51,271 nucleotides of DNA. Origin: a virus. The notes below the pieces were generated by a model. The model did not search any database and was not told the origin of the DNA. It saw nothing but the letters and a program-made list of their open reading frames with translations. The stretch spans positions 1 to 51,271 of IMG/VR virus record IMGVR_UViG_3300021964_000101; one strand, given 5' to 3'. Of the stretch, positions 1-51,271 are shown piece by piece (position 1 is the first letter of the stretch; each line of letters begins with the position of its first letter). A program made the position numbers and the translations under genes.

Positions 1-2
1 CA

Positions 3-89
3 GTAGATTTGAGAGTTGATTTTAGAAATGGAAGCAAAAATATAGACCTTAATGCTAGTGGTTTTGCTTCTTTTGTATTGATATGCTGA
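3..89 (+). CDS. 3' end of a tail-fibre-type protein (partial)
   Basis: The third frame is open from the left edge to a TGA at 87-89 and encodes 28 residues. They alternate polar and hydrophobic residues like a beta strand, with a pattern (LRVDFRNGSKNIDLNASG) close to the C-terminal end of the next-but-one gene (LQFKNRQSNNMSINATG). It is probably the end of a fibre-tip or receptor-binding protein. It does not continue in frame from the right edge of the window, so sequence is missing between the two ends. Confidence 0.5.
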   Translation, partial: VDLRVDFRNGSKNIDLNASGFASFVLIC

Positions 90-122
90 TAATGAAACAA
101 TTTAACATAAAGGAGTTATAAA

Positions 123-416
123 ATGGCAACACATACTAAAACAATAAGTCTTACGGACTTGCAACAAAAAATATTATCTAACGATTTGTATAACGATACA
201 GACAATGCAGGATTAGATTTATGGATTCAAAATGCAGTAGATGGTAAAATTAATAATTGTTGGAAAAGATTTCAACAAGAGTGGACTACAAGGTTAATGA
301 ATGATGATTCTTTTACTGACCCTATTCCAAGTAATCAAGCAGACTTTGTGGCTTTAGTTACAGCTAGAGCAGATTATAAAAATCGTAAAGCTAGAGATGA
401 TGCGAGTAAAGCATAG
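123..416 (+). CDS. Small protein of the tail-fibre module, unknown function
   Basis: This encodes 97 residues after a good ribosome-binding site (AAGGAG, 111-116). The protein is soluble and helical in appearance, rich in Asp and Asn, with a conserved-looking core around WIQNAVDGKINNCWKRFQQEW. It has no signal peptide or membrane segment. Its position between fibre-tip genes suggests a fibre assembly or adaptor role, by context only. Similar short proteins sit in the fibre regions of marine podoviruses as far as I recall. Confidence 0.75.
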   Translation: MATHTKTISLTDLQQKILSNDLYNDTDNAGLDLWIQNAVDGKINNCWKRFQQEWTTRLMNDDSFTDPIPSNQADFVALVTARADYKNRKARDDASKA

Positions 417-427
417 AGGAGTAACAC

Positions 428-913
428 ATGAGTAAAACACAAATACCAACAGGTGGCATAGCAGATGATGCAGTTACTGCGGCTAAAGCAACTGGTTTTG
501 GAAAAATGGCACAAGTTCTTCATGCAGGGGCAACTGCAACTCAAACTAGCAATTCAACAAGTTATGTAGATTGTACTAACATGACAGTGAATATAACTCC
601 AAGTGCTACAAGTTCAAAAGTATTATGTATAGTTCATGCAGGAAACATACAATGTCCGGCAGCGGATGATGATGCAGTTTCTTTTAAAATTTTAAGAGAC
701 ACTACTTCAATTTATGAGGTTATTAATGCAAATTTTAGAACTAATGACGATGAAGTTAATTCAGACCATACTTTTTGTGTTTTGGATTCTCCTTCGTCAA
801 CTTCAGCACTGACCTATAAATTACAGTTTAAAAATAGACAGAGTAATAATATGTCTATTAATGCCACAGGGAGCACGAATAGTTCTATTACAGTTATGGA
901 GGTATTAGCATGA
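428..913 (+). CDS. Tail fibre or receptor-binding tip protein
   Basis: This encodes 161 residues after AGAGGAG. The N-terminus (IPTGGIADDAVTAAK) is the short collagen-free trimer-start motif often seen in phage fibre proteins. The rest is Ser/Thr/Asn-rich beta-sandwich sequence, probably a small jelly-roll-like tip. The last residues resemble the truncated gene at the left edge, so the two may be diverged tandem copies. It overlaps the next gene by 4 nt (ATGA). Receptor binding is inferred from location and composition. Confidence 0.65.
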   Translation: MSKTQIPTGGIADDAVTAAKATGFGKMAQVLHAGATATQTSNSTSYVDCTNMTVNITPSATSSKVLCIVHAGNIQCPAADDDAVSFKILRDTTSIYEVINANFRTNDDEVNSDHTFCVLDSPSSTSALTYKLQFKNRQSNNMSINATGSTNSSITVMEVLA

Positions 914-1122
914 CAAATGATGATAAATTTTGTAAAGCAGTGGCAACTTTAGTTTCCCCTACTCCCGAATATACTTATCAAGGTAATATGGATAATGAAA
1001 CAGTTTTTAATTCTGTTAAATGGAAAACAGGAGAAGATAGTAATGGCAGTGCAGTATTAAGTGATACTCCTCCATCTGGCATTAGTTGGAGTGCTGTGAA
1101 AACTGAAATGGACAAAATTTAA
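910..1122 (+). CDS. Small hypothetical protein of the fibre module
   Basis: This encodes 70 residues and starts inside the previous stop codon (ATGA overlap), so it is probably translationally coupled. It is acidic and ends in a helix-like segment (WSAVKTEMDKI) similar in style to the small proteins at 123 and 1705. No domain is recognised. Confidence 0.65.
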   Translation: MTNDDKFCKAVATLVSPTPEYTYQGNMDNETVFNSVKWKTGEDSNGSAVLSDTPPSGISWSAVKTEMDKI

Positions 1123-1133
1123 AGGAGTAAAAC

Positions 1134-1703
1134 ATGGCACTAAGTAAAATAGATGTAGCAAATATGTTAACAGGTGCAACTCCTGTGGCTAATGGTGGTA
1201 CAGCTTTAACGTCTGGGTTTGTTAATGGTGGTGGACTTACTGAAGCTGACCAATGGAGACTAACCACAGATTTTACAGGTGTTGCTAATCCTATTACTTC
1301 TAACTTAGAACAAAATGATAGCACAGGAAATGGTGTTCCTATTGGCTCATCTATGACACAATCATCTGGTGTTTTTACTTTTCCAAGTACAGGTATTTAC
1401 ATGATTATTGCTACTCTACAAGGTAGAGGTAACAATGGCTCTGGAGCGGCAAACGATAGTGAATTTAGACTTACTATTAAAGTCACTACTAATAATAGTA
1501 CCTATACTGAAGTTGCTTTTAATGGAACTGGAGTAGAAGACAACCGATATTGTACCTCAACAGCACACTATGTTTTTGATGTTACTGACACTACACAATG
1601 CAAATGCTCTTTTAGAGTTTTCAATAACAATAGTTTAATGACGCATGGAGATAGTGGAAAAAACGAAACACATTTTACCTTTATTAGATTAGGAGATACA
1701 TAA
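1134..1703 (+). CDS. Fibre-tip protein with C1q/TNF-like beta domain
   Basis: This encodes 189 residues after AAAGGAG. Residues 1-30 contain the motif TPVANGGTALTSG, typical of phage fibre shafts. From about residue 60 the sequence has the strand pattern of a C1q/TNF-like jelly roll (GVFTFPSTGIYMIIATLQG, then a closing strand HFTFIRLGD). Such domains often form trimeric receptor-binding tips. The domain call comes from the strand pattern and needs a profile search. Confidence 0.65.
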   Translation: MALSKIDVANMLTGATPVANGGTALTSGFVNGGGLTEADQWRLTTDFTGVANPITSNLEQNDSTGNGVPIGSSMTQSSGVFTFPSTGIYMIIATLQGRGNNGSGAANDSEFRLTIKVTTNNSTYTEVAFNGTGVEDNRYCTSTAHYVFDVTDTTQCKCSFRVFNNNSLMTHGDSGKNETHFTFIRLGDT

Positions 1704-1704
1704 A

Positions 1705-1944
1705 ATGAGAGAAGATGGTAGACCAGACCATATACAAGACGCTTTAATAACTATACATACTGGACAGTGGTTTACTTGGACAGATAGTTCAAACAAAATT
1801 TATGCTAACTTACGACTTTCTGAAAAAGTTGGAATAGATGGAAACATTGTAGATAATCCAGTTACAGAATTACCAACAGAATCAGCAGTAAATACAAAGC
1901 TAACAGAATTACAAAACGCATGGGATGCGGCAAACGGAGGATAG
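1705..1944 (+). CDS. Small hypothetical protein of the fibre module
   Basis: This encodes 79 residues, starts 1 nt after the previous stop, and is immediately followed by the S74 fibre gene. It has an N-terminal strand-like half and a helical acidic C-terminus (LTELQNAWDAANGG), as is common for fibre assembly factors. The function is unknown. Confidence 0.65.
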   Translation: MREDGRPDHIQDALITIHTGQWFTWTDSSNKIYANLRLSEKVGIDGNIVDNPVTELPTESAVNTKLTELQNAWDAANGG

Positions 1945-3483
1945 ATGGCATACATAGGAAAATCAATAGAGAGTGGCACATTTAGTGTTCTCGATACGAG
2001 TGGCAATACCTACAATGGGTCTAACACCACATTTAGTTTAGGTTCACAAGTTGGTTCTGCGGCACAGCTTTTAGTCTCCCATGACGGGGTTATTCAAAAA
2101 CCCGGAACAGACTATACTTTAGCAAGTGGAGGTACACAGATTACCTTTACCACAGCTCCTGCAAGTGATGCTTCTATCTTTATTGTAGAAATATCGGGTG
2201 CTGTTGGTGGCACAGTTACACCTTCTGATACATCAGTTACAGCAGACAAACTTAACACTGCTTTATTAACAGGACACACAGACATAGGAGCTAATTTAGC
2301 GGATGCAGATTTATTTCTTGTGGATGATGGTGCGGGAGGCACTTTAAGAAAAGTTGCCGCTTCAAGAATAAAAACATATGCAGGTGGAGCTGCGGCTGAT
2401 GACATTACAGCAGGAGATGGTGCTGTAAGTTTAAGCACAACTTCTGGAAACATAACTATTGAAAATGACGCTAGTGATGGCGACATAATATTTAAAGTTA
2501 ATGATGGTGGTGTTGATAAAACAGTATTTACTATTGATGGTTCTGATAACGGAAAACTTATTTTTCAAGATGATGTAGCGGCTATTTCATTAGACAAATT
2601 AATTGGAAAATTTGATACAGATACAGGAATTGATTTTGGTGTAACAGTTGGTGGTGGAGATGCTTCTTCGGCAGACCCATCAAATGTTATTTCATTTACA
2701 ACAGGTGGCGATGAAATGATGCGACTTGTTACAGAAAGACAAAATTATACTACTTTAGCTGTAGGTGACACTTCAAATTTAATATATCACGGATATGTAT
2801 TTGCTCATGGGCATGAAGCAACACAAAATGGAGGTTCTCAAATTGTTATATTTAGGCATGAAGGAACTTCACCTTATGGTATGCAAATTCATTTTTCTGG
2901 TCAAAGTCCAGATAATAATACTCAACATTTTATAAATTGTAGAGACCAATCTAGTGATAGATTTAGAGTTGAGTCTGATGGTGATGTTCAAAACCACGAT
3001 AATTCTTATGGTTCAATATCAGATGAAAGAATTAAAGATAATATTGCAGATGCTTCATCACAATGGGATGATATTAAAGCATTAAAAGTTCGTAAATTTA
3101 AAATGAAAGATGATATTTTACAATATGGTGCAGAAAATGCTACATATAAATTAGGATTAATAGCACAAGAAACAGAATTAGTTAGTCCCAACTTAATTAA
3201 AAAAAGAAAAGCAAGTGTACAAGAAGTAAGACACTCATCTGAGTTTGGTACGGTTGTTGATGATACCGATGCTCCTATAGTAGATAAACATCAAAACCCT
3301 GTTTTAGATAGTGATGGAAATCCTACATATCAAAAAAAGGTTGTACCTAAAGAGGGTGATGCGGCACTAGTAAGACAAATGAAATATTCTGTGTTATATA
3401 TGAAAGCAATAAAGTGTTTGCAAGAAGCACAGACTCGTATTGAAACATTAGAATCTAAAGTAAAAACTTTAGAAGGAGCATAA
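1945..3483 (+). CDS. Tail fibre/spike with C-terminal S74 intramolecular chaperone
   Basis: This encodes 512 residues. The N-terminal part matches common phage fibre repeats (SVLDTSGNTYNGSNTTFSLG, and LVDDGAGGTLRKVAASRIK at about 125-143). The C-terminal 155 residues carry the peptidase S74 signature GSISDERIKDNI, with the expected Ser359-Asp360 catalytic pair, then LGLIAQE and a final coiled coil (about 475-510). In this family the chaperone drives trimerisation and then cuts itself off. The stop overlaps the sulfotransferase start (TAATG). The phrase VDDGAGGT is shared with the truncated fibre at the right edge of the window. Confidence 0.85.
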   Translation: MAYIGKSIESGTFSVLDTSGNTYNGSNTTFSLGSQVGSAAQLLVSHDGVIQKPGTDYTLASGGTQITFTTAPASDASIFIVEISGAVGGTVTPSDTSVTADKLNTALLTGHTDIGANLADADLFLVDDGAGGTLRKVAASRIKTYAGGAAADDITAGDGAVSLSTTSGNITIENDASDGDIIFKVNDGGVDKTVFTIDGSDNGKLIFQDDVAAISLDKLIGKFDTDTGIDFGVTVGGGDASSADPSNVISFTTGGDEMMRLVTERQNYTTLAVGDTSNLIYHGYVFAHGHEATQNGGSQIVIFRHEGTSPYGMQIHFSGQSPDNNTQHFINCRDQSSDRFRVESDGDVQNHDNSYGSISDERIKDNIADASSQWDDIKALKVRKFKMKDDILQYGAENATYKLGLIAQETELVSPNLIKKRKASVQEVRHSSEFGTVVDDTDAPIVDKHQNPVLDSDGNPTYQKKVVPKEGDAALVRQMKYSVLYMKAIKCLQEAQTRIETLESKVKTLEGA

Positions 3484-4229
3484 TGAAAAAATATTTTTTT
3501 TTAAATGGTATGCCAAGAGCGGGTAATACTTTACTTGCATCAATATTAAATCAAAATCCAGATATTAAAACAACTGCAAATAGTTTGACAATGGGTTTAA
3601 TAAGAAAAGCAAATAATTTAAAATATTTAAGTAATTTAAATAAAGATAAAGATACAGAAATATTTTTAAATTTTCCAGACCACAATTCTTTAGAAAATGT
3701 TATAAAAAATATTATTCCAAATTATTATAAAGATTGGAATTGTAAATATATAATAGATAGAAGCCCAGTAGGTCTGCAAGGTAATTTAGAGTTAATGCAA
3801 AAATATTTAGGGCAACCAATAAAAGTTATTGTATTAATGAGAAAAATAGAAGATGTTCTTTCGTCATTTCTTAAAGTATTAAAAAATGTAAAAGGAACAG
3901 ATGAAGAAAAAGTAAAAAACTTAATGAGAGTTAATGGTCCTATTCACAACGCTGTATTAAGCACACAAAATTTACAAAATAAAAATATAGCACATTTTGT
4001 AGAATACACTGATTTAATAAATAATCCAAAAGAAGTGATTAATGGTATTTATAAATTTTTAGATATACCAAAATATAATCATAGATTTGTTAATTTAGAA
4101 CAATTTAATATTAATGGTGTAAAATATGAAGAAGATATTAAATTGCATACAATTAAAACTGATAAATTATATATGACACATCATAAACCATTATCGAATA
4201 ATATTTTAAAAAGTATAAGAGGTAAGTAA
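3483..4229 (+). CDS. Sulfotransferase (PAPS-dependent family)
   Basis: This encodes 248 residues. The N-terminus has the 5'-phosphosulfate-binding loop NGMPRAGNTLL (residues 8-18). A 3'-phosphate-binding-like segment, VIVLMRKIEDVLSSF, includes Arg120 and Ser127/128. The middle motif IIDRSPVG fits the sulfotransferase fold. It should move sulfate from PAPS to a hydroxyl or amine of a sugar, lipid or protein. The gene overlaps the fibre gene, so modification of virion fibres or host-surface glycans is a reasonable inference, but the substrate is unknown. It is more AT-rich than its neighbours, which would fit recent acquisition. Confidence 0.8.
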   Translation: MKKYFFLNGMPRAGNTLLASILNQNPDIKTTANSLTMGLIRKANNLKYLSNLNKDKDTEIFLNFPDHNSLENVIKNIIPNYYKDWNCKYIIDRSPVGLQGNLELMQKYLGQPIKVIVLMRKIEDVLSSFLKVLKNVKGTDEEKVKNLMRVNGPIHNAVLSTQNLQNKNIAHFVEYTDLINNPKEVINGIYKFLDIPKYNHRFVNLEQFNINGVKYEEDIKLHTIKTDKLYMTHHKPLSNNILKSIRGK

Positions 4230-4366
4230 CGTCTAAACTATCTGTAAACAATAGTTACTTTACACCAGTAAAGAAAAGAACTTCAATAGGTAACTCATCA
4301 AGGAGTAAGCCTAAAAATAAAAGTAAAAGGTTAAACTTTAAAAAATATAATAGACAGGGTAAATAG
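4229..4366 (+). CDS. Small basic peptide, probable ACG start
   Basis: The frame is open for 45 codons and is rich in Lys, Arg and Ser (SVNNSYFTPVKKRTSIGNS near the start, KKYNRQGK at the end). I recall similar short basic peptides beginning MSKLSVNNSY in marine phages. The equivalent first codon here is ACG, placed as TAACG across the sulfotransferase stop, where a TAATG overlap would be normal. AGAGG lies 6 nt upstream. No ATG, GTG or TTG fits. Either ACG is used or the gene is decaying. Its stop overlaps the GTG start of the next gene. Confidence 0.55.
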   Translation, partial: TSKLSVNNSYFTPVKKRTSIGNSSRSKPKNKSKRLNFKKYNRQGK

Positions 4367-5088
4367 TGAAAAATACAATTACATTAGCTACAATAATTTT
4401 AGTAATGCAAATTGTATTAACATTTTCAACCGTTCGTGCAACAGATACAAATACACAATCAAATCAAAGTGGTTCTAACACAAATATAACAGGTGGCTAT
4501 ACATCAACAACGTCAAATACGTACAGTGGTGGGCAAACAAACACAACAACCAACACCACTACATCAACTTCCAATGGGTCAGATATACCCGTTAACTCGG
4601 CTAACTCCCCTTCATATTCAGCGATGTCGCAAGATGTATGTAGTATGGGCGTTAGTGGTTCTGTGTCTACCCTTGGCTTTGGGGTATCTGGTGGCAAGCA
4701 TGTAAGGGATTTGAACTGTGAGCGTATTAAGCTCAGTAAAGTTTTATACGACTATGGCATGAAAATTGCGGCGGTAAGCCTATTGTGTCAAGATGAGCGT
4801 GTGTTCGAAGCAATGCTTATGGCAGGCACACCTTGTCCATTTGAAGGTAAGATTGGCCCGGAAGCAATAGCACAGTGGAATAAGTACGATGTAGAAAGAC
4901 CAGACTATGAAACGTACATACAAAAGCTAGAGCAAAGGTCTCGTATTGATGAAGAATTAGCGGAAATAGAAAGACAAGAAGAAGCTAAAAGACAACAAGA
5001 AGAAATACAAAAGGCTATTGCAGAAAGTAAAATAATAGAAACAGATTTAGAAACAAAAGAAAAGAAAATAATTAATGTCCATAATTAG
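4366..5088 (+). CDS. Secreted or envelope protein, unknown function
   Basis: This encodes 240 residues with a GTG start overlapping the previous TAG. Residues 1-25 form a clear signal peptide (hydrophobic core, cleavage near TVRA). A Ser/Thr/Asn/Gly-rich linker follows (26-85), then a conserved-looking cysteine-containing core (about 86-160, with SMGVSGSVSTLGFGVSGGKH and four Cys), and a charged coiled coil (180-235). Export to the periplasm is likely. It sits with another exported protein and a membrane protein between the fibre and ejection modules, so a lysis or envelope role is possible. No family is named. Confidence 0.75.
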   Translation: MKNTITLATIILVMQIVLTFSTVRATDTNTQSNQSGSNTNITGGYTSTTSNTYSGGQTNTTTNTTTSTSNGSDIPVNSANSPSYSAMSQDVCSMGVSGSVSTLGFGVSGGKHVRDLNCERIKLSKVLYDYGMKIAAVSLLCQDERVFEAMLMAGTPCPFEGKIGPEAIAQWNKYDVERPDYETYIQKLEQRSRIDEELAEIERQEEAKRQQEEIQKAIAESKIIETDLETKEKKIINVHN

Positions 5089-5093
5089 AGTGT

Positions 5094-5210
5094 ATGAAAT
5101 ACTATATAAAAAATACAACTCTATGGATGCTTAGAATTTATATTGTATGGTCAATTTGTTTAGATATAAGTTTAGTTACTGGACTTTTGTATTATTTCTT
5201 TGTTTATTAG
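5094..5210 (+). CDS. Possible small hydrophobic peptide overlapping the next gene
   Basis: An ATG at 5094 opens 38 codons encoding a peptide with aromatic and hydrophobic character and few charges (LWMLRIYIVWSICLD is typical). It overlaps the start of the 5147 gene in another frame. A membrane peptide is plausible, but the ribosome-binding site is weak. It may be chance, since hydrophobic alternate frames are common opposite signal peptides. Confidence 0.35.
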   Translation: MKYYIKNTTLWMLRIYIVWSICLDISLVTGLLYYFFVY

Positions 5211-6667
5211 CAAGACCTGTTTTTTCTGTTGGTGAAATAAATACAGGTAATTTATTAAACAATAGCACATTTGATAATGGCTCATTAAGTGGATGGACAA
5301 CAAATAATAGCGGTCAATATCATGATGGTATAGGTAATGAATGTCCGGGCATAACTATTGATTATGATAGCTCTGGATGTGGTACATCTGGTAGTGCCGC
5401 TTTAAATGGTGGCGGCTATATTGAACAAACCCTATCTCTTGTTGATGATGGAGGTTTACACAAAGCAGAAATAAACGAAGGCTTTGAAAGTAAATTATCT
5501 GTAGACGCATGGTTTTGGAGCGGTTCTAATGACCAAGTTATTATTCGTCAAACATTAACTGATGATAATGGTAATGTTACAACACAGACAAGAATAGTAA
5601 CGGGAACAACAGATACTGTATACACGAATGGATATGAAACATATTCAGATACCATAATTATAGGCAGTAATACACAAGCTGACTATGATATAACAGCACG
5701 AATAGAAGGGGTTGATGGTGGAGGTTATAATGATGGAACAAGCCACAATGCACCAGATATTGATAACGTTACACTAGATGTAACATATTCTAAACCAACT
5801 GTTTTGGAAGAAACACAGTTAGAAGAATTAGAAATAGAAGAATTTATAATTGGTGATATAGAAGATACACTAAGTCAAGATAGTAGTTTCTTTGAAGAAT
5901 ATGAAATTGTATCACTAGAAGAGTTTATGATGCCCATGGAAGAATCATCATCTATGGACACAATGGTGGCGGAGGAATTTTCAGAGCCCGTAACAGAGGA
6001 GGTAACAAATGATACCTATGACGATACAGATTTGAAAGAACCTACTCCAACTATGGAAGAAGGCCCAAAGGACGAAGAAGGCCCACCAGAGGTTATTGAG
6101 AATGAAGAAACGCCAATGGAACAGCCCGATAATAGTCCTACAGAAGAGGAAACAGTAGAGGAGGAAAAACCAACCGAAGAAGCGCCACAAGAAGAAGCTA
6201 ATAATGAAAGTAATGACGAAGACAAAAAAACAACAGAGGAGGAAACCGAATCCGATAGCGAAGAATCTAGCGAGTCCGAAGTACAGACAGCAGAAGAAGG
6301 AGAGCAAAAGGGTATACAATCGGACACAGTGGCAGAAGCAGGGCCTACTGCGAATGTTGGAGGGGTTGAGATAAACATTGAAAATGTAGCAAAACAATTA
6401 TCTAAACTAGATAAGTTTTTGTTACAACCAAGTCTAGAAAATTATAGCAACGCTGTTTTTTACACAGCAAAAGATATGTATGAAGGTTCAGAGCTAACAG
6501 CTTATATATCATTAAATTTATCTTCATACACAGGTGACATTTATGGTGGGGTTACTCTTGATAATTATATCTTGAATGACCCCATCGAAGTACAAAAAAA
6601 GAAATTATTTAATATACGTAATATAAAAAGAAAATTACTAGCTGAACTGGAGGCACTTAAACAATGA
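5147..6667 (+). CDS. Exported protein with carbohydrate-binding-like domain and Glu-rich repeats
   Basis: This encodes 506 residues. A signal peptide is visible at 1-27 (TFVLFLCLLARPVFS). Residues 32-215 look like a CBM-type beta sandwich (NLLNNSTFDNGSLSGWT, then a closing VTLDVTYS strand). Residues 220-415 are very acidic low-complexity sequence rich in Glu, Thr and Pro. The C-terminal 95 residues are ordered and begin near INIENVAKQLSKLDKFLLQPS. It resembles a secreted adhesin-like or envelope-anchored protein. The stop overlaps the next start by 4 nt. The function is unknown. Confidence 0.75.
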   Translation: MVNLFRYKFSYWTFVLFLCLLARPVFSVGEINTGNLLNNSTFDNGSLSGWTTNNSGQYHDGIGNECPGITIDYDSSGCGTSGSAALNGGGYIEQTLSLVDDGGLHKAEINEGFESKLSVDAWFWSGSNDQVIIRQTLTDDNGNVTTQTRIVTGTTDTVYTNGYETYSDTIIIGSNTQADYDITARIEGVDGGGYNDGTSHNAPDIDNVTLDVTYSKPTVLEETQLEELEIEEFIIGDIEDTLSQDSSFFEEYEIVSLEEFMMPMEESSSMDTMVAEEFSEPVTEEVTNDTYDDTDLKEPTPTMEEGPKDEEGPPEVIENEETPMEQPDNSPTEEETVEEEKPTEEAPQEEANNESNDEDKKTTEEETESDSEESSESEVQTAEEGEQKGIQSDTVAEAGPTANVGGVEINIENVAKQLSKLDKFLLQPSLENYSNAVFYTAKDMYEGSELTAYISLNLSSYTGDIYGGVTLDNYILNDPIEVQKKKLFNIRNIKRKLLAELEALKQ

Positions 6668-7146
6668 AAATAATAGATAAATTATCTACATACGCGGCAC
6701 TTATAGGAACTATATCAGTTATCGGAGGAGGATTTTATGCGTGGGGTGAGTTTAATACACGCCTATCCGCACTAGAAGGTGAGCCACCAGTAAATTTACA
6801 GCCACTACAAAGTAAAGATAAAGAATTATCAAAAGAAATTAATGATAATAAAATTGATTTAATTGATAGAATTAAAAAGGTAGATGATAAAATACAACCA
6901 GTAGATTTAACTCTTGTATTTAAAGAAATTGGTAAATTGCGTGAACAAATTGCAATGCTACCAAAACCTAATAATTTAAATCCCATCTACACTTCTTTAA
7001 AAGAATTAGAAGAATATGCTTGGGAATTAGAAGAAGATATTGAAGAATTAAGTAAGCAAGTAGCTATTGTATCAAAAGAAAATGAAATACAAGATGCTAT
7101 GCTTGAAGAGATTAAATTAGAATCGGGTAACCCGTTATCTAATTAA
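6664..7146 (+). CDS. Membrane-anchored coiled-coil protein
   Basis: This encodes 160 residues. A single transmembrane helix lies at about 10-28 (YAALIGTISVIGGGFYAW), followed by coiled-coil regions (about 55-90 and 110-150). The shape resembles accessory lysis or spanin-like proteins and also ejection-tunnel proteins. Its ATGA overlap with the exported protein upstream suggests they act together at the envelope. No family is recognised. Confidence 0.7.
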   Translation: MKIIDKLSTYAALIGTISVIGGGFYAWGEFNTRLSALEGEPPVNLQPLQSKDKELSKEINDNKIDLIDRIKKVDDKIQPVDLTLVFKEIGKLREQIAMLPKPNNLNPIYTSLKELEEYAWELEEDIEELSKQVAIVSKENEIQDAMLEEIKLESGNPLSN

Positions 7147-7188
7147 TACGTCAAGCCTCGGGAGTGGTCGCCCAACACTGGAGGATAT

Positions 7189-7392
7189 ATGGCAGAAAAA
7201 CAAGAACAACCAACTGCACAAGTTAATCAAGACTTAATGCAAGAGGTTATTAATAAAATAGCTTCACAACGAAATGAAGCCTATAATAAAATAGCGACTT
7301 TAGAAATTCAATTAGGAAATTTACGAAAAGAAAATATGCGATTGAAAGCGACTATAGAAGCTGAAAAGGAGTTTAAGAAAAAGGATAAATAA
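7189..7392 (+). CDS. Short coiled-coil protein
   Basis: This encodes 67 residues after GGAGG. The sequence has almost continuous heptads (IASQRNEAYNKIATLEIQLG, then LRKENMRLKATIEAEKE) and a Lys-rich end. It is probably an oligomeric structural or assembly protein. It abuts the large virion gene at 7392, with the stop and start overlapping. Confidence 0.7.
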   Translation: MAEKQEQPTAQVNQDLMQEVINKIASQRNEAYNKIATLEIQLGNLRKENMRLKATIEAEKEFKKKDK

Positions 7393-8879
7393 TGTATAGA
7401 AAACCCGGAGATATGGGGAAATACGTAGCTGTAAATGACCCCGGACAACCTTTTGAAGGTAAAACTTTTGACGAATACTTAGCATCTGATTTATATCAAC
7501 AAAATATTGGTCAACAAATTGCCCAGACTCCTTCAATTAATGTCCCTACAAATGTATCGGAAAGAGTTGAAAGTCAAGTAGTTGAACAAGCAGGTGTTGG
7601 AGATATAAAAGCTAGTTTACCATCAGGTACATCCGTTGAACCAGTTTTACTAGAAGAAAAAGCTAGTGAATTGTTACAACAACAAGCATTAGGAGAAGCA
7701 CCTGCTGTAACAACAGCACAAACTCCAACAACAGGTATTGAAGTTGATGTACCTCAATCCCCTAATGTAGCAACATATACTGCATATACAACTCCTAATA
7801 CTCCAGAAGCACAAGCGGCACAAGGCACATTAAACTCTCAAGCTATTATTGGTAATATACAAGGTGCTGTATCAGACGCGGCACAAGCAGAGGCGGCACA
7901 AGGTACTGTTAGCCCAGAGGCAACTGTCCAATATCAATTATCAAAATTATTTGATTCAATTGGAACAGGAAAAGATTTACCGGCGTGGGCCGCACCGGCT
8001 GTTCGTAAAGTGTCCGCTATTATGGCACAGCGTGGTTTAGGGTCATCAAGCATGGCGGCGGCGGCAATGACACAAGCGGTTATGGAATCTGCTATACCTA
8101 TTGCGGCGGCTGACGCACAGACATACGCAAAATTAGACTTACAAAATTTAACAAATCAACAACAAGCTACATTGCAAAACGCGGCAACGGTAGCGGCAAT
8201 GGACAGAGCCAATTTAAGCGCTCAATTACAATCAGGAATTAACAATGCAAGAAACTTTCTATCCATTGACCTAGCAAATCTCACTAATCAACAAAAAACA
8301 AATGAATTAGAATATCAAGGAATACTACAAACACTATTCCGTGACCAAGCCGCTGAAAACGCGGCAAGGCAGTTTAATGCCAAAACACAAAATGAAGTTG
8401 ATATGTTTTTTACTGAATTAGGCACACAAGTTGAAAACGCAAATAAAAACAGAGTAGCGGCTCAACAACAATTTAATGCTGACCAATCAAACGCACAATC
8501 ACGTTTTGTTGCACAGTTACAAGATTCAAGAGAAAAATTTAATCAAAACATGCAATTGCAAATAAATCAAAATAACACACAGTGGCGTAGAAATATTAAC
8601 ACCGCAAATACAACACTACAAAATGAAGTTAATAGATTAAACGCACAAAATTTATTGCAAATGAATCAAAACCAACTAAATAACTTATGGCAACGATACC
8701 GTGACGAAGCATCATGGTTAATGCAAAGTGCAGAGAATGCAAAAGCAAGAGCCCATCAAGTTGCTATGTTTGCTCAAGAGTCAAGTTTTGACCAAGCAAT
8801 GTATGAACAAAAAACAAAAGATATTACAATGGCAGAGCTAGGGCGTGGCGTTATCAAAGGTATATTTAATTTATTTTAG
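7392..8879 (+). CDS. Internal virion (ejection) protein, Gln/Asn-rich
   Basis: This encodes 495 residues. After a Pro/Gly-rich N-terminus come Ala-rich repeats (110-160), a small conserved-looking block around AWAAPAVRKVSAIMAQRGLG (about 195-215), and long Gln/Asn-rich helices (250-460). Ala/Gln-rich helical proteins preceding giant proteins are typical of podovirus internal core proteins ejected into the cell. It starts the cluster of five genes ending at 17289. The role is inferred from composition and position. Confidence 0.65.
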   Translation: MYRKPGDMGKYVAVNDPGQPFEGKTFDEYLASDLYQQNIGQQIAQTPSINVPTNVSERVESQVVEQAGVGDIKASLPSGTSVEPVLLEEKASELLQQQALGEAPAVTTAQTPTTGIEVDVPQSPNVATYTAYTTPNTPEAQAAQGTLNSQAIIGNIQGAVSDAAQAEAAQGTVSPEATVQYQLSKLFDSIGTGKDLPAWAAPAVRKVSAIMAQRGLGSSSMAAAAMTQAVMESAIPIAAADAQTYAKLDLQNLTNQQQATLQNAATVAAMDRANLSAQLQSGINNARNFLSIDLANLTNQQKTNELEYQGILQTLFRDQAAENAARQFNAKTQNEVDMFFTELGTQVENANKNRVAAQQQFNADQSNAQSRFVAQLQDSREKFNQNMQLQINQNNTQWRRNINTANTTLQNEVNRLNAQNLLQMNQNQLNNLWQRYRDEASWLMQSAENAKARAHQVAMFAQESSFDQAMYEQKTKDITMAELGRGVIKGIFNLF

Positions 8880-8888
8880 GAGACAGTA

Positions 8889-9485
8889 ATGGGACTTAGA
8901 GATTTTTTTGATGATATAATTCCAAATGAGTTAAAAGGCTCACTTGGTAAAGTGGCCGCTATTGGAGCATCTGCTTACTTTGGATATAAGTATGCCCCTA
9001 CAGTATATAAAGCGGCTAAAGAGTTTATTGGACAACCCGGTGTTGGAGCCGCAGTTGATTCCGGGCAAGAAGCTACCGGTATGTATGCACTAGCAGAAAA
9101 ATTTAAAAAGTATTCTGATAATCCATTGGTAAAGTTTGGTAAAGGTGTAGTAGGTCAAACCTATTTAGGTAAAGGAAAAGGTTATGAAGAAGACACACAA
9201 GGAGCTGAATATCTGGCAAATTTACAAGCACTTAATTCTAGATATACAGGAAATAAATTTAGTAGTGTAACACCCGGTGTTAGCACATTTCAAACAACAC
9301 AAGTTAGAAATCCCGGCTTTGAAAATGTGCGTGTACAACAAGGTCTATTAAACATGAATAATTTTATGGCTGACCTAATGGATAACGGCCGTATTGATAG
9401 TAGTTCATTATATGCTGAAGGCCCGAGGGGAACAACTGTAAAAGTTGGCTCTGCAGGTTTAAAAAGCATGAAAACTATAGGATAA
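8889..9485 (+). CDS. Probable internal virion protein
   Basis: This encodes 198 residues after AGGAGA. The N-terminal segment contains an amphipathic, weakly hydrophobic region (GKVAAIGASAYFGYKYAPTV, about 20-39) that could insert in membranes. The rest is Gly/Asn-rich without a recognised domain. It lies between candidate ejection proteins and is likely part of the same internal complex. Confidence 0.65.
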   Translation: MGLRDFFDDIIPNELKGSLGKVAAIGASAYFGYKYAPTVYKAAKEFIGQPGVGAAVDSGQEATGMYALAEKFKKYSDNPLVKFGKGVVGQTYLGKGKGYEEDTQGAEYLANLQALNSRYTGNKFSSVTPGVSTFQTTQVRNPGFENVRVQQGLLNMNNFMADLMDNGRIDSSSLYAEGPRGTTVKVGSAGLKSMKTIG

Positions 9486-9488
9486 AAA

Positions 9489-10064
9489 ATGAAAAACGAT
9501 ATTAATAAAATTGACAATAATGTATTAAGAGGAGCAGAAACAGCGGCACAAGACCCATTTAATTTTCCTGTTCCGGGTCATTCTTTAACCGATTCACCAG
9601 ATAAATGGTCTTGGGATAAACCTTCAAGAATGACCGACCCAAGTAAAGTTGTTGATTTTGTTGTTGATAAAATTGAATCACAAGGTGAAGTAAAAGAGCA
9701 CTTTTTACGATTAATGGGTTCGGGTATAACAGTAGAAGAAATAGTAAACACTATTGGACTTGGCGGATTTACTGCAGGAGAGTTTACACCGGATGTTGCA
9801 GAAATAATTAAACCACCACTTGCTGTTTATTTTATTGGTTTAGCTATTGAAAATAAAGTTCCTGTTGTTGCTTTTAGTAAAAAAGAATTAGAAGAAGACG
9901 GTAAAATGATTTCACGAAGAGAAACTTTAGATATTATGGAAGAGCGTAATCCACAAGAATACTATCGTTTAATGAGTGCATTAGATAATAAAAAAGAAGA
10001 TTTAAATATGCAAAAACCAGAAGACGAACAGCCTGCGGGTTTTATTAATATGGAGAATAAATAA
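9489..10064 (+). CDS. Structural-module protein, unknown function
   Basis: This encodes 191 residues and starts 3 nt after the previous stop. It is acidic and soluble, with a hydrophobic patch around LAVYFIGLAIENKVPVVAFS (about 115-134). Its stop overlaps the start of the 797-residue gene (TAATG). The arrangement points to a virion or assembly protein. I do not recognise a family. Confidence 0.65.
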   Translation: MKNDINKIDNNVLRGAETAAQDPFNFPVPGHSLTDSPDKWSWDKPSRMTDPSKVVDFVVDKIESQGEVKEHFLRLMGSGITVEEIVNTIGLGGFTAGEFTPDVAEIIKPPLAVYFIGLAIENKVPVVAFSKKELEEDGKMISRRETLDIMEERNPQEYYRLMSALDNKKEDLNMQKPEDEQPAGFINMENK

Positions 10065-12457
10065 TGGGCTTTATAACAGGATTATATTCATTTTTAGGAG
10101 GGGCATCCGAACAATTTAGAACCGAAATTGATACGGCAAATAAAAATAAAATATTAGAGGCACAAGCTGAAGCAGAAAGACAGGCTCAGTTAGCAAAAAA
10201 TATACAAGACCAAGCTAATTTTGATACTGAGATGGCTTTTAAAGTTGATGAACTTGCTTTTAAACAACATAAATTTGAAGTAGAACAAGGTTTTGCAAAA
10301 GATAAATGGATGTCTGAGTTAGCACAATGGGAAAGAAATTATATAAAAGAGTTAGATGAATTTAAACTTAAACAAAAAACAACGCAAAGTAAAATTGATT
10401 TAGCACAAAGTGAGGATAAACGTGCAGAATTACATCTACAACTTGCGTACAACACGGATGCGTGGAAAAAAAGACAAGCTGAAATAAAAAATGAATTAGA
10501 TATTGATGAAAATCAATGGAAAAAAGATATTGCTTACTTAGAATACTCAAATGATACTATGAAAGAGTTAGAAAAAGCAAAAAAAGGAACGCGTTCGTAT
10601 AGTGATGATTTAAGCTTTAATCCAAAAGATTACACAGAAAAAGAAAGACCAAATGCATTTTTAGCATGGGCTGACTTAAATTTAACAAAAGAAAAAATTG
10701 ATAGTCTTGATGAGGGAGGTAAACTAAAATTAAAACAAGATTTTGATTCTTATCACCGATTACTTTTAAAAGATTTAGCTTTTACAACACCGGGAGCAGA
10801 AGGCCAATATCTTGACACATTAGGCCCTAATGGTTTAGGAAATGCTATGGCAATGGGCGACTATCTTGGGGTATCTATAAAAGAAGGAATAAAAGAAAAA
10901 GCAATACAAGACGCACAGGCAAACGGCGTAAAAGCAGATGATGTAATTGTTAATTCTGATATCATTGAACAATCAGATGGGTCTACTGTGCCAATTATAA
11001 CAACAAATGTTGTTAACTATGAAGAGCTAGCAAAAAATAATGGTTTTGAATCAAAAGACCAATTAGTTTCTTCTATCGATAATTTAGTAGCAATTGGTAA
11101 AAAACAATCAAGTGCTGTATTCTCTACACTAGAACCAAATCTATCACCATTTCGTGATAGGTCGGCATTAGTTGCAGAGTTAAATAACAGAGAAATACCA
11201 TTATCAATTTTAAAATTAGGAAAATTTTATAATGATATTCAAGAATCAACTTTTGATAAAGTCAAGGTATCAACAAATTATGATGCAATGATTACAGCCG
11301 CATTTTCTGAAGGTATATTAACTGTTGATGAAACAGGAAGAATACATGGTGAAGAACAATTAATTGATTTCTTACATTTAGTTCAACCAGAGTTTGAATA
11401 TAGCAGACGTAAAAGTGGTAAATTCCAAGTTGCATCATCAAGTGTTGATGCTTATAATCAACAAGATAAAATTAAACCAAATGATATACGTGCACAAAAC
11501 GAAGCCGCTAACCAAGCACTAGGAACAACACGACAGCTAAAAGAAGTTGTTAATAGAGATGATAGTGGTGACTTATTAGGTGCTTCACTAAATATAGCAA
11601 CTAGTTTGTATGGCGGTATAAAACAAGCAGGCTCGTTGAGTAATCTTTTTGGTGGAACAACGAATAGATTTGGTCAACGATTACGTACAGGTGATGGTAC
11701 AAGTAATGCAGAAACAGGTGGTTTATCATCAGAAAAACTTAATGAAATTACAAAACAAATAGATGATGCTAATAGCATTTTAAGTGATGATACGCTAAGC
11801 GCGGCGGCAAAGAAAAAAGCTCAATTAACATTATTAAAATTTACTCTTGCATATCAAGTATCCATGGCGCTACAAGGTGGTTCTGGCGGACGTACAATAT
11901 CTGACCAAGACGTTGATAACATTCTTAATTCATTAGCTTTAACAGAAAACTATTTTAGTTTTGATACAAAAGAAAAAACAACAGCGGCTTTAGATACATT
12001 AGAAGAATTTTTGGAAACTATTGCATTGCGAACAAAATATGCTGACCAAAATACAATGAAAGCGTTACGCACATATGATGCAACAGTTGAAATTTTAAAT
12101 TCCATATCTAAAAATGGTGGTATTTCTTCATCCCCGGAAGGACTTAAAGAAGGTATGATGGAACGTGCAGATATTGGTTTAGCAATTGACCAAGATGTTG
12201 ATAAGGCTTACAATCCTAGTACCTATCAAAAACAATGGGCAATAGTTGCCGGTAATAATAACACACCAGTATACGTTGAACGAAAAAAAGACGGATACGG
12301 GTTTGACCCACTTACTGCAAGATACATCCCCGCAGATGTTTATAATGAAATGGTTAAGGAACTTAATATTCCAGATACTAGTCAACTACAAGTACAACCA
12401 TTTAGTGATGGTTTAGAATACAAAGGCATGGCAGTTAAAAATATTTTAGGACAATAA
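10064..12457 (+). CDS. Large internal virion (ejection) protein
   Basis: This encodes 797 residues. A weakly hydrophobic start (GLYSFLGGASEQF) leads into a very long charged helix (about 20-175) full of Lys, Glu, Gln and Ala. Mixed helical domains follow, including Gly-rich GGIKQAGSLSNLFGGTTNRF (about 518-537). The architecture fits the T7 gp15-like class of ejected core proteins in size and composition, though no sequence match is claimed. It overlaps the upstream gene at TAATG and precedes the 1609-residue protein. Confidence 0.65.
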   Translation: MGFITGLYSFLGGASEQFRTEIDTANKNKILEAQAEAERQAQLAKNIQDQANFDTEMAFKVDELAFKQHKFEVEQGFAKDKWMSELAQWERNYIKELDEFKLKQKTTQSKIDLAQSEDKRAELHLQLAYNTDAWKKRQAEIKNELDIDENQWKKDIAYLEYSNDTMKELEKAKKGTRSYSDDLSFNPKDYTEKERPNAFLAWADLNLTKEKIDSLDEGGKLKLKQDFDSYHRLLLKDLAFTTPGAEGQYLDTLGPNGLGNAMAMGDYLGVSIKEGIKEKAIQDAQANGVKADDVIVNSDIIEQSDGSTVPIITTNVVNYEELAKNNGFESKDQLVSSIDNLVAIGKKQSSAVFSTLEPNLSPFRDRSALVAELNNREIPLSILKLGKFYNDIQESTFDKVKVSTNYDAMITAAFSEGILTVDETGRIHGEEQLIDFLHLVQPEFEYSRRKSGKFQVASSSVDAYNQQDKIKPNDIRAQNEAANQALGTTRQLKEVVNRDDSGDLLGASLNIATSLYGGIKQAGSLSNLFGGTTNRFGQRLRTGDGTSNAETGGLSSEKLNEITKQIDDANSILSDDTLSAAAKKKAQLTLLKFTLAYQVSMALQGGSGGRTISDQDVDNILNSLALTENYFSFDTKEKTTAALDTLEEFLETIALRTKYADQNTMKALRTYDATVEILNSISKNGGISSSPEGLKEGMMERADIGLAIDQDVDKAYNPSTYQKQWAIVAGNNNTPVYVERKKDGYGFDPLTARYIPADVYNEMVKELNIPDTSQLQVQPFSDGLEYKGMAVKNILGQ

Positions 12458-12459
12458 TT

Positions 12460-15400
12460 ATGGTAGAACAAGTAAATCTTGACGAAATGCAGAATACTAT
12501 GAATACGGAGCCAGTGGCTGACCCACTTGCTGAAATCCAAGCAACAGGTGTAGGGCAATACGTTACACCTTTTTATCAAAAAAATATTTCCCCCAATCTT
12601 ATAAATTTACCACCAGATTATGCACTATTTTTTACTCCGGGTAAAACTGAGTATGAAGATATGCTCAAAGATAATGGCGCACCAATTGGTTATGAAAATG
12701 GAGTAAAACCAGTTTACGTGGATAAAAATCTATCTATGGAAGATAGACTAAATCAGGTATATTCTATTCAAAATAACTTGATAGAAAACATAAGCCCATC
12801 AAAAAATTATGACGCTGTTACAAATTTACGTGATACAGAGGGTGTAGTTTATGTAGAGGAAAAAGGTGGATTTCGAACTGTTAATATAAAAGAAGAAAAA
12901 GAAGGATTAAACTTTTTTGAAAATACGTTTGGTGATTTTTTACCATTTGTCACAGGGCCAGACGATTTGGTGCGAAGAAAAAGGTATGAGCAAGAATTAG
13001 CTGAAATGGGCTTGACTCCAGAAAAAGCAAAACAACTACAAAAACAATTAAAGCAATCATATTACTATACTGATTTTAAAACTGGTAAAATTAGAAAACA
13101 TGAAGAAGCAAAAGATTTATCTTATCTAATACCAAAAGAAGGTGACGCGTCATTCCAAGCACAGGCGATGCAAATCTTTGGAAGAATAACAAGTGATTTT
13201 CCAAGTCTTCTTACTGGACTAGGCGTATCTGCGCAAAAACAATATACAAGAACACAAACACAACCCGATGAAAAATTACTCGATATATACACAGCTGTTA
13301 GTAAAGCAGGAGTAATCCGGTTAAAAACAGATGAAGAATTACGTGCTGACGTAAATACATATATTGAACAAGAACAAAAACAATTAGAAGTATTGGGTGC
13401 ATTAACAGAAAGATTTGACCAAATACAAAATACAAATTCTTTATTTATGCCGTACAAAGAACTGTATAGAAATATTGTTTACAATAACACCGGGTTTAAC
13501 ATAGATGGCCCATTATTAGATAAACTGTCTGTGCAAAATCCAGATGAATCAATATTATTTCATATTGCTGATACCAGTATGGAAGCATTACCATATGTAG
13601 CAACACTTAATGGTATAATGACAGGATTTGGATTACGCGGAACAAAACTTGCAGATGAAACACTTGATTACGCATTAAAAAATTCAGGGCCCGGTATGAA
13701 ACATGCCAACCCTATCGAAGCGGCTAATGCATTTTTCCAAATAAAAAAAGCGCAGGGAACCCTGCGAAGTAATTCACCTAATAAGTTTATACAAAGAATG
13801 CAGACTAGATTTGAAAAAGTTGCTTTAACTCAAACAGGTGTAAAAAAATTACAAGCAGATTTAACAGATGAAATTAAAAATGTTCAAGGTAAAATAAAAA
13901 ATGCTGTTCTAAAAAATGACAAAGATTTAGTTGAAAAATTAATGGTTCAACAGGAAACTCTTGTTGCAAGACAAACGGGATTAACAGTAAAAAATTTTAC
14001 AACACAAGAAAAGTCATTATTTAGAAATGAAATATTTGCTTCAACATTTGGTGGAGTAGGTGATTATTTATTTGGCGTTAATAGTGGTGCATCTATTGCT
14101 ATGGAAGTTACAGGAGCATTGATTGAGCCATCTATTTTACAAAAAAATGGATTTATTGGTTTAGCAAGTAGTGCAGTATTTACTGCAGGTCGACTAACTA
14201 ATTGGTTAAATAGTAAACCAAATATGGAACTTTTAAATAAAGTAACGGATTTAACAAACGCTCAATACGCAAAACTTAATCTTAATGATTTACAAATAGT
14301 TGATAGTAATGGTATTCCAAGAAGAGCAACCCCACAAGAAATACTGGGACTAAAAGGTTTAACTGATTTAATAATGGACTTGCCACCACAAAGAAGAGCA
14401 GAAATTATTGGCCGAATGAATGCAATGGAAGAATCATTAGCCTTGGTAACTAAAAATTTAAGCGGGCAAGAAAAAAATGATATTAATATTATGTTTGGCC
14501 AATTTACTGGCTTATCTGCATTACAAGCACTTGATGAAATATATGCTGTACAAGTAAGAGCAGGAAATTTAACATCGGATGTATTAAAAAATAGTAATGA
14601 TTATATTGTAAGTCAACAAACTTTGCTAACTGAAATGGATAAAACTATCGCTAAATATTTAGGGCGAAGTGACCAAACACCAGAATTTAATGAATTTATA
14701 AATAAAATTGATACAGTAGTAAAAGAAACAAAAGACACAATTACAACAAGACAAGAAGAAATGTTAGCAACCTTTGATTTACTAACAAATTATATGAGAA
14801 CTGGAAACATGTTTGACAATACTGATTTGTATCAACAAAACATGGAAAATTTTATTTCAACATTAAAAGACTTACAATTAAATGGTGCGTCAGAAGCCAT
14901 ACAACAAAAATCAATTGAACTTATTGCAAATTTAGATGAACAAATTTTTAAAAGTTTTGATGGTGTTTCAAAAGGTTTATTAGCTGATGGTAGCAACTAT
15001 AAAGCAAATTACTTTCCGGGATTTATTGATGGCATGTATACGCTGTCTAAAGTTCGTGCACAGCAAAATTATATTGATTTATATAATAAACATCAAAATG
15101 TAAGAGTTGATGTTTCAGAATTTTTTGATAGTATAATTGATGAAACAGTAACAGGTGAAAAATTTGGTAAATTGCAAAATCCAATAAGTCAATTTGCAAA
15201 TAAATTACCGTCATCGTACGAAACAAATGGTTTAGTAAACGTAATTAATTCTGCAGTAAAAAGAAATACATCAGAGTACATATCTAATAGTAAAAACCAT
15301 CAACAGTTATTAGATTTTCTTTTAGAAACACCGAGTATATCACCAGATAAATTAGATGTTTCAGAAGAAGTGCTTGGTATTCTTTCTATGAATCAAAACT

Positions 15401-17289
15401 TATCAAAACAGAATGCGGAAAAAGTTTATGAGGCACTACGAAAGAAAATTAAATTAACGTTCCCTAATTATAAAAATGTTAACATACAAAATATTAACGC
15501 TGTTGATATACGAAATGCATTAGGTGGCAATATAAAAATAAATTTAAATTTAGATGAAGCAATGAACTTTAGGTCTGGATTAGGATTTAGTAGTAAAGCG
15601 GCACAAGGCCAACCTAATTCGCCATTTTATGCTAACTTATTCAAACAGGCAGATGATTCAATATTAAATTCTATTAATGCAGAGAATAACGTTGCATTAT
15701 TAGAAGATTATAGAAATGCTGTAAATCAATACAGTGATTTTAGTAATAGATTTCAAAACTTTGACATGCTAAATACATGGACAAAAACAAAAGGTAAAGG
15801 TAGCTATTTAGCTATTCAAGAAGCGGCTAATGGAACATCAAAAAAAGAAATTATTCGTATTGATTCAATTAATAAAGAGGCTACCGAAATCGCAAATAAA
15901 TATGATAATAATATTGAAGTTCCAAATTTTATTCATCAACAAAACTCAAACACTTGGATAAATTATGAAAAGCTACTAGGTGATGAAAGATATGCTGATA
16001 AATTTATGCAGGAAGTTTTTTTACCTATAGTTGGTACAAGAAATGTTGACAGAATCGGACAAGCAGATGAATACTTTTTAGATTTTAATAACCCTGAAAC
16101 ACTTCAGAAAATAGAAATGTTTTCTAAATTCTTAACAGAGGAATTAGGTGCACATATACGTAGAACAGATGCGGGACAGATAGCATTTAATAAAGAGGCT
16201 TTTGAAGAAGCTATTAAAAAAGATACTCCCGGCACAATAAAAGGTAAAAAAATAAGTATATTTAATGGTGCAACAGATAGGTTTGCTATTGATACACCAA
16301 ATGGAAAAGTTTTTTTATTACCAATTGATGATGTAGTAAATATGAATGTAGGTATTGATGTTATGGTAGCTAGAAATAGCACTGTTAACACCATAGCAAA
16401 AAATGACCAAGTAAAAGTTGCATTAGAATTAAAAAAAGTAAAAACACAATTACGAAAACAGGTAGAAGAATTTAAGTTTAGTGTTAATAAATTAAGTGAT
16501 GCGTCTGTCGTTGTCAATTTTGGTGATAAGTTAACAGACCCAAACACATTTGTTAAAAATATTGTTGAAGGCGGTAGCGATAATTATGACAAACTAGAAC
16601 GTCTAATGGTTAAGTCGGGCAAAATGACAGCGGAAGAATTTAACAATGTTGCTAAAAATCTTATTTCTGAATATTTTTATAATAGTTTTGCAAGAAACGT
16701 TGAATCAGTATCTACCCCAATAAAAGGGCAAACTCTTAAAGCTGATGTTAAAAACTTTCACACTTTTAATAGTGCTGATGCAAGAGAATTTCTAACGCGT
16801 AATACAGATATGTTAAAAGAAATTTTAGGAACAGAGCATTATAATGATGTTATTAAGGTATTAAACATACAAGCATTAACAAGTGGGGCTGACACGGCAA
16901 AAATAATACCGCAAGCATTGCCATCATCACTTTCGTTAGAGTCATTGATGAGTAGATTATATGCTATAAATAGAGGTGTTATATCACCACGATATGTTGT
17001 TAGTGAAATAGCACTTAGACGATTTAATAAAAACAAAGGTGTATTAATAAAAAACATTTTAGAAAATCCTAAAATGGCAACTGTTGTTAGAAAGATGTTA
17101 GAGCAACAAGATGTATACGCTGACCCTACTGTTAATAAAGAATTTTATAACTTATTAAAAGAAGGAACTTTTAGAGCAATAATACTTAGAGAATATTTAG
17201 AAGCAAAAGAAGAAGACTTTGAAGGCTACGAGCAGGAATTTTTACGTGATTTAAATCAGAGCGTACAAGGATTTGCTGATGCAAGATAA
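12460..17289 (+). CDS. Giant internal virion protein
   Basis: At 1609 residues this is the longest gene in the window. It is mostly helical and polar. It has one clearly hydrophobic Gly/Ala-rich stretch near 525-595 (FASTFGGVGDYLFGVNSGAS, then GLASSAVFTAGRL) that could cross or disturb a membrane. I see no lytic transglycosylase motif, unlike T7 gp16. Size and placement as last of the ejection cluster suggest the protein that enters the cell first or forms the envelope channel. The 3' end overlaps the lysis-type gene at 17279. Confidence 0.7.
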   Translation: MVEQVNLDEMQNTMNTEPVADPLAEIQATGVGQYVTPFYQKNISPNLINLPPDYALFFTPGKTEYEDMLKDNGAPIGYENGVKPVYVDKNLSMEDRLNQVYSIQNNLIENISPSKNYDAVTNLRDTEGVVYVEEKGGFRTVNIKEEKEGLNFFENTFGDFLPFVTGPDDLVRRKRYEQELAEMGLTPEKAKQLQKQLKQSYYYTDFKTGKIRKHEEAKDLSYLIPKEGDASFQAQAMQIFGRITSDFPSLLTGLGVSAQKQYTRTQTQPDEKLLDIYTAVSKAGVIRLKTDEELRADVNTYIEQEQKQLEVLGALTERFDQIQNTNSLFMPYKELYRNIVYNNTGFNIDGPLLDKLSVQNPDESILFHIADTSMEALPYVATLNGIMTGFGLRGTKLADETLDYALKNSGPGMKHANPIEAANAFFQIKKAQGTLRSNSPNKFIQRMQTRFEKVALTQTGVKKLQADLTDEIKNVQGKIKNAVLKNDKDLVEKLMVQQETLVARQTGLTVKNFTTQEKSLFRNEIFASTFGGVGDYLFGVNSGASIAMEVTGALIEPSILQKNGFIGLASSAVFTAGRLTNWLNSKPNMELLNKVTDLTNAQYAKLNLNDLQIVDSNGIPRRATPQEILGLKGLTDLIMDLPPQRRAEIIGRMNAMEESLALVTKNLSGQEKNDINIMFGQFTGLSALQALDEIYAVQVRAGNLTSDVLKNSNDYIVSQQTLLTEMDKTIAKYLGRSDQTPEFNEFINKIDTVVKETKDTITTRQEEMLATFDLLTNYMRTGNMFDNTDLYQQNMENFISTLKDLQLNGASEAIQQKSIELIANLDEQIFKSFDGVSKGLLADGSNYKANYFPGFIDGMYTLSKVRAQQNYIDLYNKHQNVRVDVSEFFDSIIDETVTGEKFGKLQNPISQFANKLPSSYETNGLVNVINSAVKRNTSEYISNSKNHQQLLDFLLETPSISPDKLDVSEEVLGILSMNQNLSKQNAEKVYEALRKKIKLTFPNYKNVNIQNINAVDIRNALGGNIKINLNLDEAMNFRSGLGFSSKAAQGQPNSPFYANLFKQADDSILNSINAENNVALLEDYRNAVNQYSDFSNRFQNFDMLNTWTKTKGKGSYLAIQEAANGTSKKEIIRIDSINKEATEIANKYDNNIEVPNFIHQQNSNTWINYEKLLGDERYADKFMQEVFLPIVGTRNVDRIGQADEYFLDFNNPETLQKIEMFSKFLTEELGAHIRRTDAGQIAFNKEAFEEAIKKDTPGTIKGKKISIFNGATDRFAIDTPNGKVFLLPIDDVVNMNVGIDVMVARNSTVNTIAKNDQVKVALELKKVKTQLRKQVEEFKFSVNKLSDASVVVNFGDKLTDPNTFVKNIVEGGSDNYDKLERLMVKSGKMTAEEFNNVAKNLISEYFYNSFARNVESVSTPIKGQTLKADVKNFHTFNSADAREFLTRNTDMLKEILGTEHYNDVIKVLNIQALTSGADTAKIIPQALPSSLSLESLMSRLYAINRGVISPRYVVSEIALRRFNKNKGVLIKNILENPKMATVVRKMLEQQDVYADPTVNKEFYNLLKEGTFRAIILREYLEAKEEDFEGYEQEFLRDLNQSVQGFADAR

Positions 17290-17479
17290 TAGTTGGCAAA
17301 AAGATATAGCAGAAGTAAAAACTGAATTAAAATATTTGCGTGAAGATATTGTTATCATGCAAAAGCAGGTACGCGACCTCAACCAAACTTCGAATATGGG
17401 GATTGGTGGGTTAAAAGTAGCGCTATTTATTGGTGCGATACTTGGTGGCGTATATACTTTTTTAAGATTAATGAAATAA
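17279..17479 (+). CDS. XhlA-like small membrane protein, candidate holin accessory
   Basis: This encodes 66 residues from ATG 17279, chosen because AAGGA lies 7 nt upstream; a TTG at 17273 is also possible. A charged coiled coil (residues 6-40) is followed by one C-terminal transmembrane helix (about 44-62) and a basic tail. This is the shape of haemolysin XhlA-type proteins that cooperate with holins. It is followed by two more membrane proteins, supporting a lysis cluster. Confidence 0.65.
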   Translation: MQDNSWQKDIAEVKTELKYLREDIVIMQKQVRDLNQTSNMGIGGLKVALFIGAILGGVYTFLRLMK

Positions 17480-17493
17480 AAAGGGAGTAAATA

Positions 17494-17604
17494 ATGGAAA
17501 AAGCAAAAGAAATGTGGGCAAAGCTTAGCAAACAGGGAAAATTAGCTGTTGCAGGCGTTGCTGTTATCGTGCTTGTTATTATTATTAGTAATATCATAGC
17601 ATAG
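17494..17604 (+). CDS. 36-residue single-span membrane peptide
   Basis: The ATG follows AGGGAG at a good distance, and the gene ends one base before the next start. A basic amphipathic N-terminus (MEKAKEMWAKLSKQGK) leads into a 19-residue hydrophobic helix (AVAGVAVIVLVIIISNIIA) that runs to the C-terminus. It could be a small holin, antiholin or pinholin-like peptide. Assignment rests on topology and position. Confidence 0.65.
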   Translation: MEKAKEMWAKLSKQGKLAVAGVAVIVLVIIISNIIA

Positions 17605-18135
17605 ATGGAATTTTTATTATTAGCAATCCTGTCGGGAATAGCCGGTTCGTTTGCTGATAATTTATTAAACGCACAAACAACAACAGGAGGAGCACGAATG
17701 CTAGGTGGATTACCAGTAGAAATGATTACAATGCTAGGTTCTAGCGTACTAGGTGGTATTATGTCCATCTGGGGCCAAAGTATAAAAGCAAAACAAGAAC
17801 AACAAAAGATGTTGTTAGCAAGAGCAGAAACACAAATGAATTTTGTGGATAAAGCTCGTACGTACGAAAATAAAGGCTTTCAGTGGACAAGAAGGATAAT
17901 AGCCTTATCCGCCGTATTTGCCATAATTATTTGGCCCAAAGTCGTGCCTGTATTCTTTGATACGTCTGTCTGGCTTACATGGACGGAATTATCAAGAGGA
18001 TTTTTATTTTTAATTGAACAAAAGGAAGTAGTATTAGATAAAGAGTTTTTTGGTGTTGTAATTACACCTCTTGACACTCACCTTATGTCTGCTATAGTAG
18101 GACTATATTTTGGTGGCTCTCTAGTCAAGAAATGA
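17605..18135 (+). CDS. Probable holin, three-TM type
   Basis: This encodes 176 residues. Hydrophobic segments lie near 3-20, at about 40-60 (weaker), at 100-120 (IALSAVFAIIIWPKVVPVF) and at the C-terminus (MSAIVGLYFGGS). A charged helix rich in Gln and Lys sits between them. The pattern and the block GFQWTRRIIAL resemble the 3TM holin family described from gene transfer agents. It starts directly after the preceding stop. A lysis role is probable but the family match is from memory. Confidence 0.55.
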   Translation: MEFLLLAILSGIAGSFADNLLNAQTTTGGARMLGGLPVEMITMLGSSVLGGIMSIWGQSIKAKQEQQKMLLARAETQMNFVDKARTYENKGFQWTRRIIALSAVFAIIIWPKVVPVFFDTSVWLTWTELSRGFLFLIEQKEVVLDKEFFGVVITPLDTHLMSAIVGLYFGGSLVKK

Positions 18136-18136
18136 T

Positions 18137-18370
18137 ATGGTCAAAGTTTTTTTATTACTGGCAGTAATGTCATCGCCCGGATGGCCCTCCGTTAAAACAA
18201 CAACGTATTTATATGATACGGAACTTAACTGTAGGCAAGCACAAGTTGATTTTTTAAATTTTTATGAAATGCAATCTCAAGAATATAAAAATAATATTTT
18301 AGCGGACGCATATTGTATTGAATTTGAGAGTTTTACTATTCCGGGATTAAATAAAACAAACAGTATTTAG
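18137..18370 (+). CDS. Small secreted protein
   Basis: This encodes 77 residues. The N-terminus is a short hydrophobic signal-like stretch (VKVFLLLAVMSSPGW), and the mature part contains two cysteines that could form a disulfide. It lies directly after the holin candidate and overlaps the next start, so an envelope or lysis-associated role such as a spanin partner is possible. No lipobox is seen. Confidence 0.6.
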   Translation: MVKVFLLLAVMSSPGWPSVKTTTYLYDTELNCRQAQVDFLNFYEMQSQEYKNNILADAYCIEFESFTIPGLNKTNSI

Positions 18371-18933
18371 TGTCATTAAAAAATAGAATCAAAGATGATA
18401 TAATTGATTGGTCTGTTAACGTATTAGAAAAGCCAAATAAACATTTAAATAACTTTCCGGCTTGCCCTTATGCTAAGCAAACCAGATTACAAAATAAACT
18501 ACATATACAAGTAAATACCAAAACCGCTAGTTTCTTTCAAACTGTTGAGAAAGAGATAAAGCGGTTTTCTTCATTAAAGAAAGATATTATTATTGTAGCT
18601 GACCCTAACGTAGAAGACGTAACACCATATTGTTTACAATATTTTGTGGATACACGTAATATACAACTACAGCACGATGATATTTATCTTATGTGTTTTC
18701 ATCCTAGTAGTCCTGCAACAATGGAAGACCAAGCTTTTTTGGCTGACCATGAATGGGATAGTAATACTGTAGAGCCATATATGATGGTTTTTATACAGGA
18801 ATTAAAAAAATTACAAGATGCATCTACTCATTTACAAAAGCAAGGATATTATGATGAATGGCCGAAAGATTATTACAATGAGGTAGTAGGCCCTAGGCAA
18901 AAACTTAAACCTAAATTTAGGAGTTCACTATGA
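18370..18933 (+). CDS. Hypothetical soluble protein
   Basis: This encodes 187 residues from a GTG start overlapping the previous stop. It is globular in composition with a clear motif NFPACPYAKQTRLQNKLHI near 28-46 and alternating strand and helix patterns after it. I recall similar proteins in marine phages annotated only as hypothetical. The cysteine-containing CPYA motif might suggest redox or metal binding, without further support. Confidence 0.7.
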   Translation: MSLKNRIKDDIIDWSVNVLEKPNKHLNNFPACPYAKQTRLQNKLHIQVNTKTASFFQTVEKEIKRFSSLKKDIIIVADPNVEDVTPYCLQYFVDTRNIQLQHDDIYLMCFHPSSPATMEDQAFLADHEWDSNTVEPYMMVFIQELKKLQDASTHLQKQGYYDEWPKDYYNEVVGPRQKLKPKFRSSL

Positions 18934-19079
18934 TGAAAAAGAAAAAAGCCATGATGAGAGGTGGCGGAAAAAAGAAAATGATGAGAGGCGGCGGCATGAT
19001 GTCTACAATGAAAAAGAAAGATATGATGCGCGGCGGCGGTAAAAAAGTAAAAAAGAGCGCAAAAGTTAAGAAGAAATAA
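18930..19079 (+). CDS. MMRGGG-repeat basic peptide
   Basis: This encodes 49 residues with a ribosome-binding site TAGGAG and an ATGA overlap with the previous gene. It contains three copies of Met-Met-Arg-Gly-Gly-Gly at residues 8-13, 17-22 and 32-37, separated by Lys-rich spacers, and ends in a Lys-rich tail. It is probably disordered and nucleic-acid-binding, or a packaged virion peptide. It is the last gene of the late block and overlaps the convergent gene's 3' end by 14 nt. Confidence 0.65.
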   Translation: MMKKKKAMMRGGGKKKMMRGGGMMSTMKKKDMMRGGGKKVKKSAKVKKK

Positions 19080-19296
19080 CTTTTTGCGTATCTTTTATCA
19101 TTAAATCAAATACCCCTTTATAGTATTTCAATAGACTTGCTATAACAGGGGTATTTTCATATTCGGGATTCCAATTATCCATTGCGGATTCAAATTCGCC
19201 TGCATCTGCCAAGGATTTATCAATTACTATTAAACCTTCTGTTGTTAATTTAACATCAAAACTAGCTATAGTAGTTGATTGAATAGATTGTGACAT
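19066..19296 (-). CDS. Small hypothetical protein at the end of the replication block
   Basis: This encodes 76 residues and is acidic, with a strand-like N-terminal half and a C-terminal helix (LLKYYKGVFDLMIKDTQ). It is the last gene of the leftward operon and overlaps the rightward repeat peptide gene tail to tail. It starts one base after the neighbouring stop. The function is unknown. Confidence 0.6.
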   Translation of the reverse strand: MSQSIQSTTIASFDVKLTTEGLIVIDKSLADAGEFESAMDNWNPEYENTPVIASLLKYYKGVFDLMIKDTQKVISS

Positions 19297-19647
19297 TTAT
19301 TTTTTTCCTTTATTACTACTCTTTCTCCCTATTTTAAATTTTTTTGATGGATACTTTTCATTAAATTCTGATATACTCATATTTTTAACATCTAATCTAA
19401 ACTGTGTTACTTTTTCTTTTTCACGTTTGCGAATAGCTTCCCAACCATCATCTTTTGGAAAAAATATCGCCTCATTTGTTTCACCCGTTACTGGTTTAGG
19501 TGGCTCAGAATTTAAACCACTTTCAACAAGAGAAAAAAAATGTTCGTGATTATGATTTATAATTCTACCATCATCAAAAGTAATTTCCCAATCCTTTTTA
19601 TCAATATCATTTAATTTACGTATTCTAACTATTTTATTATCTGTCAT
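19297..19647 (-). CDS. Hypothetical protein with basic tail
   Basis: This encodes 116 residues. The N-terminal part has strand-like sequence (DWEITFDDGRIINHNHEHFF) and a helix near 55-85. The last 15 residues are almost all Lys, Arg, Ser and Gly, suggesting contact with nucleic acid. It overlaps the upstream membrane peptide gene by 4 nt (ATGA). No family is recognised. Confidence 0.6.
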   Translation of the reverse strand: MTDNKIVRIRKLNDIDKKDWEITFDDGRIINHNHEHFFSLVESGLNSEPPKPVTGETNEAIFFPKDDGWEAIRKREKEKVTQFRLDVKNMSISEFNEKYPSKKFKIGRKSSNKGKK

Positions 19648-19757
19648 TTTTTTGGTTTCTTAAATTTCCTTCCTACAAAAAATACTATTAAATTTACTAC
19701 TGTATTGATTGTAACCATAAGTAGTAGCCACGCTTGCCAAAATTGTAAGTCGTTCAT
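19644..19757 (-). CDS. 37-residue membrane peptide
   Basis: An ATG at 19757-19755 opens 37 codons with 4-nt overlaps on both sides (ATGA with both neighbours), which supports translation. The peptide has a long hydrophobic helix (WLLLMVTINTVVNLIVFFVG) and a basic C-terminus (RKFKKPKK), giving a probable N-out topology. Short membrane peptides in early phage operons can act on host envelope functions, but nothing specific can be said. Confidence 0.6.
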   Translation of the reverse strand: MNDLQFWQAWLLLMVTINTVVNLIVFFVGRKFKKPKK

Positions 19758-20023
19758 TTCTTAAATTCAATTTCCCCCGCAATCGCACTATAACCCGCCA
19801 TATCAACGTAGGTATCCTTCGTACGTTTTCCTAATTTTGTTCTCGCTATTTTTAATAGTATCATCATAATAGCAACATCATGTGCCGAAATATCTGTTTC
19901 TAAATATGTTGACCAAAGGTTAGCTATGTTTTGATGATTCTTTGATTTTTCTCCATACTCTTTTTCTCTATCTCCTATAATTATTTTTATAGCCTCTTCT
20001 AATAGTTCTTTCGTCATTTTCAT
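19754..20023 (-). CDS. DUF6378-like phage protein
   Basis: This encodes 89 residues. The sequence shows the pattern I associate with DUF6378: DREKEYGEKSKNHQNIANLW, then DVAIMMILLKIARTK, then DTYVDMAGYSAIAGEI at the C-terminus. The family is common in phages and resembles all-alpha nucleotide-handling proteins, but its function is unknown. It overlaps both neighbours by 4 nt in the replication operon. Confidence 0.75.
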   Translation of the reverse strand: MKMTKELLEEAIKIIIGDREKEYGEKSKNHQNIANLWSTYLETDISAHDVAIMMILLKIARTKLGKRTKDTYVDMAGYSAIAGEIEFKK

Positions 20024-20379
20024 AATTTAAATATCTCCGTTATTGGTATTAAGTATGCTTTTGATTTTTTGTAATCACCTACGTTTTTAACTTTATCTTT
20101 ATGTTTTTCAACTAATTTTTTTAATTTATCTGTTTTAAACCACAGAATACAGTGGTCTTCTTCGCCATTCGCTAAAACATGAGCCCAATATGTAGCCTCT
20201 GTTTTTGCTATACCACTTGGTTTACCAAATGATTCAAATTCAACTGCTATGTTACCAGTTTTAAACCACCAATCTCTTTCCGTTTTAACTTCAATAGTCC
20301 CTTCCTCAATCATTTTCTTTATTCGTTTTTCACGACCTTGGCCGTATTTTAAATCAATATCAAATTTTGTATTTTTCAT
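20020..20379 (-). CDS. Possible PD-(D/E)XK-type nuclease-fold protein
   Basis: This encodes 119 residues. The segment EGTIEVKTERDWW is followed by IAVEFESFGKPSGIAKTEATYWAHV, a pattern similar to small endonuclease-fold proteins in phages (acidic-x-Lys on a strand, then a conserved E and a helix). A degenerate or specialised nuclease is possible. It lies near endonuclease I and the Cas4-like exonuclease, which fits DNA processing. Confidence in function is low. Confidence 0.6.
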   Translation of the reverse strand: MKNTKFDIDLKYGQGREKRIKKMIEEGTIEVKTERDWWFKTGNIAVEFESFGKPSGIAKTEATYWAHVLANGEEDHCILWFKTDKLKKLVEKHKDKVKNVGDYKKSKAYLIPITEIFKL

Positions 20380-20727
20380 TTAATGCTTCTTTCCGACATC
20401 TATTTTTTTAAATAGAGGGTCTAAATCTGATGTGTCAAGATTTTTTCCACTTTCTTGTGCGCTTACCATTTTATCAACCACGGCCATTTGCCCTAGTGAT
20501 ACTAATCTATCCATATCATATTCTAGTGTTTCTAGTATTCCTTTCATTACATAAAATACTGGATGAACACTACTTTTTGATTCTGTTGTATCATATGCAA
20601 TAACATCAAAACTACCTTCTTCATCATTATTAGGTTTAAATACCATATAAAATCTATCGGGCAATAGCCCTAATTCTTCTGATGAATCCCGGGATAAAAT
20701 AGGAAATGTTTTTTTTATTTCAGCCAT
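20380..20727 (-). CDS. Hypothetical protein of replication block
   Basis: This encodes 115 residues and is acidic, with strand patterns in the first half (LLPDRFYMVFKP, SFDVIAYDT) and helices in the second. It overlaps the 3' end of the endonuclease I gene by 13 nt, so it is likely co-translated. No domain is recognised. Confidence 0.65.
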   Translation of the reverse strand: MAEIKKTFPILSRDSSEELGLLPDRFYMVFKPNNDEEGSFDVIAYDTTESKSSVHPVFYVMKGILETLEYDMDRLVSLGQMAVVDKMVSAQESGKNLDTSDLDPLFKKIDVGKKH

Positions 20728-21071
20728 TCTTTAGGAACTTTTTTTTCACACCACATAATATTATGCTTATCACACCATGCACCATATGTTGTTTTACTTC
20801 CTTTGTAAATTTTATTCTTAGCGTTGAGAAATAAGATACGAACATCTAATTTCTTATGTTGTTTTTTAATAAGTAAATGCTTTTTTCTATCAGCCTTATC
20901 AAATAAACCTTTGACCTCAATAAAAAATTTATACTTGGTAAGATAAAAGTCCGGCATATAAACCCTAGGGTCTGGTATATACTTAAATTTATGTTTTTCA
21001 TATTCATAGTTTATGCCTTCCTTAATGAGCCATGATGCAAAGCTTATTTCAGCTTTTGAACGAAATCTCAC
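20715..21071 (-). CDS. Endonuclease I, Holliday junction resolvase (T7 gp3-like)
   Basis: This encodes 118 residues, somewhat shorter than T7 gp3. The catalytic set is visible as Glu8, Asp41 (in MPDFYL) and Glu52-x-Lys54 (IEVKG), matching T7 E20, D55, E65 and K67. The C-terminal pattern NKIYKGSKTTYGAWCDKHNI is also typical. The enzyme resolves branched DNA and helps degrade host DNA. It overlaps the upstream gene by 4 nt. Confidence 0.9.
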   Translation of the reverse strand: MRFRSKAEISFASWLIKEGINYEYEKHKFKYIPDPRVYMPDFYLTKYKFFIEVKGLFDKADRKKHLLIKKQHKKLDVRILFLNAKNKIYKGSKTTYGAWCDKHNIMWCEKKVPKEWLK

Positions 21072-21460
21072 AATAGTGTCTTTAATCTATATTTGCTTAT
21101 TGTTGCTAAATGATTTTTAAATAAAAAGAAAGTTTCTCGCGCATTTTTATCCAATTCATCCAATACCATTGTAGTATCATCTTCGGGGAAAACAATTAAT
21201 TTACCCTGTTTAATAGCCGTAATTAAACCAGTAAAACGAGAATCAACTTCATGCTTTCTACGTTTCATATTTTCATCACGCCAATACCCGTCTTTATCTT
21301 GATTATCTCTATAAAAAATAACATGACATTTTGGATTTTGTCTCATCCACCCTATGTTTTTTCTTTCATTATTTAAATCATCATAATAAATCCAAATAGC
21401 ATTATCGTCATTTAATTCAACATCTGCTTGCCTTATGTCTGCTAACCAAAGAACATTCAT
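21068..21460 (-). CDS. Hypothetical protein, possibly DUF7831-like
   Basis: This encodes 130 residues. The elements IWIYYDDL, KLIVFPEDD and ARETFFLFKNHL resemble a phage family of unknown function I know as DUF7831, in a divergent form. It overlaps endonuclease I by 4 nt and the 40-residue gene upstream by 4 nt. No catalytic motif can be named. Confidence 0.6.
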   Translation of the reverse strand: MNVLWLADIRQADVELNDDNAIWIYYDDLNNERKNIGWMRQNPKCHVIFYRDNQDKDGYWRDENMKRRKHEVDSRFTGLITAIKQGKLIVFPEDDTTMVLDELDKNARETFFLFKNHLATISKYRLKTLL

Positions 21461-21579
21461 TTGCTTTTACCTCCTCGCATGTAATGTTTTTCTGGACGAT
21501 AACTCCGCCGTTTTCGCCAAGCCCAATTATTAATTTTACCAGAAATACGTTCAATAATTATTATTAATTTTTCAATCAT
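21457..21579 (-). CDS. 40-residue basic small protein
   Basis: An ATG at 21579-21577 overlaps the exonuclease stop (ATGA), and the stop overlaps the next ATG, so it is embedded cleanly in the operon. The N-terminal half is a hydrophobic amphipathic helix (IEKLIIIIERISGKINNWAW) and the rest is basic (RKRRSYRPEK, then GGKSK). AGGAGG for the next gene lies inside its 3' end. The function is unknown. Confidence 0.6.
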   Translation of the reverse strand: MIEKLIIIIERISGKINNWAWRKRRSYRPEKHYMRGGKSK

Positions 21580-22472
21580 ATATCTTGTATATCTGTTGTT
21601 TTCAATTTACTATACCAAGTCATTGGACGAACCTTGGCTCTTGAAGTAACCTTTTGATGTAATTCTGCGTTAGGCCAACAATGTTTTTTGTATCCACAAA
21701 ACCCACACATAGATGATAATACTTTATTACCTGTTTCTTTTATCATACCTTTATCTTTTCCAATTCTAGCACGATATGTTTCTTTTACATCTTCAAAACC
21801 TTTTTTAAATGGTGTATCTGTTGTAAGCTTTTTAATGTTTGCTGATACACGTTTAACAGATTCTTTTCTCTCATCTTCTTGACCAGTAGGAGCCTCACAT
21901 ACAGCAAATTCCCCTGTTACTTTGTTAACAGCAATCCACCCACCAAAATTAGAATTATCTGCCATCGAATACATTAACCCTTGGTCAATATAACCAAAAG
22001 CATCATCTTGTTTTATTTTTTCGTATCCACCATATTCTCCAAACTTGTTACTAAAACTGGCCGGGCTTGCCGATTTAATATCCCAAATTTTATCATCTAT
22101 TTTAATATCGTATGTGCCCTCTAAATCTATATCCGCTATATTTAATTTTACACCTTGTTGTGTTTTTGATATATCAATACCTGCCCCGCGTAAAATAGCA
22201 ATAGACATTGCTTCAATCAAATCACCCAATAAAAATTTTACAATTGCATTATATTCTGTTTCGTATTCAACACCTTTTTTACCAAGCTGTTGTTGACATA
22301 ATGGCTTTCCAACCTCTGACATTCGTAATCGCCATTGTCTTTTACCGCTATTAAATTGTTTCTCAATAGCTTTACCGCAAGATTCTTTAAACTCCTCTAT
22401 AACAGAAGAGGGAAGACTAGCTTCCCCCTTCGATGCGTCATACAAAAAATTTTCGACTAACGTCTTAATCAT
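21576..22472 (-). CDS. Cas4/RecB-type PD-(D/E)XK exonuclease with Fe-S cysteines
   Basis: This encodes 298 residues. The nuclease core shows Asp122 (GTYDIKI), Asp131-Ile-Lys133 (WDIKSAS) and Gln164 (IDQGLMYSM). One cysteine before the core (Cys59) and three after it (Cys256, Cys259, Cys265) match the four-cysteine iron-sulfur arrangement of Cas4 and AddB-type nucleases. It is probably a 5'-3' exonuclease doing the job of T7 gp6 in host DNA breakdown, primer removal or recombination. It overlaps the candidate ssDNA-binding gene by 4 nt. Confidence 0.8.
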   Translation of the reverse strand: MIKTLVENFLYDASKGEASLPSSVIEEFKESCGKAIEKQFNSGKRQWRLRMSEVGKPLCQQQLGKKGVEYETEYNAIVKFLLGDLIEAMSIAILRGAGIDISKTQQGVKLNIADIDLEGTYDIKIDDKIWDIKSASPASFSNKFGEYGGYEKIKQDDAFGYIDQGLMYSMADNSNFGGWIAVNKVTGEFAVCEAPTGQEDERKESVKRVSANIKKLTTDTPFKKGFEDVKETYRARIGKDKGMIKETGNKVLSSMCGFCGYKKHCWPNAELHQKVTSRAKVRPMTWYSKLKTTDIQDI

Positions 22473-23323
22473 GCCGGCTGTGCCTCAATATCGATAGCTA
22501 GGGAGTGGTCGCCATCATTTGTTTTAAGTTTTACAGCCTCACGATGTTTTTCCATGACACTTTCATTTACCGCTTGAACAGTATCGGCAAATTCTTTTAA
22601 CAATACTTTATCATCATTAGATATTGTATCTACACTAGTTTTTACTGTAGGTTCAACAATGAAAAAAGTATTACCTGTTGTTTTTTGTTTTTTCGTAGCC
22701 AATGATAATACTGTTCTTATCATTGGTTTCTTTTGCCTAGCTAAATTATTAATTACCTTTTGGAAAGGAATATAATTTACGCCTTTAGCATAAAATACAC
22801 ATGGATAATTTTCAATCGGTTCAAATTGTGAATCATCAGCGTATTTACCCTCTAAAATACTAACAGTACCATAAATGACTTGATTACATTTAACTTGATT
22901 GCTAAGTATTTTTTTAGGGTCAGTGTCGTTAAGTTCAGCCAATTCATCTTTTGTTAGTTTGCCACATTTGTAGCTTCCTTGAACATCAGGGAATTGGTCA
23001 CTTAAACTTGGTCTTTGGACAGAGCCCACAAATGTATCCTCTGCATTATCCCAATAACTATAACTAAACACACGCATAAACATTCTAAAATCAACTGTTT
23101 TTGCATATGCTGTTTTCTCCCCTACACGTAATGAAAACCAACCTCTCGGTAGTGGCTTATCATTATCGTCTTCAGCTTGATAATTTATTGATAGTCTTGA
23201 TAATACAGAAGGTGAGTCTCCGCCAATGGCTATACCTTGACCTGTTAACTGCATTAATTGTTCATCAGTAATAGAGTCAAAGTTTTCTGGAATGGCAATT
23301 GCCATGTTTTCATTATTAGTCAT
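22469..23323 (-). CDS. Candidate single-stranded DNA-binding protein
   Basis: This encodes 284 residues. It is beta-rich with strands around PRGWFSLRVGEKTAYAKTV, VFYAKGVNYIPF and NTFFIVEPTV, and ends in an acidic-flanked tail. Position between polymerase and exonuclease, size and composition agree with a phage ssDNA-binding or recombination-mediator protein. I recall similar proteins beside Cas4-like exonucleases in marine phages, without a tested function. It overlaps both neighbours. Confidence 0.55.
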   Translation of the reverse strand: MTNNENMAIAIPENFDSITDEQLMQLTGQGIAIGGDSPSVLSRLSINYQAEDDNDKPLPRGWFSLRVGEKTAYAKTVDFRMFMRVFSYSYWDNAEDTFVGSVQRPSLSDQFPDVQGSYKCGKLTKDELAELNDTDPKKILSNQVKCNQVIYGTVSILEGKYADDSQFEPIENYPCVFYAKGVNYIPFQKVINNLARQKKPMIRTVLSLATKKQKTTGNTFFIVEPTVKTSVDTISNDDKVLLKEFADTVQAVNESVMEKHREAVKLKTNDGDHSLAIDIEAQPA

Positions 23324-24866
23324 CGGTTTTATATACCTCCTCGGTTTCTAACCAGTTGTTTCCCATTTTCAATTCAATACCGATAGGCATATCATATTCA
23401 ACACCATATCTTCTTATCGTTTCTTGCGGTAAGATTAACATAGCATCTTTCAATGTTTCTATCGCTATATCCTCTTCACTGGGATATACGTCTAATACAA
23501 TACTATCATGTACTGTGTTACACACAATAGTTTTTAATTTGCGATTTGTCAACAATTTTTTTAAATAAATTAATGCAATTGGCAATAAATCTGCTGTTGC
23601 AAAACCTTGTACCGGATAATTCTTAATAGCAGTGGCATTTGATACAGAACCACTAGGCATTCTCTCGGTATTTGGGAAATAATACATTCTTCCGGAAGGT
23701 AAGACAACGTGCCGTGTTTCTAATGCTTGATTAATTAAATCTCTATGCCAACGCGTTACACCAGAATATTTTTCTTTAAATGCCCTATAGTATTGCATCT
23801 GTTTTGGTGTACCTAATACACCCCCATATAGTGGTTTAAAAGTATCTGCTTTAGCGACTTGACGTGATACACCAAGTATCTTTGCTGTAAAGCTATGTAC
23901 ATCTACTTTATTTTTTACATCAGCATATATTTGTTCATCATCCGATAAAAATCCGGCAACACGAAACTCTAATTGAGAATAGTCACCTTCTAATATCTTA
24001 CCCCCTTCCCAACGCGATACAATACACTTACGAACAGGAAATGTACCACCCCTTGGCATGTTTTGGAAGTTTGGATTGCGTGAACTAAGTCTACCTGTTG
24101 AGGTTACACATTGCATATACTGGGGATGAATAAAATTATTTTCATCTTTACTTCTTTGAATACCATCAACGAATGTTCTTAGATATGTTCTTATTGCAGA
24201 ATAACGGACATACTTTTCTAAAAATTCTCGTTGGCTTGGATTAATAGATGTAATAAATTCTTCTAATGTTGTTTTATCTGTTTTAAATCCTGTCGCCGAT
24301 GTATCTACCGAGTTACGCGGTATCAAACGTAAACCGGCACGCTCTTTTGTATCAGTAAATAGTCGACCTTTTGCATTGCATGTTTTACAATTTCTTTTTA
24401 CTTTACTGTATGTACCATCTTTTTTCTTGTAATGATATTTACCTGTGCCTTCACAGTTGTGACACAGTTTTGACACAGTTTTAAACACAGGTCTAGCGAG
24501 GGCATTTACGGCATGATAGAAATCATTAATATCGTCATAATTTGTTTTTCGTTTTTTCTTCTTTGTATTGCCGCGTAATTCATAACCAATATTAAATTCT
24601 TTAGCCCATTCTTTTTTATCAACAACACGCATAGAAAAAAATAGTATTGACCTATCATCTGGTGAGTCTAAATTAATTGGCGTATCACCCATTAATTCAC
24701 TAGTTTTTTTGTTCAAAAAAGCCTGTAAATCAGTTAATTCTTGATTATACTGTTCCCTAATATCGGAAAGTGCTTTGTCATCAATTTTAATTCCATTGTA
24801 TTCAATGTCAGCAAGAACTCTAATAAGTTCCATACTTAGTTGTAGTGTCGGTACTAAATTTGCCAT
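23316..24866 (-). CDS. DNA polymerase, family A, polymerase domain only
   Basis: This encodes 516 residues. Motif A is GDYSQLE (Asp295-Glu300), motif B has Arg335, Lys339, Phe343 and Tyr347-Gly348, and motif C is VHDSIV (His453-Asp454). TGRLSSRNPNFQNMP (257-271) binds template-primer in the family. Phe343 occupies the position of E. coli Pol I Phe762. A four-cysteine insertion (Cys135, 138, 160, 163; CxxCxGxG-like pairs) lies between the N-terminal region and the fingers/palm, which T7 gp5 lacks. The exonuclease domain is a separate upstream gene overlapping by 13 nt. GAGG lies 4 nt before the start. Confidence 0.93.
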   Translation of the reverse strand: MANLVPTLQLSMELIRVLADIEYNGIKIDDKALSDIREQYNQELTDLQAFLNKKTSELMGDTPINLDSPDDRSILFFSMRVVDKKEWAKEFNIGYELRGNTKKKKRKTNYDDINDFYHAVNALARPVFKTVSKLCHNCEGTGKYHYKKKDGTYSKVKRNCKTCNAKGRLFTDTKERAGLRLIPRNSVDTSATGFKTDKTTLEEFITSINPSQREFLEKYVRYSAIRTYLRTFVDGIQRSKDENNFIHPQYMQCVTSTGRLSSRNPNFQNMPRGGTFPVRKCIVSRWEGGKILEGDYSQLEFRVAGFLSDDEQIYADVKNKVDVHSFTAKILGVSRQVAKADTFKPLYGGVLGTPKQMQYYRAFKEKYSGVTRWHRDLINQALETRHVVLPSGRMYYFPNTERMPSGSVSNATAIKNYPVQGFATADLLPIALIYLKKLLTNRKLKTIVCNTVHDSIVLDVYPSEEDIAIETLKDAMLILPQETIRRYGVEYDMPIGIELKMGNNWLETEEVYKTDD

Positions 24867-25399
24867 AAGTCCTCAAATTCTAAATTCATTTTATCCATTT
24901 GTTTTTTTGCTAACTGCCATGTAACTTCAATATCTTGTATACCATATTTTTCTACAATGGGCCACGGTATGTGTTCAAAAGAAACTTTTCTTTTCATGTA
25001 TGGGTCAATTAATTCTGTAGCTTTTAAATCTACACTTCTTCTCTTACAACTATCTTCTAAACTAAAAGTTCTTTTTAGTCCTTTCGCTAATAAATATTCT
25101 ACAACCATGGTATCATGTAGAATACCATTAAAAGTAAATCCACAACTTACTAGCCAATTGTAATCAAATTTTATGTTATGTCCAATAAGAACATCTGTTT
25201 TATCTAATGCTTGTTGTAAAATTTGTTTGCCATTTTCTGTTGGTTCTTTTTCTGTATGATAAAAACACAAGTATTGGCAAGGCTCTTCCATAATTTTATA
25301 ACCTACAGAAACTAACATATCCCCTTCAAATGGACTTGATACTGTTCCATTATCTTTTTCATGATATGTCGTCTCAACATCTAATGTTGTTATAATCAT
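24854..25399 (-). CDS. 3'-5' proofreading exonuclease (DnaQ-like), split from polymerase
   Basis: This encodes 181 residues. Motifs are Exo I LDVETT (Asp7, Glu9), Exo II GHNIKFDYNWL (Asp79) and Exo III YGIQDIEVT (Tyr152, Asp156). It corresponds to the N-terminal domain of T7 gp5 and presumably works with the polymerase encoded immediately downstream. The gene overlaps helicase by 4 nt and polymerase by 13 nt. Confidence 0.9.
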   Translation of the reverse strand: MIITTLDVETTYHEKDNGTVSSPFEGDMLVSVGYKIMEEPCQYLCFYHTEKEPTENGKQILQQALDKTDVLIGHNIKFDYNWLVSCGFTFNGILHDTMVVEYLLAKGLKRTFSLEDSCKRRSVDLKATELIDPYMKRKVSFEHIPWPIVEKYGIQDIEVTWQLAKKQMDKMNLEFEDLWQI

Positions 25400-26598
25400 T
25401 CAAATACTCCCCTTTCAATATCAATTGATGAATAAATATTTCCGTGCCAACCATTTAATTTATTTTTACTTGTATGTAAAGTTCTAGCGTTATCCCCTTC
25501 TCCTCTACCAATACCTAAGATGATGTCGGCCTCACCGGCCTTACCGGTACGTGAATTATCTAAGTGTTCATAACTAACTTCATGTAAGTTTTGCGCTTCA
25601 TAGCTAGCTTGGGATACAGCCCATACTAAACAATTATGTCGTTTTGCTATTTCTCTTGTTCGAACATAAACTTCTTTTAACTTTTCATCCGTACGATTAA
25701 ATGAACCATTGATATGCACTTTATCTAATTGGTCAATAAACATTACATCTGGATTATATAATCTAGCATAATTATCAATCTCATCAATGTGCGTCCCCAC
25801 ACTATCAAAAACAGTAAGGTAATCTTTTATTTCCGCGTGATATCGCGGTCTAAAATAATCTAGTCTATTTGCTACTTCTTGTTTTGATACTTCAAAATGT
25901 GATTGTATTATTCTTGTTTTAATACGGACAGCCGGCTCTTCATTAGCCCAATATGTTACTTTCTTTTTTTGTTGTATGTACCCGGACGCTAAAAAGCTAG
26001 AAAATGTTGTCTTACCCATTTCTGGTCTAGCTAATAAAATACAAAAGTGTCCCCGGGATAAAGAAGTAATTCTAGTTTGTAATGATTCTAACCTAAAATT
26101 AAATTCTCCTTTATCAACGGAACCATCGAATAGCTCATCAATGTCAGCTTTTATTTCAAAATAACTATCAGCATCAATTAATTCTTGTTCATTTATTCTT
26201 TCTACCATATTTTTTAAACCAGTAATTGCTTCTGGTTTTTCATGGCCATTAAATATATCAACTGCTAATTCGCCAACTTCTTTTGCTTTGCTTCTAATCC
26301 AAAAGTTTTTTATGATATCAATATTTAGTTCCGCATTGAGATTAGTTTCGGGTATTGTATCAATAACTTTACAAATATTGTCATAACTTGATTTAGGTGT
26401 AGCCGGATAAAGGTCAGCATGCATAACCTTTAAATCATTATTTGTTAGTAATTGTTCTGGATGTTTTTCATGTGTTCTTGAAATTAAAGTATATATGATA
26501 TTTAGATTGCTATTAAATGCAGACTTATCAATAAATCTTTTTACTTTATTCCAATTCTCGTAGCTTTTACAAATGCTTAGAACTTGTATTGGTATCAT
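25396..26598 (-). CDS. Replicative DNA helicase (DnaB/T7 gp4 helicase type)
   Basis: This encodes 400 residues. The RecA-like motor shows Walker A ARPEMGKTT (190-198), conserved Glu220 region (YWANEEP), Walker B VMFIDQ (285-290) and motif III VSQASYE (328-334). The N-terminal 150 residues are helical, as in DnaB-type proteins that dock primase. It unwinds DNA 5'-3' ahead of the polymerase. It overlaps the primase gene by 32 nt, so the T7 gp4 functions are here on two polypeptides. Confidence 0.88.
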   Translation of the reverse strand: MIPIQVLSICKSYENWNKVKRFIDKSAFNSNLNIIYTLISRTHEKHPEQLLTNNDLKVMHADLYPATPKSSYDNICKVIDTIPETNLNAELNIDIIKNFWIRSKAKEVGELAVDIFNGHEKPEAITGLKNMVERINEQELIDADSYFEIKADIDELFDGSVDKGEFNFRLESLQTRITSLSRGHFCILLARPEMGKTTFSSFLASGYIQQKKKVTYWANEEPAVRIKTRIIQSHFEVSKQEVANRLDYFRPRYHAEIKDYLTVFDSVGTHIDEIDNYARLYNPDVMFIDQLDKVHINGSFNRTDEKLKEVYVRTREIAKRHNCLVWAVSQASYEAQNLHEVSYEHLDNSRTGKAGEADIILGIGRGEGDNARTLHTSKNKLNGWHGNIYSSIDIERGVFE

Positions 26599-27385
26599 TC
26601 ATCCACCCCCATGCTTTTTTATTTACTTTATCTACCAAATTTTTAATATCATCATAATCCATATTTTTTATATCATCTTCTAAAATTAAAAATTTTGTAT
26701 TCATCACTAAATTTAATTCATCACAAATTGCTGTTGCTTTTTGTGTAGCGTCCCTATCAAGGGCAACACCAACTCTATCATATTGTTTTATCAAATCAAT
26801 ATGTTTTTGTAAAAGGCTTGTTCCAAGTAAAGCTATACCCGTAGCAAATCGGGATAATGCACATGCACTTGCACAATCTTCAACAATAATTGCTGTTTTG
26901 CTTGTACCACAAATAAAAGGATATCTACTTTTACCATAACGATACCACTTTGGTTTCATATCATTTATAGAACGACCAACAGCGTCAACTATATTTCCAT
27001 TTTCATCTTTAACCAAAAAAACTGTTCTTGCTAAATTTTTATCATAGCGAATGTCAGCTAACCCTAAATTCATAGCGTCATAACTCTTTGATTTTCTTAG
27101 ATAATTTATACTATCTACATTAAATTTTGCACTTTCCCAATCGGGCGGTACAAAAAACTTTTCTTCTTCTTTTTCTGTAATTATTTTTTCTTTTCTTTTA
27201 AAAACTTCTTTTGATAGTTTTTCTCTCGATACTCCTCTAGTATCACAATCGGCATGGAAACAATTGTATAAAATATTATTACCATCATGAAAAGCAGAGA
27301 AAGTATTCCTATTAAAACATATAGGGCAATCAATTCTAATTGAAGTATTAGGTTTGAGATTAAGTTTTTCAAATAGTTCTTTCAT
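26567..27385 (-). CDS. DNA primase (zinc finger and TOPRIM)
   Basis: This encodes 272 residues. The zinc finger uses Cys20, Cys23, Cys42 and Cys47 (CPIC, then CFHADC). The TOPRIM core has Glu169 (TAIIVEDC) and the Asp210-x-Asp212 pair (VALDRDA). It matches the primase half of T7 gp4. It is the first gene of the leftward operon. GGGAGT precedes its ATG on the minus strand. Confidence 0.88.
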   Translation of the reverse strand: MKELFEKLNLKPNTSIRIDCPICFNRNTFSAFHDGNNILYNCFHADCDTRGVSREKLSKEVFKRKEKIITEKEEEKFFVPPDWESAKFNVDSINYLRKSKSYDAMNLGLADIRYDKNLARTVFLVKDENGNIVDAVGRSINDMKPKWYRYGKSRYPFICGTSKTAIIVEDCASACALSRFATGIALLGTSLLQKHIDLIKQYDRVGVALDRDATQKATAICDELNLVMNTKFLILEDDIKNMDYDDIKNLVDKVNKKAWGWMNDTNTSSKHL

Positions 27386-27533
27386 GGTACTCCCTTTTTA
27401 TTTTCTTCTATATAAATTTTTTTTCATGTCAATTAAATTTTTTTATTGACAAGTATTTTTTTATCAATAAAAAGGGGGAACCCCCCACCCCCTATAGGGG
27501 AATAGCCGACCAATTATTATAAGGGAGTAAATT
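27386..27533. promoter_or_regulatory. Divergent control region between replication and early blocks
   Basis: This 148-nt stretch separates the two outward-facing blocks. TGTCAAT (27427-27433) and ATTGACA (27445-27451) form an inverted pair, giving a consensus -35 hexamer in each direction. On the plus strand TAAAAA lies 16 nt after TTGACA, the spacing of the other promoters here. The minus -10 is weak. Downstream are a GGGGGAACCCCC stretch, a perfect palindrome CCCCTATAGGGG (27489-27500), and AGCCGACCAATTATTA (27504-27519), the inverse of an element in the 34.7-kb control region. Confidence 0.5.
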
Positions 27534-27707
27534 ATGCAAGATAAAAAATTATTATTACATGTACCCACGGAAATGAAAAAGTGGGCAGATAAAATGTATG
27601 ATGCTGAATTTGAAGGTAAAATGCGTAGTTATCATGAATATAGAAATTTATATTTGCATTATAAAGAGTTAAATGATAGGGGAGTAGAGTATGAGCCAAC
27701 CTTTTGA
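27534..27707 (+). CDS. Small protein, first gene of early block
   Basis: This encodes 57 residues after AAGGGAG, with a start 16 nt before the next gene overlaps its end. The protein is helical and charged with aromatic residues (WADKMYDAEFEGKM, YHEYRNLYLHYKEL). As the gene nearest the divergent promoter it is probably expressed very early. The function is unknown. Confidence 0.65.
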   Translation: MQDKKLLLHVPTEMKKWADKMYDAEFEGKMRSYHEYRNLYLHYKELNDRGVEYEPTF

Positions 27708-28011
27708 ATGGACTAAAGAAAATTATCAAAAAGCTTTAGAGTTGTCTAAAACAAAAATGACAATGACTGAAATTGGGAAAGTGTTGGGTACAACAAAAAA
27801 TGCTGTACTAGGTAAACTACACCGGGAAAAAAAGAAAAATGGATACAAGAAAAATCAAAACCGAAACACCCGGGGCCCTAGTCATAATTACTATTTTAAA
27901 ACAATTGGCAAAAACACATGCACGTTATGTAATAAAGAGTTTGATATACAGAGTAAGTTTGATAGGTTTTGTATGTCATGTAAAAAAACTGATTTTTATA
28001 GGAGTGGATAA
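27691..28011 (+). CDS. GcrA-like transcription regulator with C-terminal zinc motif
   Basis: This encodes 106 residues. WTKENYQKALELSKTKMTMT and then EIGKVLGTTKNAVLGKLHR (27-45) follow the GcrA helix-turn-helix pattern, including Trp7-Thr8 and the NAVxGKxHR signature. A four-cysteine zinc motif (Cys77, 80, 94, 97) lies at the C-terminus, as in many GcrA proteins. GcrA is an alphaproteobacterial cell-cycle regulator that acts with sigma-70 at methylated promoters. A phage copy could redirect host transcription. It overlaps both neighbours. Confidence 0.75.
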   Translation: MSQPFEWTKENYQKALELSKTKMTMTEIGKVLGTTKNAVLGKLHREKKKNGYKKNQNRNTRGPSHNYYFKTIGKNTCTLCNKEFDIQSKFDRFCMSCKKTDFYRSG

Positions 28012-28283
28012 TGAAAGAAAGAACTAAATATTACGCAGAATTGACAATGATGGAACCTCATAAACGAAATTCTTTTGATAAAGATTATATGAGAGGAAAA
28101 GCTAACGCATTTTTATTTACTTTAAATGCTTTAACACTTTCTGAAGAAGATAATCCTGTTGATTTGCTAAAGTATGTAGAAAAATACGTTAAAAATGAAT
28201 TAAAAAAGATAGGTATTGTACCTCATCCGTTACAAAAATTAGATTTTAAAAAACTAGGAGTGGATAATGAAAATAGAAGTTAA
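28011..28283 (+). CDS. Hypothetical early protein
   Basis: This encodes 90 residues. The start overlaps the previous stop (TAATG). It is helical and charged, with a conserved-looking RNSFDKDYMRGKANAFLFTL segment near 19-38. The next small gene begins inside its 3' end. No family is recognised. Confidence 0.65.
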   Translation: MKERTKYYAELTMMEPHKRNSFDKDYMRGKANAFLFTLNALTLSEEDNPVDLLKYVEKYVKNELKKIGIVPHPLQKLDFKKLGVDNENRS

Positions 28284-28383
28284 AACAGAGGATTGTGTTT
28301 ATATTACTATCAATGGATATGTTTATTATATTGATGACTCAACCGGGGAAAGGATAATGAAAAAATGGAAAGAAAAGAAGTAA
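28267..28383 (+). CDS. 38-residue early peptide
   Basis: The ATG follows AGGAGTGG and overlaps the end of the previous gene; the next gene starts inside it. It has beta-hairpin-like sequence (IEVKTEDCVYITINGYVYYI) and a Lys-rich tail. The chain of overlaps supports translation. The function is unknown. Confidence 0.6.
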   Translation: MKIEVKTEDCVYITINGYVYYIDDSTGERIMKKWKEKK

Positions 28384-28583
28384 ACAAAAGGCTATACGAA
28401 TTAAAAGTAGATGTTCTTGAAACTAGAATTTATCATGTATACGCTGAAGATGAGTCTGAATTAAACGATTTATGGATGTCTGGTAAAGCATGTAAGGGTG
28501 AACCCGCTAGAATAGATTATGTCAGACAAAGTAAAAGGGGTTGGAAAATGATTAAAAATAAAGAGAATGTCAAAACAAATTAA
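28365..28583 (+). CDS. Small hypothetical early protein
   Basis: This encodes 72 residues, overlapping both neighbours by 16 to 19 nt. It combines a strand-rich centre (LKVDVLETRIYHVYAEDESE) with a basic C-terminus. The pattern resembles small DpnD/PcfM-like phage proteins, but the match is too weak to name. Confidence 0.6.
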   Translation: MERKEVNKRLYELKVDVLETRIYHVYAEDESELNDLWMSGKACKGEPARIDYVRQSKRGWKMIKNKENVKTN

Positions 28584-28911
28584 ATTACCAAAGTATGTTA
28601 CTATTGGGGCTTACAAAGTCGAACTTGTCAAAATAGCCCATGAAATAGCATATGAGAGTTCAGATTATCAAGGCAGTTTTGTCAGTAATCCACCCTTAAA
28701 AATATTTTTAGATGAAGATATAATTAATAGTGGGGGTATGGACGCGGTTAATTTAGTTTTACATGAACTTTGTCACGTTGGTTTTTATCAATACGGAATG
28801 AAAGATAAAGATGAAGAGCATATTGTAAATAGTTATGGAAATTTTTTAACAGAGGTGTTAATGAGAAGTGAAATAAAGGAGTGGTTAGTATGGCAAATAA
28901 AAAATGCATGA
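28567..28911 (+). CDS. Putative zinc metalloprotease-like protein (HExxH)
   Basis: This encodes 114 residues. The motif VLHELCHVGFYQYG gives His66-Glu67-x-x-His70, with acidic residues Glu83/Glu84 in a following helix as possible third zinc ligand. The fold size is that of small SprT-like or ImmA-like gluzincins found in phages. It might cut a host protein or be a catalytically inactive scaffold. A zinc-ribbon gene overlaps its 3' end. Confidence 0.7.
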   Translation: MSKQIKLPKYVTIGAYKVELVKIAHEIAYESSDYQGSFVSNPPLKIFLDEDIINSGGMDAVNLVLHELCHVGFYQYGMKDKDEEHIVNSYGNFLTEVLMRSEIKEWLVWQIKNA

Positions 28912-29060
28912 AGTGTGAAAATAAGTTAGCTACCATAAGATACAAAGATACTAAGTGGTATTGTACTTTATGCTATATAAAATTATTTCATGCTGTGGAT
29001 AACTTTGCAAAAATTTTATTGACAGCAAAAAACAAAGAGTTTAAAAGAGATAGTGTTTAG
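28890..29060 (+). CDS. 56-residue zinc-ribbon protein
   Basis: The ATG follows AAGGAG and overlaps the end of the HExxH gene. Two CxxC knuckles (Cys6-Cys9 and Cys25-Cys28) are 16 residues apart, giving a zinc ribbon, followed by an amphipathic helix (IKLFHAVDNFAKILLTAK). The stop codon lies inside the first hairpin of the structured RNA region that follows. Small zinc ribbons often bind nucleic acid or RNA polymerase, but no target is visible. Confidence 0.7.
   Translation: MANKKCMKCENKLATIRYKDTKWYCTLCYIKLFHAVDNFAKILLTAKNKEFKRDSV
29019..29045 (+). promoter_or_regulatory. Candidate promoter for the structured RNA region
   Basis: TTGACA at 29019-29024 matches the -35 consensus exactly. TTTAAA (29040-29045), 15 nt later, is a four-of-six -10 match. 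Transcription would start about 29052, at the base of the first helix. The site lies within the end of the zinc-ribbon gene. The short spacer and poor -10 keep this tentative. Confidence 0.35.
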
Positions 29061-29610
29061 TGAAAGCTAAACGCTTGGGTGGTTGTTCTCGACAACACAA
29101 AAAACGGGAAACATGTTTAGGAGTGGGCATGGTAGATATATCTGTAAGTCCTTTTCCTAACACAAGAATAAAAAAGATGTACCAAGTTTGGTAGACGATT
29201 TGGTAAGCCTTTATTCTTGTTAAGTCTACCAACAAGATAAGCCGTGTTAAAGCGTGTGCTGTCTTAGTAGGTAATGACAATGTAAAACTGGTTTGAAACG
29301 TTTTTGTTGTTACCTACACTAAGTTTATGTGAGGGTTATAGTCACTATTAGTGGTATACGAAAGTATACAAGGTAATTGTTCGTCTATTGATAACTTCAT
29401 TAAGTTGGCGGCTCGTGATAGTAGCGAGTTAAAAAGGCAGACTAAAAGCAGATGTAAATAGCCATATGTAGCCTTCACATAAATTTAGTTTTTAATCAGA
29501 ATAAGTCTGGTTAGAAAAGAAGGACATAATATGTAGTATCGCCGTATTTCATATAATCCTTCTAACATTATGGTAGATATTGTTTTATAAATGGTGTCTA
29601 CCATAATTAG
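29050..29610 (+). ncRNA. Candidate large structured noncoding RNA (about 560 nt)
   Basis: No plausible gene occupies this stretch, but it is full of complementary segments. Examples: 29053-60 with 29067-74; 29162-72 with 29210-20 (11 perfect pairs); 29267-80 with 29304-17 (14 pairs, two G-U); 29319-34 with 29473-88 (16 pairs, two G-U); a perfect hairpin 29354-59/29364-69 with GAAA loop; 29510-14 plus 29520-24 with 29557-66; and 29567-78 with 29596-607 (12 pairs). Pseudoknots are possible between 29188-96 and 29224-32 (9 perfect) and between 29438-43 and 29504-09. Size and style recall large phage RNAs such as GOLLD and ROOL, but no homology is claimed. The strand is inferred from the neighbouring genes and promoter. 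Confidence 0.65.
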
Positions 29611-29622
29611 TAAGGGAGTTAC

Positions 29623-30066
29623 ATGAAAAGAATAAATCCAGAAACTGGCAAACCATTTAAGCAAGGGGATACCCGGGAAGATGGATACCTTTTTAAAGGG
29701 TACAAACTTAGTCTTGGTGTAAAGAAAAATGGGTTTTACGGCGAGTATTGGTACAACCCTTTATCGTATAAAAAACTTTGTGAAGATAACAAAAAAGATA
29801 AAAAAAGAATCTATAATTTTATTACAAAATTTTTAAATAAATGGAAAAGTTTAAAAGGTTGTCATTATTGTCATAATGAATTTAGACCGACAAGCTTACA
29901 ATTTCATCACATTGATAGAAAAACAAAATCTAATAATGTTTCAGAAATGTGGCGAAGTAGTTGGAAAAGTATTGTTAAATTAAAAAATGAAATTAGAAAA
30001 TGTCATGTTACTTGCTATAATTGTCATACATTAATTACTATGGGGGAAAATAAAAATGTCAGCTAA
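29623..30066 (+). CDS. HNH endonuclease
   Basis: This encodes 147 residues after AAGGGAG. The zinc-binding HNH fold shows Cys80-x-x-Cys83, the catalytic-type LQFHHIDRKTKSNNV (His95/His96) and Cys131-x-x-Cys134-His. The N-terminus (ETGKPFKQGDTREDGYLFKGY) resembles sequence-recognition segments of free-standing phage HNH homing enzymes. It should nick or cut DNA, and may be a selfish element or serve in competition or host DNA breakdown. It begins 13 nt after the structured RNA region. Confidence 0.85.
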   Translation: MKRINPETGKPFKQGDTREDGYLFKGYKLSLGVKKNGFYGEYWYNPLSYKKLCEDNKKDKKRIYNFITKFLNKWKSLKGCHYCHNEFRPTSLQFHHIDRKTKSNNVSEMWRSSWKSIVKLKNEIRKCHVTCYNCHTLITMGENKNVS

Positions 30067-30379
30067 TGATTGGAATTTAATTGACGCGGACTTGTCAAAA
30101 TATTCAAACACAAAATTTAAAGCGGGTGGTCGGCTATATTTTATAAAGCCCGGCAGAAAAAATGTCAGCATTTATGAGTTGTCAGTAAGAAAAAATGTCA
30201 GCCTTAGAATGTCAGCCTTACCCAAATTTTTTATTGATGAAGCCGATAAGCTTCAACAATCTATCTTAAATAAATATCCTAACACATTGAAAAATATATA
30301 TAAAACTTTTATGTTATTTAAACAAAAAACAAATATTGAAAAAAATATATTAGATACCCTAAAAAAATATAAAAAATAA
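30056..30379 (+). CDS. Hypothetical early protein
   Basis: This encodes 107 residues, overlapping the HNH gene by 11 nt. It is basic and partly repetitive: RKNVS occurs at two places and the DNA word AATGTCAGC recurs through the first third. The C-terminus is a Lys-rich helix. TGGTCGGCTAT (30127-30137) within it matches the control-region element. The function is unknown. Confidence 0.6.
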   Translation: MSANDWNLIDADLSKYSNTKFKAGGRLYFIKPGRKNVSIYELSVRKNVSLRMSALPKFFIDEADKLQQSILNKYPNTLKNIYKTFMLFKQKTNIEKNILDTLKKYKK

Positions 30380-30444
30380 TATTTGATTATTTTATTAATA
30401 ATGTTTAACTAGCTTTATTAATTTTTAACAAGGGAGTTTTAAAA

Positions 30445-30846
30445 ATGGAATTAATAAAAGGTAGTATACCTCATCACATACAAAAAATTGCAGGTAATCA
30501 AGGAATATTTTACATGGAGTTTTTGAAAAAAGATAAAAGACTTTATGTTATAAAAAAATATAATGATGGTTCAGAGTCGCAAATATTAAATCCCGATTAT
30601 GGTAAAAATACAATTTTACGAAAAGGCAACTTTAGGCTAGGCGTTACAAAATTTTTAAAAGGTAAAAAAAGAACTACTGACCCTAGCGCATATTTGATAG
30701 CTTATGATATGAATAAAAAAGGTTATAGAAATATTTTATATAATAACATTCAAAAAATTGTAGCTAATAAAAAAACATATGAAGTAAAAGTCATTGATAC
30801 AAAACATTTTAGACTTGGTTTAATTAGTGAAGGTAAAAAAAAATGA
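30445..30846 (+). CDS. Hypothetical basic early protein
   Basis: This encodes 133 residues after AAGGGAG. It is basic and beta-rich (KKDKRLYVIKKYNDGSESQI, FRLGVTKFLKG), suggesting a nucleic-acid-binding fold. It overlaps the GP88-like gene by 4 nt, so the two are probably coupled. No family is recognised. Confidence 0.65.
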   Translation: MELIKGSIPHHIQKIAGNQGIFYMEFLKKDKRLYVIKKYNDGSESQILNPDYGKNTILRKGNFRLGVTKFLKGKKRTTDPSAYLIAYDMNKKGYRNILYNNIQKIVANKKTYEVKVIDTKHFRLGLISEGKKK

Positions 30847-31556
30847 TTAAAGGTAATGCAAAACTTCGAGAATATACGACTATTTATCAAAAAAATGTAA
30901 AAACTATAAATTCACTTAAAGATTATGAAAGTTATGGCCATAAGTTGCTTAAACAATCTAACAATAAAAAATTAGGAAAAGTTGTTAAAAAGGGCAAGTA
31001 TAAAGGCCGGGCGCTTATTTCATTGAGTTTAGTTGAGCGTGAAATGGGTTGCCCCCGGTCTTGCCACCATTGGAACAGCTGTTATGGGAATAATATGCCT
31101 TTTGCTCATAGATTTAAAACTGATAACGATATATTATTTTGTTCAATATTAAAAAATGAAATACTTAATTTACTTAAAAAGCACAAAGCCGGTATTCATA
31201 TTCGGCTGCATGTATTAGGTGATTTTTTCAGTAATTATTATATAGATTTTTGGCGGTCTATTTTATTTAATAATGAAAAAGTCAGTATTTATGGATATAC
31301 AGCGCATAAGCCAACAAGTGAACTAGGTAAACAAATTAAACATGTAATTGATAAAATGAGTTTTGAGCGGTTCGCTATTCGTTTTAGTAATTCTAACGTT
31401 AATTTATCGGCTAATAGTACAGAATATAAGCCCCGGGTAATAGGTCAATTAAAGGGCCTTATATGTCCCGAACAAGATAACAAAGTTGATAGTTGCTCAA
31501 ATTGTGCGCTTTGTTGGAATGATAAGGCGCAACAAATCCTATTTAAAACGCATTAA
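30843..31556 (+). CDS. GP88-like cysteine-rich protein
   Basis: This encodes 237 residues. The N-terminal cysteine set (MGCPRSCHHWNSCYG; Cys70, 74, 80), the central block IRLHVLGDFFS (120-130) and the C-terminal set CPEQ...SCSNCALCW (Cys208, 218, 221, 224) match the phage Gene product 88 family, first named in mycobacteriophages. Its function is unknown; metal or Fe-S binding is likely from the cysteines. It is placed among candidate host-takeover genes. Confidence 0.8.
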   Translation: MIKGNAKLREYTTIYQKNVKTINSLKDYESYGHKLLKQSNNKKLGKVVKKGKYKGRALISLSLVEREMGCPRSCHHWNSCYGNNMPFAHRFKTDNDILFCSILKNEILNLLKKHKAGIHIRLHVLGDFFSNYYIDFWRSILFNNEKVSIYGYTAHKPTSELGKQIKHVIDKMSFERFAIRFSNSNVNLSANSTEYKPRVIGQLKGLICPEQDNKVDSCSNCALCWNDKAQQILFKTH

Positions 31557-31561
31557 TTACT

Positions 31562-31756
31562 ATGATACAACTTAAACTTAAATTTAGTAAAAATACCCTT
31601 TTAAAACATGGGTATAGCTTAAATAATAATATTATTTCATTTAACCTAAATAATGGCCATTTATTAAAATTAGAAATAGATAGTATTAATAACATGGAAG
31701 TGAAAAAAATTATTGTAAATAAACAAAGTAATGATAAAAAGGGGGTAGCGCAATAA
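31562..31756 (+). CDS. Small hypothetical protein
   Basis: This encodes 64 residues just downstream of the GP88-like gene. It shows beta-strand alternation (IQLKLKFSKNTLLKHGYSL, HLLKLEIDSI) and a Lys-rich end. The ribosome-binding site is poor, so expression by coupling is assumed. The function is unknown. Confidence 0.5.
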   Translation: MIQLKLKFSKNTLLKHGYSLNNNIISFNLNNGHLLKLEIDSINNMEVKKIIVNKQSNDKKGVAQ

Positions 31757-31792
31757 TGCGCTATTTTAAACTTTTAAAAAGGGAGTTTTATT

Positions 31793-32794
31793 ATGACTAC
31801 TATAATTCATAATGACATTAATAATTTGGATGCTTTTAAACTTGATATAAAAGAAGTTTGGGAGCCTACAATTGAAACTAAATTTGGGCCGGTAAAATTA
31901 GAAGGCCAAAAAATATTGTTTGAAAAAAATTCTTTAGCGCCTTTAGGTCGCTCAAGGTCAAAACAATATAAACTTATTGACCCTAAAAAACTTTTTTCTG
32001 CTCACGCTAAAAAACTTATTTCTGATAATAAAATCAATATGAATAATATTGAAGTTCATGATAGTATTTTTGAAGGCGGGAAAAAACAGAAAAGAAGTAT
32101 TATTTTTAAGGATTATTCCATAAAAGATAGTAGCGGGTCTACTGTTTTTATGCGCTCCGATACTTATAACAGCGTTGATATGTCCTGGATGTTTCAAAAT
32201 CATACTGGAGCATTCAGAGATAGTTGCGCCAATGGTTGCGTTTTTGGGGGTCAACGACTCTATCACACTAAACAAAAACACACTTTAAATTTAAATATAC
32301 CTAGCATTTTAAAACAAGTTTCAGAGACCCTTGAAATTTGGGCTAATAATAAAGATACCATGAAAAAATATATGGATATTAAAATTGATTACAAACAGGT
32401 TGCTTTTTTATTATGTGAAACAATTTGTAAAAAAATTAATTCACTTTCAAAATATGGTATTCAAGAAAAAGTTTCAGTTAATAAAAAACTACTGGAATAT
32501 TTTTTAAATAAATTTGACGAGCAACAAGGCGCTTTAGGTAATACAGTTTGGAATTTTTACAATTGTCTTACTTATTACTCGAGTCATATTAATGATACAT
32601 TTACTAGAATTGATGACAGGGGAATTGAAAAAGAAATCAAAATGACCCGCGCCGGTTCTAATGTACATACAGCGCAAGTAAAACGTGAGGAAAAAGTAAG
32701 AGATTTATTAAACGATAAACTTTTCATTGCGTTTATTGATGGTAAAGGGCTTAATATTCCTATGGGGTGGAGTATTGAAAAACAGGTAAATTAA
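31793..32794 (+). CDS. DUF932-like phage/plasmid protein
   Basis: This encodes 333 residues after AAAGGGAG. The central block (about 110-160, with MRSDTYNSVDMSWMFQNHTG and CANGCVFGG) and the C-terminal WNFYNCLTYYSSH segment (256-268) resemble DUF932, a family common on phages and plasmids. Its role is unknown; links to replication or anti-restriction have been suggested by context only. The gene ends the main early operon before short membrane peptides. Confidence 0.65.
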   Translation: MTTIIHNDINNLDAFKLDIKEVWEPTIETKFGPVKLEGQKILFEKNSLAPLGRSRSKQYKLIDPKKLFSAHAKKLISDNKINMNNIEVHDSIFEGGKKQKRSIIFKDYSIKDSSGSTVFMRSDTYNSVDMSWMFQNHTGAFRDSCANGCVFGGQRLYHTKQKHTLNLNIPSILKQVSETLEIWANNKDTMKKYMDIKIDYKQVAFLLCETICKKINSLSKYGIQEKVSVNKKLLEYFLNKFDEQQGALGNTVWNFYNCLTYYSSHINDTFTRIDDRGIEKEIKMTRAGSNVHTAQVKREEKVRDLLNDKLFIAFIDGKGLNIPMGWSIEKQVN

Positions 32795-32822
32795 GGGGGT
32801 ACACATAGAGGAATTTATTCTT

Positions 32823-32882
32823 ATGATTTCAAAATTTATTACTATTTTTATTATAGTAAGTATTTTTTTACTATTATTTTAA
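32823..32882 (+). CDS. Possible 19-residue membrane peptide
   Basis: The frame encodes a peptide made almost entirely of Ile, Phe, Leu and Thr after a short start (ISKFITIFIIVSIFLLLF), with AGAGGA somewhat far upstream. Similar tiny membrane peptides occur at 33151 and 33198. It may be a real toxin-like or accessory peptide, or chance in AT-rich DNA. Confidence 0.3.
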   Translation: MISKFITIFIIVSIFLLLF

Positions 32883-32893
32883 TCAATGGCCGG

Positions 32894-32913
32894 GGCTCCC
32901 ATTTAAGGGGGCC
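32894..32913 (+). terminator. Stem-loop after the DUF932 region
   Basis: GGCTCCC (32894-32900) pairs with GGGGGCC (32907-32913) with one G-U pair and a six-base loop. Only a weak T stretch follows, so it could be a weak terminator, a processing site or a stabilising hairpin ahead of the 32939 gene. Confidence 0.45.
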
Positions 32914-32938
32914 TTGTAAATTATGGGAGTTAACAAAA

Positions 32939-33160
32939 ATGAAAAAAGAAAATGAAATTATAAAATCGGCTAACTTAACAACTAATATAATACAAGGTTT
33001 ATTATTACTCATGGAAAAGAAAAACCTTATTACAACAAAAGAAATGGTTGATTTATTGGCGGGTAGCGTGGAGTTAACCGCGCAACAACAAAACCAAGAA
33101 AAGGAGCAAGAAAAAGCGGAACTATTAAAAGAATTTGAAGGGGTTAATAAATGGAATTAG
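32939..33160 (+). CDS. Small helical protein
   Basis: This encodes 73 residues after a GGGAG site. It is a helical protein with a Gln/Glu/Lys-rich C-terminal coiled coil (QQQNQEKEQEKAELLKEFEG). A 14-codon hydrophobic reading frame (33151-33195) starts within its end. The function is unknown. Confidence 0.6.
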   Translation: MKKENEIIKSANLTTNIIQGLLLLMEKKNLITTKEMVDLLAGSVELTAQQQNQEKEQEKAELLKEFEGVNKWN

Positions 33161-33197
33161 TTTTAACAATTTTTATTTTATATTTGGTTTTGTAATT

Positions 33198-33272
33198 ATG
33201 GTATTTGATATAATCACATATATGCTTTTGATTTGTATTGGTGTTTTTATTATAGCTTTTTTTTACAAGTAA
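33198..33272 (+). CDS. Possible 24-residue membrane peptide
   Basis: The frame encodes an almost purely hydrophobic span (ITYMLLICIGVFIIAFFYK) ending 22 nt before an intrinsic terminator. Together with the short frame at 33151 it makes a run of tiny hydrophobic peptides. No clear ribosome-binding site is seen, so confidence is low. Confidence 0.3.
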   Translation: MVFDIITYMLLICIGVFIIAFFYK

Positions 33273-33290
33273 GATTTATTTATATAGTAC

Positions 33291-33401
33291 CCGGGGCCCC
33301 TTTTGGGGCCTTTTTTATTATAGCTGTTAAGTTACGATAATTATTTTATTTACATTAATTAAAAATTATATTAATTACCCTAATAAGAAAAGGGGGTGTT
33401 T
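33291..33401 (+). repeat. 111-nt direct repeat, copy 1 (terminator plus leader)
   Basis: This segment recurs at 33815-33925 with only a handful of differences. It contains the terminator, a conserved AT-rich stretch (AGCTGTTAAGTTA, then TTACATTAATTAAAAATT) and a strong ribosome-binding site AAAAGGGGGTGTTT just before a start codon. It works as a prefabricated 5' module for the 33404 gene. Confidence 0.85.
33295..33316 (+). terminator. Intrinsic terminator, cassette copy 1
   Basis: GGCCCC (33295-33300), loop TTTT, GGGGCC (33305-33310), followed by six T. It is a classic Rho-independent terminator closing the main early operon. Identical stem-loops occur at 33819 and 34176. Confidence 0.9.
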
Positions 33402-33403
33402 AC

Positions 33404-33793
33404 ATGAATGAAAAAGAAATATTAAAAGTTTTAAAATCATATCAAGCTGTTTTTTTCTTTATTAATTATGAAACTAAAGACCGCATAATATGGGGTTTAA
33501 AATCATATGATGATATGAATAATTTTAGACCTATTCGTTATGAAATAGCCAATAAACGAAGGGAGCTAGAAAAACCTATTTATAATATCATGCACAGATT
33601 TATTAGAAAAAATGGTGTTAAATTTAGAACTTTTGAAGATATGCCAAGTTATGATTTTAAGACAGGATGGTATTATAACAAAGACCAAGAGATAGATTTT
33701 GAACCATTAGACCTAGTAACTAAGCCCGATTTGGGCCATACAGGATTAAGTTATAGAAATCCTAAAACCAATGAATTTGAGTTTGTAGGATAA
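33404..33793 (+). CDS. Cassette gene 1, hypothetical protein
   Basis: This encodes 129 residues from an ATG 7-8 nt after the very G-rich ribosome-binding site. It is soluble and aromatic-rich (YQAVFFFINYETKDRIIWGL, FDFKTGWYY-like centre). It is bracketed by identical terminators, like a phage moron. No family is recognised. Confidence 0.7.
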   Translation: MNEKEILKVLKSYQAVFFFINYETKDRIIWGLKSYDDMNNFRPIRYEIANKRRELEKPIYNIMHRFIRKNGVKFRTFEDMPSYDFKTGWYYNKDQEIDFEPLDLVTKPDLGHTGLSYRNPKTNEFEFVG

Positions 33794-33814
33794 TAATTAT
33801 TATTTATTTGAAAA

Positions 33815-33925
33815 CCGGGGCCCCTTTTGGGGCCTTTTTTATTACAGCTGTTAAGTTATGATAATTATTTTATTTACATTAATTAAAAATTATATTAACT
33901 ACCATAATTAGAAAAGGGGGTGTTT
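33815..33925 (+). repeat. 111-nt direct repeat, copy 2 (terminator plus leader)
   Basis: This is the second copy of the 33291-33401 module, placed before the 33931 gene. Differences are single substitutions, for example TTACAGC for TTATAGC and TTATGAT for TTACGAT. The near identity of noncoding DNA beside unrelated genes implies duplication or selection of the leader. Confidence 0.85.
33819..33840 (+). terminator. Intrinsic terminator, cassette copy 2
   Basis: GGCCCC (33819-33824), TTTT loop, GGGGCC (33829-33834), six T. It separates the two cassette genes. Confidence 0.9.
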
Positions 33926-33930
33926 TATTT

Positions 33931-34146
33931 ATGGATAAAAAAGTATTAAAATACGATATTGCTAATTTAACTAATGATATAAATTACCCGGGTTATATTA
34001 AAAATGCGGGATATTTGGAAGGCTTGGCGCATATGTTTGATTATATCAATAACAGTAATACTGTTAATAATGAAATTCTTGTCCATATTACCGATGAGAT
34101 GACAAGAAAAGGCGCTATTAATTTAAGATATAATGATGATGTTTAG
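33931..34146 (+). CDS. Cassette gene 2, hypothetical protein
   Basis: This encodes 71 residues after GGGGGTG. It is acidic and helical (GYLEGLAHMFDYINNSNT core) with no recognised domain and no similarity to cassette gene 1. It is followed by a third copy of the terminator stem. A small accessory or anti-host protein is a reasonable guess from its setting. Confidence 0.65.
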   Translation: MDKKVLKYDIANLTNDINYPGYIKNAGYLEGLAHMFDYINNSNTVNNEILVHITDEMTRKGAINLRYNDDV

Positions 34147-34175
34147 TTAATATTTATTTATTTAAAATGGTATAG

Positions 34176-34197
34176 GGCCCCTTTTGGGGCCTTTTTT
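34176..34197 (+). terminator. Intrinsic terminator, third copy
   Basis: GGCCCC (34176-34181), TTTT loop, GGGGCC (34186-34191), six T. It isolates the early block from the control region that follows. Confidence 0.9.
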
Positions 34198-34686
34198 ATT
34201 TATTTGGTTTGCTATTATGTGGGGGAATTTAACCGGGTTTAATGGGGGGTTTTATAGCCGGTTTTATTACTGGTATACTGTGGGTTTAAATGGGTGTTTA
34301 ACCCCTTGTTTGGGGGGTTTTAGGGGGTTTTATTGTACGCCCCCGCGCTTAATCTAGCCGGCCCCCTAAACTGTAAACTAGGATATATTATTGTATGTAC
34401 CCTAAATAATAACCCCGGGGCCTTACCCCTAGTAATAAGAATTAGGGAATATAACCTAAATTATATTATAGGCTATATTTTAGGGTATTTACCCGGGGGA
34501 ATATGTCATTAATAAGAGGGTACTACATATAGATAAATATATATAAATATACTAGATATAGTATACTAGGGCCATGGGGGGGTGGTACATATGCTTGTAT
34601 GCCAGTAAGAAAATAAATTAGGAAAATGGGGGTGTAAACTAGATTGGTCGGCTATGCCCCGGTAAACCCCCCTATAACCCCCCTAG

Positions 34687-34703
34687 TAATAATTGGTCGG
34701 CTA
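34687..34703 (+). repeat. TAATAATTGGTCGGCTA element
   Basis: This 17-nt word is present in inverse orientation at 27503-27519. A 12-nt core match, ATTGGTCGGCTA, is also at 34643-34654. The shared use of one element by the two largest control regions suggests a regulator or origin-binding site. Confidence 0.6.
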
Positions 34704-34819
34704 ACCCCTAATATACCCCCTAGGGTATAGGTGTAAAGCCCCCGGGTAGGGGTAACTTATATATTATACACCCAAATTCAAATCTGTCAAGAAAAAAATT
34801 ATTTTTTTATAAAAAAAGG

Positions 34820-34847
34820 TTGACAACTAGTAAATACGGGATATAAT
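34820..34847 (+). promoter_or_regulatory. Late promoter, sigma-70 type
   Basis: TTGACA (34820-34825) and TATAAT (34842-34847) are perfect consensus boxes with a 16-nt spacer; a second overlapping TATAAT follows. It lies 96 nt before the terminase small subunit candidate and faces the whole structural block. Use of host RNA polymerase fits the absence of a phage polymerase. Confidence 0.8.
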
Positions 34848-34942
34848 ATAATATATTGTAATTAAATAATTGCACACAATTCCACAAACTTATTATTTAA
34901 TAAAAGCGAATTAGTGGTGCATACAAAACCCGCGGGTTTATC

Positions 34943-35362
34943 ATGATATCAAATTTACTAGCACAACCAAAAAAACAAAAGAAAGAGCTTACTGAAAAGC
35001 AATCTATCTTCATTGATGAATTAATGCGTAATGGCGGTAGCATATCCCAAGCTATAAAAGTAGCGGGATATAGCGAAGGCTCACGCAAATGGCTAGTAGA
35101 ATCAGTACGGGATGAGATAATAGACCGTACCAAGCAAGAACTAGCCCTTAATGGCCCAAAAGCCGCTAGTAGGTTAGTTTCTACCCTAGATGAAGATGGA
35201 ACAACCCCTAAAGGGGATTTAAGGCTCAAAGCCGCAGAAAGTTTATTAAACAGAATTGGTATTGGCTCTAATGAAGCCATAGACCATAACGTACAAGTTA
35301 TGCATGGTGTTGTATTACTACCAAGCAAAAAAGAAGAGATAATAGAACATAGTGATGAATAA
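34943..35362 (+). CDS. Terminase small subunit candidate
   Basis: This encodes 139 residues. The N-terminal KKELTEKQSIFIDELMRNGG and ISQAIKVAGYSEGSRKWL form the helix-turn-helix pattern of phage small terminases (NUMOD/HTH type), followed by helices for oligomerisation and an acidic end. It precedes the large subunit by two small genes. The start lacks a ribosome-binding site and lies just after a 14-nt perfect palindrome (34926-34939), suggesting control at this point. Confidence 0.7.
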   Translation: MISNLLAQPKKQKKELTEKQSIFIDELMRNGGSISQAIKVAGYSEGSRKWLVESVRDEIIDRTKQELALNGPKAASRLVSTLDEDGTTPKGDLRLKAAESLLNRIGIGSNEAIDHNVQVMHGVVLLPSKKEEIIEHSDE

Positions 35363-35585
35363 TGAACATGATACCAGAAAAACATCTACTATACCCTTCG
35401 GATACGAGCTTAGCAATGACGGGAAGACGCTTCTACCCATCGAGCAAGAGCTTGAGGCATATCAAAAAGCTAAACAGTATCTTCAAACTTGCTCTTATAG
35501 GGAAGTTGCTAGTTGGTTATCCGCAACAACAAAACGGCCTATTAGTGCCCAAGGTTTACGAAAGAAGGTTTTAAATGAGCAATAA
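35352..35585 (+). CDS. Orphan recombinase-like winged-helix domain
   Basis: This encodes 77 residues overlapping the previous gene by 11 nt. The order IPFGYELSNDGKTLLPIEQE, then LQTCSYREVASWL and ISAQGLRK, resembles the DNA-binding Recombinase domain of large serine recombinases without any catalytic domain. It is probably a small DNA-binding protein in packaging or regulation. The similarity is by eye only. Confidence 0.6.
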   Translation: MMNNEHDTRKTSTIPFGYELSNDGKTLLPIEQELEAYQKAKQYLQTCSYREVASWLSATTKRPISAQGLRKKVLNEQ

Positions 35586-35739
35586 CAATAAATTAGCAAA
35601 CCCAAGCAAAGCTGACCTAAATAAAGATGGTAAGTTATCTGGATATGAGAAAAAACGTGGCAAAGCCATAGAAAATGCAATGAAATTGCAAAAGAAATAT
35701 GGGGGAAAGGTAAGAAAGCCAAATAACTACGGGTTATAA
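35575..35739 (+). CDS. 54-residue protein with an EF-hand loop
   Basis: The ATG overlaps the previous gene by 11 nt, and the stop is one base before the terminase start. Residues 14-25 (DLNKDGKLSGYE) match the 12-residue EF-hand calcium loop at positions 1, 3, 5, 6, 8, 9 and 12. The rest is a basic helix and tail. It is like half of an EF-hand pair, so it might dimerise or bind another protein. It lies within the terminase operon. Confidence 0.7.
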   Translation: MSNNNKLANPSKADLNKDGKLSGYEKKRGKAIENAMKLQKKYGGKVRKPNNYGL

Positions 35740-35740
35740 G

Positions 35741-37390
35741 GTGAATGACATACCTCTACCAAAGCCGAAAAGGCAATATAATTACAGTTCTGCCCAAAAA
35801 GCAAAGATAGCGGCTCAAAAAAAGATTAGAGAAGCTAAGAAAACAGCAGAAAGAAAGAAAAAACAGCTAAAAACCTACCGAGATAAGGCTAGAAATGCTG
35901 AAAATAACCTAAAAAAGATAGAAGGTACACTTACAGGTAAGAAACCTGCTGTTTTAACAGAAGAAGACATACAAAAAGCACCAAAAGCTGTTCGTGAAGA
36001 GATAGATAATAGCAATATTATCTTTAAACCAAACGAAGGGCCACAAACAGATTTCCTAGCCGCACCAGAACGTGATGTTTTATATGGTGGAGCGGCAGGC
36101 GGAGGTAAATCATACGCCCTACTAGTTGATTTACTACGTTATGCGGATATATCAGACCATCGTGCATTACTCCTCAGACGTACTTTGAATGAATTAACAG
36201 AGTTAATTGATAAAAGTAAACAAATATATCCAAAAGCATTTCCGGGGGCAGTATTTAAAGAAGCAAAATCAATGTGGGTGTTTCCTAGTGGAGCAACTGC
36301 ATGGTTTTCTTATTTGGATAAAGATACAGACGTTACACGATATCAAGGACAATCCTTTACATGGATTGGTGTTGACGAAATAACACACTACCCAAGCCCA
36401 TATGTATGGGAATATTTACGTTCACGTCTGAGAACAACCAACCCGAGCATAAAAGCGTACATGCGATGTACAGCTAACCCCGGTGGTGTTGGAGGATGGT
36501 GGGTTAAAAAAATGTATATTGACCCTGCTCCTCCAGATATTGCTTTTGCGGCACAGGACATGGAAACGAAAGAGGTTTATCGTTGGCCAACAGAACATGA
36601 AAAATCTGGTCAACCATTATTCTTCCGTAAATTTATACCGGCTCGTTTAACAGATAACCCCTACCTGATGAATGATGGCCAGTATGAGGCAATGTTACGT
36701 TCATTACCAGAAATAGAGCGTAAAAGATTACTAGAAGGTGATTGGGATGTTGCAGAAGGAGCGGCATTTCCAGAATTTGAAAGGTCACTGCATGTTGTTA
36801 AACCTTTTGAGTTATCACCATCATGGCAACGCATACGAGCGGCTGACTATGGATTTACTTCACCCTCTTGTGTATTGTGGGGCGCTGTTGATTGGGATGG
36901 TAATCTAATAATATACAGAGAGTTATACGGAAAACAATATACTGGTGAAGCTTTAGCCCGTCTAATTATACAATTTGAACGTGATGATAAACCACCATCA
37001 ACATTTGTATTAGATGCAAGCTGTTGGAATAGAACAGGACACGGCCTTAGTATAGCTGAAACAATGATACGCAACGGTGTAAGATGGACACCTTCCGATA
37101 GAAACCGGCTTGCCGGTAAAATGGAAATACATCGCCGATTATCACTTGATAATGGCAAACCATCTATTTACATATTTGAAACGTGTACTAATTTAATTAG
37201 AACGCTTGGTAATATACCAACATCTAAAACAAATCCAGAAGATGTAGATACAAAAGCTGAAGACCATGCTTATGATGCATTGCGTTATATGGTAATGACA
37301 AGGCAATCAAGTAGACCTACAGTTCCGGATATACTACAACAAATAAAGCGAGAAGCTTACCGACCGGAAGATAATGTTTTCGGTTATTAA
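35741..37390 (+). CDS. Terminase large subunit
   Basis: This encodes 549 residues from a GTG start. After a Lys-rich coiled coil (10-62), the ATPase has Walker A GGAAGGGKS (116-124), Walker B TWIGVDEIT with Asp212-Glu213, and the coupling motif CTANPGG. The C-terminal RNase H-like nuclease shows RAADYGF, VLDASCW and DHAYDALRY. It powers DNA packaging into the prohead and cuts the concatemer. The basic coiled N-terminus is longer than usual and may bind DNA. Confidence 0.95.
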   Translation: MNDIPLPKPKRQYNYSSAQKAKIAAQKKIREAKKTAERKKKQLKTYRDKARNAENNLKKIEGTLTGKKPAVLTEEDIQKAPKAVREEIDNSNIIFKPNEGPQTDFLAAPERDVLYGGAAGGGKSYALLVDLLRYADISDHRALLLRRTLNELTELIDKSKQIYPKAFPGAVFKEAKSMWVFPSGATAWFSYLDKDTDVTRYQGQSFTWIGVDEITHYPSPYVWEYLRSRLRTTNPSIKAYMRCTANPGGVGGWWVKKMYIDPAPPDIAFAAQDMETKEVYRWPTEHEKSGQPLFFRKFIPARLTDNPYLMNDGQYEAMLRSLPEIERKRLLEGDWDVAEGAAFPEFERSLHVVKPFELSPSWQRIRAADYGFTSPSCVLWGAVDWDGNLIIYRELYGKQYTGEALARLIIQFERDDKPPSTFVLDASCWNRTGHGLSIAETMIRNGVRWTPSDRNRLAGKMEIHRRLSLDNGKPSIYIFETCTNLIRTLGNIPTSKTNPEDVDTKAEDHAYDALRYMVMTRQSSRPTVPDILQQIKREAYRPEDNVFGY

Positions 37391-37414
37391 TTTAAATTTT
37401 AAGAGGAGTAAAAA

Positions 37415-37642
37415 ATGAAAACTGCAAAAAATCCAGTTGATGCAAGTATAGTTAACTCTATGCCAAGCCAAGGATATCTTAGCCCTGCAAGTGAAGCGGC
37501 GGGTGCAAAAGAGAAACCTCAATTTTCTACAGAAATTAATGAGCCAAATAAATCATTAATTTTAGAAGCAGGAAAAAAGGGAAAAGGCAAAGCACAAGTT
37601 GATTCTGCTATACTAAATTCAAGCGAAGATAAAGATTATTAA
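37415..37642 (+). CDS. Small head-module protein
   Basis: This encodes 75 residues after AAGAGGAG. It is Ser/Ala/Lys-rich and probably disordered, with GKKGKGKAQVDSAI near the end. Its place between terminase and portal suggests a packaging or head assembly accessory. No family is recognised. Confidence 0.7.
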   Translation: MKTAKNPVDASIVNSMPSQGYLSPASEAAGAKEKPQFSTEINEPNKSLILEAGKKGKGKAQVDSAILNSSEDKDY

Positions 37643-37656
37643 AATAAGGAATAACA

Positions 37657-39762
37657 ATGGCAGATGACGCAAAAGATACAGCGTCTACATTAGTACCGGA
37701 AGATGCACCGGGCATTGTTGGTTACATTACTGAAAAATATAATGAAGCTAAAAATGCTAGGTATACTCATGAACAACGATGGTTAAAAGCATTTAAAAAC
37801 TATCGTGGTATTTATGATTCATCAACACAATTTCGTAGTACAGAAAAAAGTAAAGTTTTTGTTAAAATAACAAAGACAAAAGTTTTGGCCGCATATGGTC
37901 AAATCGTAGATGTTTTATTTGCAAATAAAAAATTTCCAATAACTATTACATCGACACCTTTACCAGAAGGAATAGATGAAACAGCACACTTAGGTGTACC
38001 GGGTGAAGAACAATTAAAATCACCTTATGGTTTTCCGGGTGATGATATGGAATTACAACCGGGAGCAACAGAAGCAACACCAAGACAAGGTGGTGCTAAT
38101 CTCGGTGGTTTAGCAGATAAATATGCAGGTGCAAACTTACAATCGGGTAAAGCACGTATTCCAAATCAACCAGAAATACATCCTGCACAAGAGACAGCAA
38201 GACGTATGGAGAAATTAATCCATGACCAATTGCTTGATACAAATGCAACTAATGTATTGCGTCATGCTATATTTGAATCTGTTTTATTAGGAACAGGCAT
38301 TGTTAAAGGCCCCTTTAATTATGCAAAAACAGTTCATCGTTGGGATAATATAGATGGACAAAAAATGTATGTACCATACATAAAAGAAGTTCCACGTATT
38401 GAAGCTGTATCATGTTGGGATTTTTTTCCAGACCCAGATGCAACATCAGTAAACGATTCAAATTATGTAATTCAACGACATAAATTTACACGTAATCAAC
38501 TGCGTGATTTAATTAATCATGCGTATTTTGACGGTGATGCTATTGCTGATTGTTTAGCAATGGGAGCAAACTACACAACAGAATACTATGAAGATATTAT
38601 CCAATCATATGATAATCAAAGTGGTAGTTATGAAATGGATAGATATGAAGTTTATGAATATTGGGGAACTTTAGATAAAAATTTAGCAAGTGAAATCGGT
38701 ATGGATGAACCACCTAATGCATCCGAGTTAGACCAATTTCAAATAAATGCATGGATATGTAATGGAAAAGTTTTACGAGCAGTTTTAAATCCATTTACAC
38801 CAGAAAGAATACCATATCAATCAATTCCATATGAAATAAATCCATATCAACTATTTGGTGTTGGTGTTCCAGAAAATATGGAAGATGCACAATTACTAAT
38901 GAACGGTCACGTTCGTATGGCAATAGATAACTTAGCGTTAGCAGGTAATCTAGTTTTCGATGTTGATGAAGCATCCTTAGTACCGGGACAAAGTATGGAT
39001 ATATTTCCGGGTAAAATATTTAGACGACAATCAGGTGTTACAGGAACAGCTATTAATGGTTTAAAGTTTCCAAACACAGCCGGTGAAAATTTACAAATGT
39101 ATATGCAAGCAAGACAACTTGCAGATGAAGAAACAGGAATACCGTCTGTTATGCATGGGCAAACAGGTGTAGCAGGAACGGGTAGAACAGCATCGGGGTT
39201 ATCAATGCTCCTTAGTGGTGCTAGTTTATCAATAAAAACAGTAATGAAAAATATTGATGACTTTTTATTAAAACCACTTGGTGAAGCAATGTTCCAATGG
39301 AATATGCAATTTGATGAAGACAATCCAGATATTGTTGGTGATTTGGAAATTAAACCACATGGTGTTGCAAGTGTAATGCAAAAAGAAGTTAGGTCACAAC
39401 GCTTAACAACTTTATTACAAACAGTATCTAATCCTATGTTAGCACCATTTATTAAAATTCCAAATTTAATGAGGGAGTTAGCAATTGCACAAGACATTGA
39501 CCCAGACAGTTTGGTTAATGATATTAATGACGCACAAATTTTTGCAGAAATGTTAAGAGGTTTAAATGTTCAACAACAAGCAAGCGAGCAAGCTCAAGGC
39601 CCTAGTCAGCAACAAGATGGCATGGGAGGCACTGGAGGAATACCTGCAGGCGCTAACCCACAAGACGCATCGGGCGTTGGTGGTGGCACAATCGGAACAG
39701 GAAATGTTCCGCAATCAGGGGAGAGCAATTTTACTGGAAACGCTCCTTCAACTGAAGAGTAA
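37657..39762 (+). CDS. Portal protein
   Basis: This encodes 701 residues, immediately after terminase. The N-terminal part (HEQRWLKAFKNYRGIYDSST, then KTKVLAAYGQIVDVLFANK) and the central EVPRIEAVSCWDFFPDPDAT with DEETGIPSVMHGQTG are typical of long podovirus head-tail connectors. The C-terminus is Gln/Gly-rich and disordered. Twelve copies should form the ring through which DNA passes. It also nucleates scaffold and coat assembly. Confidence 0.88.
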   Translation: MADDAKDTASTLVPEDAPGIVGYITEKYNEAKNARYTHEQRWLKAFKNYRGIYDSSTQFRSTEKSKVFVKITKTKVLAAYGQIVDVLFANKKFPITITSTPLPEGIDETAHLGVPGEEQLKSPYGFPGDDMELQPGATEATPRQGGANLGGLADKYAGANLQSGKARIPNQPEIHPAQETARRMEKLIHDQLLDTNATNVLRHAIFESVLLGTGIVKGPFNYAKTVHRWDNIDGQKMYVPYIKEVPRIEAVSCWDFFPDPDATSVNDSNYVIQRHKFTRNQLRDLINHAYFDGDAIADCLAMGANYTTEYYEDIIQSYDNQSGSYEMDRYEVYEYWGTLDKNLASEIGMDEPPNASELDQFQINAWICNGKVLRAVLNPFTPERIPYQSIPYEINPYQLFGVGVPENMEDAQLLMNGHVRMAIDNLALAGNLVFDVDEASLVPGQSMDIFPGKIFRRQSGVTGTAINGLKFPNTAGENLQMYMQARQLADEETGIPSVMHGQTGVAGTGRTASGLSMLLSGASLSIKTVMKNIDDFLLKPLGEAMFQWNMQFDEDNPDIVGDLEIKPHGVASVMQKEVRSQRLTTLLQTVSNPMLAPFIKIPNLMRELAIAQDIDPDSLVNDINDAQIFAEMLRGLNVQQQASEQAQGPSQQQDGMGGTGGIPAGANPQDASGVGGGTIGTGNVPQSGESNFTGNAPSTEE

Positions 39763-39798
39763 CGTACAAGATTTTGAGAAAAATAATAGGGAGAAATA

Positions 39799-42108
39799 AT
39801 GGCAACCAATCCATTTGAAGTAACAATACCAGAAGGTTTTATTGGCATTGAAAAAAAAGATGAAGATAAGATTTACGATGTAAAACCAAATGTTGAAGCT
39901 TTATCAAAAAAAAGTAAAGAAGACGAAGTAAAAAAACAAACTGTTTTAGAAAGTGCTCCGGCAGGAGCAGAAGTAACTGATGTTACTTTACCTAGTACAC
40001 AAGAAGCAGATTTACTAAGTGAAATGGAAACAACGATTGGTGGAACACCAGTAACAGATATTGAAGCTATTACAAGTGGAACAGCAACGCCTTTAATGGC
40101 CTCACAAAAATCAAAAGGAACAATATTTGATAATATAAACAATAATAATTATGATAATTACACGCAAAATGTTTCTACTACATCACCCAAATTAAAAAGT
40201 TTAGATATTTCCGGTTTTAAAGAAGAATTAAAAACTTCTGGAATGGGCCCTTTACTGTCAGCTGTAACAGGTGGCCCTTTTGGAGCAGTAACAGCATTTA
40301 TTCCACTAATTGGCTATGGTATAAAACAAAACAAACAACGTAATGAGTTTTTAAAAGAATTTGGTGAAAAAGGATTTAGTGAAGAAATTTTAACAAAAGA
40401 ATATGAATGGGCAGGAAAAGCAAATAAAACTGGCTCACAATTTTTAAATCATGTTCTAGCAGATAGTTTTAATCCGGGGTATGCTTTAAAATATAATGCA
40501 TACGGTGGAAAAAATTTTGATGGTAATCATCATGATGCTTTACAAAAATTTATTAAAGATGGTGTTAACGAAGGATTCTTTAATCAAGATAGCATATTAA
40601 AATTTGCATCACAGCGATACGCAACGAAAGCCGGTAGTGATAATTATTGGAAAGCAACAGCGGCACAAAAAGCATTAAAAGATTTAGGTTTTCAAATAAA
40701 AGGTAGACGAGCAATTGACTCTGCAGGTAATGAGTATTTAGATGGTAATTTAGTTAAAGCGGCTACACAAGCTCCTATAACACCACCAACTCAACCAACA
40801 GATACAGGTGTTGAACAACCGCCTAGAATAAAATTTGAGCAAGCGCAAGACTCTCAAACTGGGCAAACAACAGGGCCCGCAGGTGGTGGATTTATACCAA
40901 CACCAACACCAAGAACTGGGCCAGATTTAACTTTACGACAAGAAGGCGGCCCTATACCGGCAGATAATTTAGAATTAGTAAATGAACCACAAAAAGATAT
41001 GTCTGGTGTTGCTGATGATGTACCTCGTAATTTAGATGAAGGTGATTTTGTTATTAATGCACCGGCTGTTATGCAAGCAGGTAGAGGTGATATAGAAAAA
41101 ATGATTAACAATGCTGTAACTGAATTGCAACGTAAAGGTATAAAACTTGATTTTGGTCAAACAGCAGAAGATATAGATAAAGCAATTAATACATTAGTAA
41201 GTAATGGCGAAGTTATTATTCCAAAAGCACTAGCAGAACAAATTGGTTATGACCGATTAGAAAAAATTAATAATCGTGGAAAAGAAAAAGTAAAGGAATT
41301 AGATGCACAACAAGAACAGATGGCTCAGCAAAGTCCTACTATGCAACAGCCTATTATGGCTCAGCTTGGGGGAGCAGTAGGCAATATTCCAAATCCATAC
41401 GAACAACAAAATGGTTTTATGGGTATTGCCGAACAAATGCCAACATCAAAATTTTTAACACAAACTCAAGTAGGTCAAAATATAATGCAACCTACGCAAC
41501 AAATGCAAGAGGGTGGTAATAAAATTCAGGTAAAAAAAAAGCCTTCAATAACCCAACTAGAGTTAGTTCGTAATAGTTTAAATAGTCAAAACGACATTGC
41601 ATCATTAAGACCAGAAGCAATAGCAGGTATATTAGGTAATATTGCTGTTGAAACGGGTGATACTTTTGATTACCGCACACAACAAAGAGGTGGCCCGGGA
41701 CAAGGTTTATTCCAATTTGAAGGTGGTCATTTACGAGCATATGAAGAGTATAAAAGAAAAAATAAGTTACAACCATCTATTAATGCTCAAGTACGATATA
41801 TGCTAGATAATATTTATAATGGTATTGGTTTTGATTTAGGTTTTAAAAATAGGAAAGACTTACAAAAAGCACTTGAAGAAGGAACGACAGAACAAGTAGC
41901 AGATACGTTTGCAAAACTTTTTGAAAACCCAAGAGACGAAACTGCCCAGTATGATAAAAGAATACAGAGAGCTAAAGAAATTTATGATAATTTATTTAGA
42001 CCATCACCACAAAAATCGTTCAAATTAAGTCAAACAAAAGAACAAGCAATGCAAGACATTGATACCATGGAACCTGTTTATGATACAGGTATGATGGCAC
42101 AACAATAA
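39799..42108 (+). CDS. Virion protein with C-terminal lysozyme-like domain
   Basis: This encodes 769 residues. The N-terminal half is of unknown fold and Lys/Glu-rich, with a hydrophobic stretch near 152-175 (SAVTGGPFGAVTAFIPLIGYG). Pro/Thr/Gln-rich linkers follow at 320-390 and 490-560. The C-terminal domain (about 585-730) shows AIAGILGNIAVETGDTFDYR and PGQGLFQFEGGHLRAYEEY, the phage tail-lysozyme pattern, with Glu618 as likely catalytic acid. It probably cuts peptidoglycan at infection. It lies between portal and scaffold. Confidence 0.78.
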   Translation: MATNPFEVTIPEGFIGIEKKDEDKIYDVKPNVEALSKKSKEDEVKKQTVLESAPAGAEVTDVTLPSTQEADLLSEMETTIGGTPVTDIEAITSGTATPLMASQKSKGTIFDNINNNNYDNYTQNVSTTSPKLKSLDISGFKEELKTSGMGPLLSAVTGGPFGAVTAFIPLIGYGIKQNKQRNEFLKEFGEKGFSEEILTKEYEWAGKANKTGSQFLNHVLADSFNPGYALKYNAYGGKNFDGNHHDALQKFIKDGVNEGFFNQDSILKFASQRYATKAGSDNYWKATAAQKALKDLGFQIKGRRAIDSAGNEYLDGNLVKAATQAPITPPTQPTDTGVEQPPRIKFEQAQDSQTGQTTGPAGGGFIPTPTPRTGPDLTLRQEGGPIPADNLELVNEPQKDMSGVADDVPRNLDEGDFVINAPAVMQAGRGDIEKMINNAVTELQRKGIKLDFGQTAEDIDKAINTLVSNGEVIIPKALAEQIGYDRLEKINNRGKEKVKELDAQQEQMAQQSPTMQQPIMAQLGGAVGNIPNPYEQQNGFMGIAEQMPTSKFLTQTQVGQNIMQPTQQMQEGGNKIQVKKKPSITQLELVRNSLNSQNDIASLRPEAIAGILGNIAVETGDTFDYRTQQRGGPGQGLFQFEGGHLRAYEEYKRKNKLQPSINAQVRYMLDNIYNGIGFDLGFKNRKDLQKALEEGTTEQVADTFAKLFENPRDETAQYDKRIQRAKEIYDNLFRPSPQKSFKLSQTKEQAMQDIDTMEPVYDTGMMAQQ

Positions 42109-42219
42109 GAGTTTCTAACTACTCGCCGGTAGTTAGCTGTTAGGCAACTCACAATTACGTGACCCCTATATTAATGACAACCGTGGCTACTCGTTTATAC
42201 GACCCCACAAGGAGGAAAA
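42109..42219 (+). promoter_or_regulatory. Structured leader before the scaffold and coat genes
   Basis: In this 111-nt gap CTAACTAC (42115-42122) pairs with GTAGTTAG (42129-42136) around a six-base loop. GC-richer sequence with a short CGT-TTAT-ACG stem follows, then AAGGAGG. There is no T tract, so it is more likely an RNA stability or processing element for highly expressed head genes than a terminator. Confidence 0.45.
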
Positions 42220-43086
42220 ATGGCAAAGACAGACGATAATACTCAAATCGCTGATAATGAAAATCTTATACCGGAACCGACTCCCTATAAAGGACAGTAC
42301 CGAAAAGATGTTTACAAGGAAGAACCAGAACAAAAAACCGAAGAGCAAGACACTTCTGTAGAAGAAGCTACTCAAATGCAAACTGGATTTATGTCTGGAA
42401 AAAGTGCAGAGAAACCACAGCACGATTTCAAAAAACGTTATGATGATTTAAAATCTCATTATGACAGAAAGCAGTCTGAAAATAAGCAAAAAATAGAAGA
42501 ACTGGAAGCTAAGTTAAAAGTAGCGGCAGAACCTCAATTTAAGCCAAGTAAGTCTGATGATGAACTTAAAACATTTAGAGAAAAATATCCAGATGTTTAT
42601 GGTGTGGTAGAAACAGTTGCACATAAGCAAGCAGACGCTAAAGTACAATCACTACAATCTGAAATTGATAAATTAAGACAACGTGAAAGTGAATTAGTTG
42701 TTCAATCAGCTTATAAAGAACTGACAAATGCACATCCCGATTTTGCTGAATTAAAAGATACATCAGAATTTAATGAATGGTTACAAACACAACCATCTTC
42801 AATAAGTGATGGTGTTATTAAAAATAATGCAGATTCAAAATGGGCTATCCGAGTTGTAGACCTTTATAAAGCAGACGCAGGTATTTCTAAGTCAAAATCC
42901 AAATCAAAATCAGCGGCCGAGGCTGTTACAAAAACAACTTCTAGAGCTGTTAATGTAGACAACAAGGACGGGAAAAAGATTTGGAAGGCTTCGGATATTC
43001 AAAAGTTAAAACCTTGGGAGTATGCGAAAGTCGAACAAGAAATAGACTTAGCATTACGCGAAGGGCGTGTAATGCAAGACACATAA
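42220..43086 (+). CDS. Capsid scaffolding protein
   Basis: This encodes 288 residues after AAGGAGG. It is acidic at the N-terminus, has a strong coiled coil at 75-110 (KKRYDDLKSHYDRKQSENKQ) and another near 140-170, and ends in a basic-acidic helix region (IQKLKPWEYAKVEQEIDLAL) suitable for binding coat protein. Location directly before the coat gene is diagnostic. It should be expelled from the finished head. Confidence 0.85.
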   Translation: MAKTDDNTQIADNENLIPEPTPYKGQYRKDVYKEEPEQKTEEQDTSVEEATQMQTGFMSGKSAEKPQHDFKKRYDDLKSHYDRKQSENKQKIEELEAKLKVAAEPQFKPSKSDDELKTFREKYPDVYGVVETVAHKQADAKVQSLQSEIDKLRQRESELVVQSAYKELTNAHPDFAELKDTSEFNEWLQTQPSSISDGVIKNNADSKWAIRVVDLYKADAGISKSKSKSKSAAEAVTKTTSRAVNVDNKDGKKIWKASDIQKLKPWEYAKVEQEIDLALREGRVMQDT

Positions 43087-43110
43087 TTAACCTAATTTTA
43101 GGAGGCTAAA

Positions 43111-44025
43111 ATGGCATTTAATAGTGCAACAGGTTATGGAAACTTATCGCAAGGTAATTTCGTACCTGAAATATATAGCCAAAAAGTATTAAAATTTTTC
43201 CGTAGGTCATCAGTTGTAGAAGACATAACTAATACAGACTACTACGGCGAAATTGAAAATTTTGGCGACACAGTAAGAGTCATCAACGAGCCAACAATTA
43301 CTGTATCTTCTTACTCAAGAGGTTCTGTAATTAATACTCAAAACTTGGATGACAACCAATTTACGCTAACAGTTGATACTGCTAACGCGTTTGCTTTCAA
43401 AATCGATGATATCGAAGAAAGACAATCTCACCTTAACTTCGAAGCATTAGCAACCTCTTCAGGTGCTTATTCGCTTAAAAGAAAATATGATAGAGATGTT
43501 TTAGAAGCAATTCAAGGCGCATCTAGCATTAGCACTGGTACAGCAGTAACTCCATCTGGCGCAACTGCGGGCGACACTGTTATTGATATGATTGCTGAAG
43601 CAGGCAGAATATTAGACGACAATGAAGTTCCAGAAGAAGGAAGATGGATGGTTGCACCACCTAAGTTATATGAAGTATTAAAGACAGCAGGTTCTAAGTT
43701 CTTAGAAGTACAAGTAACTGGTATGGCAGAATCACCATTATTAAATGGTAAAGTTCTACCGGGCCCGGTACATGGCTTTAATCTTTATAAATCAACTGCA
43801 TTAAATCTAACTGGTACAGATATTATCACAGCAAGTGGTGTATCAAACCAATTTAAGATTTTATTTGGTCATATCTCTTCAGTAGCTACTGCTTCGCACA
43901 TTGCGAAAACAGAAGTTGTAAGAGATACTGATTCTTTTGCAGATATAATTAGAGGATTACACGTTTATGGTGAAAAAGTTTTAAGACCAGAAGCGATTGT
44001 AAGAACTCTAGCAACAATGGCGTAA
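43111..44025 (+). CDS. Major capsid protein
   Basis: This encodes 304 residues after a strong AGGAGG site. The pattern NFVPEIYSQKVLKFFRRSSV, then YGEIENFGDTVRVINEP, FAFKIDDIEERQ and RWMVAPPKLYEVL is that of HK97-fold coats of marine podoviruses. No cleavage or prohead protease gene is visible, consistent with a scaffold-dependent podovirus head. Codon use here is slightly richer in G+C, as often seen for highly expressed genes. Confidence 0.92.
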   Translation: MAFNSATGYGNLSQGNFVPEIYSQKVLKFFRRSSVVEDITNTDYYGEIENFGDTVRVINEPTITVSSYSRGSVINTQNLDDNQFTLTVDTANAFAFKIDDIEERQSHLNFEALATSSGAYSLKRKYDRDVLEAIQGASSISTGTAVTPSGATAGDTVIDMIAEAGRILDDNEVPEEGRWMVAPPKLYEVLKTAGSKFLEVQVTGMAESPLLNGKVLPGPVHGFNLYKSTALNLTGTDIITASGVSNQFKILFGHISSVATASHIAKTEVVRDTDSFADIIRGLHVYGEKVLRPEAIVRTLATMA

Positions 44026-44040
44026 GGGAGGACATAGAAA

Positions 44041-44535
44041 ATGGCAACATATAATGTAACTGGGCCGGGAGGTACTACTGGTCATCCATCGAATGTACGT
44101 AGACCTTACCTAATTGAAAACACAATCGACATCTCAGCAATCAATGGTGATACAGGAGCCGCAGACGGTGATGTATTACAAGCTATTGATATTCCTGCTG
44201 AATCATTATGTCTAGCCGCAGGTAATGAAGTATTAACTGCAGGCTCATCATCAGTAACTTATGATATAGGTTTTGGTGGAGACCCGGACAGATGGGTAGA
44301 TGGAGATACAAATGCAGTAGGTTATGGTGATTTAAGAACTGTAACTGATAATGCAACAACAGCTTTACCTTTTGGTAATGCAGTTGTATTTGGTTCTGCT
44401 GATACTATTGACGTAACAGTTGGTGGTGCGGCAGATTCTGCAGGTAAAATTAGAGTATGGGCTATATTAGTTGATATATCTGGTGTAGAGGAAAGTGATT
44501 TAAACACTGATTCTCAACACGATACAGCAGTATAA
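44041..44535 (+). CDS. Head decoration or minor head protein candidate
   Basis: This encodes 164 residues after GGGAGG. It is beta-rich, Gly/Asp/Thr-rich and lacks Lys and Cys clusters, typical of capsid decoration proteins. An intrinsic terminator immediately downstream makes it the end of a scaffold-coat-decoration unit, implying high-level expression with the coat. The role is inferred from these points. Confidence 0.65.
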   Translation: MATYNVTGPGGTTGHPSNVRRPYLIENTIDISAINGDTGAADGDVLQAIDIPAESLCLAAGNEVLTAGSSSVTYDIGFGGDPDRWVDGDTNAVGYGDLRTVTDNATTALPFGNAVVFGSADTIDVTVGGAADSAGKIRVWAILVDISGVEESDLNTDSQHDTAV

Positions 44536-44550
44536 TTAATATTCAATATA

Positions 44551-44568
44551 GGGGGCTTTTTAGCCCCC
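44551..44568 (+). terminator. Intrinsic terminator after capsid genes
   Basis: GGGGGCT (44551-44557) pairs perfectly with AGCCCCC (44562-44568) around a TTTT loop, followed by a short T-rich run. It ends the head unit. The tail genes may depend on read-through and on the promoter at 46846. Confidence 0.8.
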
Positions 44569-44599
44569 TTTATCATACAAACTAAATAAAGGAAACAAA

Positions 44600-44788
44600 A
44601 TGGCAGTATATAATTTGACAACAAAACAAAAGGGAGTTTCCGGACAAAGAATAACATCACTTGATGGTGGTGATTCATTAGTAATGAAAGTACAAGAACA
44701 ACGAATAGAAAAATTAGAAAAACAATTAGACGAAATAAAAAATTTATTATTAAAACCAAATAATGAAAAAGATACACAAAAATCCTAA
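44600..44788 (+). CDS. Small coiled-coil protein
   Basis: This encodes 62 residues after AAAGGAA. A beta-like start is followed by a coiled coil (VQEQRIEKLEKQLDEIKNLL, 31-50). It is the first of seven compact genes between coat and tail and overlaps the next by 26 nt. The function is unknown. Confidence 0.65.
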   Translation: MAVYNLTTKQKGVSGQRITSLDGGDSLVMKVQEQRIEKLEKQLDEIKNLLLKPNNEKDTQKS

Positions 44789-45041
44789 AGGCGGTTTATC
44801 AGCGGCAGGGCGTGCTTACTTTAAAAGAAAAGAAGGTGCTAATTTAAAACCCCCAGTTAAAAAAGGTGTTAATCCACGAAGAATTTCATTTGCCGCAAGA
44901 TTTGCAGGAATGAAAGGCCCTATGAAAGATGAGAAGGGTCGCCCAACGCGAAAGGCACTAGCCCTTAGAGCATGGGGTTTCCGCTCACCAGAATCTGCTC
45001 GTAATTTTGCAAATAGATATAAAAAAAAGAAGGGGAAATAA
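44763..45041 (+). CDS. DUF6321-like basic protein
   Basis: This encodes 92 residues, strongly basic. The pattern GGLSAAGRAYFKRKEGANLK, RISFAARFAGMKGP and ALRAWGF fits DUF6321, a small family of marine phages of unknown role. High charge and position near head genes suggest a DNA-associated virion protein. Confidence 0.75.
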   Translation: MKKIHKNPKGGLSAAGRAYFKRKEGANLKPPVKKGVNPRRISFAARFAGMKGPMKDEKGRPTRKALALRAWGFRSPESARNFANRYKKKKGK

Positions 45042-45043
45042 TT

Positions 45044-45151
45044 ATGCCAATATGTAGTATATGTGAACACGAATGCCATTGTTCAAATGGTGGCTCTTGC
45101 CTCGGTGGTATATGCCATTGTGGAGATTGCCAACATAAAGAAGAAGCATAA
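45044..45151 (+). CDS. Cysteine-rich mini-protein
   Basis: This encodes 35 residues in two bases' distance from the previous stop. Nine-tenths of the sequence is spanned by eight cysteines and four histidines ([10 protein letters not shown], then [13 protein letters not shown]). It should bind one or two zinc ions or another metal. Such metallothionein-like density is unusual in phage structural modules. Confidence 0.65.
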
Positions 45152-45153
45152 TT

Positions 45154-45324
45154 ATGCCACTTAAAAAAGGAAAGTCACAAAAAGCTATTTCGGCTAATAT
45201 CCGTAAAATGAAAAAAGAGGGTAAAAAGCCAATGAAACAAATCATTGCTATTGCTTTGACAATATCAGGTAAAGCAAAACCAAAAAAGAAAAAAGATGGC
45301 CGTAAGAAAAAAACAAAAAAGTAG
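45154..45324 (+). CDS. DUF6496-like basic protein
   Basis: This encodes 56 residues. The sequence [20 protein letters not shown] followed by [19 protein letters not shown] matches DUF6496 as I know it, a short helix-hairpin family with Lys-rich ends. It is probably nucleic-acid-binding. It starts two bases after the cysteine-rich gene and overlaps the next gene by 29 nt. Confidence 0.7.
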
Positions 45325-45487
45325 TGTAAACAAAGCAGGTAATTATACCAAACCAAGTTTACGAAAAAGAATATTTCAACGTATAAAAGCACAAGCTTCA
45401 CATGGGACAGGTGCAGGTAAATGGTCTGCACGTAAAGCTCAAGCATTAGCTAAAGCGTATAAAAAAGCAGGTGGGGGATATAAGTGA
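45296..45487 (+). CDS. Small basic phage protein
   Basis: This encodes 63 residues and is Lys/Arg/Ala-rich. The sequence [20 protein letters not shown] and [20 protein letters not shown] is a pattern I recognise from many marine phages, always hypothetical. It is likely DNA-binding. It overlaps both neighbours. Confidence 0.7.
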
Positions 45488-46266
45488 GTATTACTCATTA
45501 TCCTACTATTATTAGTAATGTTAGTGGTAGTGAAGCAGGGTATCCTTTTTATTTAGAAGTAGCTCAAGGTAAAATACCCGGGCATTCTCTGCTTAATAAG
45601 TTTGGATATAATTCTAGTATTGGTTCAGGAGCTTTTGAAACTATATGGGAAACAGGGAATGATTATCCTTGGCAAACAAGTGCCGTAACTGTTGATGTTG
45701 TTAGTGATAGTGCTAACGATGTTCACACTACTGGCTCTGGTGCTAGAACTTTAAGAATACAAGGATTAGATGGTTCTTATAATTTAGCTGAAGAGACTGT
45801 TGATATGGATGGGACAACCACAGTTACAACTACTCAAACTTTTTTAAGAGTATTTAGAATGTCTGTAGAAACAGCAGGGTCTTCTGGAAATAATGAAGGA
45901 ACAATCACTGTAACCTATACAGGGGGTTCTGATGTTGCCGCAACTATATCTGCAGGTAGAGGCCAAACATTAATGTGTTTATATACGATTCCTGCTAACT
46001 ATACGGGTTATTTACTATCAATCAATATTTCATCTGGTAAAGACCAAGAAATGGATTTTAAATTTATACAAAGAAACAATACTATTACAAATGCCGCATT
46101 TCAAACTAAGCAATTTTTAAATGTTAGAGGTGGTCAAACAACAGTTATATTTAATGCAATCAACGTGATATCAGAAAAATCTGATATTTATGTATCTGGT
46201 AAAGCAAGTTCTACCTCTTCCGCTTCTGCATCGTTTGATTTATTACTAGTACAGGATGGCTATTAA
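45484..46266 (+). CDS. Virion structural protein, beta-sandwich type
   Basis: This encodes 260 residues from a GTG start overlapping the previous stop. It is beta-rich with repeated Thr/Ser/Gly strands (ARTLRIQGLDGSYNLAEETV, GYLLSINISSGKDQEMDFKF). Similar proteins in marine phages are annotated as structural. It may form a head fibre or decoration. It overlaps the following small structural gene by one base. Confidence 0.65.
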   Translation: MSITHYPTIISNVSGSEAGYPFYLEVAQGKIPGHSLLNKFGYNSSIGSGAFETIWETGNDYPWQTSAVTVDVVSDSANDVHTTGSGARTLRIQGLDGSYNLAEETVDMDGTTTVTTTQTFLRVFRMSVETAGSSGNNEGTITVTYTGGSDVAATISAGRGQTLMCLYTIPANYTGYLLSINISSGKDQEMDFKFIQRNNTITNAAFQTKQFLNVRGGQTTVIFNAINVISEKSDIYVSGKASSTSSASASFDLLLVQDGY

Positions 46267-46601
46267 TGTCAACAAAAAATAGAACAGTAGCTTTAGAATT
46301 AGGAACATCTAATAGTGATATCTATACAGTTCCTAATAACTATGAAACAGAAGTTAAAAGTATTTTTATTAGTAATCTAACAGGTAATCAAGTAACTTTT
46401 AGTTTAGATTGGTATGACAGTTCAGCAACAACCTACTATACTATTACGGAAGCAACTAAGTTATTACCAAATGCTATAATACAAATTACTGAATCTTTAT
46501 GGTTAGAAGAAGCAGATAAAATAAGAGGTTTAGCTAGTGCTACCAGTTCTGTTAGTATTAGTATTAATGTAGAAGAAGCATATATACCAAGGCAAATTTA
46601 A
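46266..46601 (+). CDS. Small virion structural protein
   Basis: This encodes 111 residues with a clear jelly-roll-like alternation (SDIYTVPNNYETEVKSIFIS, VTFSLDWYDSS, SVSISINVEEAY). It appears to pair with the preceding gene and shares its one-base overlaps. It is probably a minor decoration or head-tail interface protein. Confidence 0.6.
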   Translation: MSTKNRTVALELGTSNSDIYTVPNNYETEVKSIFISNLTGNQVTFSLDWYDSSATTYYTITEATKLLPNAIIQITESLWLEEADKIRGLASATSSVSISINVEEAYIPRQI

Positions 46602-46849
46602 TGGCTTTAGCTAAATCACAACGAAGTTTAAAAGCTTGGGGGAAACAAAAATGGCGAACAAAGTCTGGGAAAAAGTCAAGCAATACTGGAGAAAGATATC
46701 TACCAGAGAAAGCAATAAAAGCCCTGACATCTGCCGAATATGCGGCAACGACAAAAGCCAAGCGAAAAGGAACAAAAAAGGGCAAACAGTCTGTGAAGCA
46801 ACCAAAACGTATTGCAAAGAAAACAGCAAAATATAGAAAATTTTCTTGA
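46601..46849 (+). CDS. DUF5872-like basic protein
   Basis: This encodes 82 residues, very basic. The order KSQRSLKAWGKQKWRTKSGK, RYLPEKAIKALTSAEYAAT and KGKQSVKQPKRIAKKTAKYR corresponds to DUF5872, known from cyanophages and other viruses with unknown function. The promoter for tail genes begins inside its last codons. Confidence 0.75.
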   Translation: MALAKSQRSLKAWGKQKWRTKSGKKSSNTGERYLPEKAIKALTSAEYAATTKAKRKGTKKGKQSVKQPKRIAKKTAKYRKFS

Positions 46850-46873
46850 CAATACGCTAATTTAGTGTATAAT
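46846..46873 (+). promoter_or_regulatory. Internal late promoter before tail genes
   Basis: TTGACA (46846-46851) and TATAAT (46868-46873) are perfect boxes with the same 16-nt spacer as the 34820 promoter. They lie 15 nt before the tail adaptor start, which has GGGAG. Transcript start would be about 46880, giving a nearly leaderless-length 5' end. Confidence 0.8.
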
Positions 46874-46887
46874 ATATAAAGGGAGTA

Positions 46888-47994
46888 ATGAGCACGACAT
46901 TTTTAACATTAGCAAATAATGTATTACAAGAGATTAATGAGCCGGAATTAACTACTAGCACATTTGCTAGCAGTAGAGGTATACAATCTGCTGTAAAAAC
47001 GTTTATAAATAAGTCAATTCATGACTTTTATAACGCCGAAGTGGAATGGCCTTGGCTGTATGTATCAACAACTCAAGATACTCAAGTTGGAACACGATTG
47101 TATGATTTACCGGGTGGAGCTACACCTACGTACAGAAAATTAGATTTTGACTCATTTAGGTTAACACCAAAAGAACTTATTACTAACACAAATTTTGATA
47201 GTGATATCAGCAGTTGGACGACCGTATCTGGTACTCCAACTTACACATCCGCCGGAAATGGTCGCCTACGCCTAGATTCAGCAGAAATAACGCAAGCCAT
47301 TAGCACTGTGTCTGGAAGAGCATATCGCGTTAATTTACGTATGCTAGACCCAAGTTCATCTGGAAGTTCAATAACAGTTAAGATAGGGACATCATCCGGC
47401 GGAACCGAAATATCATCAACATCCATAAGTGTATCTGCTACTGGTGATGGATTAGCAACAACAATAACATTTGATGCAACAGCGTCAACGACATATATTG
47501 GTTTTGCAAATGCTACATCTAATAATTTAGATATTGATTATGTTCGTGTACAAGAAAATACACCGGCTACTAAATTATTTTATATATCTTACGATAAATT
47601 TCTTAATGAGTTTTCAGAACAAGATTTAAATGAAGATGAAAGTATATATGGCAAACCAATTTATGTATATAAAACAAAAGACAATACATTTGGTTTAAGC
47701 CCAATACCAGACCAAGACACATATACGGTATCTTACGAGTATTATAAAACGCATACTGATTTATCTGCATCAACAGATACAGCTTTACATTATCCAAGAT
47801 TTGATTCTGTTGTTGTAAATAGAGCAAAATATTATGCTTATATATTAAGGTCAGACTTGCAGGCATCTCAATTTGCAAATGCAGAATATGAAAGAGGAGT
47901 AAGGCGTGCTCGAGTAGAAACAATAAATACTAGAGACGCAATGAGAGACCACCGAGTTAACTTTGGAAGGAGAGTAGCCGGGGGATTAGTCTAA
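46888..47994 (+). CDS. Tail adaptor protein with inserted CBM-like domain
   Basis: This encodes 368 residues. The N-terminal 90 residues (LANNVLQEINEPELTTSTF, then IHDFYNAEVEWPWLY and a strand TRLYDLP) and the C-terminal half (FGLSPIPDQDTYTVSYEYYK, then YYAYILRSDLQASQFANAEYE) match podovirus head-tail adaptor or tail tubular A-type proteins. Residues 97-224 are an extra beta sandwich (ELITNTNFDSDISSWT, closing DIDYVRVQ), like a carbohydrate-binding module. The stop overlaps the next start. Confidence 0.78.
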   Translation: MSTTFLTLANNVLQEINEPELTTSTFASSRGIQSAVKTFINKSIHDFYNAEVEWPWLYVSTTQDTQVGTRLYDLPGGATPTYRKLDFDSFRLTPKELITNTNFDSDISSWTTVSGTPTYTSAGNGRLRLDSAEITQAISTVSGRAYRVNLRMLDPSSSGSSITVKIGTSSGGTEISSTSISVSATGDGLATTITFDATASTTYIGFANATSNNLDIDYVRVQENTPATKLFYISYDKFLNEFSEQDLNEDESIYGKPIYVYKTKDNTFGLSPIPDQDTYTVSYEYYKTHTDLSASTDTALHYPRFDSVVVNRAKYYAYILRSDLQASQFANAEYERGVRRARVETINTRDAMRDHRVNFGRRVAGGLV

Positions 47995-49508
47995 TGGCTG
48001 ATAGAATGCAACCTCTTGTTGTAAGTCTAGGTGGTGGTCTTACACTTGACAAAGATGTATTTTCCATGTTTCCCGGAGAAGCACTGGAACTAAAAAATTT
48101 TGAACCAGATATTACTGGTGGCTATAAAAAAATATTAGGTACAACAAAATTTAATACAAATATTGTACCACAAGTATCAGCGTCAAGTGAACGTGTTGTT
48201 TTATCGACAATATTTAACGATGTTGTATTAGCAGGTAGAGGAGGCAGTGTTCATCGTGCCGCTTCTGGTTCTGGCTCATGGACATCCTTAATTACAGGTT
48301 TAGGTACACCAACACAAAATTATGAGTTTAAAAAGTTTAATTTTGACGGCACTGACAAAATAGTTATTTGTTCAGCAACATCCACACCTCGCATTGTTGA
48401 TACAAGCTATAGTGTTACTAATGTAAATGCAACAGGAAGTGCTAACTTTAAATTTGTTGAAATATTTAAAAACCATATATTTTTTTCTGGCGATTCAAAT
48501 AATTCACAATCAATTAAATTTATGGCTCCGTTTGCTACAAACGATTTTACAGCGGCAAATGGTGCAGGAGAAATAAAAGTTGATTCACCTGTTGTTGGAT
48601 TAAAAATATTTCGTGATAGTTTATTTATTTTTTGTAATGATGAAATATTTAAATTAGTTGGAAATTCAATTGCTGATTTTGCGCTACAGCCCGTTACAAG
48701 AAAAATAGGTTGTTTAGATGGTGGAAGTATACAGGAATTTGGTGGTGATGTTATATTTCTTGGCCCCGATGGTTTACGTACAATTGCCGGTACAGATAAA
48801 ATCGGTGACGTAGAATTAGGAACTATATCTAAACAAGTACAAGAAATTACAGATGATATCACAACACACAATATTAATTCACTTGTTATACGAGACAAAT
48901 CACAATACCGATTATTTTATCCAGTAAGTGATAACCAATCGGAAGCATCAGCAAAAGGTTTAATAGCAGTTATAAAAGCAAATCCAAATACAAAACAGCT
49001 TGGTTTTGAATATTCTGAAATAGTTGGATTAAAAGTATCAAGTTGTGATTCAGATTTTATAAGTGGTTCAGAAACAGTTATATCCGGTGGATATGATGGA
49101 TATGTTTATTTGCAAGAGTCGGGTAATGTTTTTACTCGAGCATCAGGAACAGCAACAATAAACTCATTCTATCGTACACCAGATATGACAATGGGAGACC
49201 CGGGCATTCGTAAGAGTATGCAACGAGTCATTTGGAACTATAAAAATGATGGTAACGTAGATGCTAATTTTAAATTACGTTATGATTTTGATAGTCCTAA
49301 TATTCCACAACCAGACCCTTATACATTATCTACAGGGGCAGGTATTGCAATATATGGATTAGCTAGTTCGACATATGGAACAGCAGTTTATGGTTCATCG
49401 GGTGCTAACTTAGTTAGACAGCCAGTAGAAGGAAGTGGATTTACTGTAGCAATGCGTGTTAAGAATCCTCTACCAATTTACCAATATCATTTAAAGGATA
49501 CGAATTAG
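47994..49508 (+). CDS. Tail nozzle (tubular B-type) candidate
   Basis: This encodes 504 residues, beta-rich throughout with propeller-like repeats (RVVLSTIFNDVVLAGRGGSV, FKFVEIFKNHIFFSGDSNNS, DSLFIFCNDEIFKLVG). It follows the adaptor gene and precedes the tail fibre, the usual place of the nozzle in short-tailed phages. Phrases such as GDVIFLGPDGLRTIAG are typical of this class. It should form the hexameric tail tip to which fibres bind. Confidence 0.7.
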   Translation: MADRMQPLVVSLGGGLTLDKDVFSMFPGEALELKNFEPDITGGYKKILGTTKFNTNIVPQVSASSERVVLSTIFNDVVLAGRGGSVHRAASGSGSWTSLITGLGTPTQNYEFKKFNFDGTDKIVICSATSTPRIVDTSYSVTNVNATGSANFKFVEIFKNHIFFSGDSNNSQSIKFMAPFATNDFTAANGAGEIKVDSPVVGLKIFRDSLFIFCNDEIFKLVGNSIADFALQPVTRKIGCLDGGSIQEFGGDVIFLGPDGLRTIAGTDKIGDVELGTISKQVQEITDDITTHNINSLVIRDKSQYRLFYPVSDNQSEASAKGLIAVIKANPNTKQLGFEYSEIVGLKVSSCDSDFISGSETVISGGYDGYVYLQESGNVFTRASGTATINSFYRTPDMTMGDPGIRKSMQRVIWNYKNDGNVDANFKLRYDFDSPNIPQPDPYTLSTGAGIAIYGLASSTYGTAVYGSSGANLVRQPVEGSGFTVAMRVKNPLPIYQYHLKDTN

Positions 49509-49534
49509 AATTTATTCCGGGAGCAAGAAGATAA

Positions 49535-51271
49535 ATGGGAACAACATATACAAGACAAGAATCAGCAAATATTACTGACGGCTCGGTCATTGAGGCTACT
49601 CATTTTAATAATGAGTTTAATCAATTAGAGTCGGCTTTTGCCGCTAGTACAGGTCATACACACGATGGAACAACAGGAGAAGGTGGGCCAATAACAAAAT
49701 TATTAGGCACATCAATAACTATTGGTGATGCAACAGCGGCTACAGATATAGCTGTAACATTTGACGGAGAAACAAATGATGGTTTATTAACATGGATGGA
49801 AGATGAGGATTATTTTAAATTCTCTGATGATATTCTTATTAATACTACTGAAAAATTACAATTTAGAGATACTGCTCTTTATATTAATTCATCTGTGGAT
49901 GGTCAACTTGATATTGTAGCAGATACTGAAGTTCAAATAGCAACTACAACTCTCGATATTAATGCAGACGCAGATGTATCGGGAACATTAACATATGGAA
50001 GTTTATCAGATGGTAGTATAACTATTACTGCATTTGTTGATGAAGATGATATGACATCTGATTCTGCAACATTAGTTCCAACTCAACAATCAGTAAAAGC
50101 GTACGTGGATGCCCAAATAACTGCGGCTGACCTAGATTTTCAAGGTGATTCTGGAGGGGCATTATCTATTGACCTTGACAGTGAAGTTTTAGATATTGCA
50201 GGTGGAACTGGTATTGATACTTCTGGTTCTGGTAATACACTAACAGTAGCAATAGATTCAACAGTAGCTACTCTTACAGGCTCACAAACTCTTACAAATA
50301 AGACTCTTACAACACCTGTTATTTCAAGTATCTCAAATACAGGTACATTAACTCTTCCAACTTCTACGGATACTTTAGTTGGCAGAGCGACAACTGATAC
50401 ACTAACAAACAAAACATTAACAAGTGCTGTTTTAAATACAAGCGTATCTGGTACAGCCGTATTAGATGAAGATAACATGGCATCTGATTCTGCTACACAA
50501 TTAGCAACACAGCAATCTATTAAAGCATATGTTGATACTCAAGTAGCGGCAGTACCTACAGGTGATATAACTTCTGTTGTTGCCGGTGATGGTTTAACTG
50601 GTGGTGGAACAAGTGGTGATGTAACACTAAACGTTGTTGGAGGTACAGGTATTGATGCTAATGCAGATGATATAGCAATTGACTCTACTGTAACAACATT
50701 AACAGGTTCTCAAACATTAACAAATAAAACTTTAACAAGCCCAGTATTAAATGGCACACTAAGTGGTACAGCATTCTTAGATGAAGATACAATGTCTTCA
50801 GATTCAGCAACGGCTGTAGCGTCACAACAAAGTATTAAAGCATATGTTGACTCGCAAGTAACATCATTTGATACTTTAGCAGAATTAACAGATACTAATA
50901 TAACAACGCCTGCAGATGCTTCTTTATTATTTTATGATACAGGAACATCAAAATGGATTGACAATGTTGTATCGGGAGATATATCTATAGCTGATACTGG
51001 TGTTGCGGCTATTGGTTCTGGTGTTATTGTTAACGATGATGTTAATGCTAGTGCCGCAATAGTATACTCAAAATTAAGTTTATCAGATAGTATTGTTAAT
51101 GCAGATATTAATTCAAGTGCGGCGATTGCTGATTCTAAATTAGATACAATTTCAACAGCAAACAAAGTTTCCGTAGATGCTGTAGACATCGATGGTGCTA
51201 CAGATATAGGAGCAGATTTAACTACATCTGATTTAATAGTAGTAGATGATGGTGCAGGCGGAACAAATAGA
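49535..51271 (+). CDS. Tail fibre protein with long shaft repeats (truncated at window edge)
   Basis: The ATG follows GGGAGCAAG and the frame is open for 579 codons to the edge. The N-terminus (TTYTRQESANITDGSVIEAT, then HFNNEFNQLESAF) is the tail-attachment type of marine podovirus fibres. The shaft has three repeats of the form DEDxMxSDSATxxxxQQSxKAYVDxQ, near 50038, 50464 and 50779, and several LTGSQTLTNKTLT copies. The last residues, VDDGAGGTNR, recall the S74 fibre at 1945. The C-terminus lies outside the window. Confidence 0.88.
   Translation, partial: MGTTYTRQESANITDGSVIEATHFNNEFNQLESAFAASTGHTHDGTTGEGGPITKLLGTSITIGDATAATDIAVTFDGETNDGLLTWMEDEDYFKFSDDILINTTEKLQFRDTALYINSSVDGQLDIVADTEVQIATTTLDINADADVSGTLTYGSLSDGSITITAFVDEDDMTSDSATLVPTQQSVKAYVDAQITAADLDFQGDSGGALSIDLDSEVLDIAGGTGIDTSGSGNTLTVAIDSTVATLTGSQTLTNKTLTTPVISSISNTGTLTLPTSTDTLVGRATTDTLTNKTLTSAVLNTSVSGTAVLDEDNMASDSATQLATQQSIKAYVDTQVAAVPTGDITSVVAGDGLTGGGTSGDVTLNVVGGTGIDANADDIAIDSTVTTLTGSQTLTNKTLTSPVLNGTLSGTAFLDEDTMSSDSATAVASQQSIKAYVDSQVTSFDTLAELTDTNITTPADASLLFYDTGTSKWIDNVVSGDISIADTGVAAIGSGVIVNDDVNASAAIVYSKLSLSDSIVNADINSSAAIADSKLDTISTANKVSVDAVDIDGATDIGADLTTSDLIVVDDGAGGTNR

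Follow-up and report, generated by a model that had tools for sequence, protein, structure and literature searches.

Phages of the HMO-2011 type are a dominant marine group with a wide distribution (PMC9038755). A two-knuckle "partial DnaJ central domain" is already known as a hallmark of their DNA polymerases (PMC6918029, PMC9038755, PMC8528129), and the GenBank record of HMO-2011 lists PF00684 (DnaJ_CXXCXGXG) for its polymerase; MEP401 polymerases do not carry the domain (PMC10580990). A link with chaperones has been hinted at, citing the role of DnaJ in lambda replication (PMC9038755), and we found no functional test of the DnaJ-like piece in these papers. In the family A polymerases of T7, human mitochondria and plant organelles, thumb insertions either serve as binding sites for processivity factors or meet the DNA in models (PMC7699545), and basic residues of the T7 thioredoxin-binding domain (TBD) touch the DNA backbone in simulation (PMC5984650).

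Here we describe a polymerase of this kind encoded in a window of 51,271 nucleotides, the whole stretch of DNA analysed (IMG/VR virus record IMGVR_UViG_3300021964_000101, positions 1 to 51,271). The DnaJ-like domain itself is already known, and the window is an HMO-2011-type member in which exonuclease and polymerase are encoded by split genes. Three points appear to be unpublished: the location of the zinc finger in the thumb, its basic charge in every relative and the exonuclease/polymerase split.

Results

The source virus and its replication module

The source virus belongs to the HMO-2011-type phages. Both HTVC033P and HMO-2011 have matches to its TerL, portal, coat, primase, helicase and polymerase (identities to these two phages of about 50-53% for TerL, 47-52% for portal and 42-56% for coat), the primase-helicase-polymerase order is common to the three genomes, and the nearest isolate polymerase is that of Pelagibacter phage HTVC033P, with 44% identity. 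A nucleotide search among phages with window positions 20000-32000 gave no match. The window has a GC content of 33.5%, like pelagiphage subgroups, and we infer SAR11 as the host. An 82-aa protein (46601-46849) is 90% identical to its HTVC033P counterpart and 69% to that of HMO-2011, while larger common proteins show 25-56%; recent transfer or strong constraint are possible explanations. The replication module (Table 1) also holds a phage endonuclease I (20715-21071; PF05367, E=1.3e-35), as does HMO-2011, and a Gp88-like protein (30843-31556; PF17338, E=5.5e-8) lies on the strand opposite to the replication operon.

Table 1. Coordinates of the polymerase, its insertion and the neighbouring genes in the window
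Feature	Position	Strand	Evidence
Family A DNA polymerase without exonuclease domain, with zinc-finger insertion, 516 aa	23316..24866	minus	Pfam DNA_pol_A E=6.3e-50
Thumb insertion, residues 80-182, between H1-like helix (69-77) and next thumb helix (198-205)	24321..24629	minus	alignments to Klenow, T7 gp5 and outgroup phage polymerases; DSSP of model
Predicted DnaJ-type zinc hairpin, residues 128-176	24339..24485	minus	Cys135/138/160/163 invariant; Pfam DnaJ_CXXCXGXG 1.2e-5 on segment; fold search
DnaQ-like 3'-5' exonuclease, own gene, 181 aa	24854..25399	minus	Pfam DNA_pol_A_exo1 E=8.3e-6
DnaB-like replicative helicase, polymerase operon	25396..26598	minus	Pfam DnaB_C 3.9e-14; PHROG 19 5.8e-54
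Toprim DNA primase, polymerase operon	26567..27385	minus	PHROG 47 2.9e-23
Conserved 284-aa protein downstream of polymerase	22469..23323	minus	31% / 25% identity to HTVC033P / HMO-2011 homologues, same place
Cas4-domain-like exonuclease family protein, 298 aa	21576..22472	minus	PHROG 1990 4.7e-26; 39% / 34% identity to HTVC033P / HMO-2011

The polymerase belongs to family A, with the catalytic motif residues D295, R335, K339, F343 and H453-D454 invariant in its relatives and the TGR motif at residues 257-259. Its AF2 model, built on a 71-sequence alignment, has a mean pLDDT of 89.3 and a pTM of 0.81, and superposes on Bst, Taq and Pol theta with Z of about 30-32 over ~385 residues, leaving a remainder of approximately the length of the insert. 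T7 polymerase was absent among the matches listed in this whole-model search, which has no bearing on relatedness. Phe343, the counterpart of E. coli Pol I Phe762, is invariant across the HMO-2011-type group; the Pol I 762-type position is discussed in connection with the replication style of virioplankton.

A conserved DnaJ-type putative zinc finger

The original prediction placed four cysteines in two CxxC knuckles at 24380-24470, and these are real and correctly located to within 2 bases (codons 24464..24462 for Cys135, 24455..24453 for Cys138, 24389..24387 for Cys160 and 24380..24378 for Cys163). Their CxxCxGxG-like context holds fully for knuckle 1 (CHNCEGTG) and departs at one glycine in knuckle 2 (CKTCNAKG), where Ala165 stands for the first Gly; 110 of 217 relatives have G in this column, and CRP-207 and CRP-345 are two isolates that also depart from it. 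Within the polymerase, Pfam DnaJ_CXXCXGXG matches residues 132-172 at E=1.5e-4 with 22.4 bits, below the gathering score of 32.7, and when the insert is taken as a separate segment 67 of 70 sequences match at E<=0.01.

Conservation was followed in at least 240 relatives from IMG/VR and 11 isolates, which gave 217 distinct polymerase sequences. The IMG/VR scans used six patterns per query and kept the best 80 loci each, so that the sample covers the closer relatives; of the patterns, KYHYKKKD in the first scan overlapped the finger, and in the other two scans there was no such overlap. All four cysteines, together with Gly140, Gly142 and Gly167, are invariant in the 217 distinct sequences among the matches listed, down to 38% identity, so that the loss of cysteines in close homologues, which would have spoken against the finger, was not observed and chance cysteines are ruled out. 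The finger cysteines rank among 73 near-invariant columns of the polymerase.

The finger appears to be restricted to this phage group. A tblastn search with the insert (E<=1) in 50,697 phage records matched only HMO-2011-type isolates (12 records, 11 isolates), and the CRP-738 insert as query added just the polymerase of one Bacillus phage (E=0.6). No paired CxxC was found at the insert site in T7 and six other phage polymerases from the match list.

Predicted fold of the finger

The likeness to DnaJ was borne out in both sequence and fold. A profile of 70 inserts picks up the cysteine-rich domain of E. coli DnaJ (1exk) with E=0.0014, the match spanning motifs 2-3, that is, zinc centre II, and reaches E=0.04 against the lambda antiterminator Q. 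The finger is modelled with pLDDT 82-96 within the full polymerase, and the insert folded alone has a pLDDT of 88.4. The top Foldseek and VIA-align matches of the isolated insert are DnaJA2, BSD2, Anti-TRAP, UvrA, E. coli DnaJ and DNA-bound lambda Q (7ubl); owing to the small size of the domain, Z does not exceed 4.1 (DnaJA2), and there is no Foldseek E-value <0.1. The predicted fold is a two-knuckle beta hairpin resembling the half of the DnaJ cysteine-rich domain that holds motifs 2+3, and the four invariant cysteines together with this fold suggest one bound zinc ion. A search for a J domain in the window polymerase gave no Pfam match and no HPD in the sequence.

Position in the thumb and charge

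The Klenow thumb (IEMPLVPVLSRIERNGVKID...NLSSTKQLQTILFE) can be aligned with residues 10-78, and past the insert the alignment picks up again. The helix names H and H1 come from the Klenow and T7 structures. In T7 gp5 the thioredoxin-binding domain comes before FNPSSRDHIQKKL, the H1 equivalent, while in the window the insert follows the counterpart INLDSPDDRSILFF; this equivalence was read by eye from an NLxS motif common with Klenow, as the automatic T7 alignment shifts the segment. The AF2 model gives the same order, with a helix at 30-59, a short loop, a helix at 69-77, the insert with strands at 124-176 and a helix at 198-205. Model and alignment leave ~10 residues between the first two of these helices, so that the T7 site between H and H1 is free of any insertion. 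The finger is thus inserted inside the thumb and does not link the exonuclease domain to the polymerase domain, where the papers place it; its site adjoins the slot of the T7 thioredoxin-binding domain and yet differs from it. The original prediction had also stated that T7-type polymerases lack the insert, and the alignment with T7 gp5 agrees. Its further suggestion, that the finger may replace a thioredoxin-like processivity contact, is retained as an analogy only: both insertions lie in the thumb, but the T7 domain precedes H1 and the zinc finger follows it.

The expected Lys-rich context was found throughout, as each of the 217 sequences has an insert of net positive charge (+1 to +23, median +13), compared with -5 for the 79 residues ahead of it and +3 for the other 334. 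The window insert has a net charge of +16. The hairpin between the knuckles carries +3 to +11, with K/R at position 148 in all sequences and at position 129 in 99%. Because the inter-knuckle sequence varies, only some basic positions are fixed.

Split exonuclease and polymerase genes

In all cultured HMO-2011-type phages exonuclease and polymerase form one protein. In the window the exonuclease has its own gene in another frame, with a 13-nt overlap (24854-24866) with the start of the polymerase. At least 42 loci including the window are split, that is, at least 41 relatives, and at least 178 complete and 20 truncated loci are fused. The catalytic positions D7, E9, N75, D79, Y152 and D156 are each retained in at least 95% of the split exonucleases. 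On the tree, the fused and split labels need two changes, with the split forms in two clades nested within a fused background.

The overlap in split loci is of 8, 11, 13, 25 or 41-44 nt, or is replaced by a gap, and the frame relation varies by sublineage (offset 2 or 1, or offset 0 with 186 nt between the genes). Since overlap lengths vary and frame relations differ, the split is a gene fission and not a frameshift. A sequencing or programmed frameshift was ruled out: near relatives are also split, the frame relation differs between sublineages, and where the two window genes meet the exonuclease frame has no slippery heptamer. Translational coupling of both genes is probable. We found no mention of the split in the papers cited here. 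The tree of PMC9038755 was built from DNAPs >540 aa, and because of this limit the 516-aa split form would fall outside it; the split-gene lineage shows that such a tree would omit these phages.

Discussion

We propose that the finger is a zinc-stabilised basic hairpin at the thumb tip that grips the primer-template duplex and raises processivity, a reading to which we assign about an even chance. The ~100-residue insertion sits at the thumb tip, where it would lie next to the DNA with zinc stiffening the hairpin. Behind the primer end, the conserved basic residues (Lys129, Lys148 and the Lys/Arg-rich inter-knuckle loop) would close over the duplex, and this contact would slow dissociation. 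The finger may then do without a cofactor what the thioredoxin-binding-domain clamp does in T7, from a site that lies one loop farther on in the thumb. It would likewise resemble the thumb insertions of mitochondrial and plant organellar polymerases (PMC7699545). The proposal is built on position in the sequence, fold prediction, invariance, positive charge and restriction to one phage group, from which we infer zinc occupancy, the DNA contact and the effect on processivity. Zinc hairpins of the DnaJ type are indeed present in DNA-binding proteins, namely lambda Q on DNA (7ubl) and UvrA. More tentatively, and with the balance somewhat against it, the finger may constitute a built-in, cofactor-free processivity clamp that evolved at a second thumb site, independently of the T7 thioredoxin-binding domain, and acts in a lineage with a separate exonuclease subunit.

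The main rival, possible although rather unlikely, is that the finger serves as a replisome dock for the phage helicase, primase or ssDNA-binding protein, like the basic loops of the T7 TBD. The T7 TBD binds the C-terminal tail of SSB (PMC7699545), the window shares the gene order described above with HMO-2011 and HTVC033P, and the positive charge of the insert also fits binding of acidic protein tails, for example those of ssDNA-binding proteins. Such docking is nevertheless compatible with simultaneous DNA contact. A mainly structural role in the stability of the extended thumb, or the tuning of fidelity or lesion bypass with no large effect on processivity, seems improbable to us: plant organellar polymerases do need thumb insertion 1 for lesion bypass (PMC7699545), but a purely structural role has no need of a consistent positive charge.

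The original prediction also considered that the finger might dock the separate exonuclease, which we now regard as very unlikely. Some contact must join the two proteins, given that the exonuclease gene is separate, and usually overlapping, in the window and at least 41 relatives. However, the finger is invariant in both arrangements, and just as much in the at least 178 complete single-chain relatives, which argues against an exonuclease-docking device. Moreover, it probably predates the split, because split genes are nested among fused ones on the tree. The tip of the Klenow thumb and the exonuclease site also lie apart. Recruitment of the host DnaK/DnaJ chaperones has an equally slim chance, for in spite of the resemblance in sequence and fold to DnaJ zinc centre II only half a DnaJ cysteine-rich domain is present, and the fold also occurs in UvrA, Anti-TRAP and lambda Q, which are not DnaK co-chaperones.

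Since the DNA-binding proteins lambda Q and UvrA also use a DnaJ-like fold, such a fold need not mean a chaperone function. With the finger placed in the thumb and not between domains, the loose notion of a chaperone gives way to a simple hypothesis on processivity that can be tested, the grip of a basic hairpin on the primer-template duplex.

Comparison with known systems

The closest systems are the HMO-2011-type polymerases (HMO-2011 gp12, HTVC033P gp22, CRP-1/2/3 and others), which are likewise of family A, share the two-knuckle partial DnaJ domain and the gene order, and are 37-44% identical to the window polymerase. Their isolates encode one exonuclease-polymerase protein of 678-716 aa, whereas the window uses two genes and has no exonuclease in the same protein. 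The second knuckle of the window is CxxCxAxG in place of CxxCxGxG; all Cys of the domain are present, and of its four Gly three remain.

Near relatives outside this group, the Zobellviridae and MEP401-type polymerases (ICP2, MEP401), are without the zinc finger, and their split falls within the polymerase domain and not between exonuclease and polymerase. In Vibrio phage ICP2 (L258:715-2808) the polymerase annotation comprises two ORFs, and the insertion that this polymerase has at the thumb position of the finger is Cys-poor and unrelated.

DnaJ (Hsp40) zinc centre II shares with the finger the CxxCxGxG knuckles on a beta hairpin. Type I DnaJ has four motifs and two zinc sites, while the window finger has two motifs and one predicted zinc site, inside a polymerase. 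T7 gp5 is also a family A phage replicative polymerase with a basic thumb insertion, of approximately 75-100 residues. Its insertion, however, lies between helices H and H1, has no zinc finger and needs host thioredoxin, whereas that of the window is placed after H1.
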